Positions 1 to 51,905 of a DNA stretch of 51,905 bases are shown here, one piece after another. Made by a program: the position numbers and the translations under genes. Within the stretch, counting starts at the first letter, position 1. Every line of letters begins with the position of its first letter. The notes beneath the pieces are model-generated. The model ran no database searches. It saw only the letters and a list, made by a program, of their open reading frames with translations, and was not told where the DNA came from. This DNA is from an uncultured Flavobacteriales bacterium (GTDB lineage: Bacteria; Bacteroidota; Bacteroidia; Flavobacteriales; BACL11), in NCBI GenBank assembly GCA_913031595.1, contig CAJWCP010000007.1, positions 1-51,905 of the forward strand, read 5' to 3'.

Positions 1-1132
1 TATTTGAACTTGATTGACAATATGATAAAGTGGAAACTGTTCCAGGAGGAGTTGTAGAACCCTGAATAGAAAGACTTGCCGTTCCATTACCAACACCAGG
101 ACAACTCTCATTAGTGGTATTTACAGTAACTAATAACTCCTCTGGCTCATAAATAATGACAGTATCTGAATAAATACAACTATTATTGTCTGTTATAGTA
201 TAACTATAAATACCTGCACTAAGATTTGTTGCAGTTTGTGTTGTTTGTCCATCAGACCATAAATAAGAATTTATTTGAGAAGCAGAATTAATAGAAGCAG
301 TACCATCGCTAAATCCATTACAACTAACATTATTGGTAATTGTTGAGGCAGATATAGGGGAAGGTTCTCCAACTATTAAATTATTAATAGTTTCTGTACA
401 ATTAAGAGCATCTGTCACTGTTACATGATAGATTCCAGGAGATAAATTATTGATAGAAGGGTTTGTCGAATTATTTGACCATACATACGTGTATGGAGGG
501 ACTCCTCCTGAAATATTTAAACTAATACTTCCATCAGAATAACCATAACAACTTACATTATTAATATTAGAACTTAATGTAATTCCACTATTGATTGCTC
601 CTGAATATATAGAATATGGCACTATTGAGCAACAATTACCATTAGACCAGCCTCCTGTTTGACAATCTCCAATAACACTCATTCCGATAGATAAATCTTG
701 TGGAGTACAGGATGATCCAACAGTAACTTGAAAACTCATTAAAAAAGGACCTGTAGAAGATGAACCCCAATCAGAATTAACACCAGCTGTATTAATAAAG
801 CGCCAACCTGGCCCAAAATTTAAACTACTAGGAAAAGTGTGTTGCGTATCCCATTGCCAATAACCTGTACCCTGCCAATCATTTGTATTTGGGTTTCCTG
901 GATTTGATAACGGTGTGAGATTTGTCCATCCTGCACCTAAATTAATATCAAAAGCAATAATCCAGTTGACATTTACCTGAGTAAAACTACTTAAAGTATA
1001 ATTTACAGTTACAACCTGACCAGGAGAATAAGGTCCACCAGGGTTCAAAGTATAAGTCTGTGGACCCACACATTGTGATCTTGCTGAATAAACAAAAACA
1101 CTTAATAATAATATGTAAATTAATCTTTGCAA
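1..1132 (-). CDS. Secreted SprB-repeat protein, N-terminal part (runs off the window)
   Basis: The frame is open from a TTG at 1132 to the left edge, so about 377 N-terminal residues are visible and the C-terminus lies outside. The first 20 residues (MQRLIYILLLSVFVYSARSQ) form a signal peptide. No ATG lies between the upstream in-frame TAG and this TTG, so TTG is the likely start. Residues about 20-170 form a beta-rich region. At least two SprB-type repeats follow, each with a start like NVSCYGYSDGS, a Y-x-W-S-(N/D)-(N/G) core and a P/A-G-I-Y-x-x-T-V-T-D end, and a third begins near ESCPGVGNG. Such repeats occur in gliding adhesins and other surface proteins exported by T9SS. A C-terminal sorting domain is expected but not visible. 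The ligand is unknown. Confidence 0.8.
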   Translation of the reverse strand, partial: MQRLIYILLLSVFVYSARSQCVGPQTYTLNPGGPYSPGQVVTVNYTLSSFTQVNVNWIIAFDINLGAGWTNLTPLSNPGNPNTNDWQGTGYWQWDTQHTFPSSLNFGPGWRFINTAGVNSDWGSSSTGPFLMSFQVTVGSSCTPQDLSIGMSVIGDCQTGGWSNGNCCSIVPYSIYSGAINSGITLSSNINNVSCYGYSDGSISLNISGGVPPYTYVWSNNSTNPSINNLSPGIYHVTVTDALNCTETINNLIVGEPSPISASTITNNVSCNGFSDGTASINSASQINSYLWSDGQTTQTATNLSAGIYSYTITDNNSCIYSDTVIIYEPEELLVTVNTTNESCPGVGNGTASLSIQGSTTPPGTVSTLSYCQSSSN

Positions 1133-1169
1133 AACTCGTTTTGCAAAATTACAAAATATAGACTAAATA

Positions 1170-2471
1170 CTAATTTACAGGGACCAACTCATAATTTTTA
1201 TAATGATATAAAGGAGCTTTCATGTTAATTCTACCTCCTTTACTTAATCTTCTAAATTGAAATTTTCTAAAATCAGAAAAGAAATGCATAATAATATTAT
1301 ATCCAACATATGTATACTTCCCTTGATTAGTATTATATCGCTGTTCAAAAAGATCTAAGAATGCTTTATCATGTTTATTATTATAATTAAAAGAATTAGA
1401 TATAGGTAAATGAACATCTAATTCCATTAGATTTCCTATATCTAAATTGTCATACCTCTTCCAAGCATCTAATCCAAAAACTATTGAAACGGAATCCATA
1501 ATACCAATAGAAGCCAATAATTTACTTACAAATGCTTGATTTGATGAGGGTATAATTACAACTTGAAAATCGGAAAATATATTACGTAAACTATCAACAT
1601 GTGTATGCTCAATCTCAAAAAGATTAATTTTCCTATTATCTTTTTTATATATCTTATTTATATATTCAGCAATCTCACTATCTCTTTTTTGATATAAAAC
1701 CATAACCTTCTTCTTTTTATAACGATTAAGAACTTTCTTGCTAATAATTAATTGTTGGCTTTCTACAGTAGGAGATATCTGAAATACTGCGCTAAACTTC
1801 CTCACACTATTAGTTAATCTTGACAAAGGGTTTATAAGAATTTTATCTTTAGATTTACCATATTTTCTACATAATATATTAAAGTTTCTTGCATGAAGAG
1901 GACCTATAATTATATCCATGTCATCTAATAATCCTGAAGTAACAAGATTTTTTACTTTTAATGAATCCTTATTAGTATCAAAAGTATGTAGTACAATCTC
2001 TTTACCCTGATTTCTTAAAGAATCCAAAGCTAAAGTAACACCAATATGAAAAGAAAGAGCAGCTTCTGATAAATTATAATAAATAGATTCAATATTATCA
2101 GTATCCTCAAAATCATTAAACATAGTGTCATTCTTAATTAAATAATAAGGCATTAATAATGCTAAATTAAGTTCTTCCTCATTAGAATTATAATGTTTCT
2201 TATGCTCTAAAGAAGAAGTGTTATTAAGATTAACAGGAATATATAATAATTGATTATATGTAAGTCTACTATTAAGCTCATTAGCCTTAATAATTTCAGA
2301 CACTTTAACATTATGTAATTTAGAAATCTTATTTAATGATTCTCCAGCTTTTACAAAATGTTCAACATATAATACTCCTTCAAACTCTACTGTATCTCGT
2401 ACTATTTTAGCATTTACATTTAAAATACTAATAAAAAATACTAATAATAATATATACCTAATTATTCCCAT
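1170..2471 (-). CDS. LysM domain protein with periplasmic-binding-protein-like region
   Basis: 433 residues. A signal peptide (residues 1-21, ending NVNA) is followed by a LysM domain at about 37-82 ([16 protein letters not shown], then NQLLYIPVN), which normally binds peptidoglycan. The remainder (about 100-430) resembles a type 1 periplasmic-binding fold: alternating strands and helices with segments such as [14 protein letters not shown] and [11 protein letters not shown]. This LysM plus PBP1-like architecture is known in Bacteroidota; its ligand is not established. The start codon overlaps the 3' end of guaA by 10 bases, so the two are probably co-transcribed and translationally coupled. 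It is predicted to act in the periplasm. Without further motifs I would not call it a transporter subunit, because no ABC permease or ATPase genes are nearby. Confidence 0.82.
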
Positions 2472-3997
2472 TCAATAGTTGCAGGAGGTTTAGAGCTAAT
2501 ATCATATACAACACGGTTAACTCCTTTCACTTTATTAATAATATCATTAGAAACTTTTGCTAAAAAATCATAAGGAAGATGAACCCAGTCAGCAGTCATT
2601 CCATCTGTGGATTCAACAGCTCGTAATACGACAGCATTTTCATATGTCCTCTCATCTCCCATAACACCAACGGACTGTACAGGTAAAAAGACTACACCTG
2701 CTTGCCAAACTTTAGTATATAAACCTTCTGATTTTAAAGACTCTATAAATATATAATCAGCCTCTTGTAATACCTGCACTTTTTCTTTAGTAATACTACC
2801 TAATATACGAATTCCAAGCCCTGGACCTGGAAAAGGATGTCTATCTAGAATTTCATTATCAATACCCATAGATCTTCCGATTTTTCTCACTTCATCTTTA
2901 AATAAAGTCTTAAGTGGTTCTATAACTTTCAATTTCATATAATCAGGTAAACCTCCAACATTATGATGAGATTTTATCGTAGCTGAAGGACCTCCAGTAG
3001 CAGAAATTGATTCTATTACATCCGGATAAATAGTCCCTTGAGCTAACCATTCTACATTATCAATCTCCTTCGCTTTTTCATCAAAAACATCAATAAAAAT
3101 AGAACCTATTATTTTACGTTTTTTTTCTGGCTCTGAAACATCTTTTAATGCATTATAGAATAAATCTTTAGCATCAACACCCTGAATATTCAAACCCATT
3201 CCTTTATATTGATCTAATACACTCTGAAACTCATTTTTCCTTAGAAGTCCGTTATCTACAAATATACAATATAGATTATCTCCTATTGCTTGCTTTAAAA
3301 GCATAGCTGCAACAGTAGAGTCTACTCCTCCAGACAATCCCAAAACAACCTTACCACTTCCTATTCTTTCTTGTATATCTAATACCGTTTCTTCAATAAA
3401 TGCATTAGGAGTCCAATCTTGAGAAAAACCACAAATATTAACTAGAAAATTCTCTAAAATAGTAGCGCCCTCTATAGTATGATAGACTTCTGGATGAAAC
3501 TGTAATCCATAAGTCAATTCATTATCAACTTTAAAAGCCGCAATTTGAATATTATGAGTTGAAGCAATAACCTCATAATCATCTGGAAGTGTCTCAATAG
3601 TATCCCCATGACTCATCCAAACTTGTGAATTTAAAGAAATGCTTTCTAATAATTTATTAGAAGAGGCTACAAAAGATAAATTTGCTCGACCATATTCTCT
3701 TATTTTGGAAGGCACAACTGTCCCTCCGTACCTGTGAGCTAAATATTGTGCCCCATAACAAATTCCAAGTAAAGGAAGCTTACCTTTAATTTTAGATAAA
3801 TCAAAATCAGGACCATCTAAATCATGTACTGAATGAGGAGAGCCAGACAAAATTACTGCATTCCACCCATCATTAATATCTGGCAACTTATTATAAGGAT
3901 GTATTTCAGAATAAATATTTAACTCTCTTACACGTCTAGCTATTAACTGGGTATATTGAGAACCAAAATCTAAGATTAATATTTTCTCGTGACTCAT
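2462..3997 (-). CDS. guaA: GMP synthase (glutamine-hydrolysing)
   Basis: 511 residues, the usual length. It converts XMP to GMP using ATP and glutamine, the last step of de novo guanine nucleotide synthesis, in the cytoplasm. The N-terminal class I glutamine amidotransferase domain (about 5-190) has the nucleophile in GICYGAQ (Cys80) and the His/Glu pair in [10 protein letters not shown]. The ATP pyrophosphatase domain carries the PP-loop [10 protein letters not shown] near residues 220-230. The C-terminal dimerisation domain ends in the family's typical PPATIEWE. It lies 9 bases downstream of bshC and overlaps the LysM gene. No purine riboswitch is seen, because there is no room upstream. 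Confidence 0.97.
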
Positions 3998-4006
3998 ATA
4001 TAAGCT

Positions 4007-5542
4007 TTAATTGGTTAAAACTACAAAATTAGAATCGAGTGGATTTAAACTTTGTTTTAATATTTTAATAAAGTTTTCCCCATGTTCCAAATAAAAAGGA
4101 ATAAAAGTGTCGTAACGTTCTTGCAAATTATTATTTGGGAACAATTGTTTTTTTAATTTACTAATCTGATTTATAGCACTCTTATCTTTTTGTTTTGCCA
4201 ATCGTATAAACTTTAACCCTAATCTATCCAATATTTTTAATTGTTTATTTAATTCTGATTTAATATGGTTTTTTACTCCTTGATCAATAGCCTTGTCTAA
4301 TAAAGAAGAATAAATTCTTATCATAGCTTGCTTTTCATTAAGAATAGAAATATCAGATATGCTTTTAGACATAATGTATTGCTTCTGCAAAACATGCTCA
4401 TCTTTAAAAAGATCTAATAGATTAAAATTAAAGGAATCCAACTTCTTTTTCTGTTTATCTGAGATAATTAGAATAGAATTTCTTAATATTAATATAGGAA
4501 AAGGAATATTACTGTAATCAAATATAGATTTAAGTTGCAACCAATATCCTATCTCTGCACTTCCTCCTACATAAGCAAGATTAGGTAGTATACTTTCTTG
4601 ATAAAGAGGTCTTAATAAAACGTTAGGACTAAACCTTTCTGGATAAGCATCTATTTCTTCCTCTGATATTGCTTCAGTGATTAAAACTCTATGATCATCT
4701 AATAATTTAAAAAAATTAATTTCTCGAAAAAAAGCTTGAGGAGTATACATCATTTTAGTCAGATTAATACTAGATTGCTCTATCTTCTTAAAAAAAGCAT
4801 TTTCTAATATATCTTTCTTAATATATGGAATAAACTCTCTTTTTAATTCCTTATCATCTCCATCAATTACAACAATACCATAATCACCAAAAAGATAATT
4901 AATTAAATATCTTGTAGCATCAGAAAGATTTTTATGTTTTAAATAAGCATTATGAAAAATATCAACTAATTGCTCTGCATGCTTACTTTCTCCCATGATA
5001 TTTTTAAGTTCATCTATCACTTCTTTTATATTGTTTAAATTCATTCTGCCAACAGGACCTTCCTGTCTAGAATTCCATTCAATTTTCTTGCCAAAAAGGT
5101 TAATATGATTAATTTCTTGAAAATCATGATCTTCTGTTGCCATCCAAAAAATAGGGACAAAATTATTTACAGGATATTTTTCCTTCAGTTTTTCAGCTAA
5201 ATTAATAGCTGATATTATTTTATAAAAGAAATATAAGGGGCCTGTAAACAAGCTAAGCTGATGACCAGTAGTTACAGTAAAAGTATTGTTTTCTTTTATT
5301 AACTGTATATTAATTTCAGATTGCTCAGAAACAGAAACCACAGAGTTCTGCTTTTCTAAAACTGAACTCAATAACTCTCTATTTATATTATTCTTAGATT
5401 GTTGCTCAATTTGTTTCTGAAAAACATCTAAATCTGGGAAATGATTAATAAAGGGCTGTAATTTTTCTTCTTGATTGATATAATCTATGATTAACCTTGA
5501 TGATAGATTTGTTTTTTTATATGGAATTCTATAAGCCTTCAA
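4007..5542 (-). CDS. bshC: Bacillithiol synthase, cysteine-adding enzyme BshC
   Basis: 511 residues. BshC adds cysteine to GlcN-malate, the last step in making bacillithiol, the low-molecular-weight thiol used in place of glutathione by Bacillota and many Bacteroidota. Family marks are the N-terminal RIPYKKTNLSS, VTTGHQLSLFTGPLYFFYK near residues 90-110, and PIFWMATEDHDFQEIN soon after. A coiled-coil segment with many Lys and Gln residues follows near 400-480. The only start that preserves the conserved N-terminus is TTG at 5542; the upstream in-frame codon is the mnmA stop (TAG). It sits 3 bases after mnmA, in an operon-like run with guaA. bshA and bshB are not in this window. Confidence 0.93.
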   Translation of the reverse strand: MKAYRIPYKKTNLSSRLIIDYINQEEKLQPFINHFPDLDVFQKQIEQQSKNNINRELLSSVLEKQNSVVSVSEQSEINIQLIKENNTFTVTTGHQLSLFTGPLYFFYKIISAINLAEKLKEKYPVNNFVPIFWMATEDHDFQEINHINLFGKKIEWNSRQEGPVGRMNLNNIKEVIDELKNIMGESKHAEQLVDIFHNAYLKHKNLSDATRYLINYLFGDYGIVVIDGDDKELKREFIPYIKKDILENAFFKKIEQSSINLTKMMYTPQAFFREINFFKLLDDHRVLITEAISEEEIDAYPERFSPNVLLRPLYQESILPNLAYVGGSAEIGYWLQLKSIFDYSNIPFPILILRNSILIISDKQKKKLDSFNFNLLDLFKDEHVLQKQYIMSKSISDISILNEKQAMIRIYSSLLDKAIDQGVKNHIKSELNKQLKILDRLGLKFIRLAKQKDKSAINQISKLKKQLFPNNNLQERYDTFIPFYLEHGENFIKILKQSLNPLDSNFVVLTN

Positions 5543-5545
5543 AAT

Positions 5546-6634
5546 CTATTTCTTCATTATAAAACCCCCTGCTATTAGGTCTTCACCTTCATAAATAGCA
5601 GCTGATTGTCCCGGAGCTATACCTTCTACTTTTTTATGAAATAAAACTTTTAAAGCATCACCATGATTAGTTATAGTTGCCATCTCTCCTTTATGTTTAT
5701 AGCGTACTTTTACTAAACACTGCATTCCATCAATAATCTTAGAATATTTTACATAATTAATGTTCTGGACATACATCTCTTGCTTCTGCAAATCTTGTTT
5801 ACTACCTACTGTAACCGTATTCTGATCAGCATCGATACCTATTACATATGTAGCTTCAGAACCTAATGAAACACCTAATTTTCTTTGACCGATTGTATAA
5901 AAAGGATAACCATCATGTGTTCCTACAACAGTTCCATCAGATTTAATAAATTTTCCTCCTTGAACCTTCTCTTGCAATCCTTTCACTCTTCTTTTTAAAA
6001 AACTTCTGTAGTCATTATCAGGTATAAAACAAATCTCATAACTTTCATTCTTTTCAGCAAGCTCTTTATAACCTCTATCCAAAGCCATTTTTTTTATGTC
6101 TTTTTTATGATACTTTCCCATAGGAAAGATGGTTCTTTTAAGACATTCTTGACTAACACCCCACAAAACATAAGATTGATCTTTACTTTCATCTAATCCT
6201 TTAAAAACAACATATCTGCCATTCTCTTCTCTTATTTGAGCATAGTGACCTGTCGCTATATACTTACAATTCAACATGTCTGCTCTTTTCAACAATGCTT
6301 CCCACTTAATGTAAGTGTTACAGAGAACACAAGGATTAGGAGTTCTACCGGCAATATACTCATCAACAAAATTATCAATAATAGAATCTCCAAATTCTTC
6401 GCGAATATCTAATATAGTATGTGGAAAACCACAATCGACTGCTAATTGCCTTGCATCATTAATAGAATCTAAACTACAGCACCCTGTTTCTTTCTTGTTC
6501 CCTCCTGAACTTTCATAGTCCCAAGTTTTCATAGTAAGTCCTATAACTTCATAACCAGATTCATGTAAAATTAACGAAGCCATGGTACTATCAATACCTC
6601 CACTCATCGCCATTAAGACTCTTCCTTTACTCAT
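5546..6634 (-). CDS. mnmA: tRNA-specific 2-thiouridylase MnmA
   Basis: 362 residues, normal for the family. It activates uridine 34 of Lys, Glu and Gln tRNAs with ATP and installs sulfur to give 2-thiouridine. The PP-loop SGGIDST is at residues 11-17. The two catalytic cysteines are Cys102 in NPCVLCN and Cys202 in YEICFIPD. The segment GHYAQI and the C-terminal GQSAAIYEGE barrel region also match. The ATG overlaps the stop of the upstream MORN-repeat gene in an ATGA arrangement, and bshC follows after 3 bases, so these genes are probably one transcript. It acts in the cytoplasm with a sulfur relay that is not encoded here. Confidence 0.96.
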   Translation of the reverse strand: MSKGRVLMAMSGGIDSTMASLILHESGYEVIGLTMKTWDYESSGGNKKETGCCSLDSINDARQLAVDCGFPHTILDIREEFGDSIIDNFVDEYIAGRTPNPCVLCNTYIKWEALLKRADMLNCKYIATGHYAQIREENGRYVVFKGLDESKDQSYVLWGVSQECLKRTIFPMGKYHKKDIKKMALDRGYKELAEKNESYEICFIPDNDYRSFLKRRVKGLQEKVQGGKFIKSDGTVVGTHDGYPFYTIGQRKLGVSLGSEATYVIGIDADQNTVTVGSKQDLQKQEMYVQNINYVKYSKIIDGMQCLVKVRYKHKGEMATITNHGDALKVLFHKKVEGIAPGQSAAIYEGEDLIAGGFIMKK

Positions 6635-7284
6635 TTATACTTAATTATTGTATCCATTTCTCCTGTTTTACTAAAATATTTCCAAACACCTTTCCTTAAA
6701 TCTTTATTATAAAACCCCACATAAGATTTAGATCCATCAATATAAAATGCTTCGACAGGACCATTACGCTTTCCTTTTTTATACACAAGTTCTACTTTAA
6801 CATTACCATTATCAAAAAACTGGACAAATTTACCATCTTTAATCCCATTAACCCAAATTTGAATCTGATAAAGTAATCCATTAGGATAATATGTTTTTAC
6901 AAATCCATGAAATAAACCATTTGAATATTGTTCTTTAAGAAGAAGGGTGCTATCTTTAGAATAATAATTCCAAGTACTATCTTTCATTTCATCAACATAG
7001 ATACCCGAAGCTTTAATATATCCATTCTTATAGAAAATATGAGCAGTTGAAGCTTTACCATCATTAAAAAAATTCCTCTTAGCCTTTAGTTGACCTGTAG
7101 GATAATAATAATAAAAAATTCCATAAGGCTTACCATCCTTAAACTGCCCTTCATACTTTATTGAACCATTAGTATATGTTTGCGTCCATTCCCCCTGTTT
7201 ATGATTATCAGAGTCTATTTTATTTTTCAACTGACCATAAGACAAAAAAGGTAAAAGAAACAATATGAAAAATATTATTCTCAT
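6631..7284 (-). CDS. Secreted MORN-repeat (YwqK-like) protein
   Basis: About 217 residues from the ATG at 7284. A TTG 18 bases further upstream is in frame, but it falls inside a likely promoter box (TATATTTG) and lengthens the signal peptide unnaturally. The signal peptide is MRIIFFILFLLPFLSYGQ. The mature part is a chain of about seven MORN-type repeats, with G-x-x-x-Y-Y-P-N/T-G-Q/L-L pattern segments such as YYPTGQLKA and YYPNGLLYQ. Databases often label this family a toxin-antitoxin antitoxin (YwqK), but nothing here supports that: no toxin is adjacent and the protein is exported. Its function is unknown; MORN repeats elsewhere bind lipids or proteins. It heads the mnmA-bshC-guaA run. Confidence 0.85.
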   Translation of the reverse strand: MRIIFFILFLLPFLSYGQLKNKIDSDNHKQGEWTQTYTNGSIKYEGQFKDGKPYGIFYYYYPTGQLKAKRNFFNDGKASTAHIFYKNGYIKASGIYVDEMKDSTWNYYSKDSTLLLKEQYSNGLFHGFVKTYYPNGLLYQIQIWVNGIKDGKFVQFFDNGNVKVELVYKKGKRNGPVEAFYIDGSKSYVGFYNKDLRKGVWKYFSKTGEMDTIIKYK

Positions 7285-7299
7285 ACAGAAAAATTTATA

Positions 7300-7307
7300 C
7301 AAATATA
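7300..7307 (-). promoter_or_regulatory. Putative -7 box upstream of the MORN-repeat gene
   Basis: The minus strand reads TATATTTG, a match to the Bacteroidota TAnnTTTG box, 15 bases before the ATG at 7284. No clear TTG -33 element stands at the usual 17-23 base distance, so this rests on the -7 box alone. Confidence 0.4.
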
Positions 7308-7320
7308 ATAAGAAAAGAAA

Positions 7321-8463
7321 TTACTGTTTATTTTTATCTATCATTAAATCTTCTATTCCATCAATAAAACTACTCCAAGAAAATCTTTCTTTTTCATTGA
7401 TCGTATTAGCAGAAAACTGCTCTTCTTTATTATTAAAATAAAAATCAAATATTGCATTAGCAATATCTTCAGGATCCTGACTTGTTACATATCCTACTTG
7501 ATTATCTGGAACAATCTCTGCAAGCCCACCTACATTAGTAACTAACATAGGTCGTTCAAAATGATATGCTATCTGTGTTACTCCACTCTGTGTTGCTGTC
7601 CGATAAGTTTGAGTAATCATATCTGATGCACAGAAATACCATTTTACTTTCTCAGCTGGAATAAAATCACTATGTAAAATAATATTTTGAGTAATATCTA
7701 ACTCTTCTATCAACTCTATATATTCTTTCTTATCATCATAAAATTCACCTGCAACTATTAATTTTATTTTTAATTCTTTTATTCTATCATCTGACATAGC
7801 TTTTAACAGTAAATCTAGACCTTTATATTTTCTAACAAAACCAAAAAAAAGCAAATATCTTTCATTAACATCAAGTCCTAGATTCAATAACGCCTCCTTC
7901 TTACTTATTTTATTTCCAAATATATTGTATATAGGGTGTGGCATAAATCTTTTTTTAATACTACTTGTAAACTGTGACAAATCATCAAGAACTGAAGAAG
8001 AAAGAGCCATAAACGCATCACATCCTCCAATAAAATATTTTGTTAAAATATTATCTCCTATTCTTTTTTCATGAGGGATAATATTATCTGTTATAGCAAG
8101 CACTTTTGTTTTACTTCTTATTAGACGAGCTATTGTACCAAGACATGGAGCCATAAAAGGAATCCAGTATCTAATTATAACATAATCAGGAGATTCCTTT
8201 TTAATTGCATGAGCAACTCTAAACCAATTAAAAGGATTAATAGAATTAATAAGTGTCCTAATCTCTATATCTTTAGGAGCTTCACCAGATTCATATTGAG
8301 TTCTCCCTGGGAAAAGAAAAGAAGGATATTGTAATGTAAATGAAAATAAAACAACATTAATCCCTTTATTATAAAAAGCTTTTCCTAAAGCATTATTAAA
8401 ATTTGATATCCCCCCTCTAAATGGAAATGCAGGACCAATAATAATGACTTTTCGCTGCTTCAA
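7321..8463 (-). CDS. Glycosyltransferase family 4
   Basis: 380 residues with a GT-B fold. The N-terminal acceptor domain opens VIIIGPAFPFRGGISNFN, with a glycine-rich loop. The C-terminal nucleotide-sugar domain contains LLFFGFVRKYKGLDLLLKA (about residue 210), followed by a region with the ERPMLVTNVGGLAEIV motif and its usual glutamate. It transfers a sugar from a nucleotide donor to an unknown acceptor, probably for a surface glycan or lipid. The start is TTG at 8463: the in-frame codon two positions upstream is the stop of the family 2 glycosyltransferase, and no ATG occurs near the conserved N-terminus. The 3-base gap to that gene suggests one operon. Confidence 0.9.
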   Translation of the reverse strand: MKQRKVIIIGPAFPFRGGISNFNNALGKAFYNKGINVVLFSFTLQYPSFLFPGRTQYESGEAPKDIEIRTLINSINPFNWFRVAHAIKKESPDYVIIRYWIPFMAPCLGTIARLIRSKTKVLAITDNIIPHEKRIGDNILTKYFIGGCDAFMALSSSVLDDLSQFTSSIKKRFMPHPIYNIFGNKISKKEALLNLGLDVNERYLLFFGFVRKYKGLDLLLKAMSDDRIKELKIKLIVAGEFYDDKKEYIELIEELDITQNIILHSDFIPAEKVKWYFCASDMITQTYRTATQSGVTQIAYHFERPMLVTNVGGLAEIVPDNQVGYVTSQDPEDIANAIFDFYFNNKEEQFSANTINEKERFSWSSFIDGIEDLMIDKNKQ

Positions 8464-8466
8464 GAT

Positions 8467-9414
8467 CTAAGACTCTTTCTCTATTTGATAATTACTTTTA
8501 TCTAAGTTATTTCGAGCAATCATTTCTGAAATAAAACCTGCTAAAAATAGTTGTATACCAATAATCATTGATGTAAGTGCAATATAAAAACCTGACATGT
8601 CTGCAATGTTACGAGCAGGCAAATCATTAAATAAGAAATATAATTTATTACCTCCTATATAAGCAAATAATCCAAAACCTAACATCGTCATAAGTGTACC
8701 TAATACTCCAAAAAAGTGCATTGGCTTCTTTCCAAAACGTGTAACAAACGTAATTGTTATTAAATCTAAAAAACCATTAAAAAACCGTTCTAAACCAAAT
8801 TTTGTTACACCATATTTTCTAGCCTGATGAACAACAACCTTTTCTGTAATCTTATCAAAGCCTGCCCATTTTGCAAGCACTGGAATATAACGATGCATTT
8901 CTCCATGTACTTGAATTGATTTAACTACTGTATTTTTATATGCTTTTAAACCACAATTAAAATCATGCAAATAAATGCCAGACATAAGACGAGCAGCCCA
9001 ATTAAAAAGCTTGGTAGGTAAAGTTTTAGTAATCGGATCATATCTCTTTTTTTTCCACCCTGAAACTAGATCATAATTCTCAGTTATAATTTTATTATAT
9101 AATGCTGGTATCTCATCAGGACTATCTTGTAAATCTGCATCCATAGTAATAACAACATCTCCTTGAGATCTAGAAAAACCTACATTAAGTGCTGCTGATT
9201 TTCCGTAATTTCTTCTAAATTTAACACCTTTAATATTTTGATTTACTGAACATATATTTTCTATCACCTTCCATGAATTATCTTTACTTCCATCATCAAT
9301 TAGCAATACTTCATAAGAATATTGATGCTGACTCATAACATTTGCTATTAAATCACATAATTCTACTAAAGATTCTTCTTCATTTAGTAAAGGTATGACA
9401 ATACTTATATTCAT
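8467..9414 (-). CDS. Glycosyltransferase family 2, DPM1/ArnC-like, with C-terminal membrane segments
   Basis: 315 residues. The GT-A catalytic domain (about 1-215) shows VIPLLNEEESL, LLIDDGSKDNS and the metal-binding VITMDADLQDSPDE. The central HDFNCGLKAYK and the GVTKFG segment are typical of polyprenyl-phosphate mannosyl/glucosyltransferases. Two membrane helices follow (about 235-257 and 275-300). This layout is found in enzymes that load a sugar or aminoarabinose-type group onto undecaprenyl phosphate at the inner membrane; the actual donor cannot be read from sequence. It lies between a DUF4199 membrane protein and a family 4 glycosyltransferase, which suggests a shared role in envelope glycan or lipid synthesis. 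Confidence 0.92.
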   Translation of the reverse strand: MNISIVIPLLNEEESLVELCDLIANVMSQHQYSYEVLLIDDGSKDNSWKVIENICSVNQNIKGVKFRRNYGKSAALNVGFSRSQGDVVITMDADLQDSPDEIPALYNKIITENYDLVSGWKKKRYDPITKTLPTKLFNWAARLMSGIYLHDFNCGLKAYKNTVVKSIQVHGEMHRYIPVLAKWAGFDKITEKVVVHQARKYGVTKFGLERFFNGFLDLITITFVTRFGKKPMHFFGVLGTLMTMLGFGLFAYIGGNKLYFLFNDLPARNIADMSGFYIALTSMIIGIQLFLAGFISEMIARNNLDKSNYQIEKES

Positions 9415-9423
9415 TATTACATT

Positions 9424-9930
9424 CTATTTAGCATCTGTTTTTTTTAAAAAAGAAGAGAGTATCAGCGAAAAGAAAAAACCAAGAAAAGTACCTTCAAGAA
9501 CTCCCATAATCATTAACCAATGTGGCTGCATCAATTTACCATACATTCCCATTATACCATCAAGATTCTCATCAGAAATTTCTGGACTTTGTTGAAGGAT
9601 TGATTGTTCCGTCATATTTAAGATTTCAGCTATATATTCAGAATCTAAATAAGTAACATAAACTAACGTATAAAAAGCCATTATAACCGAAGAAAAGAAA
9701 CTAATACTTGTTCCTAATTTTAGAGAAAGAGAATAAGAAATACAACCTTGATTTATATTATCACGAAATTGAATAATTGCATAAATTAGAAACACAATTA
9801 TTATTAAAGAATTTAATATAAATGCAGATGTATTTTGCTTAATACTAAGAGCCCAAAATAATAAACTAATCAGCACCAAAAAAGAACCAAGTACTGCTCC
9901 ATAATTCATTGCAAACTTTCTTGTGTCCAT
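9424..9930 (-). CDS. DUF4199 family membrane protein
   Basis: 168 residues from the ATG at 9930; a TTG just upstream is in frame but unneeded. It has four predicted membrane helices (about 9-30, 33-53, 68-92 and 132-160) and a short periplasmic or cytoplasmic loop with an EQSILQQSPEISDEN segment. It matches the Bacteroidota DUF4199 family, whose function is unknown. The gene begins a minus-strand run that continues with two glycosyltransferases, 9 bases before the first, so an accessory role in that pathway is reasonable but inferred only from position. Confidence 0.82.
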   Translation of the reverse strand: MDTRKFAMNYGAVLGSFLVLISLLFWALSIKQNTSAFILNSLIIIVFLIYAIIQFRDNINQGCISYSLSLKLGTSISFFSSVIMAFYTLVYVTYLDSEYIAEILNMTEQSILQQSPEISDENLDGIMGMYGKLMQPHWLMIMGVLEGTFLGFFFSLILSSFLKKTDAK

Positions 9931-9958
9931 CAACTTTATGTTAAGTTTTTATAAAAAG

Positions 9959-9966
9959 CAAATATA
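9959..9966 (-). promoter_or_regulatory. Putative -7 box for the DUF4199-glycosyltransferase operon
   Basis: The minus strand reads TATATTTG (TAnnTTTG consensus), 28 bases before the DUF4199 ATG. It lies back to back with the SRP RNA promoter. No convincing -33 TTG was found. Confidence 0.4.
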
Positions 9967-9988
9967 AAAAATAGAAGTATAAAAATAC

Positions 9989-10019
9989 TTTGTAAAGAAG
10001 ATATATTATATTAGTTTTG
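9989..10019 (+). promoter_or_regulatory. Promoter of the SRP RNA gene
   Basis: TTTG at 9989-9992 and TAGTTTTG at 10012-10019 are separated by 19 bases. This matches the Bacteroidota sigma consensus TTTG-N17-23-TAnnTTTG, and it is the best promoter in the window. The element ends 6 bases before the first base of the SRP RNA stem, the expected distance to a transcription start. Confidence 0.7.
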
Positions 10020-10025
10020 CTTGCG

Positions 10026-10126
10026 AAGGGTAAGTCTTGTACGACCAGCTCCCTATGAACCCCCCCAGGACCGGAAGGTAGCAAGGGTATTAGGTTGTAG
10101 CGGTGCGATATAAGTAGCTTACCCTT
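10026..10126 (+). ncRNA. ffs: Signal recognition particle RNA, small bacterial type
   Basis: About 101 nucleotides. The conserved domain IV apex CCGGAAGG with its GGAA tetraloop, and the following TAGCA symmetric-loop sequence, lie at about 10069-10085. The ends pair: AAGGGTAAG at 10026-10034 with CTTACCCTT at 10118-10126. The RNA forms the scaffold for Ffh and targets ribosomes making membrane or secreted proteins. It has its own promoter upstream. Its last base coincides with the last base of the recG stop codon on the other strand. Ends are taken from the pairing and could be off by a few bases. Confidence 0.93.
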
Positions 10127-12222
10127 TATGATATCCTACTCCACCCTATTCTTTCTCTAGCGTATGGCCTATAAGCTCTAATTATATTAATATTATCAGT
10201 ATGTTCTAAATCAGGATCTTTTTCTAACAGAACTCGTGCTTGTTCTCTAGCAAATTCAAGAATCTTATTGTCAACTAATAAATTTGCTATCTTAAAATTA
10301 AGTATTCCACTCTGCTTAGTACCCATCATATCACCAGGCCCCCTTAATTTTAAATCTTGCTCTGAAATTCTAAATCCATCATTAGTTTCTACCATGGTTT
10401 TTAATCGAATTCTTGCATCATTACTTACTTTATCTCCACTAACTAAAATACAATAAGACTGTTCTGCCCCTCTACCAACTCTTCCTCTTAATTGATGTAA
10501 CTGTGAAAGACCAAATCGCTCTGCACTTTCTATAATCATAACAGATGCATTTGGAACATCTACTCCAACCTCAATTACAGTAGTAGCAACCATAATATTT
10601 GTGATACCTGATAAAAAACGTTCCATCTCATATTCTTTATCTTCAGCTTTCATCCTCCCATGTACCACACTAACTTGAAAGTCTGGCAGAGGAAATTCTC
10701 TTACAATTGAATTATAACCTTCTATCAGATTTTTATAATCTAATTTCTCACTCTCTTCAATTAAAGGAAAAACAATATAAATCTGCCTTTCTAATTTAAT
10801 CTGTTTCTTCATAAAATCAATAATACTCAAACGAGAACTATTTGACTTCCACATAGTCTTAACTGGCTTTCTACCTGGAGGAAGTTCATCAATTATAGAA
10901 ACATCAAGATCTCCATAAAGTGTCATAGATAACGTTCGTGGAATCGGCGTAGCTGTCATAACAAGCACATGAGGGGGATATTTATTCTTTTTCCAAAGCC
11001 TTGCTCGTTGAGCTACTCCAAACCTATGTTGCTCATCAATAATAGCAACTGCAAGATTTTTAAACAATACCTGTTTCTCCAATAACGCATGTGTTCCTAT
11101 AAGAATATCTATCTTACCTTGCTCTAAATCTTTTAATAATACTTTACGATCTTTTGTCTTTGTAGATCCAGTCAGGATTCTAATATTAATTTCTTGATTT
11201 TTTAAATATCCTGAAATAGTAACAAAATGCTGTTGTGCTAATATTTCTGTAGGAGCCATCAGACAAGCTTGATACTTATTATCAATAGCCATTAGCATGG
11301 TAAGTAAGGCTACCAACGTCTTTCCACTTCCAACATCTCCTTGTAATAAACGATTCATCTGAAATCTTTTCTTCACATCATTACGGATCTCTTTAAGTAC
11401 TTTCTTTTGCGAATTAGTTAATGTAAACGGTAAATGTTTATGATAAAAATTATTAAAACAATCGCCTATTTTATCTAAAGTATAGCCTTTATTTCTTGAG
11501 TTTCTTGTAAGCTGCGTTTTTAATAAATGTAATTGTAAAAAAAAGAATTCTTCAAACTTTAAACGTTTCTGTGCTCTAACTAATCTTCGTGCACTACTTG
11601 GACAATGAATATCAAAAAGAGACTCTTCTCTACTAGGAAGGTTTAACCTTTTAATTATTTCTAAAGATAGTGTTTCTTCAAGATGATGTTTTAATAAAGG
11701 TAATAGGCAGTGGATAAGCTTAGAAATCACTCTGCTTGACAAACCTTTAGAATTAAGTTTTTCTGTTGAAGGGTAAACAGCTTGAAGTTTATTAATATCT
11801 TCATGATTATCTTCAATAAGATCCATCTCAGGATGTGCAATATTTAGCTTTCCATTATAAAAAGAAGGTTTCCCAAATACAAGATACTCTGTATTTAATT
11901 TAATTGCTGATTTTATCCATCTTATTCCTTTAAACCAAACCAACTCCGTCATACCTGTGTCATCCTTAAGATAAGCAATTAGTCTTTTTTTTCTTTTCAG
12001 CCCTTTCTCTTCAAATCTCACAATAAAACCTTTAACCTGAATATAAGGTAAATCCTTAGTCAATTCAGATATATTATATATTTTACTCTTATCAATATAT
12101 CTAAACGGATAATGAGAAAGAAGATCACCATATGTAAAAATCTTTAATTCCTTCTTTAATAAATCAGCTCTAGATGGGCCAACCCCCTTTAAATATTCAA
12201 TAGGAGTAGATAGAATATGCAT
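10126..12222 (-). CDS. recG: ATP-dependent DNA helicase RecG
   Basis: 698 residues, the family's usual size. RecG drives branch migration and regression of stalled replication forks. The N-terminal wedge (OB-fold) domain covers about 60-160, including PYIQVKGFIVRF. The helicase domains follow: Walker A LQGDVGSGKTLVAL near residue 290, the DEQH box in IIDEQHRFGVAQR, VMTATPIPRTL, and the C-terminal GRVGRGAEQSYCIL with the QDLKLRGPGDMMGTKQSG segment characteristic of RecG. It stands alone between the SRP RNA (tail to tail) and the DUF2490 gene. The minus strand just before the ATG reads TAAATTTACCGC, a loose resemblance to a -7 box. Confidence 0.97.
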   Translation of the reverse strand: MHILSTPIEYLKGVGPSRADLLKKELKIFTYGDLLSHYPFRYIDKSKIYNISELTKDLPYIQVKGFIVRFEEKGLKRKKRLIAYLKDDTGMTELVWFKGIRWIKSAIKLNTEYLVFGKPSFYNGKLNIAHPEMDLIEDNHEDINKLQAVYPSTEKLNSKGLSSRVISKLIHCLLPLLKHHLEETLSLEIIKRLNLPSREESLFDIHCPSSARRLVRAQKRLKFEEFFFLQLHLLKTQLTRNSRNKGYTLDKIGDCFNNFYHKHLPFTLTNSQKKVLKEIRNDVKKRFQMNRLLQGDVGSGKTLVALLTMLMAIDNKYQACLMAPTEILAQQHFVTISGYLKNQEINIRILTGSTKTKDRKVLLKDLEQGKIDILIGTHALLEKQVLFKNLAVAIIDEQHRFGVAQRARLWKKNKYPPHVLVMTATPIPRTLSMTLYGDLDVSIIDELPPGRKPVKTMWKSNSSRLSIIDFMKKQIKLERQIYIVFPLIEESEKLDYKNLIEGYNSIVREFPLPDFQVSVVHGRMKAEDKEYEMERFLSGITNIMVATTVIEVGVDVPNASVMIIESAERFGLSQLHQLRGRVGRGAEQSYCILVSGDKVSNDARIRLKTMVETNDGFRISEQDLKLRGPGDMMGTKQSGILNFKIANLLVDNKILEFAREQARVLLEKDPDLEHTDNINIIRAYRPYARERIGWSRIS

Positions 12223-12279
12223 GCGGTAAATTTATAAAAAGTAACCTTAGCTAAAAACACTTAACATATATTCTTATAA

Positions 12280-12918
12280 TTAAATGTCATAAGATAATTT
12301 TGCCAATAAAATAAATAAAGTATAAGGATCTTCAACTTGAAGCTCCTTCTGAATCCGGCAAGAAAAATTAAAGTCTGTATTTTTAAAAATAGGATATGAT
12401 ACGCCAAGAGTATATCTTATCTTATTTATCATTTGTAAATCACGTAAAAAATATTCAAAAGCAAATTCAGGCTCTAGCTTTGTCTTTCTTATATTATAAT
12501 TTAAGAGTAATTGTTGTCTAAATGTATTTGTAAATGCGTTGTAATTCCCCTGTCTTTGAAACCTCTTTCTCGAAGCAAACCAGAATCTATTTATCTTTTT
12601 TTTTACAACTAAATCAGAATAATATCTAAATACATGATCTCTTTCTAGTTGCTGATTCCATTCATGAATATCTCGCAGACCTATTAATAATGATATCCTC
12701 TTATTATATTTATATTTAATCTTTAAATCTGTATAAATCTTTGAAAGCAATGAGCTGTTCTCTCTAAAACGAATTCCTTGTTTTAAATATAAATTAACTT
12801 TTTTTGAGGCTTTATAATTTAATGAAACTGAAGACCAAACTTGCAAATCACTCTCTTGTGAGAAAACAGAAAAAGAAAAAAGATATAAAACTAATATACT
12901 ATTCCGTATCTTCCTCAT
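12280..12918 (-). CDS. DUF2490-family predicted outer membrane protein
   Basis: About 212 residues from the ATG at 12918. A longer version from a TTG at 12960 would bury the signal peptide MRKIRNSILVLYLFSFSVFS. The mature part is made of alternating strands rich in aromatic and charged residues (e.g. VWSSVSLNYKASKKVNLYLK and RFWFASRKRFQRQGNYNA), consistent with a small beta-barrel and with the DUF2490 family. It lacks a lipobox and a T9SS domain. Its start overlaps the end of the DUF4956 gene by about 20 bases, so it is the last gene of the DUF4956/VTC/CotH cluster. Function unknown. Confidence 0.75.
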   Translation of the reverse strand: MRKIRNSILVLYLFSFSVFSQESDLQVWSSVSLNYKASKKVNLYLKQGIRFRENSSLLSKIYTDLKIKYKYNKRISLLIGLRDIHEWNQQLERDHVFRYYSDLVVKKKINRFWFASRKRFQRQGNYNAFTNTFRQQLLLNYNIRKTKLEPEFAFEYFLRDLQMINKIRYTLGVSYPIFKNTDFNFSCRIQKELQVEDPYTLFILLAKLSYDI

Positions 12919-13540
12919 AATAGAAAATTCGCAAATTAGCAGTGTCTCGAAGAAAATCAATTCTCCTTACCTCTACACGAATAACATTAATACCTGTTCT
13001 TTTCTTAAGGTCAGCAAGCAATTCTTCTCTTCTATCAGGCATTATTAATTCAATCTTCTCATAGGTAATATTTTTTCTACTTTCATGTCTTAATAACCAT
13101 AGCCTTTCCATTCCATAAGTAATAAACACAATCATGAAATTTGCAAAAACAAGTTCTGCATGACTAATCTTCTTATTTGAAAGAGCATTTACAACAGAAA
13201 TACCAATAACCAAGAAAAGATATGTCATCTCCTTAATAGGTATAGGATCTGTACGATATCGTATAATACCAAAGATTGCAAAAAGTCCTAAAGCAAATCC
13301 TAATTGAAGTTTAACACTATCAAGTAGTACACAAAGAAGAAAAACAGTTAGACTAATAAGAAAATAAGTAAATAAATAATCTTTATTCTTAGTAGCCGGA
13401 TAATAGATATATCTGATTATAATCGTAATAACCAGTAAATTAAAAAACGTCTTAACTATTAACTCCCAAAAATCTTCTGAGTCAAAAACAGGAATTCCTA
13501 AGAATTCCATACCATCAAGTAAAATAAGTAATAAGTCCAT
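12899..13540 (-). CDS. DUF4956 membrane protein
   Basis: 213 residues. Four or five membrane helices occupy about 25-46, 53-93, 103-120 and 126-149, and a soluble C-terminal domain of about 60 residues follows (DRREELLADLKKRTGI, then RVEVRRIDFLRDT). It matches DUF4956, a family of unknown function that is often encoded beside VTC-type polyphosphate polymerase and CotH proteins. Its ATG overlaps the stop of the VTC gene in TAATG, a sign of translational coupling. Yeast Vtc proteins join a catalytic tunnel to membrane helices in one chain, so this protein may supply the membrane part for the soluble VTC protein. That is inference. Confidence 0.83.
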   Translation of the reverse strand: MDLLLILLDGMEFLGIPVFDSEDFWELIVKTFFNLLVITIIIRYIYYPATKNKDYLFTYFLISLTVFLLCVLLDSVKLQLGFALGLFAIFGIIRYRTDPIPIKEMTYLFLVIGISVVNALSNKKISHAELVFANFMIVFITYGMERLWLLRHESRKNITYEKIELIMPDRREELLADLKKRTGINVIRVEVRRIDFLRDTANLRIFYYEEDTE

Positions 13541-14289
13541 TATGCTTTTTTTAATTTATTAATAAATAATAATTTCTCTTTAAATCTATTCTTCTTTATC
13601 CCTTTATTAAGATATAAAGTAGACATACAGTATTTGCTTAATCGAATTGGCAAGATACTCATTTCTTTTGCAATTCTAATAAAATCTGAGGACCTACTCA
13701 TTCTTTCTTGTTTTACTTCTGCAATTACAATCTCCTTAAAATCTCCAGATTCCTTTTTATTTTTAAATGTTAAATCAATATCAATGGTTAAACGCTCCTT
13801 ATGAACTCTATGTACTAAAGTAAGACGACTAAAATTAATCCATTGTTTTGCCTCCACATCAATATCTTCACCTATTATCTTATAAATATAATTCTTATGT
13901 TCAGTAGTTAATTCTTCTGAGATGGAATCAACCTTCATCCTTTTCTTAATTGTTTTCTTTTTATTATTCTTTAATTTAATTTCTAAAAAAGATATTCCAC
14001 TACCAACATATTCTCTAAATCTAATCTTATTTCGGTTAACTCGCTGATTATGATGATCAAGATAAAATTTTAAATCATTCGTATCATAATATAAAGACTT
14101 ATATTGATGTAATGTTTCACCATCGATATGTAACATACGATAGAAAGGATTAATTCTCTTTAGAAGTATTGGAAGTTTATTGGCTGAAAAGGCAAATTTA
14201 GTATCAGTTCTACTCATCAATTTTACGCCATCCATTTCAGATAAAGAAATAGGTGAAAAATCAGATATTATTTCAGGAAAATTATTCAT
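13540..14289 (-). CDS. VTC-type polyphosphate polymerase domain protein
   Basis: 249 residues, entirely a VTC/CYTH-like tunnel-fold domain with no SPX domain and no membrane segment. Conserved basic and acidic positions are visible: SRTDTKFAF near residue 26, YYDTNDLKFYLDHHNQR, NRNKIRFREY, FLEIKLKNNKKKTIKKR, RLTIDIDL and IAEVKQER. In yeast Vtc4 this fold makes polyphosphate from ATP. Bacterial homologues are annotated as polyphosphate polymerase domain proteins, but their product is largely untested. It is coupled to the DUF4956 membrane protein downstream (TAATG) and begins directly after the small lipoprotein gene. It would act in the cytoplasm at the membrane. Confidence 0.87.
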   Translation of the reverse strand: MNNFPEIISDFSPISLSEMDGVKLMSRTDTKFAFSANKLPILLKRINPFYRMLHIDGETLHQYKSLYYDTNDLKFYLDHHNQRVNRNKIRFREYVGSGISFLEIKLKNNKKKTIKKRMKVDSISEELTTEHKNYIYKIIGEDIDVEAKQWINFSRLTLVHRVHKERLTIDIDLTFKNKKESGDFKEIVIAEVKQERMSRSSDFIRIAKEMSILPIRLSKYCMSTLYLNKGIKKNRFKEKLLFINKLKKA

Positions 14290-14706
14290 TTATTGATTTC
14301 TTTCTATAACAAAATCATCAACACTTCTAATAGTATTATTTGACTCTATAGTTACTTGCTTAAAAACAGGATAGTCGTAATTAATCATATCAACATCTGT
14401 ACTGTCAGCATAGGTGTAAATAATATAATCACCTTTTCTTAAATACTCAAATCTATATCTACCATTATAATCAGTCTCAAACTTGTCATCATAAATATCT
14501 TGAGGATCATTAGAATAAATTATAAATACATCTTTTCCTGAATCTAACTGATAGTATGAAGTATCTAAAAGTCCTGTATTAGGATTCTGAAAAGTGAAGA
14601 TCTTATAAACCTGTCCTTCTATTACTGAAGTACCTCCTTCACCAGGACCTTTCTCACAAGAAAAGAATCCTATTAATATCATAAAGATTAATAACCCCTT
14701 TTTCAT
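14290..14706 (-). CDS. Small lipoprotein with carboxypeptidase-regulatory-like fold
   Basis: 138 residues. The signal peptide MKKGLLIFMILIGFFSC ends in a lipobox-like GFFSC (Cys17), so lipid anchoring is predicted. The mature domain (VIEGQVYKIF, TDYNGRYRFEYLRKGDYIIY) resembles the beta-sandwich called carboxypeptidase regulatory-like, or a SpaA/Cna-B relative, used in surface proteins as a spacer or binding module. It lies 2 bases after the first CotH gene and abuts the VTC gene. Its role is unknown; the position suggests a partner at the outer or inner membrane for the CotH-VTC cluster. Confidence 0.75.
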   Translation of the reverse strand: MKKGLLIFMILIGFFSCEKGPGEGGTSVIEGQVYKIFTFQNPNTGLLDTSYYQLDSGKDVFIIYSNDPQDIYDDKFETDYNGRYRFEYLRKGDYIIYTYADSTDVDMINYDYPVFKQVTIESNNTIRSVDDFVIERNQ

Positions 14707-14708
14707 AA

Positions 14709-16913
14709 TTACTGTTTTATAATTTTAACTGTTTGATTATCTATTTTAACAAAATACACACCATCTTCCCAGTCACTTATATCAATGGTATTCACATTAT
14801 TCTTTTCATAAATCTTCTGCCCCATCATATTAAATACAGTTATCATATCATGAGCGCCTAAGATATATATTCGATTATTTGAAGGGTTAGGATAAATACG
14901 AATATCTGAATTAACATCAGAATTATTTATCACTGTAGCAGTTTGATTACTACCATCATAAGTATGTCCTTGATAACGCATTATCCCTGTACCATTAGGA
15001 ACTCTCGCATAACCTTTATCTATCTGCATATTAACAAAATGAACAGCATCAATAGTTACACCAGTAGGATCACTAAGATACACCTCTTCTTGATCAGCAG
15101 ATAAACGATAAGTAGTATGTAAACCTGCCTGAGAACTACCAGCAGTATCACACCAAATAATTAAATAATCGTTAGCTCCTATAGTAACATTAGGAAAACT
15201 CCATTTTGTTAAATCATTCTCACTATCTGATAAATAATAACCATTCAAATTAAGATCGAAATTATTACCATTATAAAGCTCAACCCAATCATCATATTCT
15301 CCATCCTGATCTGATATGGCAGACAAGTTGGAAGCCATAATCTCATTAATCACCAAACCACTTACAACTGCTAATTGATGAAATTCTTTTTCTGCTCTTT
15401 GAGGGGAAAAAATTCCTGCATCAATATTTTCTGCATAAAAATAATATTGAATATCACGTGCATCAACATCTATTGTTGCACCAAACACCCCATCTCCTGC
15501 ATTCCCATCGCCATGATTACCATCATCAAACATTTGCAATTTCTCAAATTTATCAGCAAACTTAAATCGATAACCAATATATGCATAATTAGTGTTACTA
15601 ATCTCAGCAGTAATATTCACTGTTGTATGTGGCAACACACTAGTAGGATTAGAAGAAATATTAGTAATAGTTGGAGGAGTAGAAGAAAACTCAGGCAAAT
15701 TCTGCAAAAAAGATGTTCGAGTACTCATCAATTCTTCGATACCTATAATATTTCCAACAGAATTATTTATGTTAGATGTAAAATCAGAATAAGAAAAAAA
15801 TGTATTTGGATCAGACATTATATAATTATTAATTATTCCTTGTAAATCTAATGCTCTAGTAGTATAATAATTATTTAAAAATAATTCATCTAAGATTGTA
15901 CGCATATGTGCCACATACATTTTCTTATATCTGTCATTAGAAAAGATCTGAGTAGTTAGTATATTTAGCGGATCAGCAGCATTATGAAATATATCTAATT
16001 CTTGCAAATCACTATTAGAAATAGGTGTAGGCAAACCATTAGTAAATACTCCAAATGCCATATTCATATCCCATAAGACAGGTGAAAATCTACCATTATT
16101 ATCTTGAAATAAATAAAAGTTATGAGGAATAGTATTAATGGGTCCGTCTAAACATACTGTTACGTTTTCAAAAGCCATCATCCATAAAGCTCTATCAATA
16201 TCCATTACATCCTCAATGTTAGTAAAGTAATTATTTAATGTATCCAAAAAGTTGCCTAATTTTGTCCAATCATTAGAAGATTGCATCTCATATGCTCTCT
16301 TATAACAATTTGTATCTGCATAATATTGTAATACACCTAACTGTCCAAAGCATCCTGGCACTGTTACGCCAGTATTCTCTACCTTAAATAAAGGTCCTTT
16401 TCTTTCATAAAACTGCTCATTAGTAAAATCATCATCAATAGATTGTACGCAAGTATATAATCCAAGCAAAGTGCCATTCACAAATACATTAGCATAAGTT
16501 GCTTTTGGTGCTGGCATATATTCTCTAGCCATCTCATACGCTAAAACCTCACGAATAAAAGCAGGGTCTCTAAAACCATTCGATAATTTAAGGACATTAT
16601 AACCATCTATAGATTGTCCATTATTTACATAATCTAACTTTATATTCATTGGATTCTTAACATTATTCACATTATAAGAACTATTCCCTTTATACTTAAT
16701 GCCAACATTCTGATCTGCTATTCCGTCAATTAAAATAGAGTCTGCTATTAATCGCTCTCCTAAATTATTTGCATAATATAAGTCTAATGAATCATCCCAA
16801 TTAGACTGACTGAAAAATATTTCTATTTGACGAACTCCAAGATCAAAAACATCTTGAGAAAAAGACATTACACTTAAAAACAAAAAATATATAACTAAAA
16901 TAATTCTTCTCAT
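14709..16913 (-). CDS. CotH kinase family protein with lamin-tail and T9SS sorting domains (paralogue A)
   Basis: About 734 residues from the ATG at 16913, which begins the signal peptide MRRIILVIYFLFLSVMSFSQ. A longer in-frame ATG at 16970 lies inside the upstream gene. A CotH domain spans about 25-400, with GIKYKGNSSYN, NPMNIKLDY, LKLSNGFRDPAFIREVLAYE, HNFYLFQDN and LWDMNMAFG (Asp282). CotH proteins are atypical secreted kinases that phosphorylate proteins. A loop-rich segment with FDDGNHGDGNAGDG follows, which may bind calcium. Then come a lamin-tail domain (LVINEIMASN, DDWVELYN) and a C-terminal T9SS type A domain (IYPNPSNNRIYI, DGVYFVKI). It should be exported to the surface. It is closely related to the gene at 17993-20233. 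Confidence 0.87.
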   Translation of the reverse strand: MRRIILVIYFLFLSVMSFSQDVFDLGVRQIEIFFSQSNWDDSLDLYYANNLGERLIADSILIDGIADQNVGIKYKGNSSYNVNNVKNPMNIKLDYVNNGQSIDGYNVLKLSNGFRDPAFIREVLAYEMAREYMPAPKATYANVFVNGTLLGLYTCVQSIDDDFTNEQFYERKGPLFKVENTGVTVPGCFGQLGVLQYYADTNCYKRAYEMQSSNDWTKLGNFLDTLNNYFTNIEDVMDIDRALWMMAFENVTVCLDGPINTIPHNFYLFQDNNGRFSPVLWDMNMAFGVFTNGLPTPISNSDLQELDIFHNAADPLNILTTQIFSNDRYKKMYVAHMRTILDELFLNNYYTTRALDLQGIINNYIMSDPNTFFSYSDFTSNINNSVGNIIGIEELMSTRTSFLQNLPEFSSTPPTITNISSNPTSVLPHTTVNITAEISNTNYAYIGYRFKFADKFEKLQMFDDGNHGDGNAGDGVFGATIDVDARDIQYYFYAENIDAGIFSPQRAEKEFHQLAVVSGLVINEIMASNLSAISDQDGEYDDWVELYNGNNFDLNLNGYYLSDSENDLTKWSFPNVTIGANDYLIIWCDTAGSSQAGLHTTYRLSADQEEVYLSDPTGVTIDAVHFVNMQIDKGYARVPNGTGIMRYQGHTYDGSNQTATVINNSDVNSDIRIYPNPSNNRIYILGAHDMITVFNMMGQKIYEKNNVNTIDISDWEDGVYFVKIDNQTVKIIKQ

Positions 16914-16918
16914 AATAT

Positions 16919-17989
16919 TTAATCTAATCCTATTATCATTTTTGAAATTCCTGTAGTCGTTGCAACCCATATATTATCATCTAAATCAACAGCTATACCT
17001 TTTATATTTGGACCAGCTAAACCATCAGAAACATCATAATCTACCCATTCCAATCCATTCCAACAAGCCACACCTCCTTCTGCTAAATAACCGACATAAA
17101 TAGCTGCCCATATCCTATCCCAATTATCGATTGCTATCTCAACAACTGGATTTAAAGTGTCTGGAGGAGGCATTAAATACATTCTTGTATAATGCGTGAA
17201 AGCTGTATTATCAATGTTTAATACAGAAATTCCACCACCAGTACCTATCCACTTATTACCTTGACTATCAATTATTAAATCTGTAACATTCTGTGATATT
17301 AAACCATTTGCAGTGTCATACACATCAAATATATTATTAGAAGCATCATGATTTGTAACTCCTCCTAAAGGATGAGCAAACCAATGAGAATTAAAAGTAT
17401 GTGCTACCGAAGTAACTCCACTCCAATGTAAATCTGGAGAACTAATAGAACCCCACTCTCCATCATAATAAGAAACACCTGTTGCTGTACCTATCCAAAC
17501 ATGATCAGCAATAAGAGACTTGTCTATAGCTTTAATTTGATTAGAATTAAGACCATTAGACGAGTTATATATATTCCAATTAGTTCCATCAAACTTACTA
17601 GCTCCAAAATCTGTTCCTACCCATATATCACCGTTATCCATTGCACTAATAACCTTAATGTTATCATTAACTAATCCAATAGTATTACTAGTATTATAAG
17701 TTGTCCAAGTAGTACCATCAAACTTTTGCACTCCACTAGATGTTCCAATCCAAATATTATTATTAATATCAACAGTTATACATTCCACAAAATTATCAAG
17801 AAGACCATCTGAAGTAGTATAGTTCACAATAGCAGAAACAACCCCTGGATTGTTTGCATAAATACAAGACCCATCATTAGACATTGCTAATGGATCAAAA
17901 TTAGTTGCGCTAGGATCTGTACACCCCTCTTTTTTGCTACACGCATTCAACAAAACAAACAAACATATAATAAAACTGATTCTTTGCAT
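16919..17989 (-). CDS. Propeller lipoprotein (two-component-regulator propeller repeats)
   Basis: 356 residues. The signal peptide ends in a lipobox LLNAC (Cys17). A short cysteine-bearing segment follows (CTDPSATNFDP, then NDGSCIY), a motif seen repeatedly in secreted Flavobacteriia proteins. The rest is a chain of about seven propeller blades with repeated N/D-I-W-I/V-G/A-T patterns, such as NNIWIGTSSGVQKFDG, GDIWVGTDFGASKFDG and NKWIGTGGGISVL. Such blades usually sit in the sensor part of hybrid kinases, but no kinase or membrane segment follows here, so it is a free lipoprotein. It lies between the two CotH genes, 5 and 3 bases from them, and probably binds a partner or glycan on the surface. 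Confidence 0.83.
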   Translation of the reverse strand: MQRISFIICLFVLLNACSKKEGCTDPSATNFDPLAMSNDGSCIYANNPGVVSAIVNYTTSDGLLDNFVECITVDINNNIWIGTSSGVQKFDGTTWTTYNTSNTIGLVNDNIKVISAMDNGDIWVGTDFGASKFDGTNWNIYNSSNGLNSNQIKAIDKSLIADHVWIGTATGVSYYDGEWGSISSPDLHWSGVTSVAHTFNSHWFAHPLGGVTNHDASNNIFDVYDTANGLISQNVTDLIIDSQGNKWIGTGGGISVLNIDNTAFTHYTRMYLMPPPDTLNPVVEIAIDNWDRIWAAIYVGYLAEGGVACWNGLEWVDYDVSDGLAGPNIKGIAVDLDDNIWVATTTGISKMIIGLD

Positions 17990-17992
17990 ATA

Positions 17993-20233
17993 TTAAATCT
18001 TAATCACTTTTATGGTCAAGCTACTGTTAAGCAAAATTACAAAATAAACTCCGGAATGCCATTCAGATGTCTGAATATGATTAACATGATCAAAATGACC
18101 AACCTTTCTTCCTAAAACATCTAGTACTATTAAGGGTTCATCGGTATGCAAATATAAAATGTCATTAAATGGATTAGGATAAATAACCAAATCTTGTTCT
18201 AAATTAGAAACTAAGTTAGGAAAATCATTATTTGCTCTAAAAGTGGGAGTTAACATTGTAAATGATCCAGAGCCATTTGGGCTTCTACCAAAAGAAACAT
18301 CATCTGCCTGAGCAAGAAAAGTAATAGAATCAATAATCGAACTATCAGAATTAGACAATACAAGTAGTTCTCCTAAATTCGATAATTGAAAATTTGCATG
18401 CTCTTCACCCTGACCTCCATCTTCATCAGCCCAAATAATAGAGTACGAATTAGGCTGGATTATATGATTGGGCAAATTCCATTTATGAAGATAAGCAAGC
18501 GTGTCTGTAATAAACAATCCATTTGTTGAGATTGGAGAAGATGTTGTATTATATAATTCAATCCAATCCTCATATTTTCCGCTATTATCAGTGACTACAC
18601 TTATGTTATTAGACATAACTTCATTTATAACTAAATCTCCTGGCTGAATCGTAGTTTGCAAAGTATAATAATCGTAAGCTGCTCTCTCTGGAGAAAATAC
18701 GCCTGCAGAATCATTCTCTGCATATAAATAATAATCTATTGAATTACTAGCATTACTTATCTTAACTCCATATACACCATCTCCTGCAAGACCATCATTA
18801 TGATTACCATCATCAAATAATTCTTTTTCTCTAAATATTTGATTCTTCCCAAATCTGTATCTTACACTCACAAAATTAGCATCTATAATGTCAGCTATAA
18901 TCCATAAATCATTACCTAATATTAAAGTAGAATAATTAATGTTAGATATTGTAGGTTCACCAAGATATCCTGGAAAAACACTCAAATACGATGTTCGAGC
19001 ATTCATCAGCTCTGTAATACCAGGACAAACTGAAGCGACTAATGTAACCTGACTTGTTAGGTTAGCAATAAAATCTGCATAAGTATAAAACTTGTTTGTA
19101 TCGTTCTGCACATACTGATCAATCACATTCTGCATATGTTGACCTCTGATAAAATAATCTTGATTAATAAAGTTTTCTTTAATGATCGTACGTATATGTG
19201 CCAAATACATTCTTCTATATCTTTCATTAGCAAATATCTTTTTCATTAATGGTCTTGGTGATACAGACATAAAAGCATGATGTGTTAATGGATCCATATC
19301 CTGAGCTTGAGATATATCAAATCCATTAAAATATAATTGAGAGGCATCAGTAAGTCTAAAACCTCCAAAAGACATATTAAGATCCCATATTATTGGGTTC
19401 CATTGACTAGCTTGATCTTCATACAAGTAGTAATTCTGGGCATAACCAATATAAGAGTCAAAATTTATTAACGTATAATTAAGCGCATGCATCCAAAGTG
19501 TTCTATCAACATTTAAAACATGATGCAAACTATCTGAGACATTATTTAAGGTGTCTATGAATTGATATAATTCTGCCCAACCATGATTAGATTTAATATT
19601 ATAATATGGATAATAATCAATACTATCTATCCCATGAGTATTACTTAAGTTGGAATTCTCACCTCCTATCTGTATGTTAATATTATCAGGATTACATTTA
19701 AAAAACGGATTATACTTACTATCAAAATGATCAATTAAGAAATCTTTATTAACTGCCTCTACATTTGTATATAACCCCCATAAAGTGTCATTAATAAATA
19801 TATTAGCATAATTAGCTCTTGATGAAGGCATATATTTACGATATATTTCATAACTAAGAACCTCTCTGATAAAAGAAGGATCCTGAATCACGTTAGATAA
19901 TTTTAACTTATCGATGCCTTGATGGTCTTGCCCTTCAATAATATAATCTAATTTAATATTGAAAGGATTCTTTAAACGATTCACACTTACAGAGCTAAAA
20001 CCCTTATATCGAACTCCAACACTATCATAATAATTCCCATCTATCTCTATATCTGCTAGAATTCTTTCATTTTCTCCTAACACATAAAGACTATCTAATA
20101 AATAATCCCAATTAGAATCATAAAAACTAATACGAATCTCTCTTACAGTATCAATATTATAGAAGTTGTTCTGAGAAAATAAATAATAAAATGATATAGA
20201 AAATATAAATATAAAAAACCTTCTAAATAACAT
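17993..20233 (-). CDS. CotH kinase family protein with lamin-tail and T9SS sorting domains (paralogue B)
   Basis: 746 residues. A signal peptide (about 1-20) is followed by a CotH domain at about 25-405: GVRYKGFSSVS, NPFNIKLDYI, LKLSNVIQDPSFIREVLSYE, QNYYLYEDQ and IWDLNMSFG (Asp284). A loop with FDDGNHNDGLAGDG, a lamin-tail domain (LVINEVMSNN, EDWIELYN) and a T9SS type A tail (LVIYPNPFNDILYL, SGVYFVIL) complete it. The domain order and many segments equal those of the protein at 14709-16913, so the two arose by duplication. Both have Asn where many CotH proteins have a second Asp (WD-x-N). It abuts the sulfotransferase-like gene with no gap. Confidence 0.87.
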   Translation of the reverse strand: MLFRRFFIFIFSISFYYLFSQNNFYNIDTVREIRISFYDSNWDYLLDSLYVLGENERILADIEIDGNYYDSVGVRYKGFSSVSVNRLKNPFNIKLDYIIEGQDHQGIDKLKLSNVIQDPSFIREVLSYEIYRKYMPSSRANYANIFINDTLWGLYTNVEAVNKDFLIDHFDSKYNPFFKCNPDNINIQIGGENSNLSNTHGIDSIDYYPYYNIKSNHGWAELYQFIDTLNNVSDSLHHVLNVDRTLWMHALNYTLINFDSYIGYAQNYYLYEDQASQWNPIIWDLNMSFGGFRLTDASQLYFNGFDISQAQDMDPLTHHAFMSVSPRPLMKKIFANERYRRMYLAHIRTIIKENFINQDYFIRGQHMQNVIDQYVQNDTNKFYTYADFIANLTSQVTLVASVCPGITELMNARTSYLSVFPGYLGEPTISNINYSTLILGNDLWIIADIIDANFVSVRYRFGKNQIFREKELFDDGNHNDGLAGDGVYGVKISNASNSIDYYLYAENDSAGVFSPERAAYDYYTLQTTIQPGDLVINEVMSNNISVVTDNSGKYEDWIELYNTTSSPISTNGLFITDTLAYLHKWNLPNHIIQPNSYSIIWADEDGGQGEEHANFQLSNLGELLVLSNSDSSIIDSITFLAQADDVSFGRSPNGSGSFTMLTPTFRANNDFPNLVSNLEQDLVIYPNPFNDILYLHTDEPLIVLDVLGRKVGHFDHVNHIQTSEWHSGVYFVILLNSSLTIKVIKI

Positions 20234-21835
20234 CTATTTAATATATGCTATACGATTTGAATATATACTACCAGAACTATTAATTAAATGTACAATATAA
20301 ACACCTTCTGGTTTTCCATATAAACTAATTTCTTTAACAAAATCAGAAGATAATTTATTCATCGTTTCCTCATATACAACCTGACCTATAGAATTTATCA
20401 CTTTGATTTCCTGTATTTTTTCATTCAGTGAATTCAAATCTATCACAAAAGAGCCCTTTGTAGGGTTTGGAAAGATAGAAATAAGAGATACTGTAAGATC
20501 ATCAATATTTGTTTGATCAAAACAAGAAGTGCTAGAAATATTATTCAAATAATCCTTAAGGGCAATAATACCTGGATAATCACATTCATATCGAAATCCT
20601 TTTGGAGATTGAGAATTAAATGGACCCCAAACAAGATTCCCTAAGGAATCTACTTCATACATAACTCCCGCCCCGTTCTGTCCAGCAGAAGCATTAACAT
20701 AAATATTACCGTTAGACATTCTATCTGAAGCTGATTGACCAGAAGCAGAATAAGCACAGGCATATCTTGTAGTATATGAAAATGGCTGAAAAGCTTGCCC
20801 TGGATTCCTCAAATAAGTATATCCTGTAGAAGGGTCAAGAGGAGTTTCGATACCATCTACAGAGGATTGATTATTACTAACTCCACTATTATTAAATATT
20901 TGTAAAAAACCTCCATTAGGTCTTCCATCATTTGTAATCCAACGAGCATCATGCACAGCGTTATTAATAATCTGACTGCCTGATATACCATAATTTGAAG
21001 GATTACCCCATCTATACAAAATATCTCCACCCATACCAGAATTCCCTCCAGAATGAGATGCTGCTTCAGCAGTAGTAGTACTATGATCTATTATATAAAT
21101 CTCTGACGCAAAACGTGATGAAAAAACAATTTGATCTAACTCTTCATTATAATCTACACCATTTACATGAAACCAATCTCCACTATTACCCCCAGGACCT
21201 CCTCCACCTCCAGGACCTCCTCCACCCTGAATCATATTAATATCAATGAGTTCTGGATGATCAGAAATATTCACAACATAATTAGGTTTAGAAGGATCAA
21301 CATCTTGACAAAGATGATCCCATATATGCCATTCCCAAACAATATTTGCACTTCCATTTCCATCAGGCTCTAGCTCTATAAAATGTGTTGGCCATTTTCC
21401 TGAATTACCTACATTACCTGTATATCCTGCATTAATAACCTCATTTGCAGTTTTAACTTCCCATGCTGTCAATAAAACATTATTCCCAATCAAAGTCAAA
21501 TCATGATGACTTAAATGATTAGCATCAGAATAAATAAACTCCCAAACTATTGAACCATCTGGAGCAATCTCCTGCACCTTTCCTCCTTCTGCAGCTCCAC
21601 CTAAAATATTACCATTATTCTTTGTCCCTCTTACTAAATTACCATTTTCCTTTAACTGCACTGCATAGTTACATTCAGAATTCATATTCCAAGTGTGAGC
21701 TATATTCTGATTCTCATCAATTAAATACGTAGTATTTGATCCTTGTGAATTATAAAGAGCAAAACCATTAAAAGATTGTGAAAAAACAAATTGTATTAAT
21801 AATAAACAAAATAAAAGTATAATTGCTTTTTTCAT
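20234..21835 (-). CDS. Aryl-sulfate sulfotransferase-like secreted protein with T9SS sorting domain
   Basis: 533 residues with a signal peptide (1-19). Arylsulfotransferase (ASST) family marks appear in order: TYLIDENQNIAHTW, LSHHDLTLIGNNVLLTAWE, DWFHVNGVDYN, IVFSSRFASEIYIID, and NAVHDARW with His295 in the position of the family's catalytic histidine, followed by GGFLQIFNN. In Enterobacteria ASST moves sulfate between phenolic compounds in the periplasm. Here a T9SS type A domain (ISIFPNPTKGSFVI, PEGVYIVHL) predicts surface export. A glycine-rich insert (QGGGGPGGGGGPGG) interrupts the fold before DWFHVNG. The substrate is unknown and the activity may have diverged. It is the first gene of the CotH/VTC run, 63 bases after mazG. 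Confidence 0.85.
   Translation of the reverse strand: MKKAIILLFCLLLIQFVFSQSFNGFALYNSQGSNTTYLIDENQNIAHTWNMNSECNYAVQLKENGNLVRGTKNNGNILGGAAEGGKVQEIAPDGSIVWEFIYSDANHLSHHDLTLIGNNVLLTAWEVKTANEVINAGYTGNVGNSGKWPTHFIELEPDGNGSANIVWEWHIWDHLCQDVDPSKPNYVVNISDHPELIDINMIQGGGGPGGGGGPGGNSGDWFHVNGVDYNEELDQIVFSSRFASEIYIIDHSTTTAEAASHSGGNSGMGGDILYRWGNPSNYGISGSQIINNAVHDARWITNDGRPNGGFLQIFNNSGVSNNQSSVDGIETPLDPSTGYTYLRNPGQAFQPFSYTTRYACAYSASGQSASDRMSNGNIYVNASAGQNGAGVMYEVDSLGNLVWGPFNSQSPKGFRYECDYPGIIALKDYLNNISSTSCFDQTNIDDLTVSLISIFPNPTKGSFVIDLNSLNEKIQEIKVINSIGQVVYEETMNKLSSDFVKEISLYGKPEGVYIVHLINSSGSIYSNRIAYIK
21192..21227 (+). repeat. Two tandem 18-bp GC-rich repeats coding a glycine-rich insert
   Basis: CCAGGACCTCCTCCACCT occurs at 21192-21209 and again, with one change in the last base, at 21210-21227. 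Read on the minus strand this encodes the GGGGPGGGGGPGG stretch in the ASST-like protein. It is one of the most GC-rich spots in an AT-rich window and may vary in copy number. Confidence 0.8.
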
Positions 21836-21898
21836 GCTTTATTTAAATTAAAATAAACCGCTAATTTAAAGTAAATATTCTATAAAGATGAGCAAATC

Positions 21899-22687
21899 TT
21901 AGCCTATATTCTGTTTTGACACATATATTGCTTTTGCTCTATCCCAGTACACATCCATTTGGTCTAAACTCATATCGTTTAAAGACACTCCTTCTTCTTC
22001 TATTATATTCTCCATAATCTGAAAACGTTTAATAAAACGTTTATTTGTTCTTTCTAAAGCATCTTCTGGATTTACATCTATAAAACGAGCATAATTTGTA
22101 AGTGCAAATAATACATCTCCAAATTCTGATTCAATTCTTTTCCTATCTCCTTTCTTAACCTCAGCTTGCAACTCTGTAATCTCTTCCATTACTTTATCCC
22201 AAACCTGACTTTTATTATCCCAATCAAAACCAATACCTCTTACCTTCTCTTGAATACGAAAAGACTTTATTACTGCAGGTAAAGAATTTGGAACTCCTTC
22301 AAGAACAGATCTTTTTCCCTCTTTTAATTTTAATTTCTCCCAGTTCTTTTTAACCTCCTTTTCATCTTTGACCTCCACATCTCCGTAAATATGTGGATGC
22401 CTATGAATTAATTTATCACACAACGAATTAATTACATCTGAAATGTCAAAATCATCTGTTTCTGAAGCTATACGAGCATAAAAAACTATATGAAGTAATA
22501 AATCTCCTAATTCTTTCTTAATTTCCTGCATATCTCTTTCTAAGATAGCATCCGAAAGCTCATACATTTCTTCAATAGTTAAATAACGTAAACTCTCTAG
22601 TGTTTGTTTTTTATCCCAAGGACACTGCTCTCTTAAAGTATCCATTATATCAATTAATCTAGAAAATGATTCTAATTTATCCTGCAT
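21899..22687 (-). CDS. mazG: Nucleoside triphosphate pyrophosphohydrolase MazG
   Basis: About 262 residues from the ATG at 22687; a TTG at 22705 is in frame but lies within a likely promoter box. MazG hydrolyses (d)NTPs to monophosphates and pyrophosphate as a housecleaning enzyme. There are two MazG domains. The first has RLIDIMDTLREQCPWDKKQT, EEMYELSDAI and KKELGDLLLHIVFYARIA, with the EExxE and ExxD metal ligands. The second has WDKVMEEITELQAEV and ESEFGDVLFALTNYARF. The size and sequence fit the housekeeping MazG, not a phage or toxin-linked version. It lies divergently from the Omp28-like gene and upstream of the ASST-like gene on the same strand. Confidence 0.95.
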   Translation of the reverse strand: MQDKLESFSRLIDIMDTLREQCPWDKKQTLESLRYLTIEEMYELSDAILERDMQEIKKELGDLLLHIVFYARIASETDDFDISDVINSLCDKLIHRHPHIYGDVEVKDEKEVKKNWEKLKLKEGKRSVLEGVPNSLPAVIKSFRIQEKVRGIGFDWDNKSQVWDKVMEEITELQAEVKKGDRKRIESEFGDVLFALTNYARFIDVNPEDALERTNKRFIKRFQIMENIIEEEGVSLNDMSLDQMDVYWDRAKAIYVSKQNIG

Positions 22688-22702
22688 AACAATAGTTTTT
22701 AG

Positions 22703-22710
22703 CAAACATA
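22703..22710 (-). promoter_or_regulatory. Putative -7 box for mazG
   Basis: The minus strand reads TATGTTTG (TAnnTTTG consensus), 15 bases before the mazG ATG at 22687. No clear -33 TTG is seen at the usual distance. Confidence 0.4.
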
Positions 22711-22730
22711 CAGAAATTGAAAATTATTAA

Positions 22731-22738
22731 TATATTTG
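22731..22738 (+). promoter_or_regulatory. Putative -7 box for the Omp28-like gene
   Basis: TATATTTG lies 25 bases before the ATG at 22764. A TTG at 22717-22719 is only 11 bases upstream, too close for a canonical -33 element, so the call rests on the -7 box. Confidence 0.4.
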
Positions 22739-22763
22739 AAGGAAGTAATAAAAATAAAAATCT

Positions 22764-24836
22764 ATGAAAAAGATATATTTAATTGCAATTATTATGATTA
22801 TTGCGATAATCAATGTAAATGCTCAAACATATAACATACAACAAACTATAGGTACAGGAAGTGATTATAGTTATACATCATCAAGTAATACAATTATATC
22901 AGGAGGAAACCAAGTATTATCTCCCCTTCAAACTATACCTTTTGATTTTACATTCTATGGACAGACTGTTACTAATTATATAGCAAGTGATAATGGATAT
23001 ATTACATTTAATTCCGCAACTATAAGTAATGAAATGAACACCTCACTGCCCTCAACAAATGCTCCAATGAATGCTATATTTGCTTTCTGGGATGATTTAA
23101 ATCTGGCAAGTGGAACTTCTGTGCCAGATAAAGTAGTTAACTTTACCTATGGTACTGCACCAAACAGAGTACATGTCATACAATGGCATTCTGTAACTCC
23201 TTTATCTGGCACAGGCTATTTATACGCAGCAATTAGAATATATGAAAATCCTTGTGGAATAGATTTTGATGTAGTCAATCTATATGGAAATGCAACAGGA
23301 ATGTCTGCAACAATAGGATGCCAAAATTCAACTGGGACAGATGGATCTCAAACACTATCAAGTCCCAATGAAGATTATCCAGGTACTGCTGTAAGCAATA
23401 GTGATGATATCGTTTACAGTTTTTCTCCATCAAATTACACGTATGACATGACAACAGTTAGTGAAATAAATTTAAATGAAGTGATGACTGTATCTACAAT
23501 AAACAATTTAGATATACAAGTACAAAATAACGGGTCTCAGTCTATAAGTTCATTCAATCTTAATTATTCTATTAATGGAGGTGCTGTACAAACAGATAAT
23601 ATAATTACTGGAATAACATCAGGAGGAACAAGTAATTTACTACATAGCATACCTTTCAACCCATCAAATGCTGGACAATATTATGAATTTAAAATATGGT
23701 GTGACAATATTAATGGTAATAATGATGAATTAAACTGTAATGATACGCTTACAAAATTAGTTTGGGTAAATCTTGGTGTTAGTGGAACTAAGAAAGTATT
23801 ATTGGAAGAATTTACAACAGAATCTTGTCAATTCTGTCCTGATGGAACATTTGTTGTAGAAGAAATAACTAGTCAAAATCCATATGTTATTGCGGTAGCG
23901 CATCATTCCGGATTTGGTAGTGATTTCTTAACAACAGCATTCCATGAAGACTATGCAGATGATATGACAAGTGGAGCTCCTAAAGCAGCTATTGATAGAT
24001 TTGACTTTACAAAAGATGGAAGTAAAGTAGCTATTAGCAGAAGTAATAATGGATGGCTAGATGCTGTAATAGATATGAATAACTACCCTACTCCTGTAAA
24101 TATTTCTATTGATGGTATTTCCTATAATAATGTTAGTAATACCGTAAGTGCAGAAGTAAATGTAAGTTTTACAGACTATGCTCAACCAGGAGATATATCA
24201 TTAACTCTTTGGGTTATAGAAGACAGTATTGATCCTATAAGTCAAACAAATTATTATAGTGGCGATCAATCACACCCATATGGGAATTTACCTAGTACCA
24301 TCACCGCTGCTAATGCAAATGAATATCAACATAGGCACACAAGTAAAAAAATTAGCACAGCTACTTGGGGAGATCCAATTGGAAACTCAAACCCAGCTCC
24401 TGGAGATACTTATCAAAGAGTTTTTAATAATATCTCATTAAATGGGACTGACCCAGGACAAGTGTATTTAGTAGCTACCCTTTCTTATGATAACCCAGAT
24501 ATAACAAAAAGATTAGTGCTAAACTCAAATAAACAATATGTAGAAGGGATGGTTGCTACAATTGAAAATTATTCTCTAGAAAATAAAATAAATGTATTTC
24601 CTAATCCTATAACACAAATAGGATATGTGGAGTTTCAACTTAAAAAATCAGATGTTGTTAAGCTAACTATATATAATTTATTAGCAGAAGAAATAATCTC
24701 AAAAGAAGAAAGAAAATATAGCCAAGGAAATCATGCAATAGCCATAAACACTTATGACCTTCCAACTGGCACGTATTTTGTAGAAATAAAAACCAGTAAT
24801 CAAGTGGAAAGAAAGAAATTCACCGTAGTTAAATAA
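22764..24836 (+). CDS. Omp28-related secreted protein with CxxC motif and T9SS sorting domain
   Basis: 690 residues with a signal peptide (1-20, ending NVNA). Residues about 45-215 form a beta-rich domain with a nidogen-like look (IPFDFTFYGQTV, ASDNGYITFN, NAIFAFWDDLN). A middle beta-sandwich follows. The Omp28-like part starts near 345 (KKVLLEEFTTESCQFCPDG), with Cys355 and Cys358 as a CxxC in a thioredoxin-like context, then VIAVAHHSGFG. The C-terminus (about 605-690) is a T9SS type A domain (INVFPNPI, LPTGTYFVEI). Omp28 relatives are surface or outer membrane proteins of unknown biochemical role. It is transcribed away from mazG; a small membrane gene follows after 13 bases. Confidence 0.85.
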   Translation: MKKIYLIAIIMIIAIINVNAQTYNIQQTIGTGSDYSYTSSSNTIISGGNQVLSPLQTIPFDFTFYGQTVTNYIASDNGYITFNSATISNEMNTSLPSTNAPMNAIFAFWDDLNLASGTSVPDKVVNFTYGTAPNRVHVIQWHSVTPLSGTGYLYAAIRIYENPCGIDFDVVNLYGNATGMSATIGCQNSTGTDGSQTLSSPNEDYPGTAVSNSDDIVYSFSPSNYTYDMTTVSEINLNEVMTVSTINNLDIQVQNNGSQSISSFNLNYSINGGAVQTDNIITGITSGGTSNLLHSIPFNPSNAGQYYEFKIWCDNINGNNDELNCNDTLTKLVWVNLGVSGTKKVLLEEFTTESCQFCPDGTFVVEEITSQNPYVIAVAHHSGFGSDFLTTAFHEDYADDMTSGAPKAAIDRFDFTKDGSKVAISRSNNGWLDAVIDMNNYPTPVNISIDGISYNNVSNTVSAEVNVSFTDYAQPGDISLTLWVIEDSIDPISQTNYYSGDQSHPYGNLPSTITAANANEYQHRHTSKKISTATWGDPIGNSNPAPGDTYQRVFNNISLNGTDPGQVYLVATLSYDNPDITKRLVLNSNKQYVEGMVATIENYSLENKINVFPNPITQIGYVEFQLKKSDVVKLTIYNLLAEEIISKEERKYSQGNHAIAINTYDLPTGTYFVEIKTSNQVERKKFTVVK

Positions 24837-24849
24837 TCTCAAACTAAAT

Positions 24850-25053
24850 ATGTCATTATTAACAATATTCATAATTACACTCATAATGGTTGGATGTGCA
24901 TTTGCAGGTATGGCAATCAAAATTTTACTTAAAAAAAATGGAGAGTTTGCAGGCACATGTGCTAGTCAAAGCCCTTTTCTTAACAAAGAAGGGGAATCTT
25001 GTGGTATTTGTGGCGCTATGCCAAATGAAAAATGTAAAAATGAAAGTGATTAA
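24850..25053 (+). CDS. Small membrane protein with four-cysteine tail
   Basis: 67 residues. One N-terminal membrane helix (about 3-27) is followed by a short soluble tail with four cysteines at 37, 51, 54 and 62 (C-x13-C-x2-C-x7-C, including GTCASQSPFL and CGICG), which could bind a metal or form disulfides. The family is widespread in Bacteroidota as an uncharacterised membrane or secreted protein, and I recall it near apbE and nqr genes. Here it overlaps the 3' end of apbE by 4 bases on the opposite strand. It may be co-transcribed with the Omp28-like gene. The high conservation of the tail as I remember it, and its codon use, support a real gene. Confidence 0.75.
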   Translation: MSLLTIFIITLIMVGCAFAGMAIKILLKKNGEFAGTCASQSPFLNKEGESCGICGAMPNEKCKNESD

Positions 25054-26045
25054 TTAATAATACGTCTATACATAGAAGGACTAATAAATTCTTTCCAAGC
25101 CCCATTCTTTCCTGTATATACCAAATATACTTCTAACTGATTATTATTTAAAATAAATTCTTTAGTCCTTTTAACACCCATAACCATAAAAGCAGTTGCA
25201 TAAGCATCTGCTAACATACAATTATCATGAATCACAGTTACACTAAGTAATTTATTCTGCGCAGGAAAACCAGAAATAGGATCAATAGTATGCGAATACT
25301 TAACTCCATCTTTCTCATAAAATTTACGATAATTGCCAGAAGTTGCTAAAGCTTTATTTTCTAATTCTAAAACAAATAGAAAACGTTGACTTACATCTAT
25401 ATTATTAGTTGGTTTATCTACACCTATAGTCCAAACATCTCCTTGAACATTTGTTCCTTTAGCAAGTAATTCTCCTCCTATCTCAATCAAATAATTACCA
25501 ACTCCTTTCTGTTCTAAGAAACTAGCAATAACATCCACTGTATAGCCTTGAGCTAAGGAATTAAAATCTAAACGCATGCCTTTTGGGAGAAATAAAGAAT
25601 CATTAACTAATCTAATCTTGCCGAAACCTATATTTGAAAGTATTTTTCTAATTTCTAAAGAATCTATTATAATTGTATCTTTTAATGGATAAGTATAAAA
25701 ACCCCAATATTCTACTAAAGGATAAATAGAACAATCAAAGCTGCCGTTTGTCTCATTGTATACTCTTTCTGCTGCCTTATAAACAGAATTAAAAAAAATA
25801 TCTGTTTTTACCTCCTCTCCTTTATTAAGTTTAGAAATAAGTGAATAATCTTGATAAATAGATAATGAACTATCTATTACAGAAAGAATACTATCAATCT
25901 GTATTTGATAGTCAACTCCTCCTTTTGAAATATATTTAATATGGTAATAAGAACCCTGAGTTTCTCCTGTATTTCTAACCAAGATATTATCCTTAGATGT
26001 ATTACAAGAAAATAAAACTAATAGAAGAGGAAATAAATACTTCAT
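25050..26045 (-). CDS. apbE: FAD:protein FMN transferase ApbE (lipoprotein)
   Basis: 331 residues. A signal peptide with a lipobox-like LVLFSC (Cys14) predicts anchoring outside the inner membrane. ApbE uses FAD to attach FMN by a phosphoester bond to a threonine of target proteins such as NqrB and NqrC. Visible family segments are LDFNSLAQGYTVDVI (FAD/metal region), YLIEIGGELLAKG, TSGNYRKFYEKDG, HTIDPISGFPAQN and ADAYATAFMVMG with the metal-binding Asp. It lies 59 bases after nqrF on the same strand, so it is probably the last gene of the nqr operon, which fits its job of maturing NqrB and NqrC. Confidence 0.95.
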   Translation of the reverse strand: MKYLFPLLLVLFSCNTSKDNILVRNTGETQGSYYHIKYISKGGVDYQIQIDSILSVIDSSLSIYQDYSLISKLNKGEEVKTDIFFNSVYKAAERVYNETNGSFDCSIYPLVEYWGFYTYPLKDTIIIDSLEIRKILSNIGFGKIRLVNDSLFLPKGMRLDFNSLAQGYTVDVIASFLEQKGVGNYLIEIGGELLAKGTNVQGDVWTIGVDKPTNNIDVSQRFLFVLELENKALATSGNYRKFYEKDGVKYSHTIDPISGFPAQNKLLSVTVIHDNCMLADAYATAFMVMGVKRTKEFILNNNQLEVYLVYTGKNGAWKEFISPSMYRRIIN

Positions 26046-26104
26046 TATATAAAAATACGATAAATTAAAGTGATAATTACAATGATGTGAAATGAGTAAA
26101 TATA

Positions 26105-27412
26105 TTACCCTCCAAAATCATCAAAACGCACATTCTCATCTGGTATACCCCAATCATCAGCCATTTTAAGTACAGCCTGATTCATAAGAGGAGGTCCACA
26201 GAAATACAACTCTATATCTTCAGGTGATTCATGATTAGTCAAGAATTTATCTATAACTACTTGATGTACAAAACCAACAAATCCATCTCCGTCTGGATCA
26301 TCTAGATCTTTCTTTTCTATCCAATTATCTTCTGGTAAAGCATCTGATAGAACTAAATGAAATTTAAAATTTGGAAAATCTTTTTCTAAATCCCTAAAAT
26401 AATGAATATAAAAAAGCTCTGCTCTAGATCTCCCTCCGTAAAAATAAGTGACTTTTCTACCTGTCTTTAATGTTTTAAAAAGCTCATATAAATGAGAACG
26501 CATTGGAGCCATTCCTGCTCCTCCACCTATATATAACATCTCTGAATCACTATCATTAATAAAGAATTCTCCATAAGGACCAGAAATAGTCACCTTATCT
26601 CCCTCTTTCAATCCAAATATATATGAAGAAGCGATTCCTGGATTAACATCCATGAAATTATTTTTATCTCTGTCCCAAGGAGGTGTTGCAACCCTAACAT
26701 TTAACATAATCTTTCTGCCTTCAGCTGGATATGAAGCCATAGAATATGCTCTAACTACTTCTTCATCATTCTTCATCACTAAGTCTCTCATAGTTCCCTT
26801 TGACCAATCTGACTCAAATTTATTAGGTTCCCCTGGATGATCTTGTGGATGAGCTGAAACATCCATATCAGAATACTTAACTTCTCCTTCTGGTATTTTA
26901 ATTTGAATGTATCCTCCAGCAAGATAACCCATATCTTCTGGAATTTCAACAATAAATTCTTTAATATATGTAGCAACATTATAATTCGACACAACTGTAG
27001 CTTTCCACTCTTTTACTCCAAAAACTTCTTCTGGAATTTCTATCTCCATATCTTCCTTAACTTTCACTTGACATCCAAGTCTAAAATTATCTGCAATCTG
27101 TTTTCTTGTAAAATGTGGTTTTTCAGTTGGTAAAATTCCTCCACCTCCTTTATGTACTTGGCATGTACATTGCACGCAAGTTCCACCACCACCGCAAGCT
27201 GAAGGCAAGAAAATACCAGCATCACTGAGAGTAGTAAGCACAGTATTTCCTCCATCAACTTCTAATTCTTTTTCACCATTAATAATTAATTTAATCTTTC
27301 CTGCAGGACTAAGTTTTGATTTTGTAAAAAGCAAAACACTAACTAATGTAATAATCACAGTTAGAAAAACGACTATACTACTTATTATTGTTATTGTACT
27401 TAGTAATATCAT
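26105..27412 (-). CDS. nqrF: Na+-NQR subunit F, NADH-oxidising flavoprotein
   Basis: 435 residues. An N-terminal membrane helix (about 5-29) is followed by a 2Fe-2S ferredoxin domain with ligands Cys73, Cys79, Cys82 (SACGGGGTCVQC) and Cys114 (RLGCQV). The FAD domain carries RAYSMASYP, and the NADH domain carries GGGAGMAPMRSHL and YFCGPPLMN. NqrF takes electrons from NADH and passes them through FAD and the iron-sulfur cluster to the other subunits of the Na+ pump. It is the last of six subunits in the order A-B-C-D-E-F, 5 bases after nqrE. Confidence 0.97.
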   Translation of the reverse strand: MILLSTITIISSIVVFLTVIITLVSVLLFTKSKLSPAGKIKLIINGEKELEVDGGNTVLTTLSDAGIFLPSACGGGGTCVQCTCQVHKGGGGILPTEKPHFTRKQIADNFRLGCQVKVKEDMEIEIPEEVFGVKEWKATVVSNYNVATYIKEFIVEIPEDMGYLAGGYIQIKIPEGEVKYSDMDVSAHPQDHPGEPNKFESDWSKGTMRDLVMKNDEEVVRAYSMASYPAEGRKIMLNVRVATPPWDRDKNNFMDVNPGIASSYIFGLKEGDKVTISGPYGEFFINDSDSEMLYIGGGAGMAPMRSHLYELFKTLKTGRKVTYFYGGRSRAELFYIHYFRDLEKDFPNFKFHLVLSDALPEDNWIEKKDLDDPDGDGFVGFVHQVVIDKFLTNHESPEDIELYFCGPPLMNQAVLKMADDWGIPDENVRFDDFGG

Positions 27413-27417
27413 AAAAA

Positions 27418-28035
27418 TTATAACTTGATTCCCATAAAACTCATAAATGCAATACCCATCAAACCAGTAATTATATATGTAATCCCTAAACCTCTTAAAG
27501 GACCAGGAACATTTGAATATCTAATCTTCTCTCGAATTGCAGCAAGCCCAACAATGGCTAAGAAGAATCCAGAACCTGAACCCAAACCAAATACAGTTGC
27601 TTCTGTAATGTTTGCATAAGCACGTTCTTGCATAAATAATGAAGAACCTAAGATTGCACAATTCACAGCAATTAATGGCAAAAACAAACCTAATGAACCA
27701 TAAAGAGCAGGAGAAAACTTCTCTATAATCATCTCTACAAGCTGAACCATAGAGGCAATAACTGCAATAAACATAATAAAAGAAAGAAAGCTTAAATCAA
27801 CATCTTTAAAGTTTTCACCAAGCCATGATAATGCCCCTTCTTGTAGAACAAAAGTCTCTAATAAAAAATTTAAAGGAACGGTTATTGCTAAAACAAAAAC
27901 TACTGCTCCTCCCATTCCGACAGATGTTTCTACCGTTTTTGATATAGCAAGGTAAGAACACATACCTAAAAAATAAGCAAAAACCATATTTTCTATGAAT
28001 ACTGCTTTAATAAATATATTTACTAATTCTTCCAT
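27418..28035 (-). CDS. nqrE: Na+-NQR subunit E
   Basis: 205 residues, normal length, with six membrane helices. Typical segments are FIKAVFIENMVFAYFLGMC, with the Cys of the intramembrane iron centre, LSFLSFIMFIAVIASMVQL and LIAVNCAILGSSLF, with the second cysteine. It is homologous to NqrD and RnfA/RnfE. Together with NqrD it holds an iron cofactor and forms part of the Na+ channel. It sits between nqrD (2-base gap) and nqrF (5-base gap). Confidence 0.96.
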   Translation of the reverse strand: MEELVNIFIKAVFIENMVFAYFLGMCSYLAISKTVETSVGMGGAVVFVLAITVPLNFLLETFVLQEGALSWLGENFKDVDLSFLSFIMFIAVIASMVQLVEMIIEKFSPALYGSLGLFLPLIAVNCAILGSSLFMQERAYANITEATVFGLGSGSGFFLAIVGLAAIREKIRYSNVPGPLRGLGITYIITGLMGIAFMSFMGIKL

Positions 28036-28037
28036 GT

Positions 28038-28688
28038 TTAATTAGATTCTATTAGTTTTCTATTTCTCATTCTTTGTATCCATATAAGAACACCAACTGT
28101 AATAAGTGCCATAGGAGGTAAGATCATCATTCCATTATTCGCATAAAAACCTCCATTCTCAATATACCATTCTAAAGGAATAACCTGCGTTCCAAATAAT
28201 GTACCTGATCCTAATAATTCTCTAAAGAATGCCACAACAATTAAAATAAATCCATACCCAAATGCATTACCTAAACCATCCAAAAATGCTTTACCTGGAG
28301 TATTGCCTAATGCAAATGCTTCAAGTCTTCCCATGATAATACAATTTGTAATAATTAATCCAACAAAAACTGACAGTTCTTTACTAACATCATAAACAAA
28401 AGCTTTCAAAACCTCATCAACTAATATAACTAAAGTAGCTATAACTACCAGTTGTACAATTATTCTTATCCTAGATGGAATAAGATTACGTAATAAAGAA
28501 ACTATAACATTAGCCACTGAAAGCACAAAAAATACTGAAAGAGCCATTACTACAGCAGGCTCTAATTGAACTGTAATTGCAAGAGCCGAACAAATACCTA
28601 AAACCTGAACCGTAATAGGATTATTATCATCCAATGGGTCTGTTAGTAGCTTTCTATTTTTCTTTGAAAATAATGATTCTTTACTCAT
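28038..28688 (-). CDS. nqrD: Na+-NQR subunit D
   Basis: 216 residues with six membrane helices. Typical segments are NNPITVQVLGICSALAITVQ, with a cysteine, FVGLIITNCIIMGRLEAFA and LDGLGNAFGYGFILIVVAFF. It pairs with NqrE around an intramembrane iron centre bound by cysteines from both subunits. It follows nqrC by 2 bases and precedes nqrE by 2 bases. Confidence 0.96.
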   Translation of the reverse strand: MSKESLFSKKNRKLLTDPLDDNNPITVQVLGICSALAITVQLEPAVVMALSVFFVLSVANVIVSLLRNLIPSRIRIIVQLVVIATLVILVDEVLKAFVYDVSKELSVFVGLIITNCIIMGRLEAFALGNTPGKAFLDGLGNAFGYGFILIVVAFFRELLGSGTLFGTQVIPLEWYIENGGFYANNGMMILPPMALITVGVLIWIQRMRNRKLIESN

Positions 28689-28690
28689 AA

Positions 28691-29455
28691 CTAATTAATT
28701 ATTGAATCAACTATACTAGAAACTGTATCCATTTCCGACATAACTGATTTTACCTCATTGTCTAATTTCATTCTTTGTAAATAAGGAGAATATAAACTCA
28801 ATCTCTCAGAAAGCATATCAGTAACTCCATCTGATGTTATTGTTCCTCCTGAAATTCCATCTACAGCATGCATATCTGAAGGGTCAGCACCTCCCTTAAC
28901 AACAATAATTGAAACTAATTTATCTGCTTCAAAAATACTCTTGCCTGTAAACTGATCTTCAAAAAAAGATCTATTAATCTCCGCTCCTAATCCAGGAGTC
29001 TCTGCCTTATGATCAAAAACAGCACCATAAACAGTATTAAAATCTTCTTCTAGAGCAATAAATCCCCATATTGGACCCCATAACCCTTTACCTCGTAAAG
29101 GTATAATATATTTCTTCTCTTGATTTACCTCACTAATAAATAACGGAAGTTGTTGACTGTCTTTATCCTTTTTCAATTCTTTTTTCAAATCAATATCAAA
29201 AGCTGATCCTTCTAATATTTCTCCTTTAGAGTTAATAACAAGTTCTTCCTTTATATAAATAGGATAAATTAAGCTCGCAGAATCTCTTAAAATATTAACT
29301 CCTATTGAGCTTAGTATGTTTTGTTGCTTCTCTAATTCAATATTCTTATCTTGTAATGGCTTTAACTTAATATATGTGCTAGATAGTATAGCTGCAACAA
29401 CTACTACCATAATAATAGCAAAAGTAAAAGTATATGTATTTTTATTTACATCCAT
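28691..29455 (-). CDS. nqrC: Na+-NQR subunit C, covalent FMN carrier
   Basis: 254 residues. One N-terminal membrane helix (about 10-30) is followed by a periplasmic FMN-binding domain. The flavinylation motif reads DGISGGTITSDG with the acceptor threonine at about 205; most NqrC proteins have SGAT here, so Gly replaces Ala. GLWGPIWGFIALE and HKAETPGLGAEI are also family signatures. ApbE, encoded in the same operon, would attach FMN. The ATG overlaps the nqrB stop in TAATG, a coupling arrangement. Confidence 0.95.
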   Translation of the reverse strand: MDVNKNTYTFTFAIIMVVVVAAILSSTYIKLKPLQDKNIELEKQQNILSSIGVNILRDSASLIYPIYIKEELVINSKGEILEGSAFDIDLKKELKKDKDSQQLPLFISEVNQEKKYIIPLRGKGLWGPIWGFIALEEDFNTVYGAVFDHKAETPGLGAEINRSFFEDQFTGKSIFEADKLVSIIVVKGGADPSDMHAVDGISGGTITSDGVTDMLSERLSLYSPYLQRMKLDNEVKSVMSEMDTVSSIVDSIIN

Positions 29456-30603
29456 TAATTCTTCAATCTATTTATACGTTTTTTAATATTTGCACCTATC
29501 ACATAGTGATCTATAAGTGGTGCAAAAACATTCATTAATAGTATAGCTAACATCATTCCTTCTGGATAAGCAGGATTAAATATTCTGATAACAATCGCAA
29601 AAAAACCAACCAATAGACCATAGATAATCTTACCAGTATTTGTCTGAGACGCTGTCACAGGGTCTGTTGCCATAAATACAGCTCCAAATGCAAAACCTCC
29701 AATTAATAAATGTATATGAGCAGGAGTACTCATCAACATGTTCATACCAAAATAATTAAATAAAAGAGCGGTTAAATAACCACCTATAAAAGTAGATAAT
29801 ATAATACGCCAACTTCCTATACCTGTCAATAAAAGAAATACTGCTCCTAATAAAATAGCAATAACTGACGTTTCTCCTATAGAACCTGGAATAAATCCCA
29901 TAAAAGCATCATAAGAGCTCCACATTAAACTTTCCCATGAAGACTTATTTGCTGCTAAAGCTCCAAGTATTGTTTCTCCTGAATATCCATCTACTAACGC
30001 TCCATGTACCCATACCTTATCACCTGACATGTAAGAAGGATATGCAAAGAAAACGAAAGCTCTAGCTGTTAACGCCGGATTTAATATATTCATACCCGTG
30101 CCTCCAAAAACCTCTTTACCTATAATTACTGCAAATATTACAGAAATTGCTAACATCCATAAAGGCAAATCCACTGGCATAATTAAAGGTATTAGCATTC
30201 CAGTAACTAAATAACCCTCATTGACAGAGTGTCCTCTATATACAGCAAAAGCAAATTCAATAGTTAAACCAACACCATAAGAAACTATAAGTAATGGCAA
30301 GAATTTCCAAAAACCAAAAATTATATTATCTATAACTGAAGCTTCTATACCTTTAGCTAAGTGATATTGATCTCCAATATTCCAAATTCCAAAAAGCAAA
30401 CAAGGTAATAAAGCAATTATTACAAATGCCATTGTTCTTTTGAGATCAATAGAATCTCTAATATGAGATCCTTTCTTAGTAGTATGATCTGGCACAAATA
30501 GAAAAGTTTCAAAAGCATCATAAGCAGGATATAACTTTTCTAGTTTTCCTCCTTTTTCAAAATGAGGTTTAATAGTATTTAATATATTCTTAAATATTTT
30601 CAT
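29455..30603 (-). CDS. nqrB: Na+-NQR subunit B, covalent FMN and quinone-site subunit
   Basis: About 382 residues from the ATG at 30603; a TTG immediately upstream is in frame. There are some ten membrane helices. The flavinylation motif reads VDGYSGETILG with the acceptor threonine at about 211, where SGAT is usual. Other segments are FGGTGMNILNPALTARAF, IHLLIGGFAFGAVFMATDPV and SQTNTGKIIYG. NqrB carries FMN, contributes to the quinone site and forms the Na+ path. The start overlaps the nqrA stop in TGATG and the end overlaps the nqrC start. Confidence 0.96.
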   Translation of the reverse strand: MKIFKNILNTIKPHFEKGGKLEKLYPAYDAFETFLFVPDHTTKKGSHIRDSIDLKRTMAFVIIALLPCLLFGIWNIGDQYHLAKGIEASVIDNIIFGFWKFLPLLIVSYGVGLTIEFAFAVYRGHSVNEGYLVTGMLIPLIMPVDLPLWMLAISVIFAVIIGKEVFGGTGMNILNPALTARAFVFFAYPSYMSGDKVWVHGALVDGYSGETILGALAANKSSWESLMWSSYDAFMGFIPGSIGETSVIAILLGAVFLLLTGIGSWRIILSTFIGGYLTALLFNYFGMNMLMSTPAHIHLLIGGFAFGAVFMATDPVTASQTNTGKIIYGLLVGFFAIVIRIFNPAYPEGMMLAILLMNVFAPLIDHYVIGANIKKRINRLKN

Positions 30604-31955
30604 CAACTATTCTCTTTTCTTACTAAATCTAATCCATATTTAATAATTGATTGAACTTCTGTTTTAGATGTACAAACAAATTCACATAACGCAAAATCTT
30701 CAGCAGAAACCTCATATATACCCAAATTCTCCATAAGATCAATATCTTCCATCATAATAGCTTTAACTAATTGATTTGGATAAATATTCATAGGAAATAC
30801 TTTCTCATATTGACCTGTTACAACATATGCTCTTTCTTCACCATGCATATTCGCATTTAAAGAATATTTTCTAGAAGGAAAAAGCCAAGAAGAAAATGCC
30901 CTGGAAGCGGAAAATTTCTTAAAACCAGGAAGGATCCAACCTAAGAATTCTGAACTCTTCCCCTCTTCAATAACAGTAATCATCGTGTCATAAAAACCCA
31001 TAGCACCATTACTCTCAATCCTTGTTCCTGTTAAAACATCACCAGAAATAATCCTATTTTCTCCTTCTTTAAGATTATTATCAAGTAAATTATTTACTCT
31101 AGCACCTAAAATAGCTCTATAATATCTTGGTTTAATTACTTGTGGTCCAGTGACAGCAATAATTCTAGATACATCATATTTTCCTTCAGTAAATAATCGA
31201 GCAATAGTAATAACATCTTGAGGTTCTAAATACCAAACAACATCACCTTTATTAATAGGATCTATATGGTGTATTTGGACACCTACATTTCCTGCAGGAT
31301 GAGGTCCTGATATTTTATTTATTTGTACATTCTTAGCTTGACTAAACACATTAGAAGGGTTAGTCCGTCCATCAACATTTAAATGGGTAATTCCTTTTGT
31401 TAACTTTACAACATAATCAAGTCCCCTCTGAAATAAATCCTCCAACCCATAAAGAGCAAAATCATTATCAATAGCTAATGGCGCAGAAGAAAAAGAAGAA
31501 ATAAATATAGCCTTTGGTGTATCAAAAGGATTAGCAATAATATCATATGGCTTTTGTCTAATAAATGGCCAAACTCCTGATTCTAATAAAGCATCTATAA
31601 TTTCTTCTCTAGATAAATCCTTAGAATCTTTGATAGGTAAATTTTTATAGCTATTTTCTTGATCTGCTTGAATAATAATTTGCTCTATCCTTCTTTTTGC
31701 CCCCCTAACAATATCTAAAATTTTTCCACTTACAGGACTACAAAATTTTACTTTATCATTATACTTATCATAAAAAATAACAGATCCTGCTTTTACATGA
31801 TCCTCTATTTTTACATTAAGTTTTGGAGTTAAGCCATGAAAATCTGTAGGCTTTATCACATATTCTTCAGCATTTTTTAAAGAAGCATATACTTTATCAG
31901 CTTCACCTAAAAGAGTAATATCTAACCCTTTTTTTAATGCTATAGATCTAGACAT
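30603..31955 (-). CDS. nqrA: Na+-NQR subunit A
   Basis: 450 residues. This is the soluble membrane-associated subunit, rich in beta structure and without membrane helices. Family segments include SRSIALKKGLDITLLGEA at the N-terminus, HGLTPKLNVKIEDHVKAGSV, SPVSGKILDIVRGAKRR and GNVGVQIHHIDPI. It is the first gene of the nqrABCDEF-apbE operon, with a promoter-like box 26 bases upstream. The complex couples NADH:ubiquinone or menaquinone oxidoreduction to Na+ export. Confidence 0.96.
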   Translation of the reverse strand: MSRSIALKKGLDITLLGEADKVYASLKNAEEYVIKPTDFHGLTPKLNVKIEDHVKAGSVIFYDKYNDKVKFCSPVSGKILDIVRGAKRRIEQIIIQADQENSYKNLPIKDSKDLSREEIIDALLESGVWPFIRQKPYDIIANPFDTPKAIFISSFSSAPLAIDNDFALYGLEDLFQRGLDYVVKLTKGITHLNVDGRTNPSNVFSQAKNVQINKISGPHPAGNVGVQIHHIDPINKGDVVWYLEPQDVITIARLFTEGKYDVSRIIAVTGPQVIKPRYYRAILGARVNNLLDNNLKEGENRIISGDVLTGTRIESNGAMGFYDTMITVIEEGKSSEFLGWILPGFKKFSASRAFSSWLFPSRKYSLNANMHGEERAYVVTGQYEKVFPMNIYPNQLVKAIMMEDIDLMENLGIYEVSAEDFALCEFVCTSKTEVQSIIKYGLDLVRKENS

Positions 31956-31980
31956 ATAATATAATTAGATTTTTCGCCAG

Positions 31981-31988
31981 CAAATTTA
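31981..31988 (-). promoter_or_regulatory. Putative -7 box for the nqr operon
   Basis: The minus strand reads TAAATTTG (TAnnTTTG), 25 bases before the nqrA ATG. It touches the divergent box at 31989-31996, so only one of the two promoters could be occupied at a time. No clear -33 TTG was found. Confidence 0.4.
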
Positions 31989-31996
31989 TAATTTTG
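31989..31996 (+). promoter_or_regulatory. Putative -7 box for the T9SS plug gene
   Basis: TAATTTTG (TAnnTTTG) lies 36 bases before the ATG at 32033, directly back to back with the nqr box. No clear -33 TTG was found, so this is a box match only. Confidence 0.35.
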
Positions 31997-32032
31997 CGTT
32001 AAGTATTTGAATAGATTAAGAAAGAATTTTTA

Positions 32033-33373
32033 ATGAAATTTAAAAACATATTAACATTCCTTATAATTATTTCTTGCATGCTATTGTCATGCCAAACAAA
32101 AAAAGAAATAATAAATATACCATCTAATCCTAATGACACAATAATTCAAGAAGAAAACACTAATAATCAAGAACTTAAGGTGTATAAAAATAGAATTCTT
32201 AATCAGAACATAAAAACCTTATTATGCTATAAAGAAGAAAACCCCCAATCATTACCTATTATTAACTTAGGTTCAGATGAAAAATTATTAATACAGTTTG
32301 ATGATCTTAATGAAAAAATACAGGAATACTATTTTACTATCATTCATTGTAATGAAAATTGGACAGAAAGTGATTTAATGCAATCTGAATACATAAATGG
32401 ATTCACAGAAAATAGAATTATTAATTATGAATTATCTTTCAATACAATACAAAAATTCACACATTATAGCTTTACATTTCCAAATACAGAGACACAGCCA
32501 ATTATATCAGGAAACTATGTGTTTAAAATCTATAAAAAAAATGGAGAAATTGTGGCTTATAAGAAATTCATGATATTAGATAAAAAAGTATCAATCTTAG
32601 CAGAAGTAAGAAAAGGAACCCTTGCAGAAAACAGAAAAACAAAACATGAAGTCGATTTTAGTATTGTTCATCCTAATATAGTAATAGCTGATCCTTTTTC
32701 TGATATAAAAGTACATATAAAACAAAATAATAGAGAAGATAATGCTATTACAGATTTATTACCTCTATTTGTTAAAAATGACATGCTTGTTTATGATTAT
32801 GATGAAGAGAATAACTTTTGGGGGAATAATGAATTTCGATATTTTGACACTAAAAGTCTTCGCTATCAATCTGAAAAAATAAAATCAATAACTTATCAGG
32901 ATAGCGCCAATCATATTTATTTATTTAATGATGATAAAAGATCTTTTAATAAATACTCAATTCAACCGGATATTAATGGTGGTTTTTTAATAGATTCACA
33001 AGAAGGAAGAATACCTGCAATTGAGGCAGACTATGGATGGGTACATTTTTCAATACCTATAGAAGAAGTACCATATGGAGAAATATATCTTTTTGGCTTT
33101 TTCTCTGAATGGGATATTAAAGATGAATTTAAATTATCTTATAATAATAAGAAAAACACATATGAAGCTTCAGTATATCTAAAACAAGGATATTATAATT
33201 ATTTATACGCATTAAAAGACTCCACAACAAACATGATAGACACAAAATTTATTGAAGGTACTCATTACCAAACACGAAATGATTATTACCTATATATATA
33301 TTATAGAGGAGTCGGAGATAAATATGATAGACTTATTGGTTTTTTAAAAACATCAAGCAAAGAATTATTCTAA
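32033..33373 (+). CDS. Type IX secretion system plug protein (DUF5103 family)
   Basis: 446 residues. The signal peptide ends in a lipobox-like CMLLSC (Cys20), so a lipoprotein is likely. The N-terminal domain has the DUF5103/plug-family marks EKLLIQFDDLNEKIQEYYFT, HCNENWTESDLMQSEYINGF and FTFPNTETQPIISGNYVF. A central domain has LAEVRKGTLAENRKTKHEVDF, and the C-terminal part GEIYLFGFFSEWD, YLKQGYYNYLYAL and TKFIEGTHYQTRNDY. Plug proteins close the unoccupied SprA translocon of T9SS in the outer membrane. It is transcribed divergently from nqr and converges on the repeat-protein gene. Other T9SS core genes are not in this window, but four predicted cargo proteins are. Confidence 0.9.
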   Translation: MKFKNILTFLIIISCMLLSCQTKKEIINIPSNPNDTIIQEENTNNQELKVYKNRILNQNIKTLLCYKEENPQSLPIINLGSDEKLLIQFDDLNEKIQEYYFTIIHCNENWTESDLMQSEYINGFTENRIINYELSFNTIQKFTHYSFTFPNTETQPIISGNYVFKIYKKNGEIVAYKKFMILDKKVSILAEVRKGTLAENRKTKHEVDFSIVHPNIVIADPFSDIKVHIKQNNREDNAITDLLPLFVKNDMLVYDYDEENNFWGNNEFRYFDTKSLRYQSEKIKSITYQDSANHIYLFNDDKRSFNKYSIQPDINGGFLIDSQEGRIPAIEADYGWVHFSIPIEEVPYGEIYLFGFFSEWDIKDEFKLSYNNKKNTYEASVYLKQGYYNYLYALKDSTTNMIDTKFIEGTHYQTRNDYYLYIYYRGVGDKYDRLIGFLKTSSKELF

Positions 33374-33375
33374 AA

Positions 33376-33405
33376 AAATAGCCACTACAATTGTAGTGGC
33401 TATTT
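33376..33405. terminator. Bidirectional intrinsic terminator between convergent genes
   Basis: A perfect 30-base palindrome (AATAGCCACTACAA with its complement) starts 2 bases after the plug-gene stop. On the minus strand it is followed by seven T residues, so it should terminate the repeat-protein gene well. On the plus strand the following sequence is only weakly T-rich. Confidence 0.8.
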
Positions 33406-33423
33406 AACTTAATATAAAAACTA

Positions 33424-34191
33424 TTAACTCTTACTCTTAATCAGTTTTTTAACCTGTTTCTTCTTCACATCTTTAGGAGATGTTTCTAACAATAGTTGAT
33501 CAACATCCTCAAAAGTAATAATGCCAGCATCAATTGATTCTAAAATTAATTCTTTTGCATTATCTTTAATACTAGGATTATCTATGATAGACTGTCTTTT
33601 TTGTGCTAACCTTCTCGCTTCTCTCTTTGCAGCTCTCTGTTTTTCAAGTTCTTCTTCCTTTTTTGCTCTTATTAAAGCTTCTTCCGCCTCTTTTAATTGT
33701 CTCTCTAACTCTGCTGCCTCTGCTGCTGCAATAGAATCTTTTATTGCTGTAGAATCAACAACAATCAATTCTTCTACAATAGGAGCTTTTTCCTTAACAA
33801 CAGGTTCAGGTTCATATACCTCCTCAGGCTCATACACCTCCTCAGGCTCATATATCTCCTCAGGCTCATATATCTCCTCAGGCTCATATATCTCCTCAAC
33901 AACCTCTTCAATAACCTCTTCAGGCTTTGGAGTATATCTCTGATAATCAGAAGAAGACCCTTCATTATAAACAATATCATCAGAAGGGTATTCTAATGTA
34001 AGGTCTGAAAAAAAGTTAGTTAACAAACCAAATATAGAAATATCAGTCTGAGTACTAATTGGTATAGAGGGTGTATTAATATAATCCGAATTTATAGAAG
34101 GATTATCCCATAATCTAAAGTTTATTCCAGTAGTATTGAATAAACTAAACAATACTACTGAAACAACTAATATTATAAAATTCTTTCTCAT
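33424..34191 (-). CDS. Anchored repeat-rich protein of unknown function
   Basis: About 255 residues from the ATG at 34191; a GTG two codons upstream is also in frame. An N-terminal hydrophobic helix (about 4-22) acts as signal peptide or anchor. Then come a Ser/Thr/Asn-rich stretch, an acidic region with repeats of YEPEEI/V (about 97-130), an Ala-Glu-Lys-rich charged helix (about 150-200) and a compact C-terminal segment (KELILESIDAGIITFEDVD, then SPKDVKKKQVKKLIKS). No known domain is recognised. It follows the fibronectin-type membrane protein by 7 bases and is probably co-transcribed with it. A strong terminator lies just downstream. A tether, or a rod spanning the periplasm, is a guess. 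Confidence 0.75.
   Translation of the reverse strand: MRKNFIILVVSVVLFSLFNTTGINFRLWDNPSINSDYINTPSIPISTQTDISIFGLLTNFFSDLTLEYPSDDIVYNEGSSSDYQRYTPKPEEVIEEVVEEIYEPEEIYEPEEIYEPEEVYEPEEVYEPEPVVKEKAPIVEELIVVDSTAIKDSIAAAEAAELERQLKEAEEALIRAKKEEELEKQRAAKREARRLAQKRQSIIDNPSIKDNAKELILESIDAGIITFEDVDQLLLETSPKDVKKKQVKKLIKSKS
33820..33891 (+). repeat. Four tandem 18-bp repeats coding YEPEE(I/V) units
   Basis: Four nearly identical 18-base units (CTCCTCAGGCTCATAnAn) fill 33820-33891, and a diverged unit precedes them (about 33802-33819). On the minus strand they encode YEPEEI/V hexapeptides. The repeat length is a multiple of 3, so copy-number change keeps the frame. Confidence 0.9.
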
Positions 34192-34198
34192 GATCACA

Positions 34199-36778
34199 TT
34201 ACATTATTAAACCTGCTATCATCCCAAATCCTCCCATAAAAAACATAGCAGAAAGGAACCAAAAAGTAAATGCAAGTAATGGTTGATTTTTGTTTTTTGC
34301 TTTTTCTTCATTAATTAATGACATAAAGTACCAAGGGTCTTTATCTCTAATAGTATATACTTTATAAAATAATGAAGCAATATACGACATTGCAATACTA
34401 ATAATCATTCCTCCAAATAAAGCAACAAATAAGATAGCGAATAAGAAAGCAAAATTCTTAAACACCTTTAACATAGTTCTTTGTGATTGATCATAATCAA
34501 TAAGAGAAGCAAACATATCTATTCTTGCGTTTGCAAAAACCAATTCTTCATTAAGAACTTCTAACTCTGCTTCTAGCTCATCAATCTTTTCTTGCATTAA
34601 AGTAGCTAAAGATTTGTCTTTCAAAGCAATCATTGCATTGCTCTTATTCTTTGTCACCTTACCTTTAATTCTATCGTAAGGCACCCAATCCCACTTCTTC
34701 GTATCATAGCCAAAGTTATACCACCAATCTACTAAAGCAGCCTTAAGTGTTGAGTTAACTGCAGGGTCTCGTGGTGTTCTTAAAGTAACTGTCCATCTTT
34801 TTGAACTTGATGGTTTTGAATCATCTATTCCAGCACCTTTTGCTTTAACACGGTACTCAAACTCCTTTCCTGGAGATTTTACACCTTCTTCAACATGCTG
34901 TGTTATATCTGCACCAACTGTTGCAAATTCATACCACTCTGCATTCTTCTCTTTTATAGCTCTTCTCTCAATACTAAATCCTGTTTCATTTCTAGAATTA
35001 TCATTCCAAGAAAATACAAGTCTAAAATTGTGTTCACCACTAATTCTTAAATTTGAAGGAGCAACTATATAATCTTTACTTATCGTATTAGACAATTTAC
35101 TACTCCATCCTGATTTACCACTCTTATTAACAACTTGAATACGATAATCATAAGATTTTCCTTGTGAAACATTCTGATCAATCATACTAGTTATATCAGT
35201 ACCTGTTTTTATGTTTTTCCAATCTTTCTCGCCTCCTTTCTTATCTTTTCTCTGTATTCTAAACTCCCACATCTGACTCTTATATTCAGTAATATGACTT
35301 TGAATTCTCTCAATCATATTCTCTGCATCTTCAATATCTCTAGAAATAGAAATACTATCCTGAATAGCACCATCAAGCATTCTTGGTAAATCTGCAGTAT
35401 AATCAGTTGAATTATTACTAAAAATAATCTCAGGCTGATCTATAACATTCTGGGGAAAAGACAAACCAAAAGAATTTTGCTTAGCTCTTACATTAAGCTC
35501 AATTGCATCCTCAAATAAATTTTCCATCTCATCCATATCATCTATAGTAAAAGTAGCTCTTAACGCATCAACATCATTATTAGCTTCTTGAATAGATTCT
35601 GCTATATTATTCTCTCTTACTGTAAGAGTCTGTGTTTTAAACGAATCTGAAGTTGAAATAGAAATATAAATTAATACTGTAGGAATTATTAAAGCTAAAC
35701 CTAACCATAAAGAACCTGGCACTAATGAAACCATTAACTGAATCGCCTTATCTCTTATTGCTCTTAAATAATTCATTACTGAATTTTGCATCAAAGTTGA
35801 CTCATCATTATATAATAAATGATTAGGAAAAATTGATTGAGCAAAAGATAAAACAACTAATGATAGTATTACTGCAGCTGATAAGAAAACATTTGTATTA
35901 ATTGCAACCCCTAAGAAAACTAAACCTAAATCAGGAATCCAGCTTAATAATAATAAAATCTGAATCGCTACAATGGAAACTATTGAAGCAAGAACATAAT
36001 GTAAAGCTGTTTTCATAACCTTAGATCCATGAAGACTATGATCTCTCTCATCTGTAAAATGTAACATAGAAGTTACTGTTCCATAAGCTTTAAGTATTGG
36101 TAAACTAGAAATAACTAATCCTAACATACCAAACACAGCATATCCTGTTAATATTGACAAATAAATAGAAAACCCTATAAGAGCAAGTGCATAGAATGCT
36201 CCCATAAAAGTAACTCTTAACTTACTCTTATTATAAGTGCCATTCAGTGCAAGGAAAGATGATTTATATAAATCCCAAGCCCACAATATACAATAATGGT
36301 ATAGAGACTTAAGAATCATCTTAATTGGCATCCAGAATATATTCCAGAACACCCAAATAATAGAACTAACAATCCATTTAATAATTTTCCATATTGGAAA
36401 TATTGTCTTAATAAACTCCCAAATTGGCTTAATAATATAGTCAATAATTGGTCTAACTATATACTCTACTATTAAGTCATATACTGTCTTAATCAGGTAA
36501 GCAAAGAAATGTGCAATAACAACAAATGCATACGCCGCCCAAACAAAAACATTGTAAATGAAAATAAGTGGAGCTATTATTAAAAGTAATAATGTCCAAG
36601 CATTCTTCAAACTTTTAACTCGATCTAAACCTATTATATAAGAAGGCTCTTCATTTCTATGTTTTGCAAATAAGAAACCTAATGTAGCAAAAGGCATAAA
36701 AGATAACAAGCAGGCAACAACAATAGCTACCCAAGTATCAGATGCGCTTAGATTAAGAATATCATAAAAAATTTCCAT
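34199..36778 (-). CDS. Large membrane protein with fibronectin III domains, unknown function
   Basis: 859 residues. The N-terminal part (about 1-380) has roughly eight membrane helices. One segment is very rich in aromatic residues (about 100-165: IVEYIVRPIIDYIIKPIWEF, then KTIFPIWKIIKW), which looks like amphipathic helices lying on the membrane. A coiled region (about 385-500) precedes two fibronectin type III domains (about 503-570 and 573-670; WEFRIQRKDKKGG, APSNLRISGEHNFRLVFSWN). A coiled coil (about 720-750, MQEKIDELEAELEVLNEEL) and two more membrane helices end the protein. I do not recognise the family. The fibronectin domains between membrane parts are unusual. It leads a two-gene unit with the repeat protein. 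Confidence 0.85.
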   Translation of the reverse strand: MEIFYDILNLSASDTWVAIVVACLLSFMPFATLGFLFAKHRNEEPSYIIGLDRVKSLKNAWTLLLLIIAPLIFIYNVFVWAAYAFVVIAHFFAYLIKTVYDLIVEYIVRPIIDYIIKPIWEFIKTIFPIWKIIKWIVSSIIWVFWNIFWMPIKMILKSLYHYCILWAWDLYKSSFLALNGTYNKSKLRVTFMGAFYALALIGFSIYLSILTGYAVFGMLGLVISSLPILKAYGTVTSMLHFTDERDHSLHGSKVMKTALHYVLASIVSIVAIQILLLLSWIPDLGLVFLGVAINTNVFLSAAVILSLVVLSFAQSIFPNHLLYNDESTLMQNSVMNYLRAIRDKAIQLMVSLVPGSLWLGLALIIPTVLIYISISTSDSFKTQTLTVRENNIAESIQEANNDVDALRATFTIDDMDEMENLFEDAIELNVRAKQNSFGLSFPQNVIDQPEIIFSNNSTDYTADLPRMLDGAIQDSISISRDIEDAENMIERIQSHITEYKSQMWEFRIQRKDKKGGEKDWKNIKTGTDITSMIDQNVSQGKSYDYRIQVVNKSGKSGWSSKLSNTISKDYIVAPSNLRISGEHNFRLVFSWNDNSRNETGFSIERRAIKEKNAEWYEFATVGADITQHVEEGVKSPGKEFEYRVKAKGAGIDDSKPSSSKRWTVTLRTPRDPAVNSTLKAALVDWWYNFGYDTKKWDWVPYDRIKGKVTKNKSNAMIALKDKSLATLMQEKIDELEAELEVLNEELVFANARIDMFASLIDYDQSQRTMLKVFKNFAFLFAILFVALFGGMIISIAMSYIASLFYKVYTIRDKDPWYFMSLINEEKAKNKNQPLLAFTFWFLSAMFFMGGFGMIAGLIM

Positions 36779-36877
36779 ACAAAAAATATTTAGTTAATAA
36801 CGGCGGTAAAATTACTAAAAATAAACTAAAACATAAATTTATACAGTACTATAAAAGAATCATCTATAAATTCTGTT

Positions 36878-36920
36878 AAAACACTGTAAATCAATTATTT
36901 AAATTGCTTTATAGTGTTTT
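36878..36920. other. Long hairpin in a divergent intergenic region
   Basis: AAAACACT at 36878-36885 pairs with AGTGTTTT at 36913-36920, and TAAA and CAATT inside pair with TTTA and AATTG, leaving a five-base loop. The gap of 293 bases lies between two genes transcribed away from each other, so a terminator for them is not expected. It may end an unannotated small RNA or serve as a binding site. Apart from this and the pruA box I see nothing else in the gap. Confidence 0.55.
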
Positions 36921-37040
36921 TAAGCAACAAAAAATAAATTACACCAATTCAAGAAGCACCTAATATTTGACAGAATATGATATATGAAATACATGTTAAA
37001 ATATATTAAAAACAAGCACATAAGCATACCTAACAATGTT

Positions 37041-37048
37041 TATATTTG
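37041..37048 (+). promoter_or_regulatory. Putative -7 box for pruA
   Basis: TATATTTG (TAnnTTTG) followed by CGC lies 23 bases before the ATG at 37072. No TTG is seen at the -33 distance. Confidence 0.45.
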
Positions 37049-37071
37049 CGCTTTAATATAAAAAATAAAAC

Positions 37072-38703
37072 ATGTCAAACGCATTCTACAACACACCTAA
37101 AGCAATAAATGAACCTGTTAAGTCCTACACTCCAAATAGTATAGAACGTCAAGAAGTTTTAGAACAATACAAAAAAATGTATAATACTAAAATAGATATT
37201 CCAATGTATATTGGGAATAAAGAAATATTTACAGAAGACAAGAGGAACCTAATACTTCCTCATGAACATAGTCATGTTGTTGGAACGTCAAATTATGGAA
37301 ATGAAAAACACGTGCAAGATGCTATAAATGCAGCAATGGAAGCTAGAGAAGGGTGGGCAAACATGAAATGGGAGAATAGAGCTGCAATATTTCTTAAGGC
37401 TGCCGACTTATTAGCAGGACCATTTAGAGCAAAAATGAATGCCGCCACTATGCTAGCACAAAGTAAGAATGTCTTTCAAGCTGAAATTGATGCAGCATGT
37501 GAACTAATTGACTTCTTTAGATTTAACGTTCAGTATATGAGTCAACTGTATAAAGAACAACCTGAATCTCTTCCAGGGACATGGAACAGACTAGAACATA
37601 GGCCTCTAGAAGGATTTATATTCGCCTTAACTCCTTTTAATTTTACATCCATATGTGCAAACCTTTGTGCTGCACCAGCAATGCTAGGGAATGTCATTGT
37701 ATGGAAGCCTGCAGAAACACAAATCTATTCAGCTCAAGTAATTATGGAGCTTTTCCAAGAAGCAGGTTTACCTGATGGAGTGATAAATATGGTAACAGTT
37801 AGTGGAAAAACCATATCAAAAGTAATATTCGAGAATGAAAATTTTGCAGGCTTACATTTCACTGGATCAACAGAGGTATTTAGAACATTATGGAAAGGTA
37901 TTGGAAATAACATTGAAAAATATAAATCTTATCCAAGAATTGTAGGAGAAACAGGGGGGAAAGATTTTATTATTGCACATAAATCTGCAGTAGCAAAAGA
38001 AGTAGCCACTGCAATTACTAGAGGTGCCTTTGAATATCAAGGACAAAAATGCTCTGCAGCTTCTAGAGCATATATCCCTTCAAACTTATGGGAGGAAGTT
38101 AAAAACAAAATCATTCAAGACACTAATGAGCTAAAGATAGGTTCACCTGAAGATACATCAAATTTTATCAATGCTGTAATCTCAGAAAAAGCATTCAATA
38201 AAATTAGTGACTATATTGAGTATGTTAAAAAATCAAAAGATGCCAAAATTATTGCTGGAGGAGGATATGATAAATCAATAGGTTATTTTATAGAACCAAC
38301 AATTATAGTAACTACAAACCCTCACTTCAAAACTATGGTAGAAGAGATATTTGGACCTGTAATAACTATATACGTATATAATTCCGAAGAATGGGAAAAA
38401 ACTCTAGATGTAGTCAATAACACATCAGAATATGCATTAACTGGAGCGATCTTATCAATTGATCGTAATGCTATTGAGAAAGCTACAAAAAAATTAGAAA
38501 ATGCTGCTGGCAACTTTTACATCAATGATAAACCGACAGGAGCTGTAGTTGGGCAACAACCATTTGGGGGAGCCAGAGGCTCAGGCACAAATGACAAAGC
38601 AGGATCAATACTAAATTTATTGAGATGGGTTTCTCCCAGAACCATAAAAGAAACATTTGTTCCTCCTCAAGATTATAAATACCCATTTTTAAGAAGTAAG
38701 TAA
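37072..38703 (+). CDS. pruA: L-glutamate gamma-semialdehyde dehydrogenase (P5C dehydrogenase)
   Basis: 543 residues, the length of the stand-alone type. It oxidises glutamate semialdehyde (from 1-pyrroline-5-carboxylate) to glutamate with NAD+, the second step of proline degradation. Aldehyde dehydrogenase marks are the Rossmann segment (HFTGSTEVFR), the general base Glu293 in IVGETGGKDF, the catalytic Cys327 in YQGQKCSAASRAYIP, and EEIFGPVITIYVY plus QQPFGGARGSGTNDKAG near the C-terminus. It is monocistronic: it has its own promoter-like box and a terminator downstream, and proline dehydrogenase is not encoded beside it. Confidence 0.95.
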   Translation: MSNAFYNTPKAINEPVKSYTPNSIERQEVLEQYKKMYNTKIDIPMYIGNKEIFTEDKRNLILPHEHSHVVGTSNYGNEKHVQDAINAAMEAREGWANMKWENRAAIFLKAADLLAGPFRAKMNAATMLAQSKNVFQAEIDAACELIDFFRFNVQYMSQLYKEQPESLPGTWNRLEHRPLEGFIFALTPFNFTSICANLCAAPAMLGNVIVWKPAETQIYSAQVIMELFQEAGLPDGVINMVTVSGKTISKVIFENENFAGLHFTGSTEVFRTLWKGIGNNIEKYKSYPRIVGETGGKDFIIAHKSAVAKEVATAITRGAFEYQGQKCSAASRAYIPSNLWEEVKNKIIQDTNELKIGSPEDTSNFINAVISEKAFNKISDYIEYVKKSKDAKIIAGGGYDKSIGYFIEPTIIVTTNPHFKTMVEEIFGPVITIYVYNSEEWEKTLDVVNNTSEYALTGAILSIDRNAIEKATKKLENAAGNFYINDKPTGAVVGQQPFGGARGSGTNDKAGSILNLLRWVSPRTIKETFVPPQDYKYPFLRSK

Positions 38704-38709
38704 TTCTAG

Positions 38710-38773
38710 AAAAGCAGCTTTTTATTATTTAATTTTCTGATTAAATTTATATAATTTAAATACTGCTTTTTTT
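38710..38773 (+). terminator. Intrinsic terminator after pruA
   Basis: AAAAGCAG (38710-38717) pairs with CTGCTTTT (38763-38770), with an inner stem TTTAAT/ATTAAA, and a run of seven T residues covers 38767-38773. It begins 7 bases after the pruA stop. Confidence 0.55.
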
Positions 38774-38851
38774 CCTTTATAAACAGATACCAATATAAAA
38801 GAGTAAGATTATTAATATTTTCTCCTACTTAAAAGCTGATAATATTAAAAA

Positions 38852-39166
38852 CTATGCTAATGGAGTTGGCCCTCCAAAACTTAAAGGCACTCCTTGATTA
38901 GGGTCAACATCTTTAATCTCTCCATTTTGACTCTCAAATTTAGAAATATTATCTGAAAGAGCCTTATTTAAGCGCTTAGCATGCTGCGGTGTTAAAATAA
39001 CCCTAGACCTTACCTTTGCCTTTTTAATACCTGGCATCATCTGCACAAAATCTACAACAAATTCTGAAGGAGAATGATTAATAATCGCTAAATTACTGTA
39101 TATACCTTGTGCCGTATCCTCAGTTAATTCAATATTTAAGCCCTCTTTCTTGTTTTCTTCTGACAT
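38852..39166 (-). CDS. DUF3467 family protein
   Basis: 104 residues, soluble, with no signal peptide. It matches DUF3467: LNIELTEDTAQGIYSNLAII, NHSPSEFVVDFVQMMPG, KVRSRVILTPQHAKRLNKAL. Members occur directly after rpoC in many Bacteroidota, as here with a 15-base gap, so it is likely the last gene of the ribosomal protein and RNA polymerase block. Function unknown; the stable link to rpoC hints at a role with RNA polymerase, but that is inference. Confidence 0.9.
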   Translation of the reverse strand: MSEENKKEGLNIELTEDTAQGIYSNLAIINHSPSEFVVDFVQMMPGIKKAKVRSRVILTPQHAKRLNKALSDNISKFESQNGEIKDVDPNQGVPLSFGGPTPLA

Positions 39167-39181
39167 AATTGACTGAATTAT

Positions 39182-42100
39182 TTACTTAGTAGAAGATATC
39201 TCTTCTTTAATGATTTCATCCTCTAAATTATCAATTTCATTCTGACGCATTAACTGATCATACTCTATTTGAGACCCAATAACAACATCATTAGCCTGAA
39301 CTAGACCTGTTCCAGCAGGTATCCTTTTTCCAATAATTACATTCTCTTTAAGCCCAATTAAAGTATCACGTTTAGCATTAATAGCAGCCTCATTTAAGAC
39401 TTTAGTCGTCTGTTGAAAAGATGCAGCTGAAATCCAAGAATCAACCTGTAAAGATGCACGAGTAATACCTTGAAGAACAGGAATAGAAATTGCAGGTACG
39501 GCATCTCTTGAAACAACCTCCTTTAAATCTTTTATCTTCAATCTACTATTCTCTTCTCTTAACTGTCTTGCCGAAATAATCTGACCAACCTTCAAATCCT
39601 CTGAATCACCAGCATCTATTATATACTTCATTCCAAATATCCTATCATTCTGCTCTTTAAACTGTTCTTTACTAACTAATGAGTTTGGCAAGAAATATGT
39701 ATCTCCAGAATCAGAAATCTGTACTTTACGCATCATTTGTCTTACTAAGACTTCAAAATGCTTATCATTAATTTTAACCCCTTGAAGACGATAGACATCC
39801 TGAATTTCATTCACAATATATTGTTGTACTGTAACAACTCCTTTTATAGCTAATATATCTGCTGGAGTAATAACGCCATCACAAAGTGCAGTTCCTGCCT
39901 TTACATAATCATTCTCCTGAACTAGAATATGTTTAGACAATTTAATTAAATATGTCTTAACATCACCTGCCTTTGAAGTTACAAGAACTTCCCTATTACC
40001 TCTTTTAATTTTACCAAATGAAACCGAGCCATCTATCTCAGAAACAACCGCAGGGTTTGAAGGATTTCTCGCCTCAAACATTTCTGTAACTCTTGGAAGA
40101 CCTCCAGTTATATCTCCAGAAGAACCTGCTGACCTTGGTATTTTAGCTAGAATAATACCTGAAGTAACTTTTACTCCTTCGTCTATAACTAAATGAGCAC
40201 CTACAGGTAAGCTGTAAACAATCTCACCTATATTAATAGAAGGTGATACTTTTTTACTTCTACTATCAATTATAACTTTTTCTTGATATCCTGTCTGCTC
40301 ATCAGATTCTACCCTATAAGAAACCCCCTCAACTATATCGTTAAATTCAACCTTTCCTGAAACTTCAGAAATAATTACCGCATTATATGGATCCCACTCA
40401 CAAATCTTATCACCCTCTTTAACAGAACCTGATTTAATAAATATCGATGCCCCATAAGGTATGATAGAAGAAGAAAGCACAACGCCAGTAGTATCATCGA
40501 CCACCTTAGCCTCAGCTGACCTACTTACAACAATTTCTGAAGAACCTTTCTTATCTTTTAATTTCACAGTTCTCAAATCCTCTATTTCCAAACGCCCTTC
40601 CTTTTTAACAATAATACTAGAATCTACTTCTGAACGTGAAGCAGTACCCCCAACATGGAAAGTTCTTAATGTTAGCTGTGTCCCTGGCTCACCTACAGAT
40701 TGAGCAGCAACAACCCCTACAGACTCTCCAACTTGAGCCATTCTATTAGTAGATAACGATTTTCCATAACATTTCGCGCATATCCCTCTTAATGTTGCAC
40801 AAGTTAAAGGAGAGCGAACTTCAACCATCTCTACTCCTAACTGATCAATCAGTAATGCCTCTTTTTCAGAAATCATATCTCCTGAAGAAACTATTAATTC
40901 TTCATTTTTTGGATTATAAATATCATGTACACTTACTCGCCCATTAATTCGTTCACTTAATGACTCTACAATATCATCATTATTCTTTAATGCAGTTACT
41001 TCTAAACCTCTAAGCGTTTCACAATCATCTTCTGTAATAATAACATCTTGAGCAACATCAACTAAACGCCTTGTTAAATAACCAGCATCGGCAGTTTTAA
41101 GGGCCGTATCAGCAAGACCTTTACGAGCACCGTGTGTTGAAATAAAATACTCAAGAATAGAAAGACCTTCTCTAAAATTTGTAGTAATAGGATTTTCTAT
41201 AATTGATTCTCCATGATCCCCTGATTTCTTAGGTTTTGCCATAAGACCCCTCATTCCAGATAATTGACGTATTTGCTCTTTAGAACCTCTTGCGCCAGAA
41301 TCAAGCATCATATACACCGAATTAAAACCTTGTTTATCACTACTTATATTTCTCATAACTGTATCTGTCAACCTTGCGTTTGTTGTAGTCCAAACATCTA
41401 TCACCTGATTATATCTTTCATTATTAGTAATGAATCCCATACTGTAATTTGCTCGAATATCATCAACTTTCTTATTAGCCTCTGATATCAGATTCTCTTT
41501 TTCTTCTGGAACAATAACATCTCCAAGGTTAAAAGAAAGACCTCCCTTAAACGCCATATTAAAACCTATAGTTTTAATAGCATCTAAGAAATGTACTGTA
41601 TCAGCAACCCCACAACTTTGAAGAACATTACCAATTACATCTCTCAATGTTTTCTTTGTAAGTAATTCATTAACAAAGTCTAATTCTTTAGGAACATATT
41701 CATTAAACAAAACTCTTCCTACTGTTGTTTTAACTAAAGAAAATTTACGACTCTTGTGAACTCTAACATTTATCACAGCATGTAAATCAACTTTTGCTTC
41801 ATTATAGGCTATTTTTACTTCTTCAAGAGAATAGAAAGTCATCCCTTCTCCTTTAACTTTCTCTGTATCTGTAGAAAGCTTCTCTTTTGTCATATAATAT
41901 AATCCTAAAACCATATCCTGAGAAGGAACAGTAATAGGAGCTCCATTTGCAGGATTCAATATATTATGAGAAGAAAGCATTAACACCTGTGCTTCTAGTA
42001 TTGCAGCTGCTCCAAGCGGTAGGTGAACAGCCATCTGATCCCCATCAAAATCAGCATTAAATGCTGCACAAGCTAAAGGATGTAATTGTATAGCCTTACC

Positions 42101-43486
42101 TTCAATCATTTTTGGCTGAAATGCCTGAATTCCTAATCGATGTAATGTAGGAGCCCTGTTTAATAAAACAGGATGACCTTTCATAACATTTTCTAATATA
42201 TCCCATACTACTGATTCCTTACTATCAATAATTTTTTTAGCAGATTTAACAGTCTTAACAATACCTCTCTCAATAAGTTTCCTAATAACAAAAGGCTTGT
42301 ATAGCTCTGCTGCCATATCTTTAGGTAATCCACATTCATGCATTGCTAATTCTGGTCCAACTACAATAACTGAACGAGCTGAATAATCTACTCTCTTTCC
42401 TAATAAATTTTGTCTAAACCTCCCCTGTTTTCCTTTTAAAGAATCTGAAAGAGATTTTAGAGCACGTTTACCATCAGCCTTAACAGCAGATGATTTTCTT
42501 GAATTATCAAAAAGGGCATCAACTGATTCCTGCAACATTCTTTTCTCATTTCTTAATATAATTTCAGGAGCATTAATTTCCATTAATCTTTTAAGTCTAT
42601 TATTCCTAATAATTACACGTCTATATAAATCGTTGAGGTCAGAAGTTGCAAAACGACCACCATCTAGTGGAACTAAAGGACGTAATTCTGGAGGTATAAC
42701 CGGGATAATTTTAACAGTCATCCATTCAGGCCTATTCTCAGTATGTTCTTGCCCTTCCCTCATAGCTTCAACAACCTGTAATCTTTTTAAGGCTTCTGCT
42801 TTTCTTTGCTGAGAAGTCTCATTAGAAGCCTGATCTCTCAATTGATATGAAAGATCATCTAAATTTAATTTAGCTAATAAATTATGAATAGCTTCAGCTC
42901 CCATCTTAGCCACAAATTTCTTAGGATCATCGTCACTGAGATACTGATTTTCCAAAGGCTGTTGATCCAAAATATTTAAATATTCTTCCTCTGTTAAGAA
43001 ATCTAAATATTTAACAGGCTCCCCGTCTGCATTCAACACGCCTTCACCTGGATTAATAACTACAAAACGTTCATAATAAACAATCATATCTAATTGCTTA
43101 GATGCTAAGCCTAATAAATATCCAATCTTATTTGGCAATGTTTTAAAATACCATATATGAGCTACAGGAACTACTAAGTTAATATGCCCTATTCTTTCCC
43201 TTCTTACTTTCTTTTCAGTAACCTCAACACCGCACCTATCACAAACAATACCTCGATATCTAATCCTCTTATACTTACCACAATGACATTCAAAATCTTT
43301 TGTTGGCCCAAAAACTCGCTCACAGAATAAACCTCCACTCTCAGGCTTATAAGTTCTATAGTTAATAGTTTCTGGTTTTGTTACTTCACCAGATGATTTT
43401 TCTAAAATGTCTTCAGGAGACGATAAACTAATCTTAATCGTATTAATATCCTGAGCGTATATCTTATTCTTATTATTTCTTTTCAT
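39182..43486 (-). CDS. rpoC: DNA-directed RNA polymerase subunit beta'
   Basis: 1434 residues, typical for Bacteroidota. It forms the active-site half of RNA polymerase. The N-terminal zinc site is [19 protein letters not shown]. The catalytic magnesium loop is [15 protein letters not shown] (about residue 470). The second zinc site is [11 protein letters not shown], followed by the trigger-loop region ([13 protein letters not shown]). It follows rpoB by 6 bases and precedes DUF3467. It shows no frameshift or loss of key residues. Confidence 0.98.
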
Positions 43487-43492
43487 AATTAT

Positions 43493-46400
43493 TTATTCAA
43501 ATGAAACTTTTAAACCTAACCCATTTAATTCATGTAACAACACATTAAAAGATTCTGGAATCCCTGCTTGAGGCAAATCCTTTCCTTTAACAATACTCTC
43601 AAAAGCTTGAGCTCTACCTGTTACATCATCTGACTTTAATGTTAACATTTCTTGTAAAATATTTGATGCCCCATAACCTTCAAGAGCCCAAACTTCCATC
43701 TCTCCAAGTCTTTGTCCTCCAAATTGAGCCTTACCTCCAAGCGGCTGTTGTGTAATTAAAGAATAAGGCCCTATAGATCTAGCATGCATCTTATCATCAA
43801 TTAAATGTCCTAATTTCAACATGTAAATAACGCCAACCGTAGCAGTTTGCTCAAAACGTTCACCAGTTCCTCCATCATAAAGATACGTTTGCCCTAGTCT
43901 TGGTAATTCTGCCTCATCAGTTTCAGAGTTTATCTCTTCAATACTTGCCCCATCAAAAACAGGTGTATAATACTTTCTGTCTAATTGATCACCTGCCCAA
44001 CCTAATATTGTCTCATAAATTTGACCAAGATTCATCCTAGAAGGCACTCCAAGTGGATTCAATATAATATCAACAGGAGTCCCATCTTCTAAAAATGGCA
44101 TATCCTCATCTTTTACAATCCTTGAAACTATACCCTTATTTCCGTGACGTCCAGCTAATTTATCTCCAACCTTAATCTTTCTTTTTTGTGCAATCTGAAC
44201 TTTTGCTAATTGTAAAACTCCTGAAGGAAGTTCATCTCCAATAGTAACAGCAAAACGCTTCCTTCTATGTTCCCCATAAATTGCATTATACTTTCTCAAA
44301 TAATTCTCAATAGTTGTATTAACTAATGTATTATGTTCATCACTACCAGTCCATTTATAAGGGTCAATCAGAGTAAAATCAATTCCTAATAGAATTTTCT
44401 TCGTAAATTTTGTACTCTTTTTAACGATATCCTCTCCTAAAATATTTTTAACCCCTCTAGATGCCTTTCCTCCTATAATATTATATAATTTCGTAGCTAA
44501 CGTGTTTTTTAATATGTCAGCTTCTTTTGTAAACTCCAAATCTAATGCGTCAACAATTTCTTTAGAAGCATTTTTTGCCTTCTTATCTTTTATTGTTTTA
44601 GAAAATAAAGATTTACCGATCACAACACCCTCATCTGCTGGCTTAGTTTTGAGAGACGCATCTTTTACATCACCTGCTTTCTCTCCAAATATAGCTCTCA
44701 ATAATTTCTCTTCAGGGGTAGGGTCAGACTCTCCTTTAGGAGTAATCTTACCAATAAGAATATCTCCTGTCTTAACATGAGCTCCTACCCGCACCATACC
44801 ATATTCATCTAAATCACTTGTAGCTGTTTCAGATATATTAGGAATATCTGCCGTTAACTCCTCTGCTCCTCTTTTTGTTTCCCTTACATTTACTACATGT
44901 TCTGCAATATGTAAAGAAGTGAAAAGATCTTCTCTAACAACTCTCTCAGAAAGAATAATAGCATCCTCAAAGTTATAACCTTTCCAAGGCATAAATGCAA
45001 CCTTAAGATTTCTTCCTATAGCAAGCTCACCATTATCTGTTGCATATCCATCACAAAGCACTTGTCCTTCAACAACCTTGTCTCCAACTCTAACTATTGG
45101 CTGAATATTAATACACGTTCTTTGATTAGTCTTTTGAAACTTTGTTAAGTTATATTCTTTCTCTTCTTCTTCAAAACTAACCAACTTTTCTTTCTCTGAT
45201 CTTTTATACTTAACTCTAATAGTATTCGCATCAACATAAGTGACTTCTCCTTCCCCTTCAGCATTAATCATTGTTCTTGAATCTCGAGCAAGATGAGGTT
45301 CAAGACCTGTTCCAACAATAGGAGAATCTGTCCTTAATAAAGGTACAGCTTGACGCATCATGTTAGATCCCATAAGTGCTCTATTAGCATCATCATGTTC
45401 TAAGAAAGGAATTAAAGAGGCAGCTATAGAAGCAATCTGATTAGGAGCCACATCCATTAATGTAACTTGACTAGGATCTGCAATTAAATAATCAGCCTCA
45501 CTTCTAGACTGAATTCTTTTATTCTTAAAAGCTCCATCACTATCTAAAGGGGCATTTGCTTGTGCTATAATTTCTTCTTCCTCTTCTTCTGCACTCTTAT
45601 ATATTGGATCCTCAAGAACCTGCACCTTTCCATTAATTACTTGTCTATAAGGAGTCTCAATAAAACCTAAATTATTTATTTTTCCATAAACACTTAATGA
45701 AGAAATTAATCCAATATTTGGTCCTTCAGGAGTCTCTATAGGACACAACCTCCCATAATGTGTATAATGAACATCTCGAACCTCAAAACCAGCTCTTTCT
45801 CTAGTTAATCCTCCAGGACCTAAAGCAGAAATTCTTCTCTTATGAGTAACTTCGGCAAGAGGATTTGTTTGATCCATAAACTGAGATAATTGAGAAGTTC
45901 CAAAAAAAGAATTAATTACCGCAGATAATGTTTTTGCATTAATTAAGTCAATAGGAGTAAAAACCTCATTATCTCTAACATTCATTCTCTCTCGTATCGT
46001 TCTTGCCATTCTACTTAATCCAATATTAAATTGGTTTGAAAGCTGTTCTCCAACCGTTCTAATTCTTCTATTACTTAAATGATCTATATCGTCTACATCA
46101 ACTTTTGAATTAACTAAAGAGATCAAATTAGAAATAATAGAAACTATATCATCATTTGTTAAAACCATTTTATCTAATGATATATCCTGTTTCAATCTTC
46201 GATTCAGTCTAAATCTACCAACATGACCTAAACTATATCTTTGATCAGAGAAGAATAATTTTTCTATAATTCCTCTAGCTGTTTCATCATCTGGAGCTTC
46301 TGCACTCCTAAGCTGTCGATATATATGTCTTACTGCCTCAACTTCTGAATTAGTAGGATCTTTTTGGAGTGTATTATAAACTAAAACATGATCTGAAGAA

Positions 46401-47302
46401 TTAGAATCTTCTTTATGTAAAAGAATAGTTTCAACTCCTGAATCAACAATACTTTGAATATGTGATTTCTCAATAATTATATCTCTTTCTAAAATAATCT
46501 CATTTCTTTCTATTGGAACTAATTCTCCTGTATCTTCATCTACAAAGTCATCCACCCAAGATCTCAATACTCGTGCTGCTAATTTCCTGCCAACTACTTT
46601 TTTTAGTCCACTTTTTGAAACCTTAACTTCATCTGCTAGATTAAAAATCTCAAGTATATCTCTATCTGACTCATAACCAATTGCTCTTAACAAAGTTGTT
46701 ACTGGCAACTTCTTTTTTCTATCGATATAAGCATACATAACATTATTGATGTCTGTTGTAAACTCAATCCAAGAGCCTTTAAAAGGTATGACTCTAGCAG
46801 AATATAATTTTGTACCATTTGAATGAAAACTCTGACCAAAAAACACTCCAGGAGATCTATGTAATTGTGAAACAACAATACGCTCCGCCCCATTAATAAT
46901 AAAACTTCCTTTAGGAGTCATGAACGGAATATTACCAAAATATACATCTTGCACAATTGTCTCAAAATCTTCATGATCAGGATCCGTACAATATAACTTT
47001 AACTTAACTTTTAACGGAACTTTAAAAGTCAACCCTCTCTCTATACATTCTTCAATAGAATATCTAGGAGGATCTATCGTATAATCAATAAACTCAAGGA
47101 CAAAATTATTTCTAGCATCTGTAATAGGAAACAATTCCTCAAATGCCTTATAAAGACCTTCATTTCTTCTTTCCTCTAAGGTAGTACCTATCTGAAAAAA
47201 AGATTGAAAACTTTGCAGCTGAATATCAAGAAAATCTGGAAATTCAACTGTATTTTTTATTGATGCAAAATTAATTCTTTGATTTTTTTCTTTAGTAGCC
47301 AA
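43493..47302 (-). CDS. rpoB: DNA-directed RNA polymerase subunit beta
   Basis: 1269 residues. The start is a TTG at 47302: it encodes [18 protein letters not shown], which agrees with the N-terminus of flavobacterial RpoB, and no ATG fits. The rifampicin region ([20 protein letters not shown], then RISALGPGG) has the wild-type residues at the usual resistance positions. [13 protein letters not shown] and [20 protein letters not shown] are present. A hairpin lies between rplL and this gene, and the 103-base gap is the largest inside the block. Together with RpoC it forms the polymerase catalytic centre. Confidence 0.98.
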
Positions 47303-47351
47303 TGTGGTAGTTTTTAGTTAATTAAAAGGTTTCAATAAAAAAAAGTAAAAC

Positions 47352-47386
47352 ACATATAAATCTTATTATGAATAAGATTTATATGT
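47352..47386 (-). terminator. Hairpin attenuator between rplL and rpoB
   Basis: A 16-bp stem (ACATATAAATCTTATT and its complement) closes a three-base loop. In the minus-strand transcript it is followed by a T-rich tract (GTGTTTTACTTTTTTTTATT). It starts 19 bases after the rplL stop. It could act as a partial terminator, lowering rpoB relative to the L7/L12 gene, as the rplL-rpoB attenuator does in E. coli. It could instead be an RNA processing site. Confidence 0.6.
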
Positions 47387-47405
47387 TAAAATATAGAGAT
47401 CTGCT

Positions 47406-47789
47406 CTACTTCAGTTCAACTTCAGCTCCTGCCTCTTCTAACGACTTCTTAATCCCTTCTGCCTCATCTTTACTCACTGCTTCTTTAACAGTTTTTGGAG
47501 CTCCATCAACAATATCTTTAGCTTCTTTCAATCCTAACCCTGTTAATTCTTTTACAGTTTTTACAACTTTTAATTTAGCACCTCCTGCTGCCTTTAATAT
47601 TACATCAAATTCTGTTTGCTCATCAGCACCACCACCAGAATCTCCTCCGGATGCTGCTGGACCTGCCACTGCTACTGCAGCTGCTGCAGGCTCAATACCA
47701 TAGTCATCTTTCAATATTGTAGCCAATTCATTAACATCCTTTACCGATAGATTAACTAACTTTTCTGCGAAATCTTTTAAATCTGCCAT
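47406..47789 (-). CDS. rplL: 50S ribosomal protein L7/L12
   Basis: 127 residues. The N-terminal dimerisation domain (about 1-32) is joined by an Ala/Gly-rich hinge (about 35-55, [16 protein letters not shown]) to the C-terminal factor-binding domain, with [19 protein letters not shown]. It forms the ribosome stalk, bound to L10, and recruits translational GTPases. It lies 57 bases after rplJ; rpoB follows after the hairpin. Confidence 0.97.
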
Positions 47790-47846
47790 TTTTTTTTGTT
47801 TTAATTTATTTTCAATTTATTTTAATGTTGGAAGCATTTTCTTTAT

Positions 47847-48488
47847 TTATTCTTCCTTAGAAGAATTTGTTTCTTTATTCTCTTCAACTTGATCATCTAC
47901 TTTATTCTCTTCAACTTGATCATCTACTTTATTCTCTTCAACTTGATTATTCTTAGAAGCCTCACGACTTACATCATCTTGTAAACTTTTTATAATACCC
48001 GATAATTTACTACCTCCTGACTGTAAAGAAGAAACAACATGTTTTGCTGGAGACTGTAATAATGTAATAATATCGCCTATTAACTCATTCTTAGATTTTA
48101 AATCTGAAAGAGTACCTAAATGCTCATCACCTATATAAAAAGTCTCTTCTATATGAGCTGCCTTTAAGATTGGTTTTTTATGCTTCTTTCTAAATTCCTT
48201 AATTACTTTAGCGGGAGCATTGCCTGACTCCTCTGACCTCATAATTGAAGTATTGCCAGTTAAAACATCATATAAACTGCTAAAATCTACTCCATTTCTT
48301 TCCAGAGCCTTCTTAAGAAGAGTATTCTTTACAACCTGTAATGAAACCTCTCTTTTATAACACAATCTTCTTAAACTACTACTTTCCTCAGCAGTTAAAC
48401 CAGATATGTCTGCTAAATAAAAATTATTATTCTCATTTAACATATTGTCAATCACATCTATCAGTTGATTTTTTTCTTCTTTATTCAT
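47847..48488 (-). CDS. rplJ: 50S ribosomal protein L10 with long acidic tail
   Basis: 213 residues, about 40 more than a usual L10. The first 170 or so match the family: NFYLADISGLTAEESSSLRR, LTGNTSIMRSE and the C-terminal helix region that anchors L7/L12 dimers. The extra end (residues 182-213) is highly acidic and hydrophilic, with two exact nonapeptides QVEENKVDD and a third, partial one (QVEENKETN). L10 is the base of the ribosomal stalk. The gap to rplA is only 12 bases, so an L10-binding leader in the usual place directly before rplJ is absent. Confidence 0.95.
   Translation of the reverse strand: MNKEEKNQLIDVIDNMLNENNNFYLADISGLTAEESSSLRRLCYKREVSLQVVKNTLLKKALERNGVDFSSLYDVLTGNTSIMRSEESGNAPAKVIKEFRKKHKKPILKAAHIEETFYIGDEHLGTLSDLKSKNELIGDIITLLQSPAKHVVSSLQSGGSKLSGIIKSLQDDVSREASKNNQVEENKVDDQVEENKVDDQVEENKETNSSKEE
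47865..47945 (-). repeat. Three 27-bp repeats coding the acidic L10 tail
   Basis: Two copies of a 27-base unit encode QVEENKVDD and a third encodes QVEENKETN. The nucleotide units are almost identical, which points to recent tandem expansion inside rplJ, in frame. Confidence 0.9.
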
Positions 48489-48500
48489 TTTTATCTTCTT

Positions 48501-49190
48501 TTATATAAATGATCTTGTATCAACCGGTATTCCTAAGCCCATAGTACTAGAAATATATATACTTCTAAGGTAAGTCCCCTTGGCAGCAGAAGGTTTTAAC
48601 TTAATTATAGTTTGAATTAACTCATTAGCATTATCAACTAATTTATCTACATCAAACGAGACTTTACCTATAGAGGCATGTATTATTCCGGTTTTCTCAA
48701 CTTTAAAATCTATCTTTCCTTTCTTAACATCAGCAACTGCCTTAGCAACATCTTGAGTAACTGTACCTGATTTTGGATTAGGCATCAACCCTCTAGGTCC
48801 CAAAACCCTACCTAAAGCTCCTATCCTTCCCATAATAGATGGCATAGTTACAATCACATCTATATCAGTCCATCCTCCTTTAATTTTCTCAATATATTCA
48901 TCAAGACCAACAAAATCTGCACCAGCTTTCTTAGCATCTTCCTCTTTATCAGCAGTCACTAAAGCTAATACCTTTAAATCTTTTCCTGTGCCATGTGGTA
49001 AAGAAGCTACACCTCTAACCATCTGATTTGCTTGTTTAGGATCAACTCCTAATCTTACAGCTAAATCAACAGTCTCATCAAATTTAACTGTTGAAGTATC
49101 TTTTACAATGTTTGATGCTTCTTCTAATGAATATAACTTATTTAAGTCAATATTATCTAAAACACTCTTTCTATTTTTACTAGTTCCCAT
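48501..49190 (-). CDS. rplA: 50S ribosomal protein L1
   Basis: 229 residues, the usual size. It binds 23S rRNA at the mobile L1 stalk near the E site, and in many bacteria it represses its own mRNA. Family segments include [54 protein letters not shown] and [10 protein letters not shown]. It is encoded 19 bases after rplK and 12 before rplJ. Confidence 0.97.
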
Positions 49191-49209
49191 TAATTAAACT
49201 CTTTTTACA

Positions 49210-49653
49210 TTAATTTGATGAAGGAAAAGTTCCTTTAACATTAATACCCATACTTCTTGCTGTGCCAGCTACCATCTTCATAGCAGACTCAATTTTAAAT
49301 GCATTAAGATCTGACATTTTATCCTCTGCTATAGCTTTAACTTGATCCCATGTAATTGAAGCAACTTTAACTCTATTTGGCTCCCCTGATCCACTTTTCT
49401 TCTTAGCAGCAGACAAAATTTGTGCGGCAGCAGGAGCAGTTTTAATAATAAATTCAAACGATTTATCAGTGAAAACAGTAATTACAACAGGTACAACTGT
49501 TCCTTGTTTATCTTGAGTTCGTGCATTAAACTGTTTACAAAATTCCATAATATTTACACCCTTTGCTCCTAAAGCTGGCCCAACTGGTGGAGCAGGGTTT
49601 GCAGCTCCCCCTCTAATTTGTAATTTAATAAGTCCTGAAATTTCTTTTGCCAT
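49210..49653 (-). CDS. rplK: 50S ribosomal protein L11
   Basis: 147 residues. The N-terminal domain ([31 protein letters not shown]) and the C-terminal rRNA-binding domain ([32 protein letters not shown]) are both complete. It binds the GTPase-associated centre of 23S rRNA and, in bacteria with RelA-type enzymes, helps sense uncharged tRNA. It is followed by rplA and preceded by nusG (12-base gap). Confidence 0.97.
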
Positions 49654-49665
49654 TTTTTATTATAA

Positions 49666-50223
49666 TTATATTTTTTCTACTTGCATGAAATTTAACTCCA
49701 GAGGAGTCTTTCTTCCAAATATCTTTACCATTAATTTTAATTTCTTCTTTTGCTCATCAATAACTTCTATCTCAGCATGAAAACTATTAAATGGTCCATC
49801 TATTACTTTTACTGTTTCTCCTACAACAAATGGAATATTTACACTTTCTTCCATCAACGCCATCTCATCAACTTTTCCTAATATCCTATTTATCTCAGTT
49901 TTTCGCATAGGAACAGGTACTCCTCCTTTAGTTGCTCCTAAAAAACCTAATACCCCAGTTATATTCTTTAATACATGAGGAACTTCACCAACCAAGTTTG
50001 CTTCTAATAACACATAACCAGGGAAAAAATTTCTTTCTTTACTTACTTTCTTCCCGTTTCTGATTTGATAAACTTTCTCTGTTGGAACTAAAATCTGGGA
50101 TACAAAATCACGCATTGAGAGTCTATCTACTTCCTTTTCAATAGCAGCAACTATCTTCTTTTCTTTTCCTCCCATAACCCTGAGAACATACCAACTCATA
50201 TTTTCTACTTGTTTTTGTTCCAT
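49666..50223 (-). CDS. nusG: Transcription termination/antitermination factor NusG
   Basis: 185 residues. The N-terminal NGN domain (WYVLRVMGGKEKKIVAAIE, FFPGYVLLEANLV) binds RNA polymerase. The C-terminal KOW domain (about 127-185; FVVGETVKVIDGPFNSFHAE) contacts Rho or ribosomal protein S10. The ATG at 50223 starts 8 bases after secE; an inner ATG eight codons later, just before the conserved WYVLRV, is an alternative. It modulates elongation and pausing and couples transcription with translation. Confidence 0.96.
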   Translation of the reverse strand: MEQKQVENMSWYVLRVMGGKEKKIVAAIEKEVDRLSMRDFVSQILVPTEKVYQIRNGKKVSKERNFFPGYVLLEANLVGEVPHVLKNITGVLGFLGATKGGVPVPMRKTEINRILGKVDEMALMEESVNIPFVVGETVKVIDGPFNSFHAEIEVIDEQKKKLKLMVKIFGRKTPLELNFMQVEKI

Positions 50224-50231
50224 TCTAATAC

Positions 50232-50426
50232 TTATGAAAAAAGACGATAAAAAACATCAAGCATATTACTAAAAACAGAATCCATAGCATAAATAATCAG
50301 TGCTATTATTGCAGATGCAATAGCAACAACAATCGTACTGTTTTGTAAATCAGACCAAGTTGGCCAGCTAACTTTTTTAACTAACTCGTCATACGAGCTT
50401 TTAATATATGATTCTTTTTTTGCCAT
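50232..50426 (-). CDS. secE: Preprotein translocase subunit SecE
   Basis: 64 residues, the short single-helix form. A basic/amphipathic N-terminal segment (SYDELVKKVSWPTWSDLQNS) leads into one membrane helix (about 30-55). The KVSWPTW motif is the family's mark. It stabilises SecY in the Sec translocon. It lies directly downstream of tRNA-Trp and 8 bases before nusG, the standard order. Confidence 0.94.
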   Translation of the reverse strand: MAKKESYIKSSYDELVKKVSWPTWSDLQNSTIVVAIASAIIALIIYAMDSVFSNMLDVFYRLFS

Positions 50427-50448
50427 TTTTCTTTTTTTCTAAACTGAG

Positions 50449-50521
50449 CACGGGTGGAGAGACTCGAACTCCCAGCCAATGGTTTTGGAGACCACTACTC
50501 TACCAATTGAGCTACACCCGT
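50449..50521 (-). tRNA. tRNA-Trp (CCA anticodon)
   Basis: 73 nucleotides on the minus strand. The acceptor stem ACGGGTG pairs with CACCCGT, the D arm has TAGCTCAATTGGTAGAG, the anticodon loop reads CTCCAAA with anticodon CCA, and the T loop is TTCGAGT. The discriminator base is G, as usual for tRNA-Trp. The 3' CCA is not encoded. It sits between tuf and secE, a common arrangement. Confidence 0.96.
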
Positions 50522-50530
50522 TCAAGTAAT

Positions 50531-50567
50531 ATAGGAAGGTTACTTTTTAAAAGTAACACCTTCCTAT
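50531..50567. other. Hairpin between tuf and tRNA-Trp
   Basis: ATAGGAAGG (50531-50539) pairs with CCTTCCTAT (50559-50567), and an inner stem with TTACTTTT extends it. A small bulge interrupts the stem. There is no strong T-run after it on the minus strand, so an RNA processing or stabilising hairpin separating the tuf message from the tRNA is as likely as a terminator. Confidence 0.55.
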
Positions 50568-50586
50568 TTATACTAATCACTCTATA

Positions 50587-51771
50587 CTAAAGTAATTTAG
50601 TAATCTGTCCAGCTCCAACAGTTCTTCCTCCCTCTCGGATTGCAAATCTTAATCCTTCACTCATTGCAACACCAGCAATTAACTCAACAGTAATAGTTAA
50701 ATTATCACCAGGCATTACCATTTCTGTACCTGAAGGCAATACAATTTCACCAGTAACATCAGTCGTTCTAATATAGAATTGTGGTCTATATTTGTTATGG
50801 AAAGGGGTATGTCTTCCTCCTTCTTCTTTCTTTAAAATATAAACTTCTGCTTCAAATTTTGTATGTGGACTTACTGAGCCTGGCTTACAAATTACCATCC
50901 CTCTCTTAATGTCAGTTTTTTCAATACCTCTTAAAAGGATTCCTACATTATCTCCTGCCTCTCCTCTATCTAAAATCTTTCTAAACATTTCTACTCCAGT
51001 AATTGTTGATGCTAATTTCTCAGCTCCCATTCCAATAATATCAACAGCATCACTAGTATTAGCAACACCTGTTTCTATTCTACCAGTAGCTACTGTTCCT
51101 CTACCAGTAATTGTAAATACATCTTCTATTGGCATTAGGAAAGGTTTCTCATTATCTCTAACTGGTTCTGGAATCCAAGAATCACAAGCATCCATTAGCT
51201 CTTGAATCTTAGGAGTCCATTCTGCATCTCCATTCAAACCTCCTAAAGCAGAACCTGTAATAATTGGAGTATTATCACCATCATATTCATAAAATGATAA
51301 TAATTCTCTGACTTCCATATCTACTAATTCCAATAACTCTTCATCATCAACCATATCAGCTTTATTTAAAAACACAACTATTGAAGGTACTCCAACTTGT
51401 CTAGCTAATAAAATATGTTCTCTAGTCTGAGGCATAGGACCATCCGTTGCTGCACAAACTAAAATTGCACCATCCATCTGAGCAGCACCAGTTACCATGT
51501 TCTTAACATAATCAGCGTGACCTGGACAGTCAACATGTGCATAATGTCTATTTGCTGTTTCATACTCTACGTGAGAAGTATTAATAGTGATCCCTCTTTC
51601 TTTTTCTTCTGGCGCATTATCAATCGTGTCAAAGTCACGAACTTCAGCACCACCTGCTTCTGCTAATACTTTTGTAATTGCAGCAGTCAAAGTTGTTTTT
51701 CCGTGGTCTACATGACCAATTGTACCAATATTCAAGTGTGGTTTGGTACGATTAAAATTTTCTTTTGCCAT
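50587..51771 (-). CDS. tuf: Elongation factor Tu
   Basis: 394 residues. The GTPase domain has [15 protein letters not shown], the switch region [34 protein letters not shown] and [10 protein letters not shown]. Domains 2 and 3 follow ([33 protein letters not shown]). EF-Tu delivers aminoacyl-tRNA to the ribosome. It lies downstream of tRNA-Thr and upstream of tRNA-Trp and secE. The 80 bases before the ATG are very T-rich on the plus strand and hold no promoter I can defend. Confidence 0.98.
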
Positions 51772-51851
51772 TTTTTTAAAATTTAGTTATTAATGTTTAT
51801 TTATAAATTATCTTTTTACTTTTTACTTACTACTCCCTCTCTAATCATTCG

Positions 51852-51905
51852 AGCCAATGACGGGAATTGAACCCGTGACCTCTTCCTTACCAAGGAAACG
51901 CTCTA
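51852..51905 (-). tRNA. tRNA-Thr (GGT anticodon), 5' end outside the window
   Basis: The 3' 54 bases of a tRNA on the minus strand. The anticodon loop TTGGTAA has anticodon GGT (Thr), the T stem is ACGGG/CCCGT around TTCAATT, and the acceptor 3' strand is CATTGGC with discriminator T. CCA is not encoded. The D arm and acceptor 5' strand continue beyond 51905. It precedes tuf, and other tRNAs may lie further upstream. Confidence 0.9.

Follow-up and report, generated by a model that had tools for sequence, protein, structure and literature searches.

A gene pair of Flavobacteriales encoding a ten-helix FN3 membrane protein and a TonB/TolA-like rod, a candidate envelope tether

A 51,905-nucleotide stretch of DNA from an uncultured Flavobacteriales bacterium (contig CAJWCP010000007.1; hereafter the window) contains a gene for a large membrane protein and, directly behind it, a gene for a small anchored protein with acidic repeats, which raises the question of what two such proteins might do together. 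An earlier note, made from the letters of the sequence, had described them as a two-gene unit, had recognised neither protein as a known family, and had suggested that the pair might link inner membrane, periplasm and surface. The reading preferred here is that the pair may form a tether or transducer across the cell envelope, based on an unnamed family of membrane proteins; this function is predicted from the architecture of the two proteins and is given a probability of about two in five. The features of the unit are listed in Table 1.

Table 1. Positions of the two genes and their parts in the window.
Feature	Position	Strand	Description	Basis
Large gene	34199-36778	-	859 aa; ten-helix membrane protein with predicted periplasmic FN3 loop	ORF list, Pfam, hydropathy
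N-terminal membrane core, residues 1-373	35660-36778	-	Portion common to the remote family	Alignment
Predicted periplasmic loop, residues 374-773	34460-35659	-	Helical segments flank the FN3 head on both sides	Helical part from a low-confidence model
Two FN3 domains, residues ~500-650	34829-35281	-	Sub-threshold in relatives	Pfam
Last two helices, conserved QPLL motif between them	34202-34459	-	Chain stops here, without the tail of most remote relatives	Alignment, hydropathy
Small gene, anchored rod	33424-34191	-	ATG start, 255 aa	ORF list
Predicted N-terminal membrane anchor of rod	34126-34191	-	Without Cys or His	
Juxtamembrane patch, residues 25-75	33967-34119	-	Conserved in all five complete rods	
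YEPEE spacer	33806-33898	-	18-bp tandem repeat, 5.2 copies	
Charged, probably helical segment, residues ~150-199	33595-33744	-		Sequence
C-terminal three-helix domain	33427-33594	-	Also ends a lipoprotein-like protein in G146	

Both open reading frames were found where they had first been placed, and the ORF list, hydropathy and Pfam agreed with the earlier description of the large protein as having about ten helices and two FN3 stretches. The FN3 profile (PF00041) scored 27.3 bits over these stretches, against a cut-off of 25, and 15.8-21.9 bits in three relatives, under the cut-off. It was the sole Pfam match above cut-off; no membrane family was matched, and no MotA/ExbB match appeared at E<=1. 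NCBIfam and PHROGs added no match for the membrane parts, nor did a membrane-core profile match any chain among PDB sequences. The claim that neither protein is of a known family therefore stands for the membrane part of the large protein in Pfam, NCBIfam, PHROGs and PDB sequences, and fails for the family of the small protein, of which the member in genome G060 carries a TonB_C domain. A literature search, narrow in its terms, returned no description of this large-protein family.

The helix count was drawn from hydropathy averaged over 13 relatives together with the loop charges of the window protein, and reads segment 65-112 as two helices. Lysine and arginine were found in loops 34-64, 233-259, 316-352 and 800-838 (the inside, on a positive-inside reading) and were absent from segments 209-215 and 281-291 and from both termini. 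Since this charge pattern across about ten helices puts both termini outside, loop 374-773 with its FN3 domains is probably periplasmic. The long aromatic amphipathic segment of the earlier note was also present (residues ~97-176), and in the alignment the window and L002 versions were much longer than those of relatives. A structure model of the large protein, made from a two-row alignment (window and L002), had a mean pLDDT of 37.7 and was unusable.

The gap from the large to the small gene is 7 bases if the ATG start is used; an alternative GTG start (33424-34197, minus strand) lies two codons, or six bases, upstream of the ATG. Membrane anchoring of the rod is predicted; the small protein may instead have a signal peptide that is cleaved off. 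The predicted anchor, the acidic proline-rich repeats and the charged, probably helical segment that had been described were all present, and the five YEPEE repeats proved to be a genuine repeat at the DNA level (18-bp unit, 5.2 copies, 94% match, TRF score 150). Across the five complete rods, residues 26-75 reached a total conservation score of 47.5, versus 20.1 +/- 6.3 in shuffles (0 of 200 reached the observed score), and when the G060 rod alone was shuffled the score of this juxtamembrane patch was reached in 0 of 1000 trials. Conservation of the spacer was not above that of shuffles, 10 of 100 of which reached the observed score. Its repeats vary by lineage: YEPEEI (18 bp) in the window, EEARLAAVVAE (33 bp) in L002 and G184, and SEEVITE (21 bp) in G131; the G060 spacer has mostly E- and K-rich runs of short period, and in that of G197 no tandem repeat was found. 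Repeat number also differs between close relatives, as the G184 rod (L121:7364-7843, minus strand), cut at its 5' end, has at least four 33-bp repeats versus 3.2 in L002.

The C-terminus of the rod is exchangeable, with a three-helix domain in four genomes and a true TonB_C in a fifth. The G060 rod ends in TonB_C (Pfam PF03544, E 3.3e-20; NCBIfam tonB_Cterm, 2.2e-13), and the other four complete rods end in a domain of ~55 residues that is predicted as three helices. PF03544 had no match in the window rod at E<=1 and none in the L002 and G131 rods at E<=0.1; the one PF03544 place in the G197 genome lies elsewhere than in the rod. G060 also has a second TonB_C gene, separate from the unit, and in each of the remaining four close carriers there is a single TonB_C place, outside the unit. 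G146 has the three-helix domain as well, as the C-terminus of a 400-residue protein whose start resembles that of a lipoprotein (contig 22; L122:5503-6705, plus strand), at E 3.8e-11 with a profile made without this protein and 1.9e-24 with one including it; the large gene was not found in the G146 genome. Among 196 genomes of the order, 5 gave a strong match to the domain and three others (G141, G161 and G138) a weak one; these weak matches, and three from an earlier search, were set aside. A model of the domain (pLDDT 74.5) had no Foldseek match in the PDB at E<=10. As a short helical C-terminal module on a membrane-associated protein it resembles SHOCT, as described in the pertinent passages of PMC3581485 and PMC11237479, but the SHOCT profile (PF22746) gave 12.4 bits against a cut-off of 27 (E 0.12, chance level), and the rod domain is predicted to be periplasmic, unlike the SHOCT-like domains that those passages of PMC11237479 place inside the cell. 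Some way past the TonB_C of the G060 rod (L056 7369-8400, plus strand), a lysine-rich run is encoded by a short-period AAG-type repeat, which is either a real tail or recent slippage.

The small gene comes immediately after the large one at every one of the five close-clade loci, and the two-gene members form one clade (support 100/100). Close relatives of the large gene were found in 4 of 52 genomes of the window's family, its own included, and in 1 of 10 genomes of another family of the same order, after one FN3-only match had been set aside in each (G204, one of five; G022, one of two). Order-wide, a full-length match was found in 4 of 196 genomes, five of nine matches being FN3-only and left out. 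The large gene was present in none of the 15 window-family genomes that are at least 90% complete, and the close-clade carriers are all incomplete MAGs. At a sixth locus, in G184, the small gene is cut at the contig end in a neighbourhood like that of the window, and no large gene was found in the genome. The surroundings of the pair differ among loci. A plug gene of the type IX secretion system (T9SS) and the nqr genes around it are common to the window, L002 and G184; in G060, unit and plug are separated by tgt, an LptF/G-like gene, mazG, apbE and nqr genes, and another large gene lies between plug and pruA (all but the plug named by eye). None of the window's other genes was matched in G131 (178-316 kb of the contig) or G197 (1-92 kb), and no neighbour gene common to all close loci was found. 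Because the pair was kept in five of five loci while its neighbours mostly differ, the two genes are a unit, and co-occurrence thus agrees with what had been read from the window. On G060 contig 13 (L056 15452-15998, L131 1-1283) the plug follows close behind nqrC, and the nqrA and nqrB of the window were unmatched in the examined G060 stretches, through either deletion or an assembly fault.

Beyond the close clade, profile searches identified eight remote single-gene relatives in Bacteroidia that share the membrane core. Five were matched by the first profile (G243, G561, G453, G266 and G586; columns 118-307 and/or 705-835; best E 1e-8 to 2e-4), and G591 (5e-23), G302 (5e-17) and G135 (4e-42) by a later profile that already included the five remote rows. 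In the class search, 93 of 395 genomes matched, mostly in the FN3 columns alone; such matches were dropped as generic, and the five were kept for their match in the membrane columns. Weak matches were set aside, namely G264, G005 and G019, seven at E 8.4e-5 to 9.6e-4 (G005 and G019 again among them), and G039. A tblastn search with the window large protein gave L050, L051 and L078 at 5e-7 to 6e-6 (set of 13 loci), and the phylum-wide set of 395 genomes gave the window's own and one weak match (G039).

These relatives differ in what the predicted periplasmic loop carries. An FN3 head is present in the close five and PKD_6 in G266 (E 2e-13) and G586 (1e-10), and the G302 loop has an insert resembling PKD by alignment. 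The loops of G243, G561, G453, G135 and G591 are headless, with 164-235 residues versus 392-402 in the close five. The ends of the chains differ as well: the five two-gene large proteins stop 22-37 residues past the start of QPLL, that is, with the last helix, and the eight single-gene relatives continue for 46-217 residues past QPLL, or 18-189 beyond the last helix. The tails are clearly acidic (27-34% D+E) in G243, G561, G135 and G591 and short in G453 and G302 (18 and 27 residues beyond the helix). By eye a SPOR domain was suspected in the G266 and G586 tails, but a Pfam search of these tails by themselves gave no convincing match and the idea was dropped. The ORF lists of seven of the eight single-gene loci (G561 left out) showed no member of the small-gene family beside the relative. 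By position and composition, not by sequence, the rod looks like the counterpart of the single-gene tail on an anchor of its own.

The nearest known comparison is with TonB and TolA. In the sections of a 2025 account that treat their build (PMC12204202), both consist of a helix, a disordered, helical or proline-rich spacer and a C-terminal domain; they carry an SHLS motif and a motor box, in TonB a beta-strand within the disordered stretch that follows the helix; among TolA/TonB-like three-domain proteins the spacer varies, and some have another C-terminal fold. The rod appears to follow the same plan, with an N-terminal helix, a juxtamembrane segment, a spacer that is freely exchanged between a proline-rich and a helical acidic form, and a small C-terminal domain; its conserved patch at residues 25-75 is at most a candidate for a motor box. 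However, residues 1-35 contain no histidine in any of the five complete rods; the SHLS (SxHxLxS) motor motif of those sections is therefore absent, as is any histidine in the anchor. Furthermore, the putative partner of the rod is the ten-helix FN3 protein instead of ExbBD or TolQR, four of the five complete rods end otherwise than in TonB_C, and no tolQ, tolR, tolB or pal was noticed in the ORF lists of the genes adjoining the unit. The predicted architecture is thus the TonB/TolA plan, but it lacks both the motor motif with its histidine and a partner of the ExbB/MotA type. The build would fit a rod that works like that of TonB or TolA, yet the rod was not filed as TonB because the SHLS motif is missing and the partner is not of the MotA/ExbB kind. 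The earlier note had likened the small protein to TonB and had treated a confident TonB-like match as counting against its own proposal; the G060 member has such a match, which favours the guess at function and takes away part of the novelty. The vWA force transducers of TolA/TonB topology that are described in part of PMC12204202 likewise combine the shared plan with a different C-terminal fold, but the rod had no vWA match and no tolQ-like neighbour was noticed. Compared by description, the TssNQOPR proteins of the Bacteroidota T6SS also pair a multi-helix inner-membrane protein with single-helix periplasmic proteins; TssN, however, has five helices and a cytoplasmic domain according to the portion of PMC10781749 that describes it, and no T6SS genes were noticed at the window locus.

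On the preferred reading, the large protein would sit in the inner membrane and raise a helical stalk into the periplasm, bearing an exchangeable head, which is a pair of FN3 domains in the window protein and PKD or absent in relatives. The rod would be anchored beside it by one helix and by the conserved juxtamembrane patch, a putative docking site through which the two proteins may bind each other. The freely evolving spacer would then cross the periplasm and present the C-terminal binding domain to a target in the outer membrane or wall, with the pair either exerting force or serving as a tether alone; in most of the single-gene relatives a tail after the last helix would take the place of the rod. 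TonB and TolA couple the inner to the outer membrane, and the known versions run on one motor family. A broader proposal, speculative and quite unlikely on present evidence, is that Bacteroidia have a form of trans-envelope force transduction or tethering that does not run on the ExbBD/TolQR/MotAB motor, in which ten-helix proteins with head-bearing stalks drive or position TonB/TolA-shaped rods, fused or split by lineage. If so, the TonB/TolA rod plan would have been joined to another membrane machine, an unrelated ten-helix protein. Where PMC12204202 treats the group, tol-pal loci are not identifiable in Bacteroidetes, which would make a tether candidate there testable.

The conserved residues of the family lend themselves to a different reading. 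N76, W142, Y162 and P366 were invariant in 13 aligned rows and H161 nearly so, and this pattern (N76, HY161-162, the tryptophans and P366) in a protein of about ten helices would suit a member of an unnamed family of transporters, channels or membrane enzymes. Its FN3 or PKD heads, exchangeable or absent as they are, would serve only to position the protein or to bind a partner, with the small protein as an accessory spacer. This reading is doubtful, given that no such family rose above cut-off in the databases searched or among PDB sequences and that no shared neighbour accompanies the unit.

It is unlikely, too, that the pair is a passive mechanosensor or scaffold, which would sense or hold the distance from the inner membrane to the wall or outer membrane and produce no force. 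Lineage-specific repeat spacers, stalk-like loops of 164-402 residues and the absence of motor marks would all suit such a role; the TonB_C end of G060, on the other hand, is best known from active coupling, and the lack of a neighbour gene common to all close loci means that they share no regulator.

The tether or transducer reading also has to be set against the T9SS, since a plug gene adjoins the window unit (PF17116, 142 bits), as the earlier note had remarked. The plug is adjacent in three of six loci (window, L002 and L121), and SprA was found in 12 of 13 carriers, the miss being the window's own MAG (77% complete); with carriers alone counted, this figure is no measure of association. 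However, the three loci, from related genera, share a single syntenic neighbourhood. In G060 the plug lies ~8 kb from the unit with other genes between, and it was not found in the examined stretches of G131 (178-316 kb) and G197 (1-92 kb), so that a stable linkage of pair and plug fails. A full-length match in just 4 of 196 genomes of the order argues in the same direction. The adjacency is local and incidental to the pair, and a T9SS accessory was set aside as the leading interpretation for that reason, the plug being adjacent in no more than three of six loci, all in one neighbourhood; such a role is considered improbable.

An anti-phage or other defence pair, which the patchy distribution and exchangeable heads might suggest, is highly improbable: PADLOC gave at most a chance match on both window proteins (E 0.18), G243 matched defence models over its helical loop region alone (best E 7e-4), and housekeeping genes surround the window unit. 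A viral, plasmid or phage origin was also considered and rejected, with no match in viral, plasmid or phage collections. Elsewhere in the window (12899-20233) lie two long proteins that look alike, at 14709-16970 and 17993-20233; by their appearance we take them to be CotH-like, and their neighbours are presumably VTC-like and DUF4956-like.
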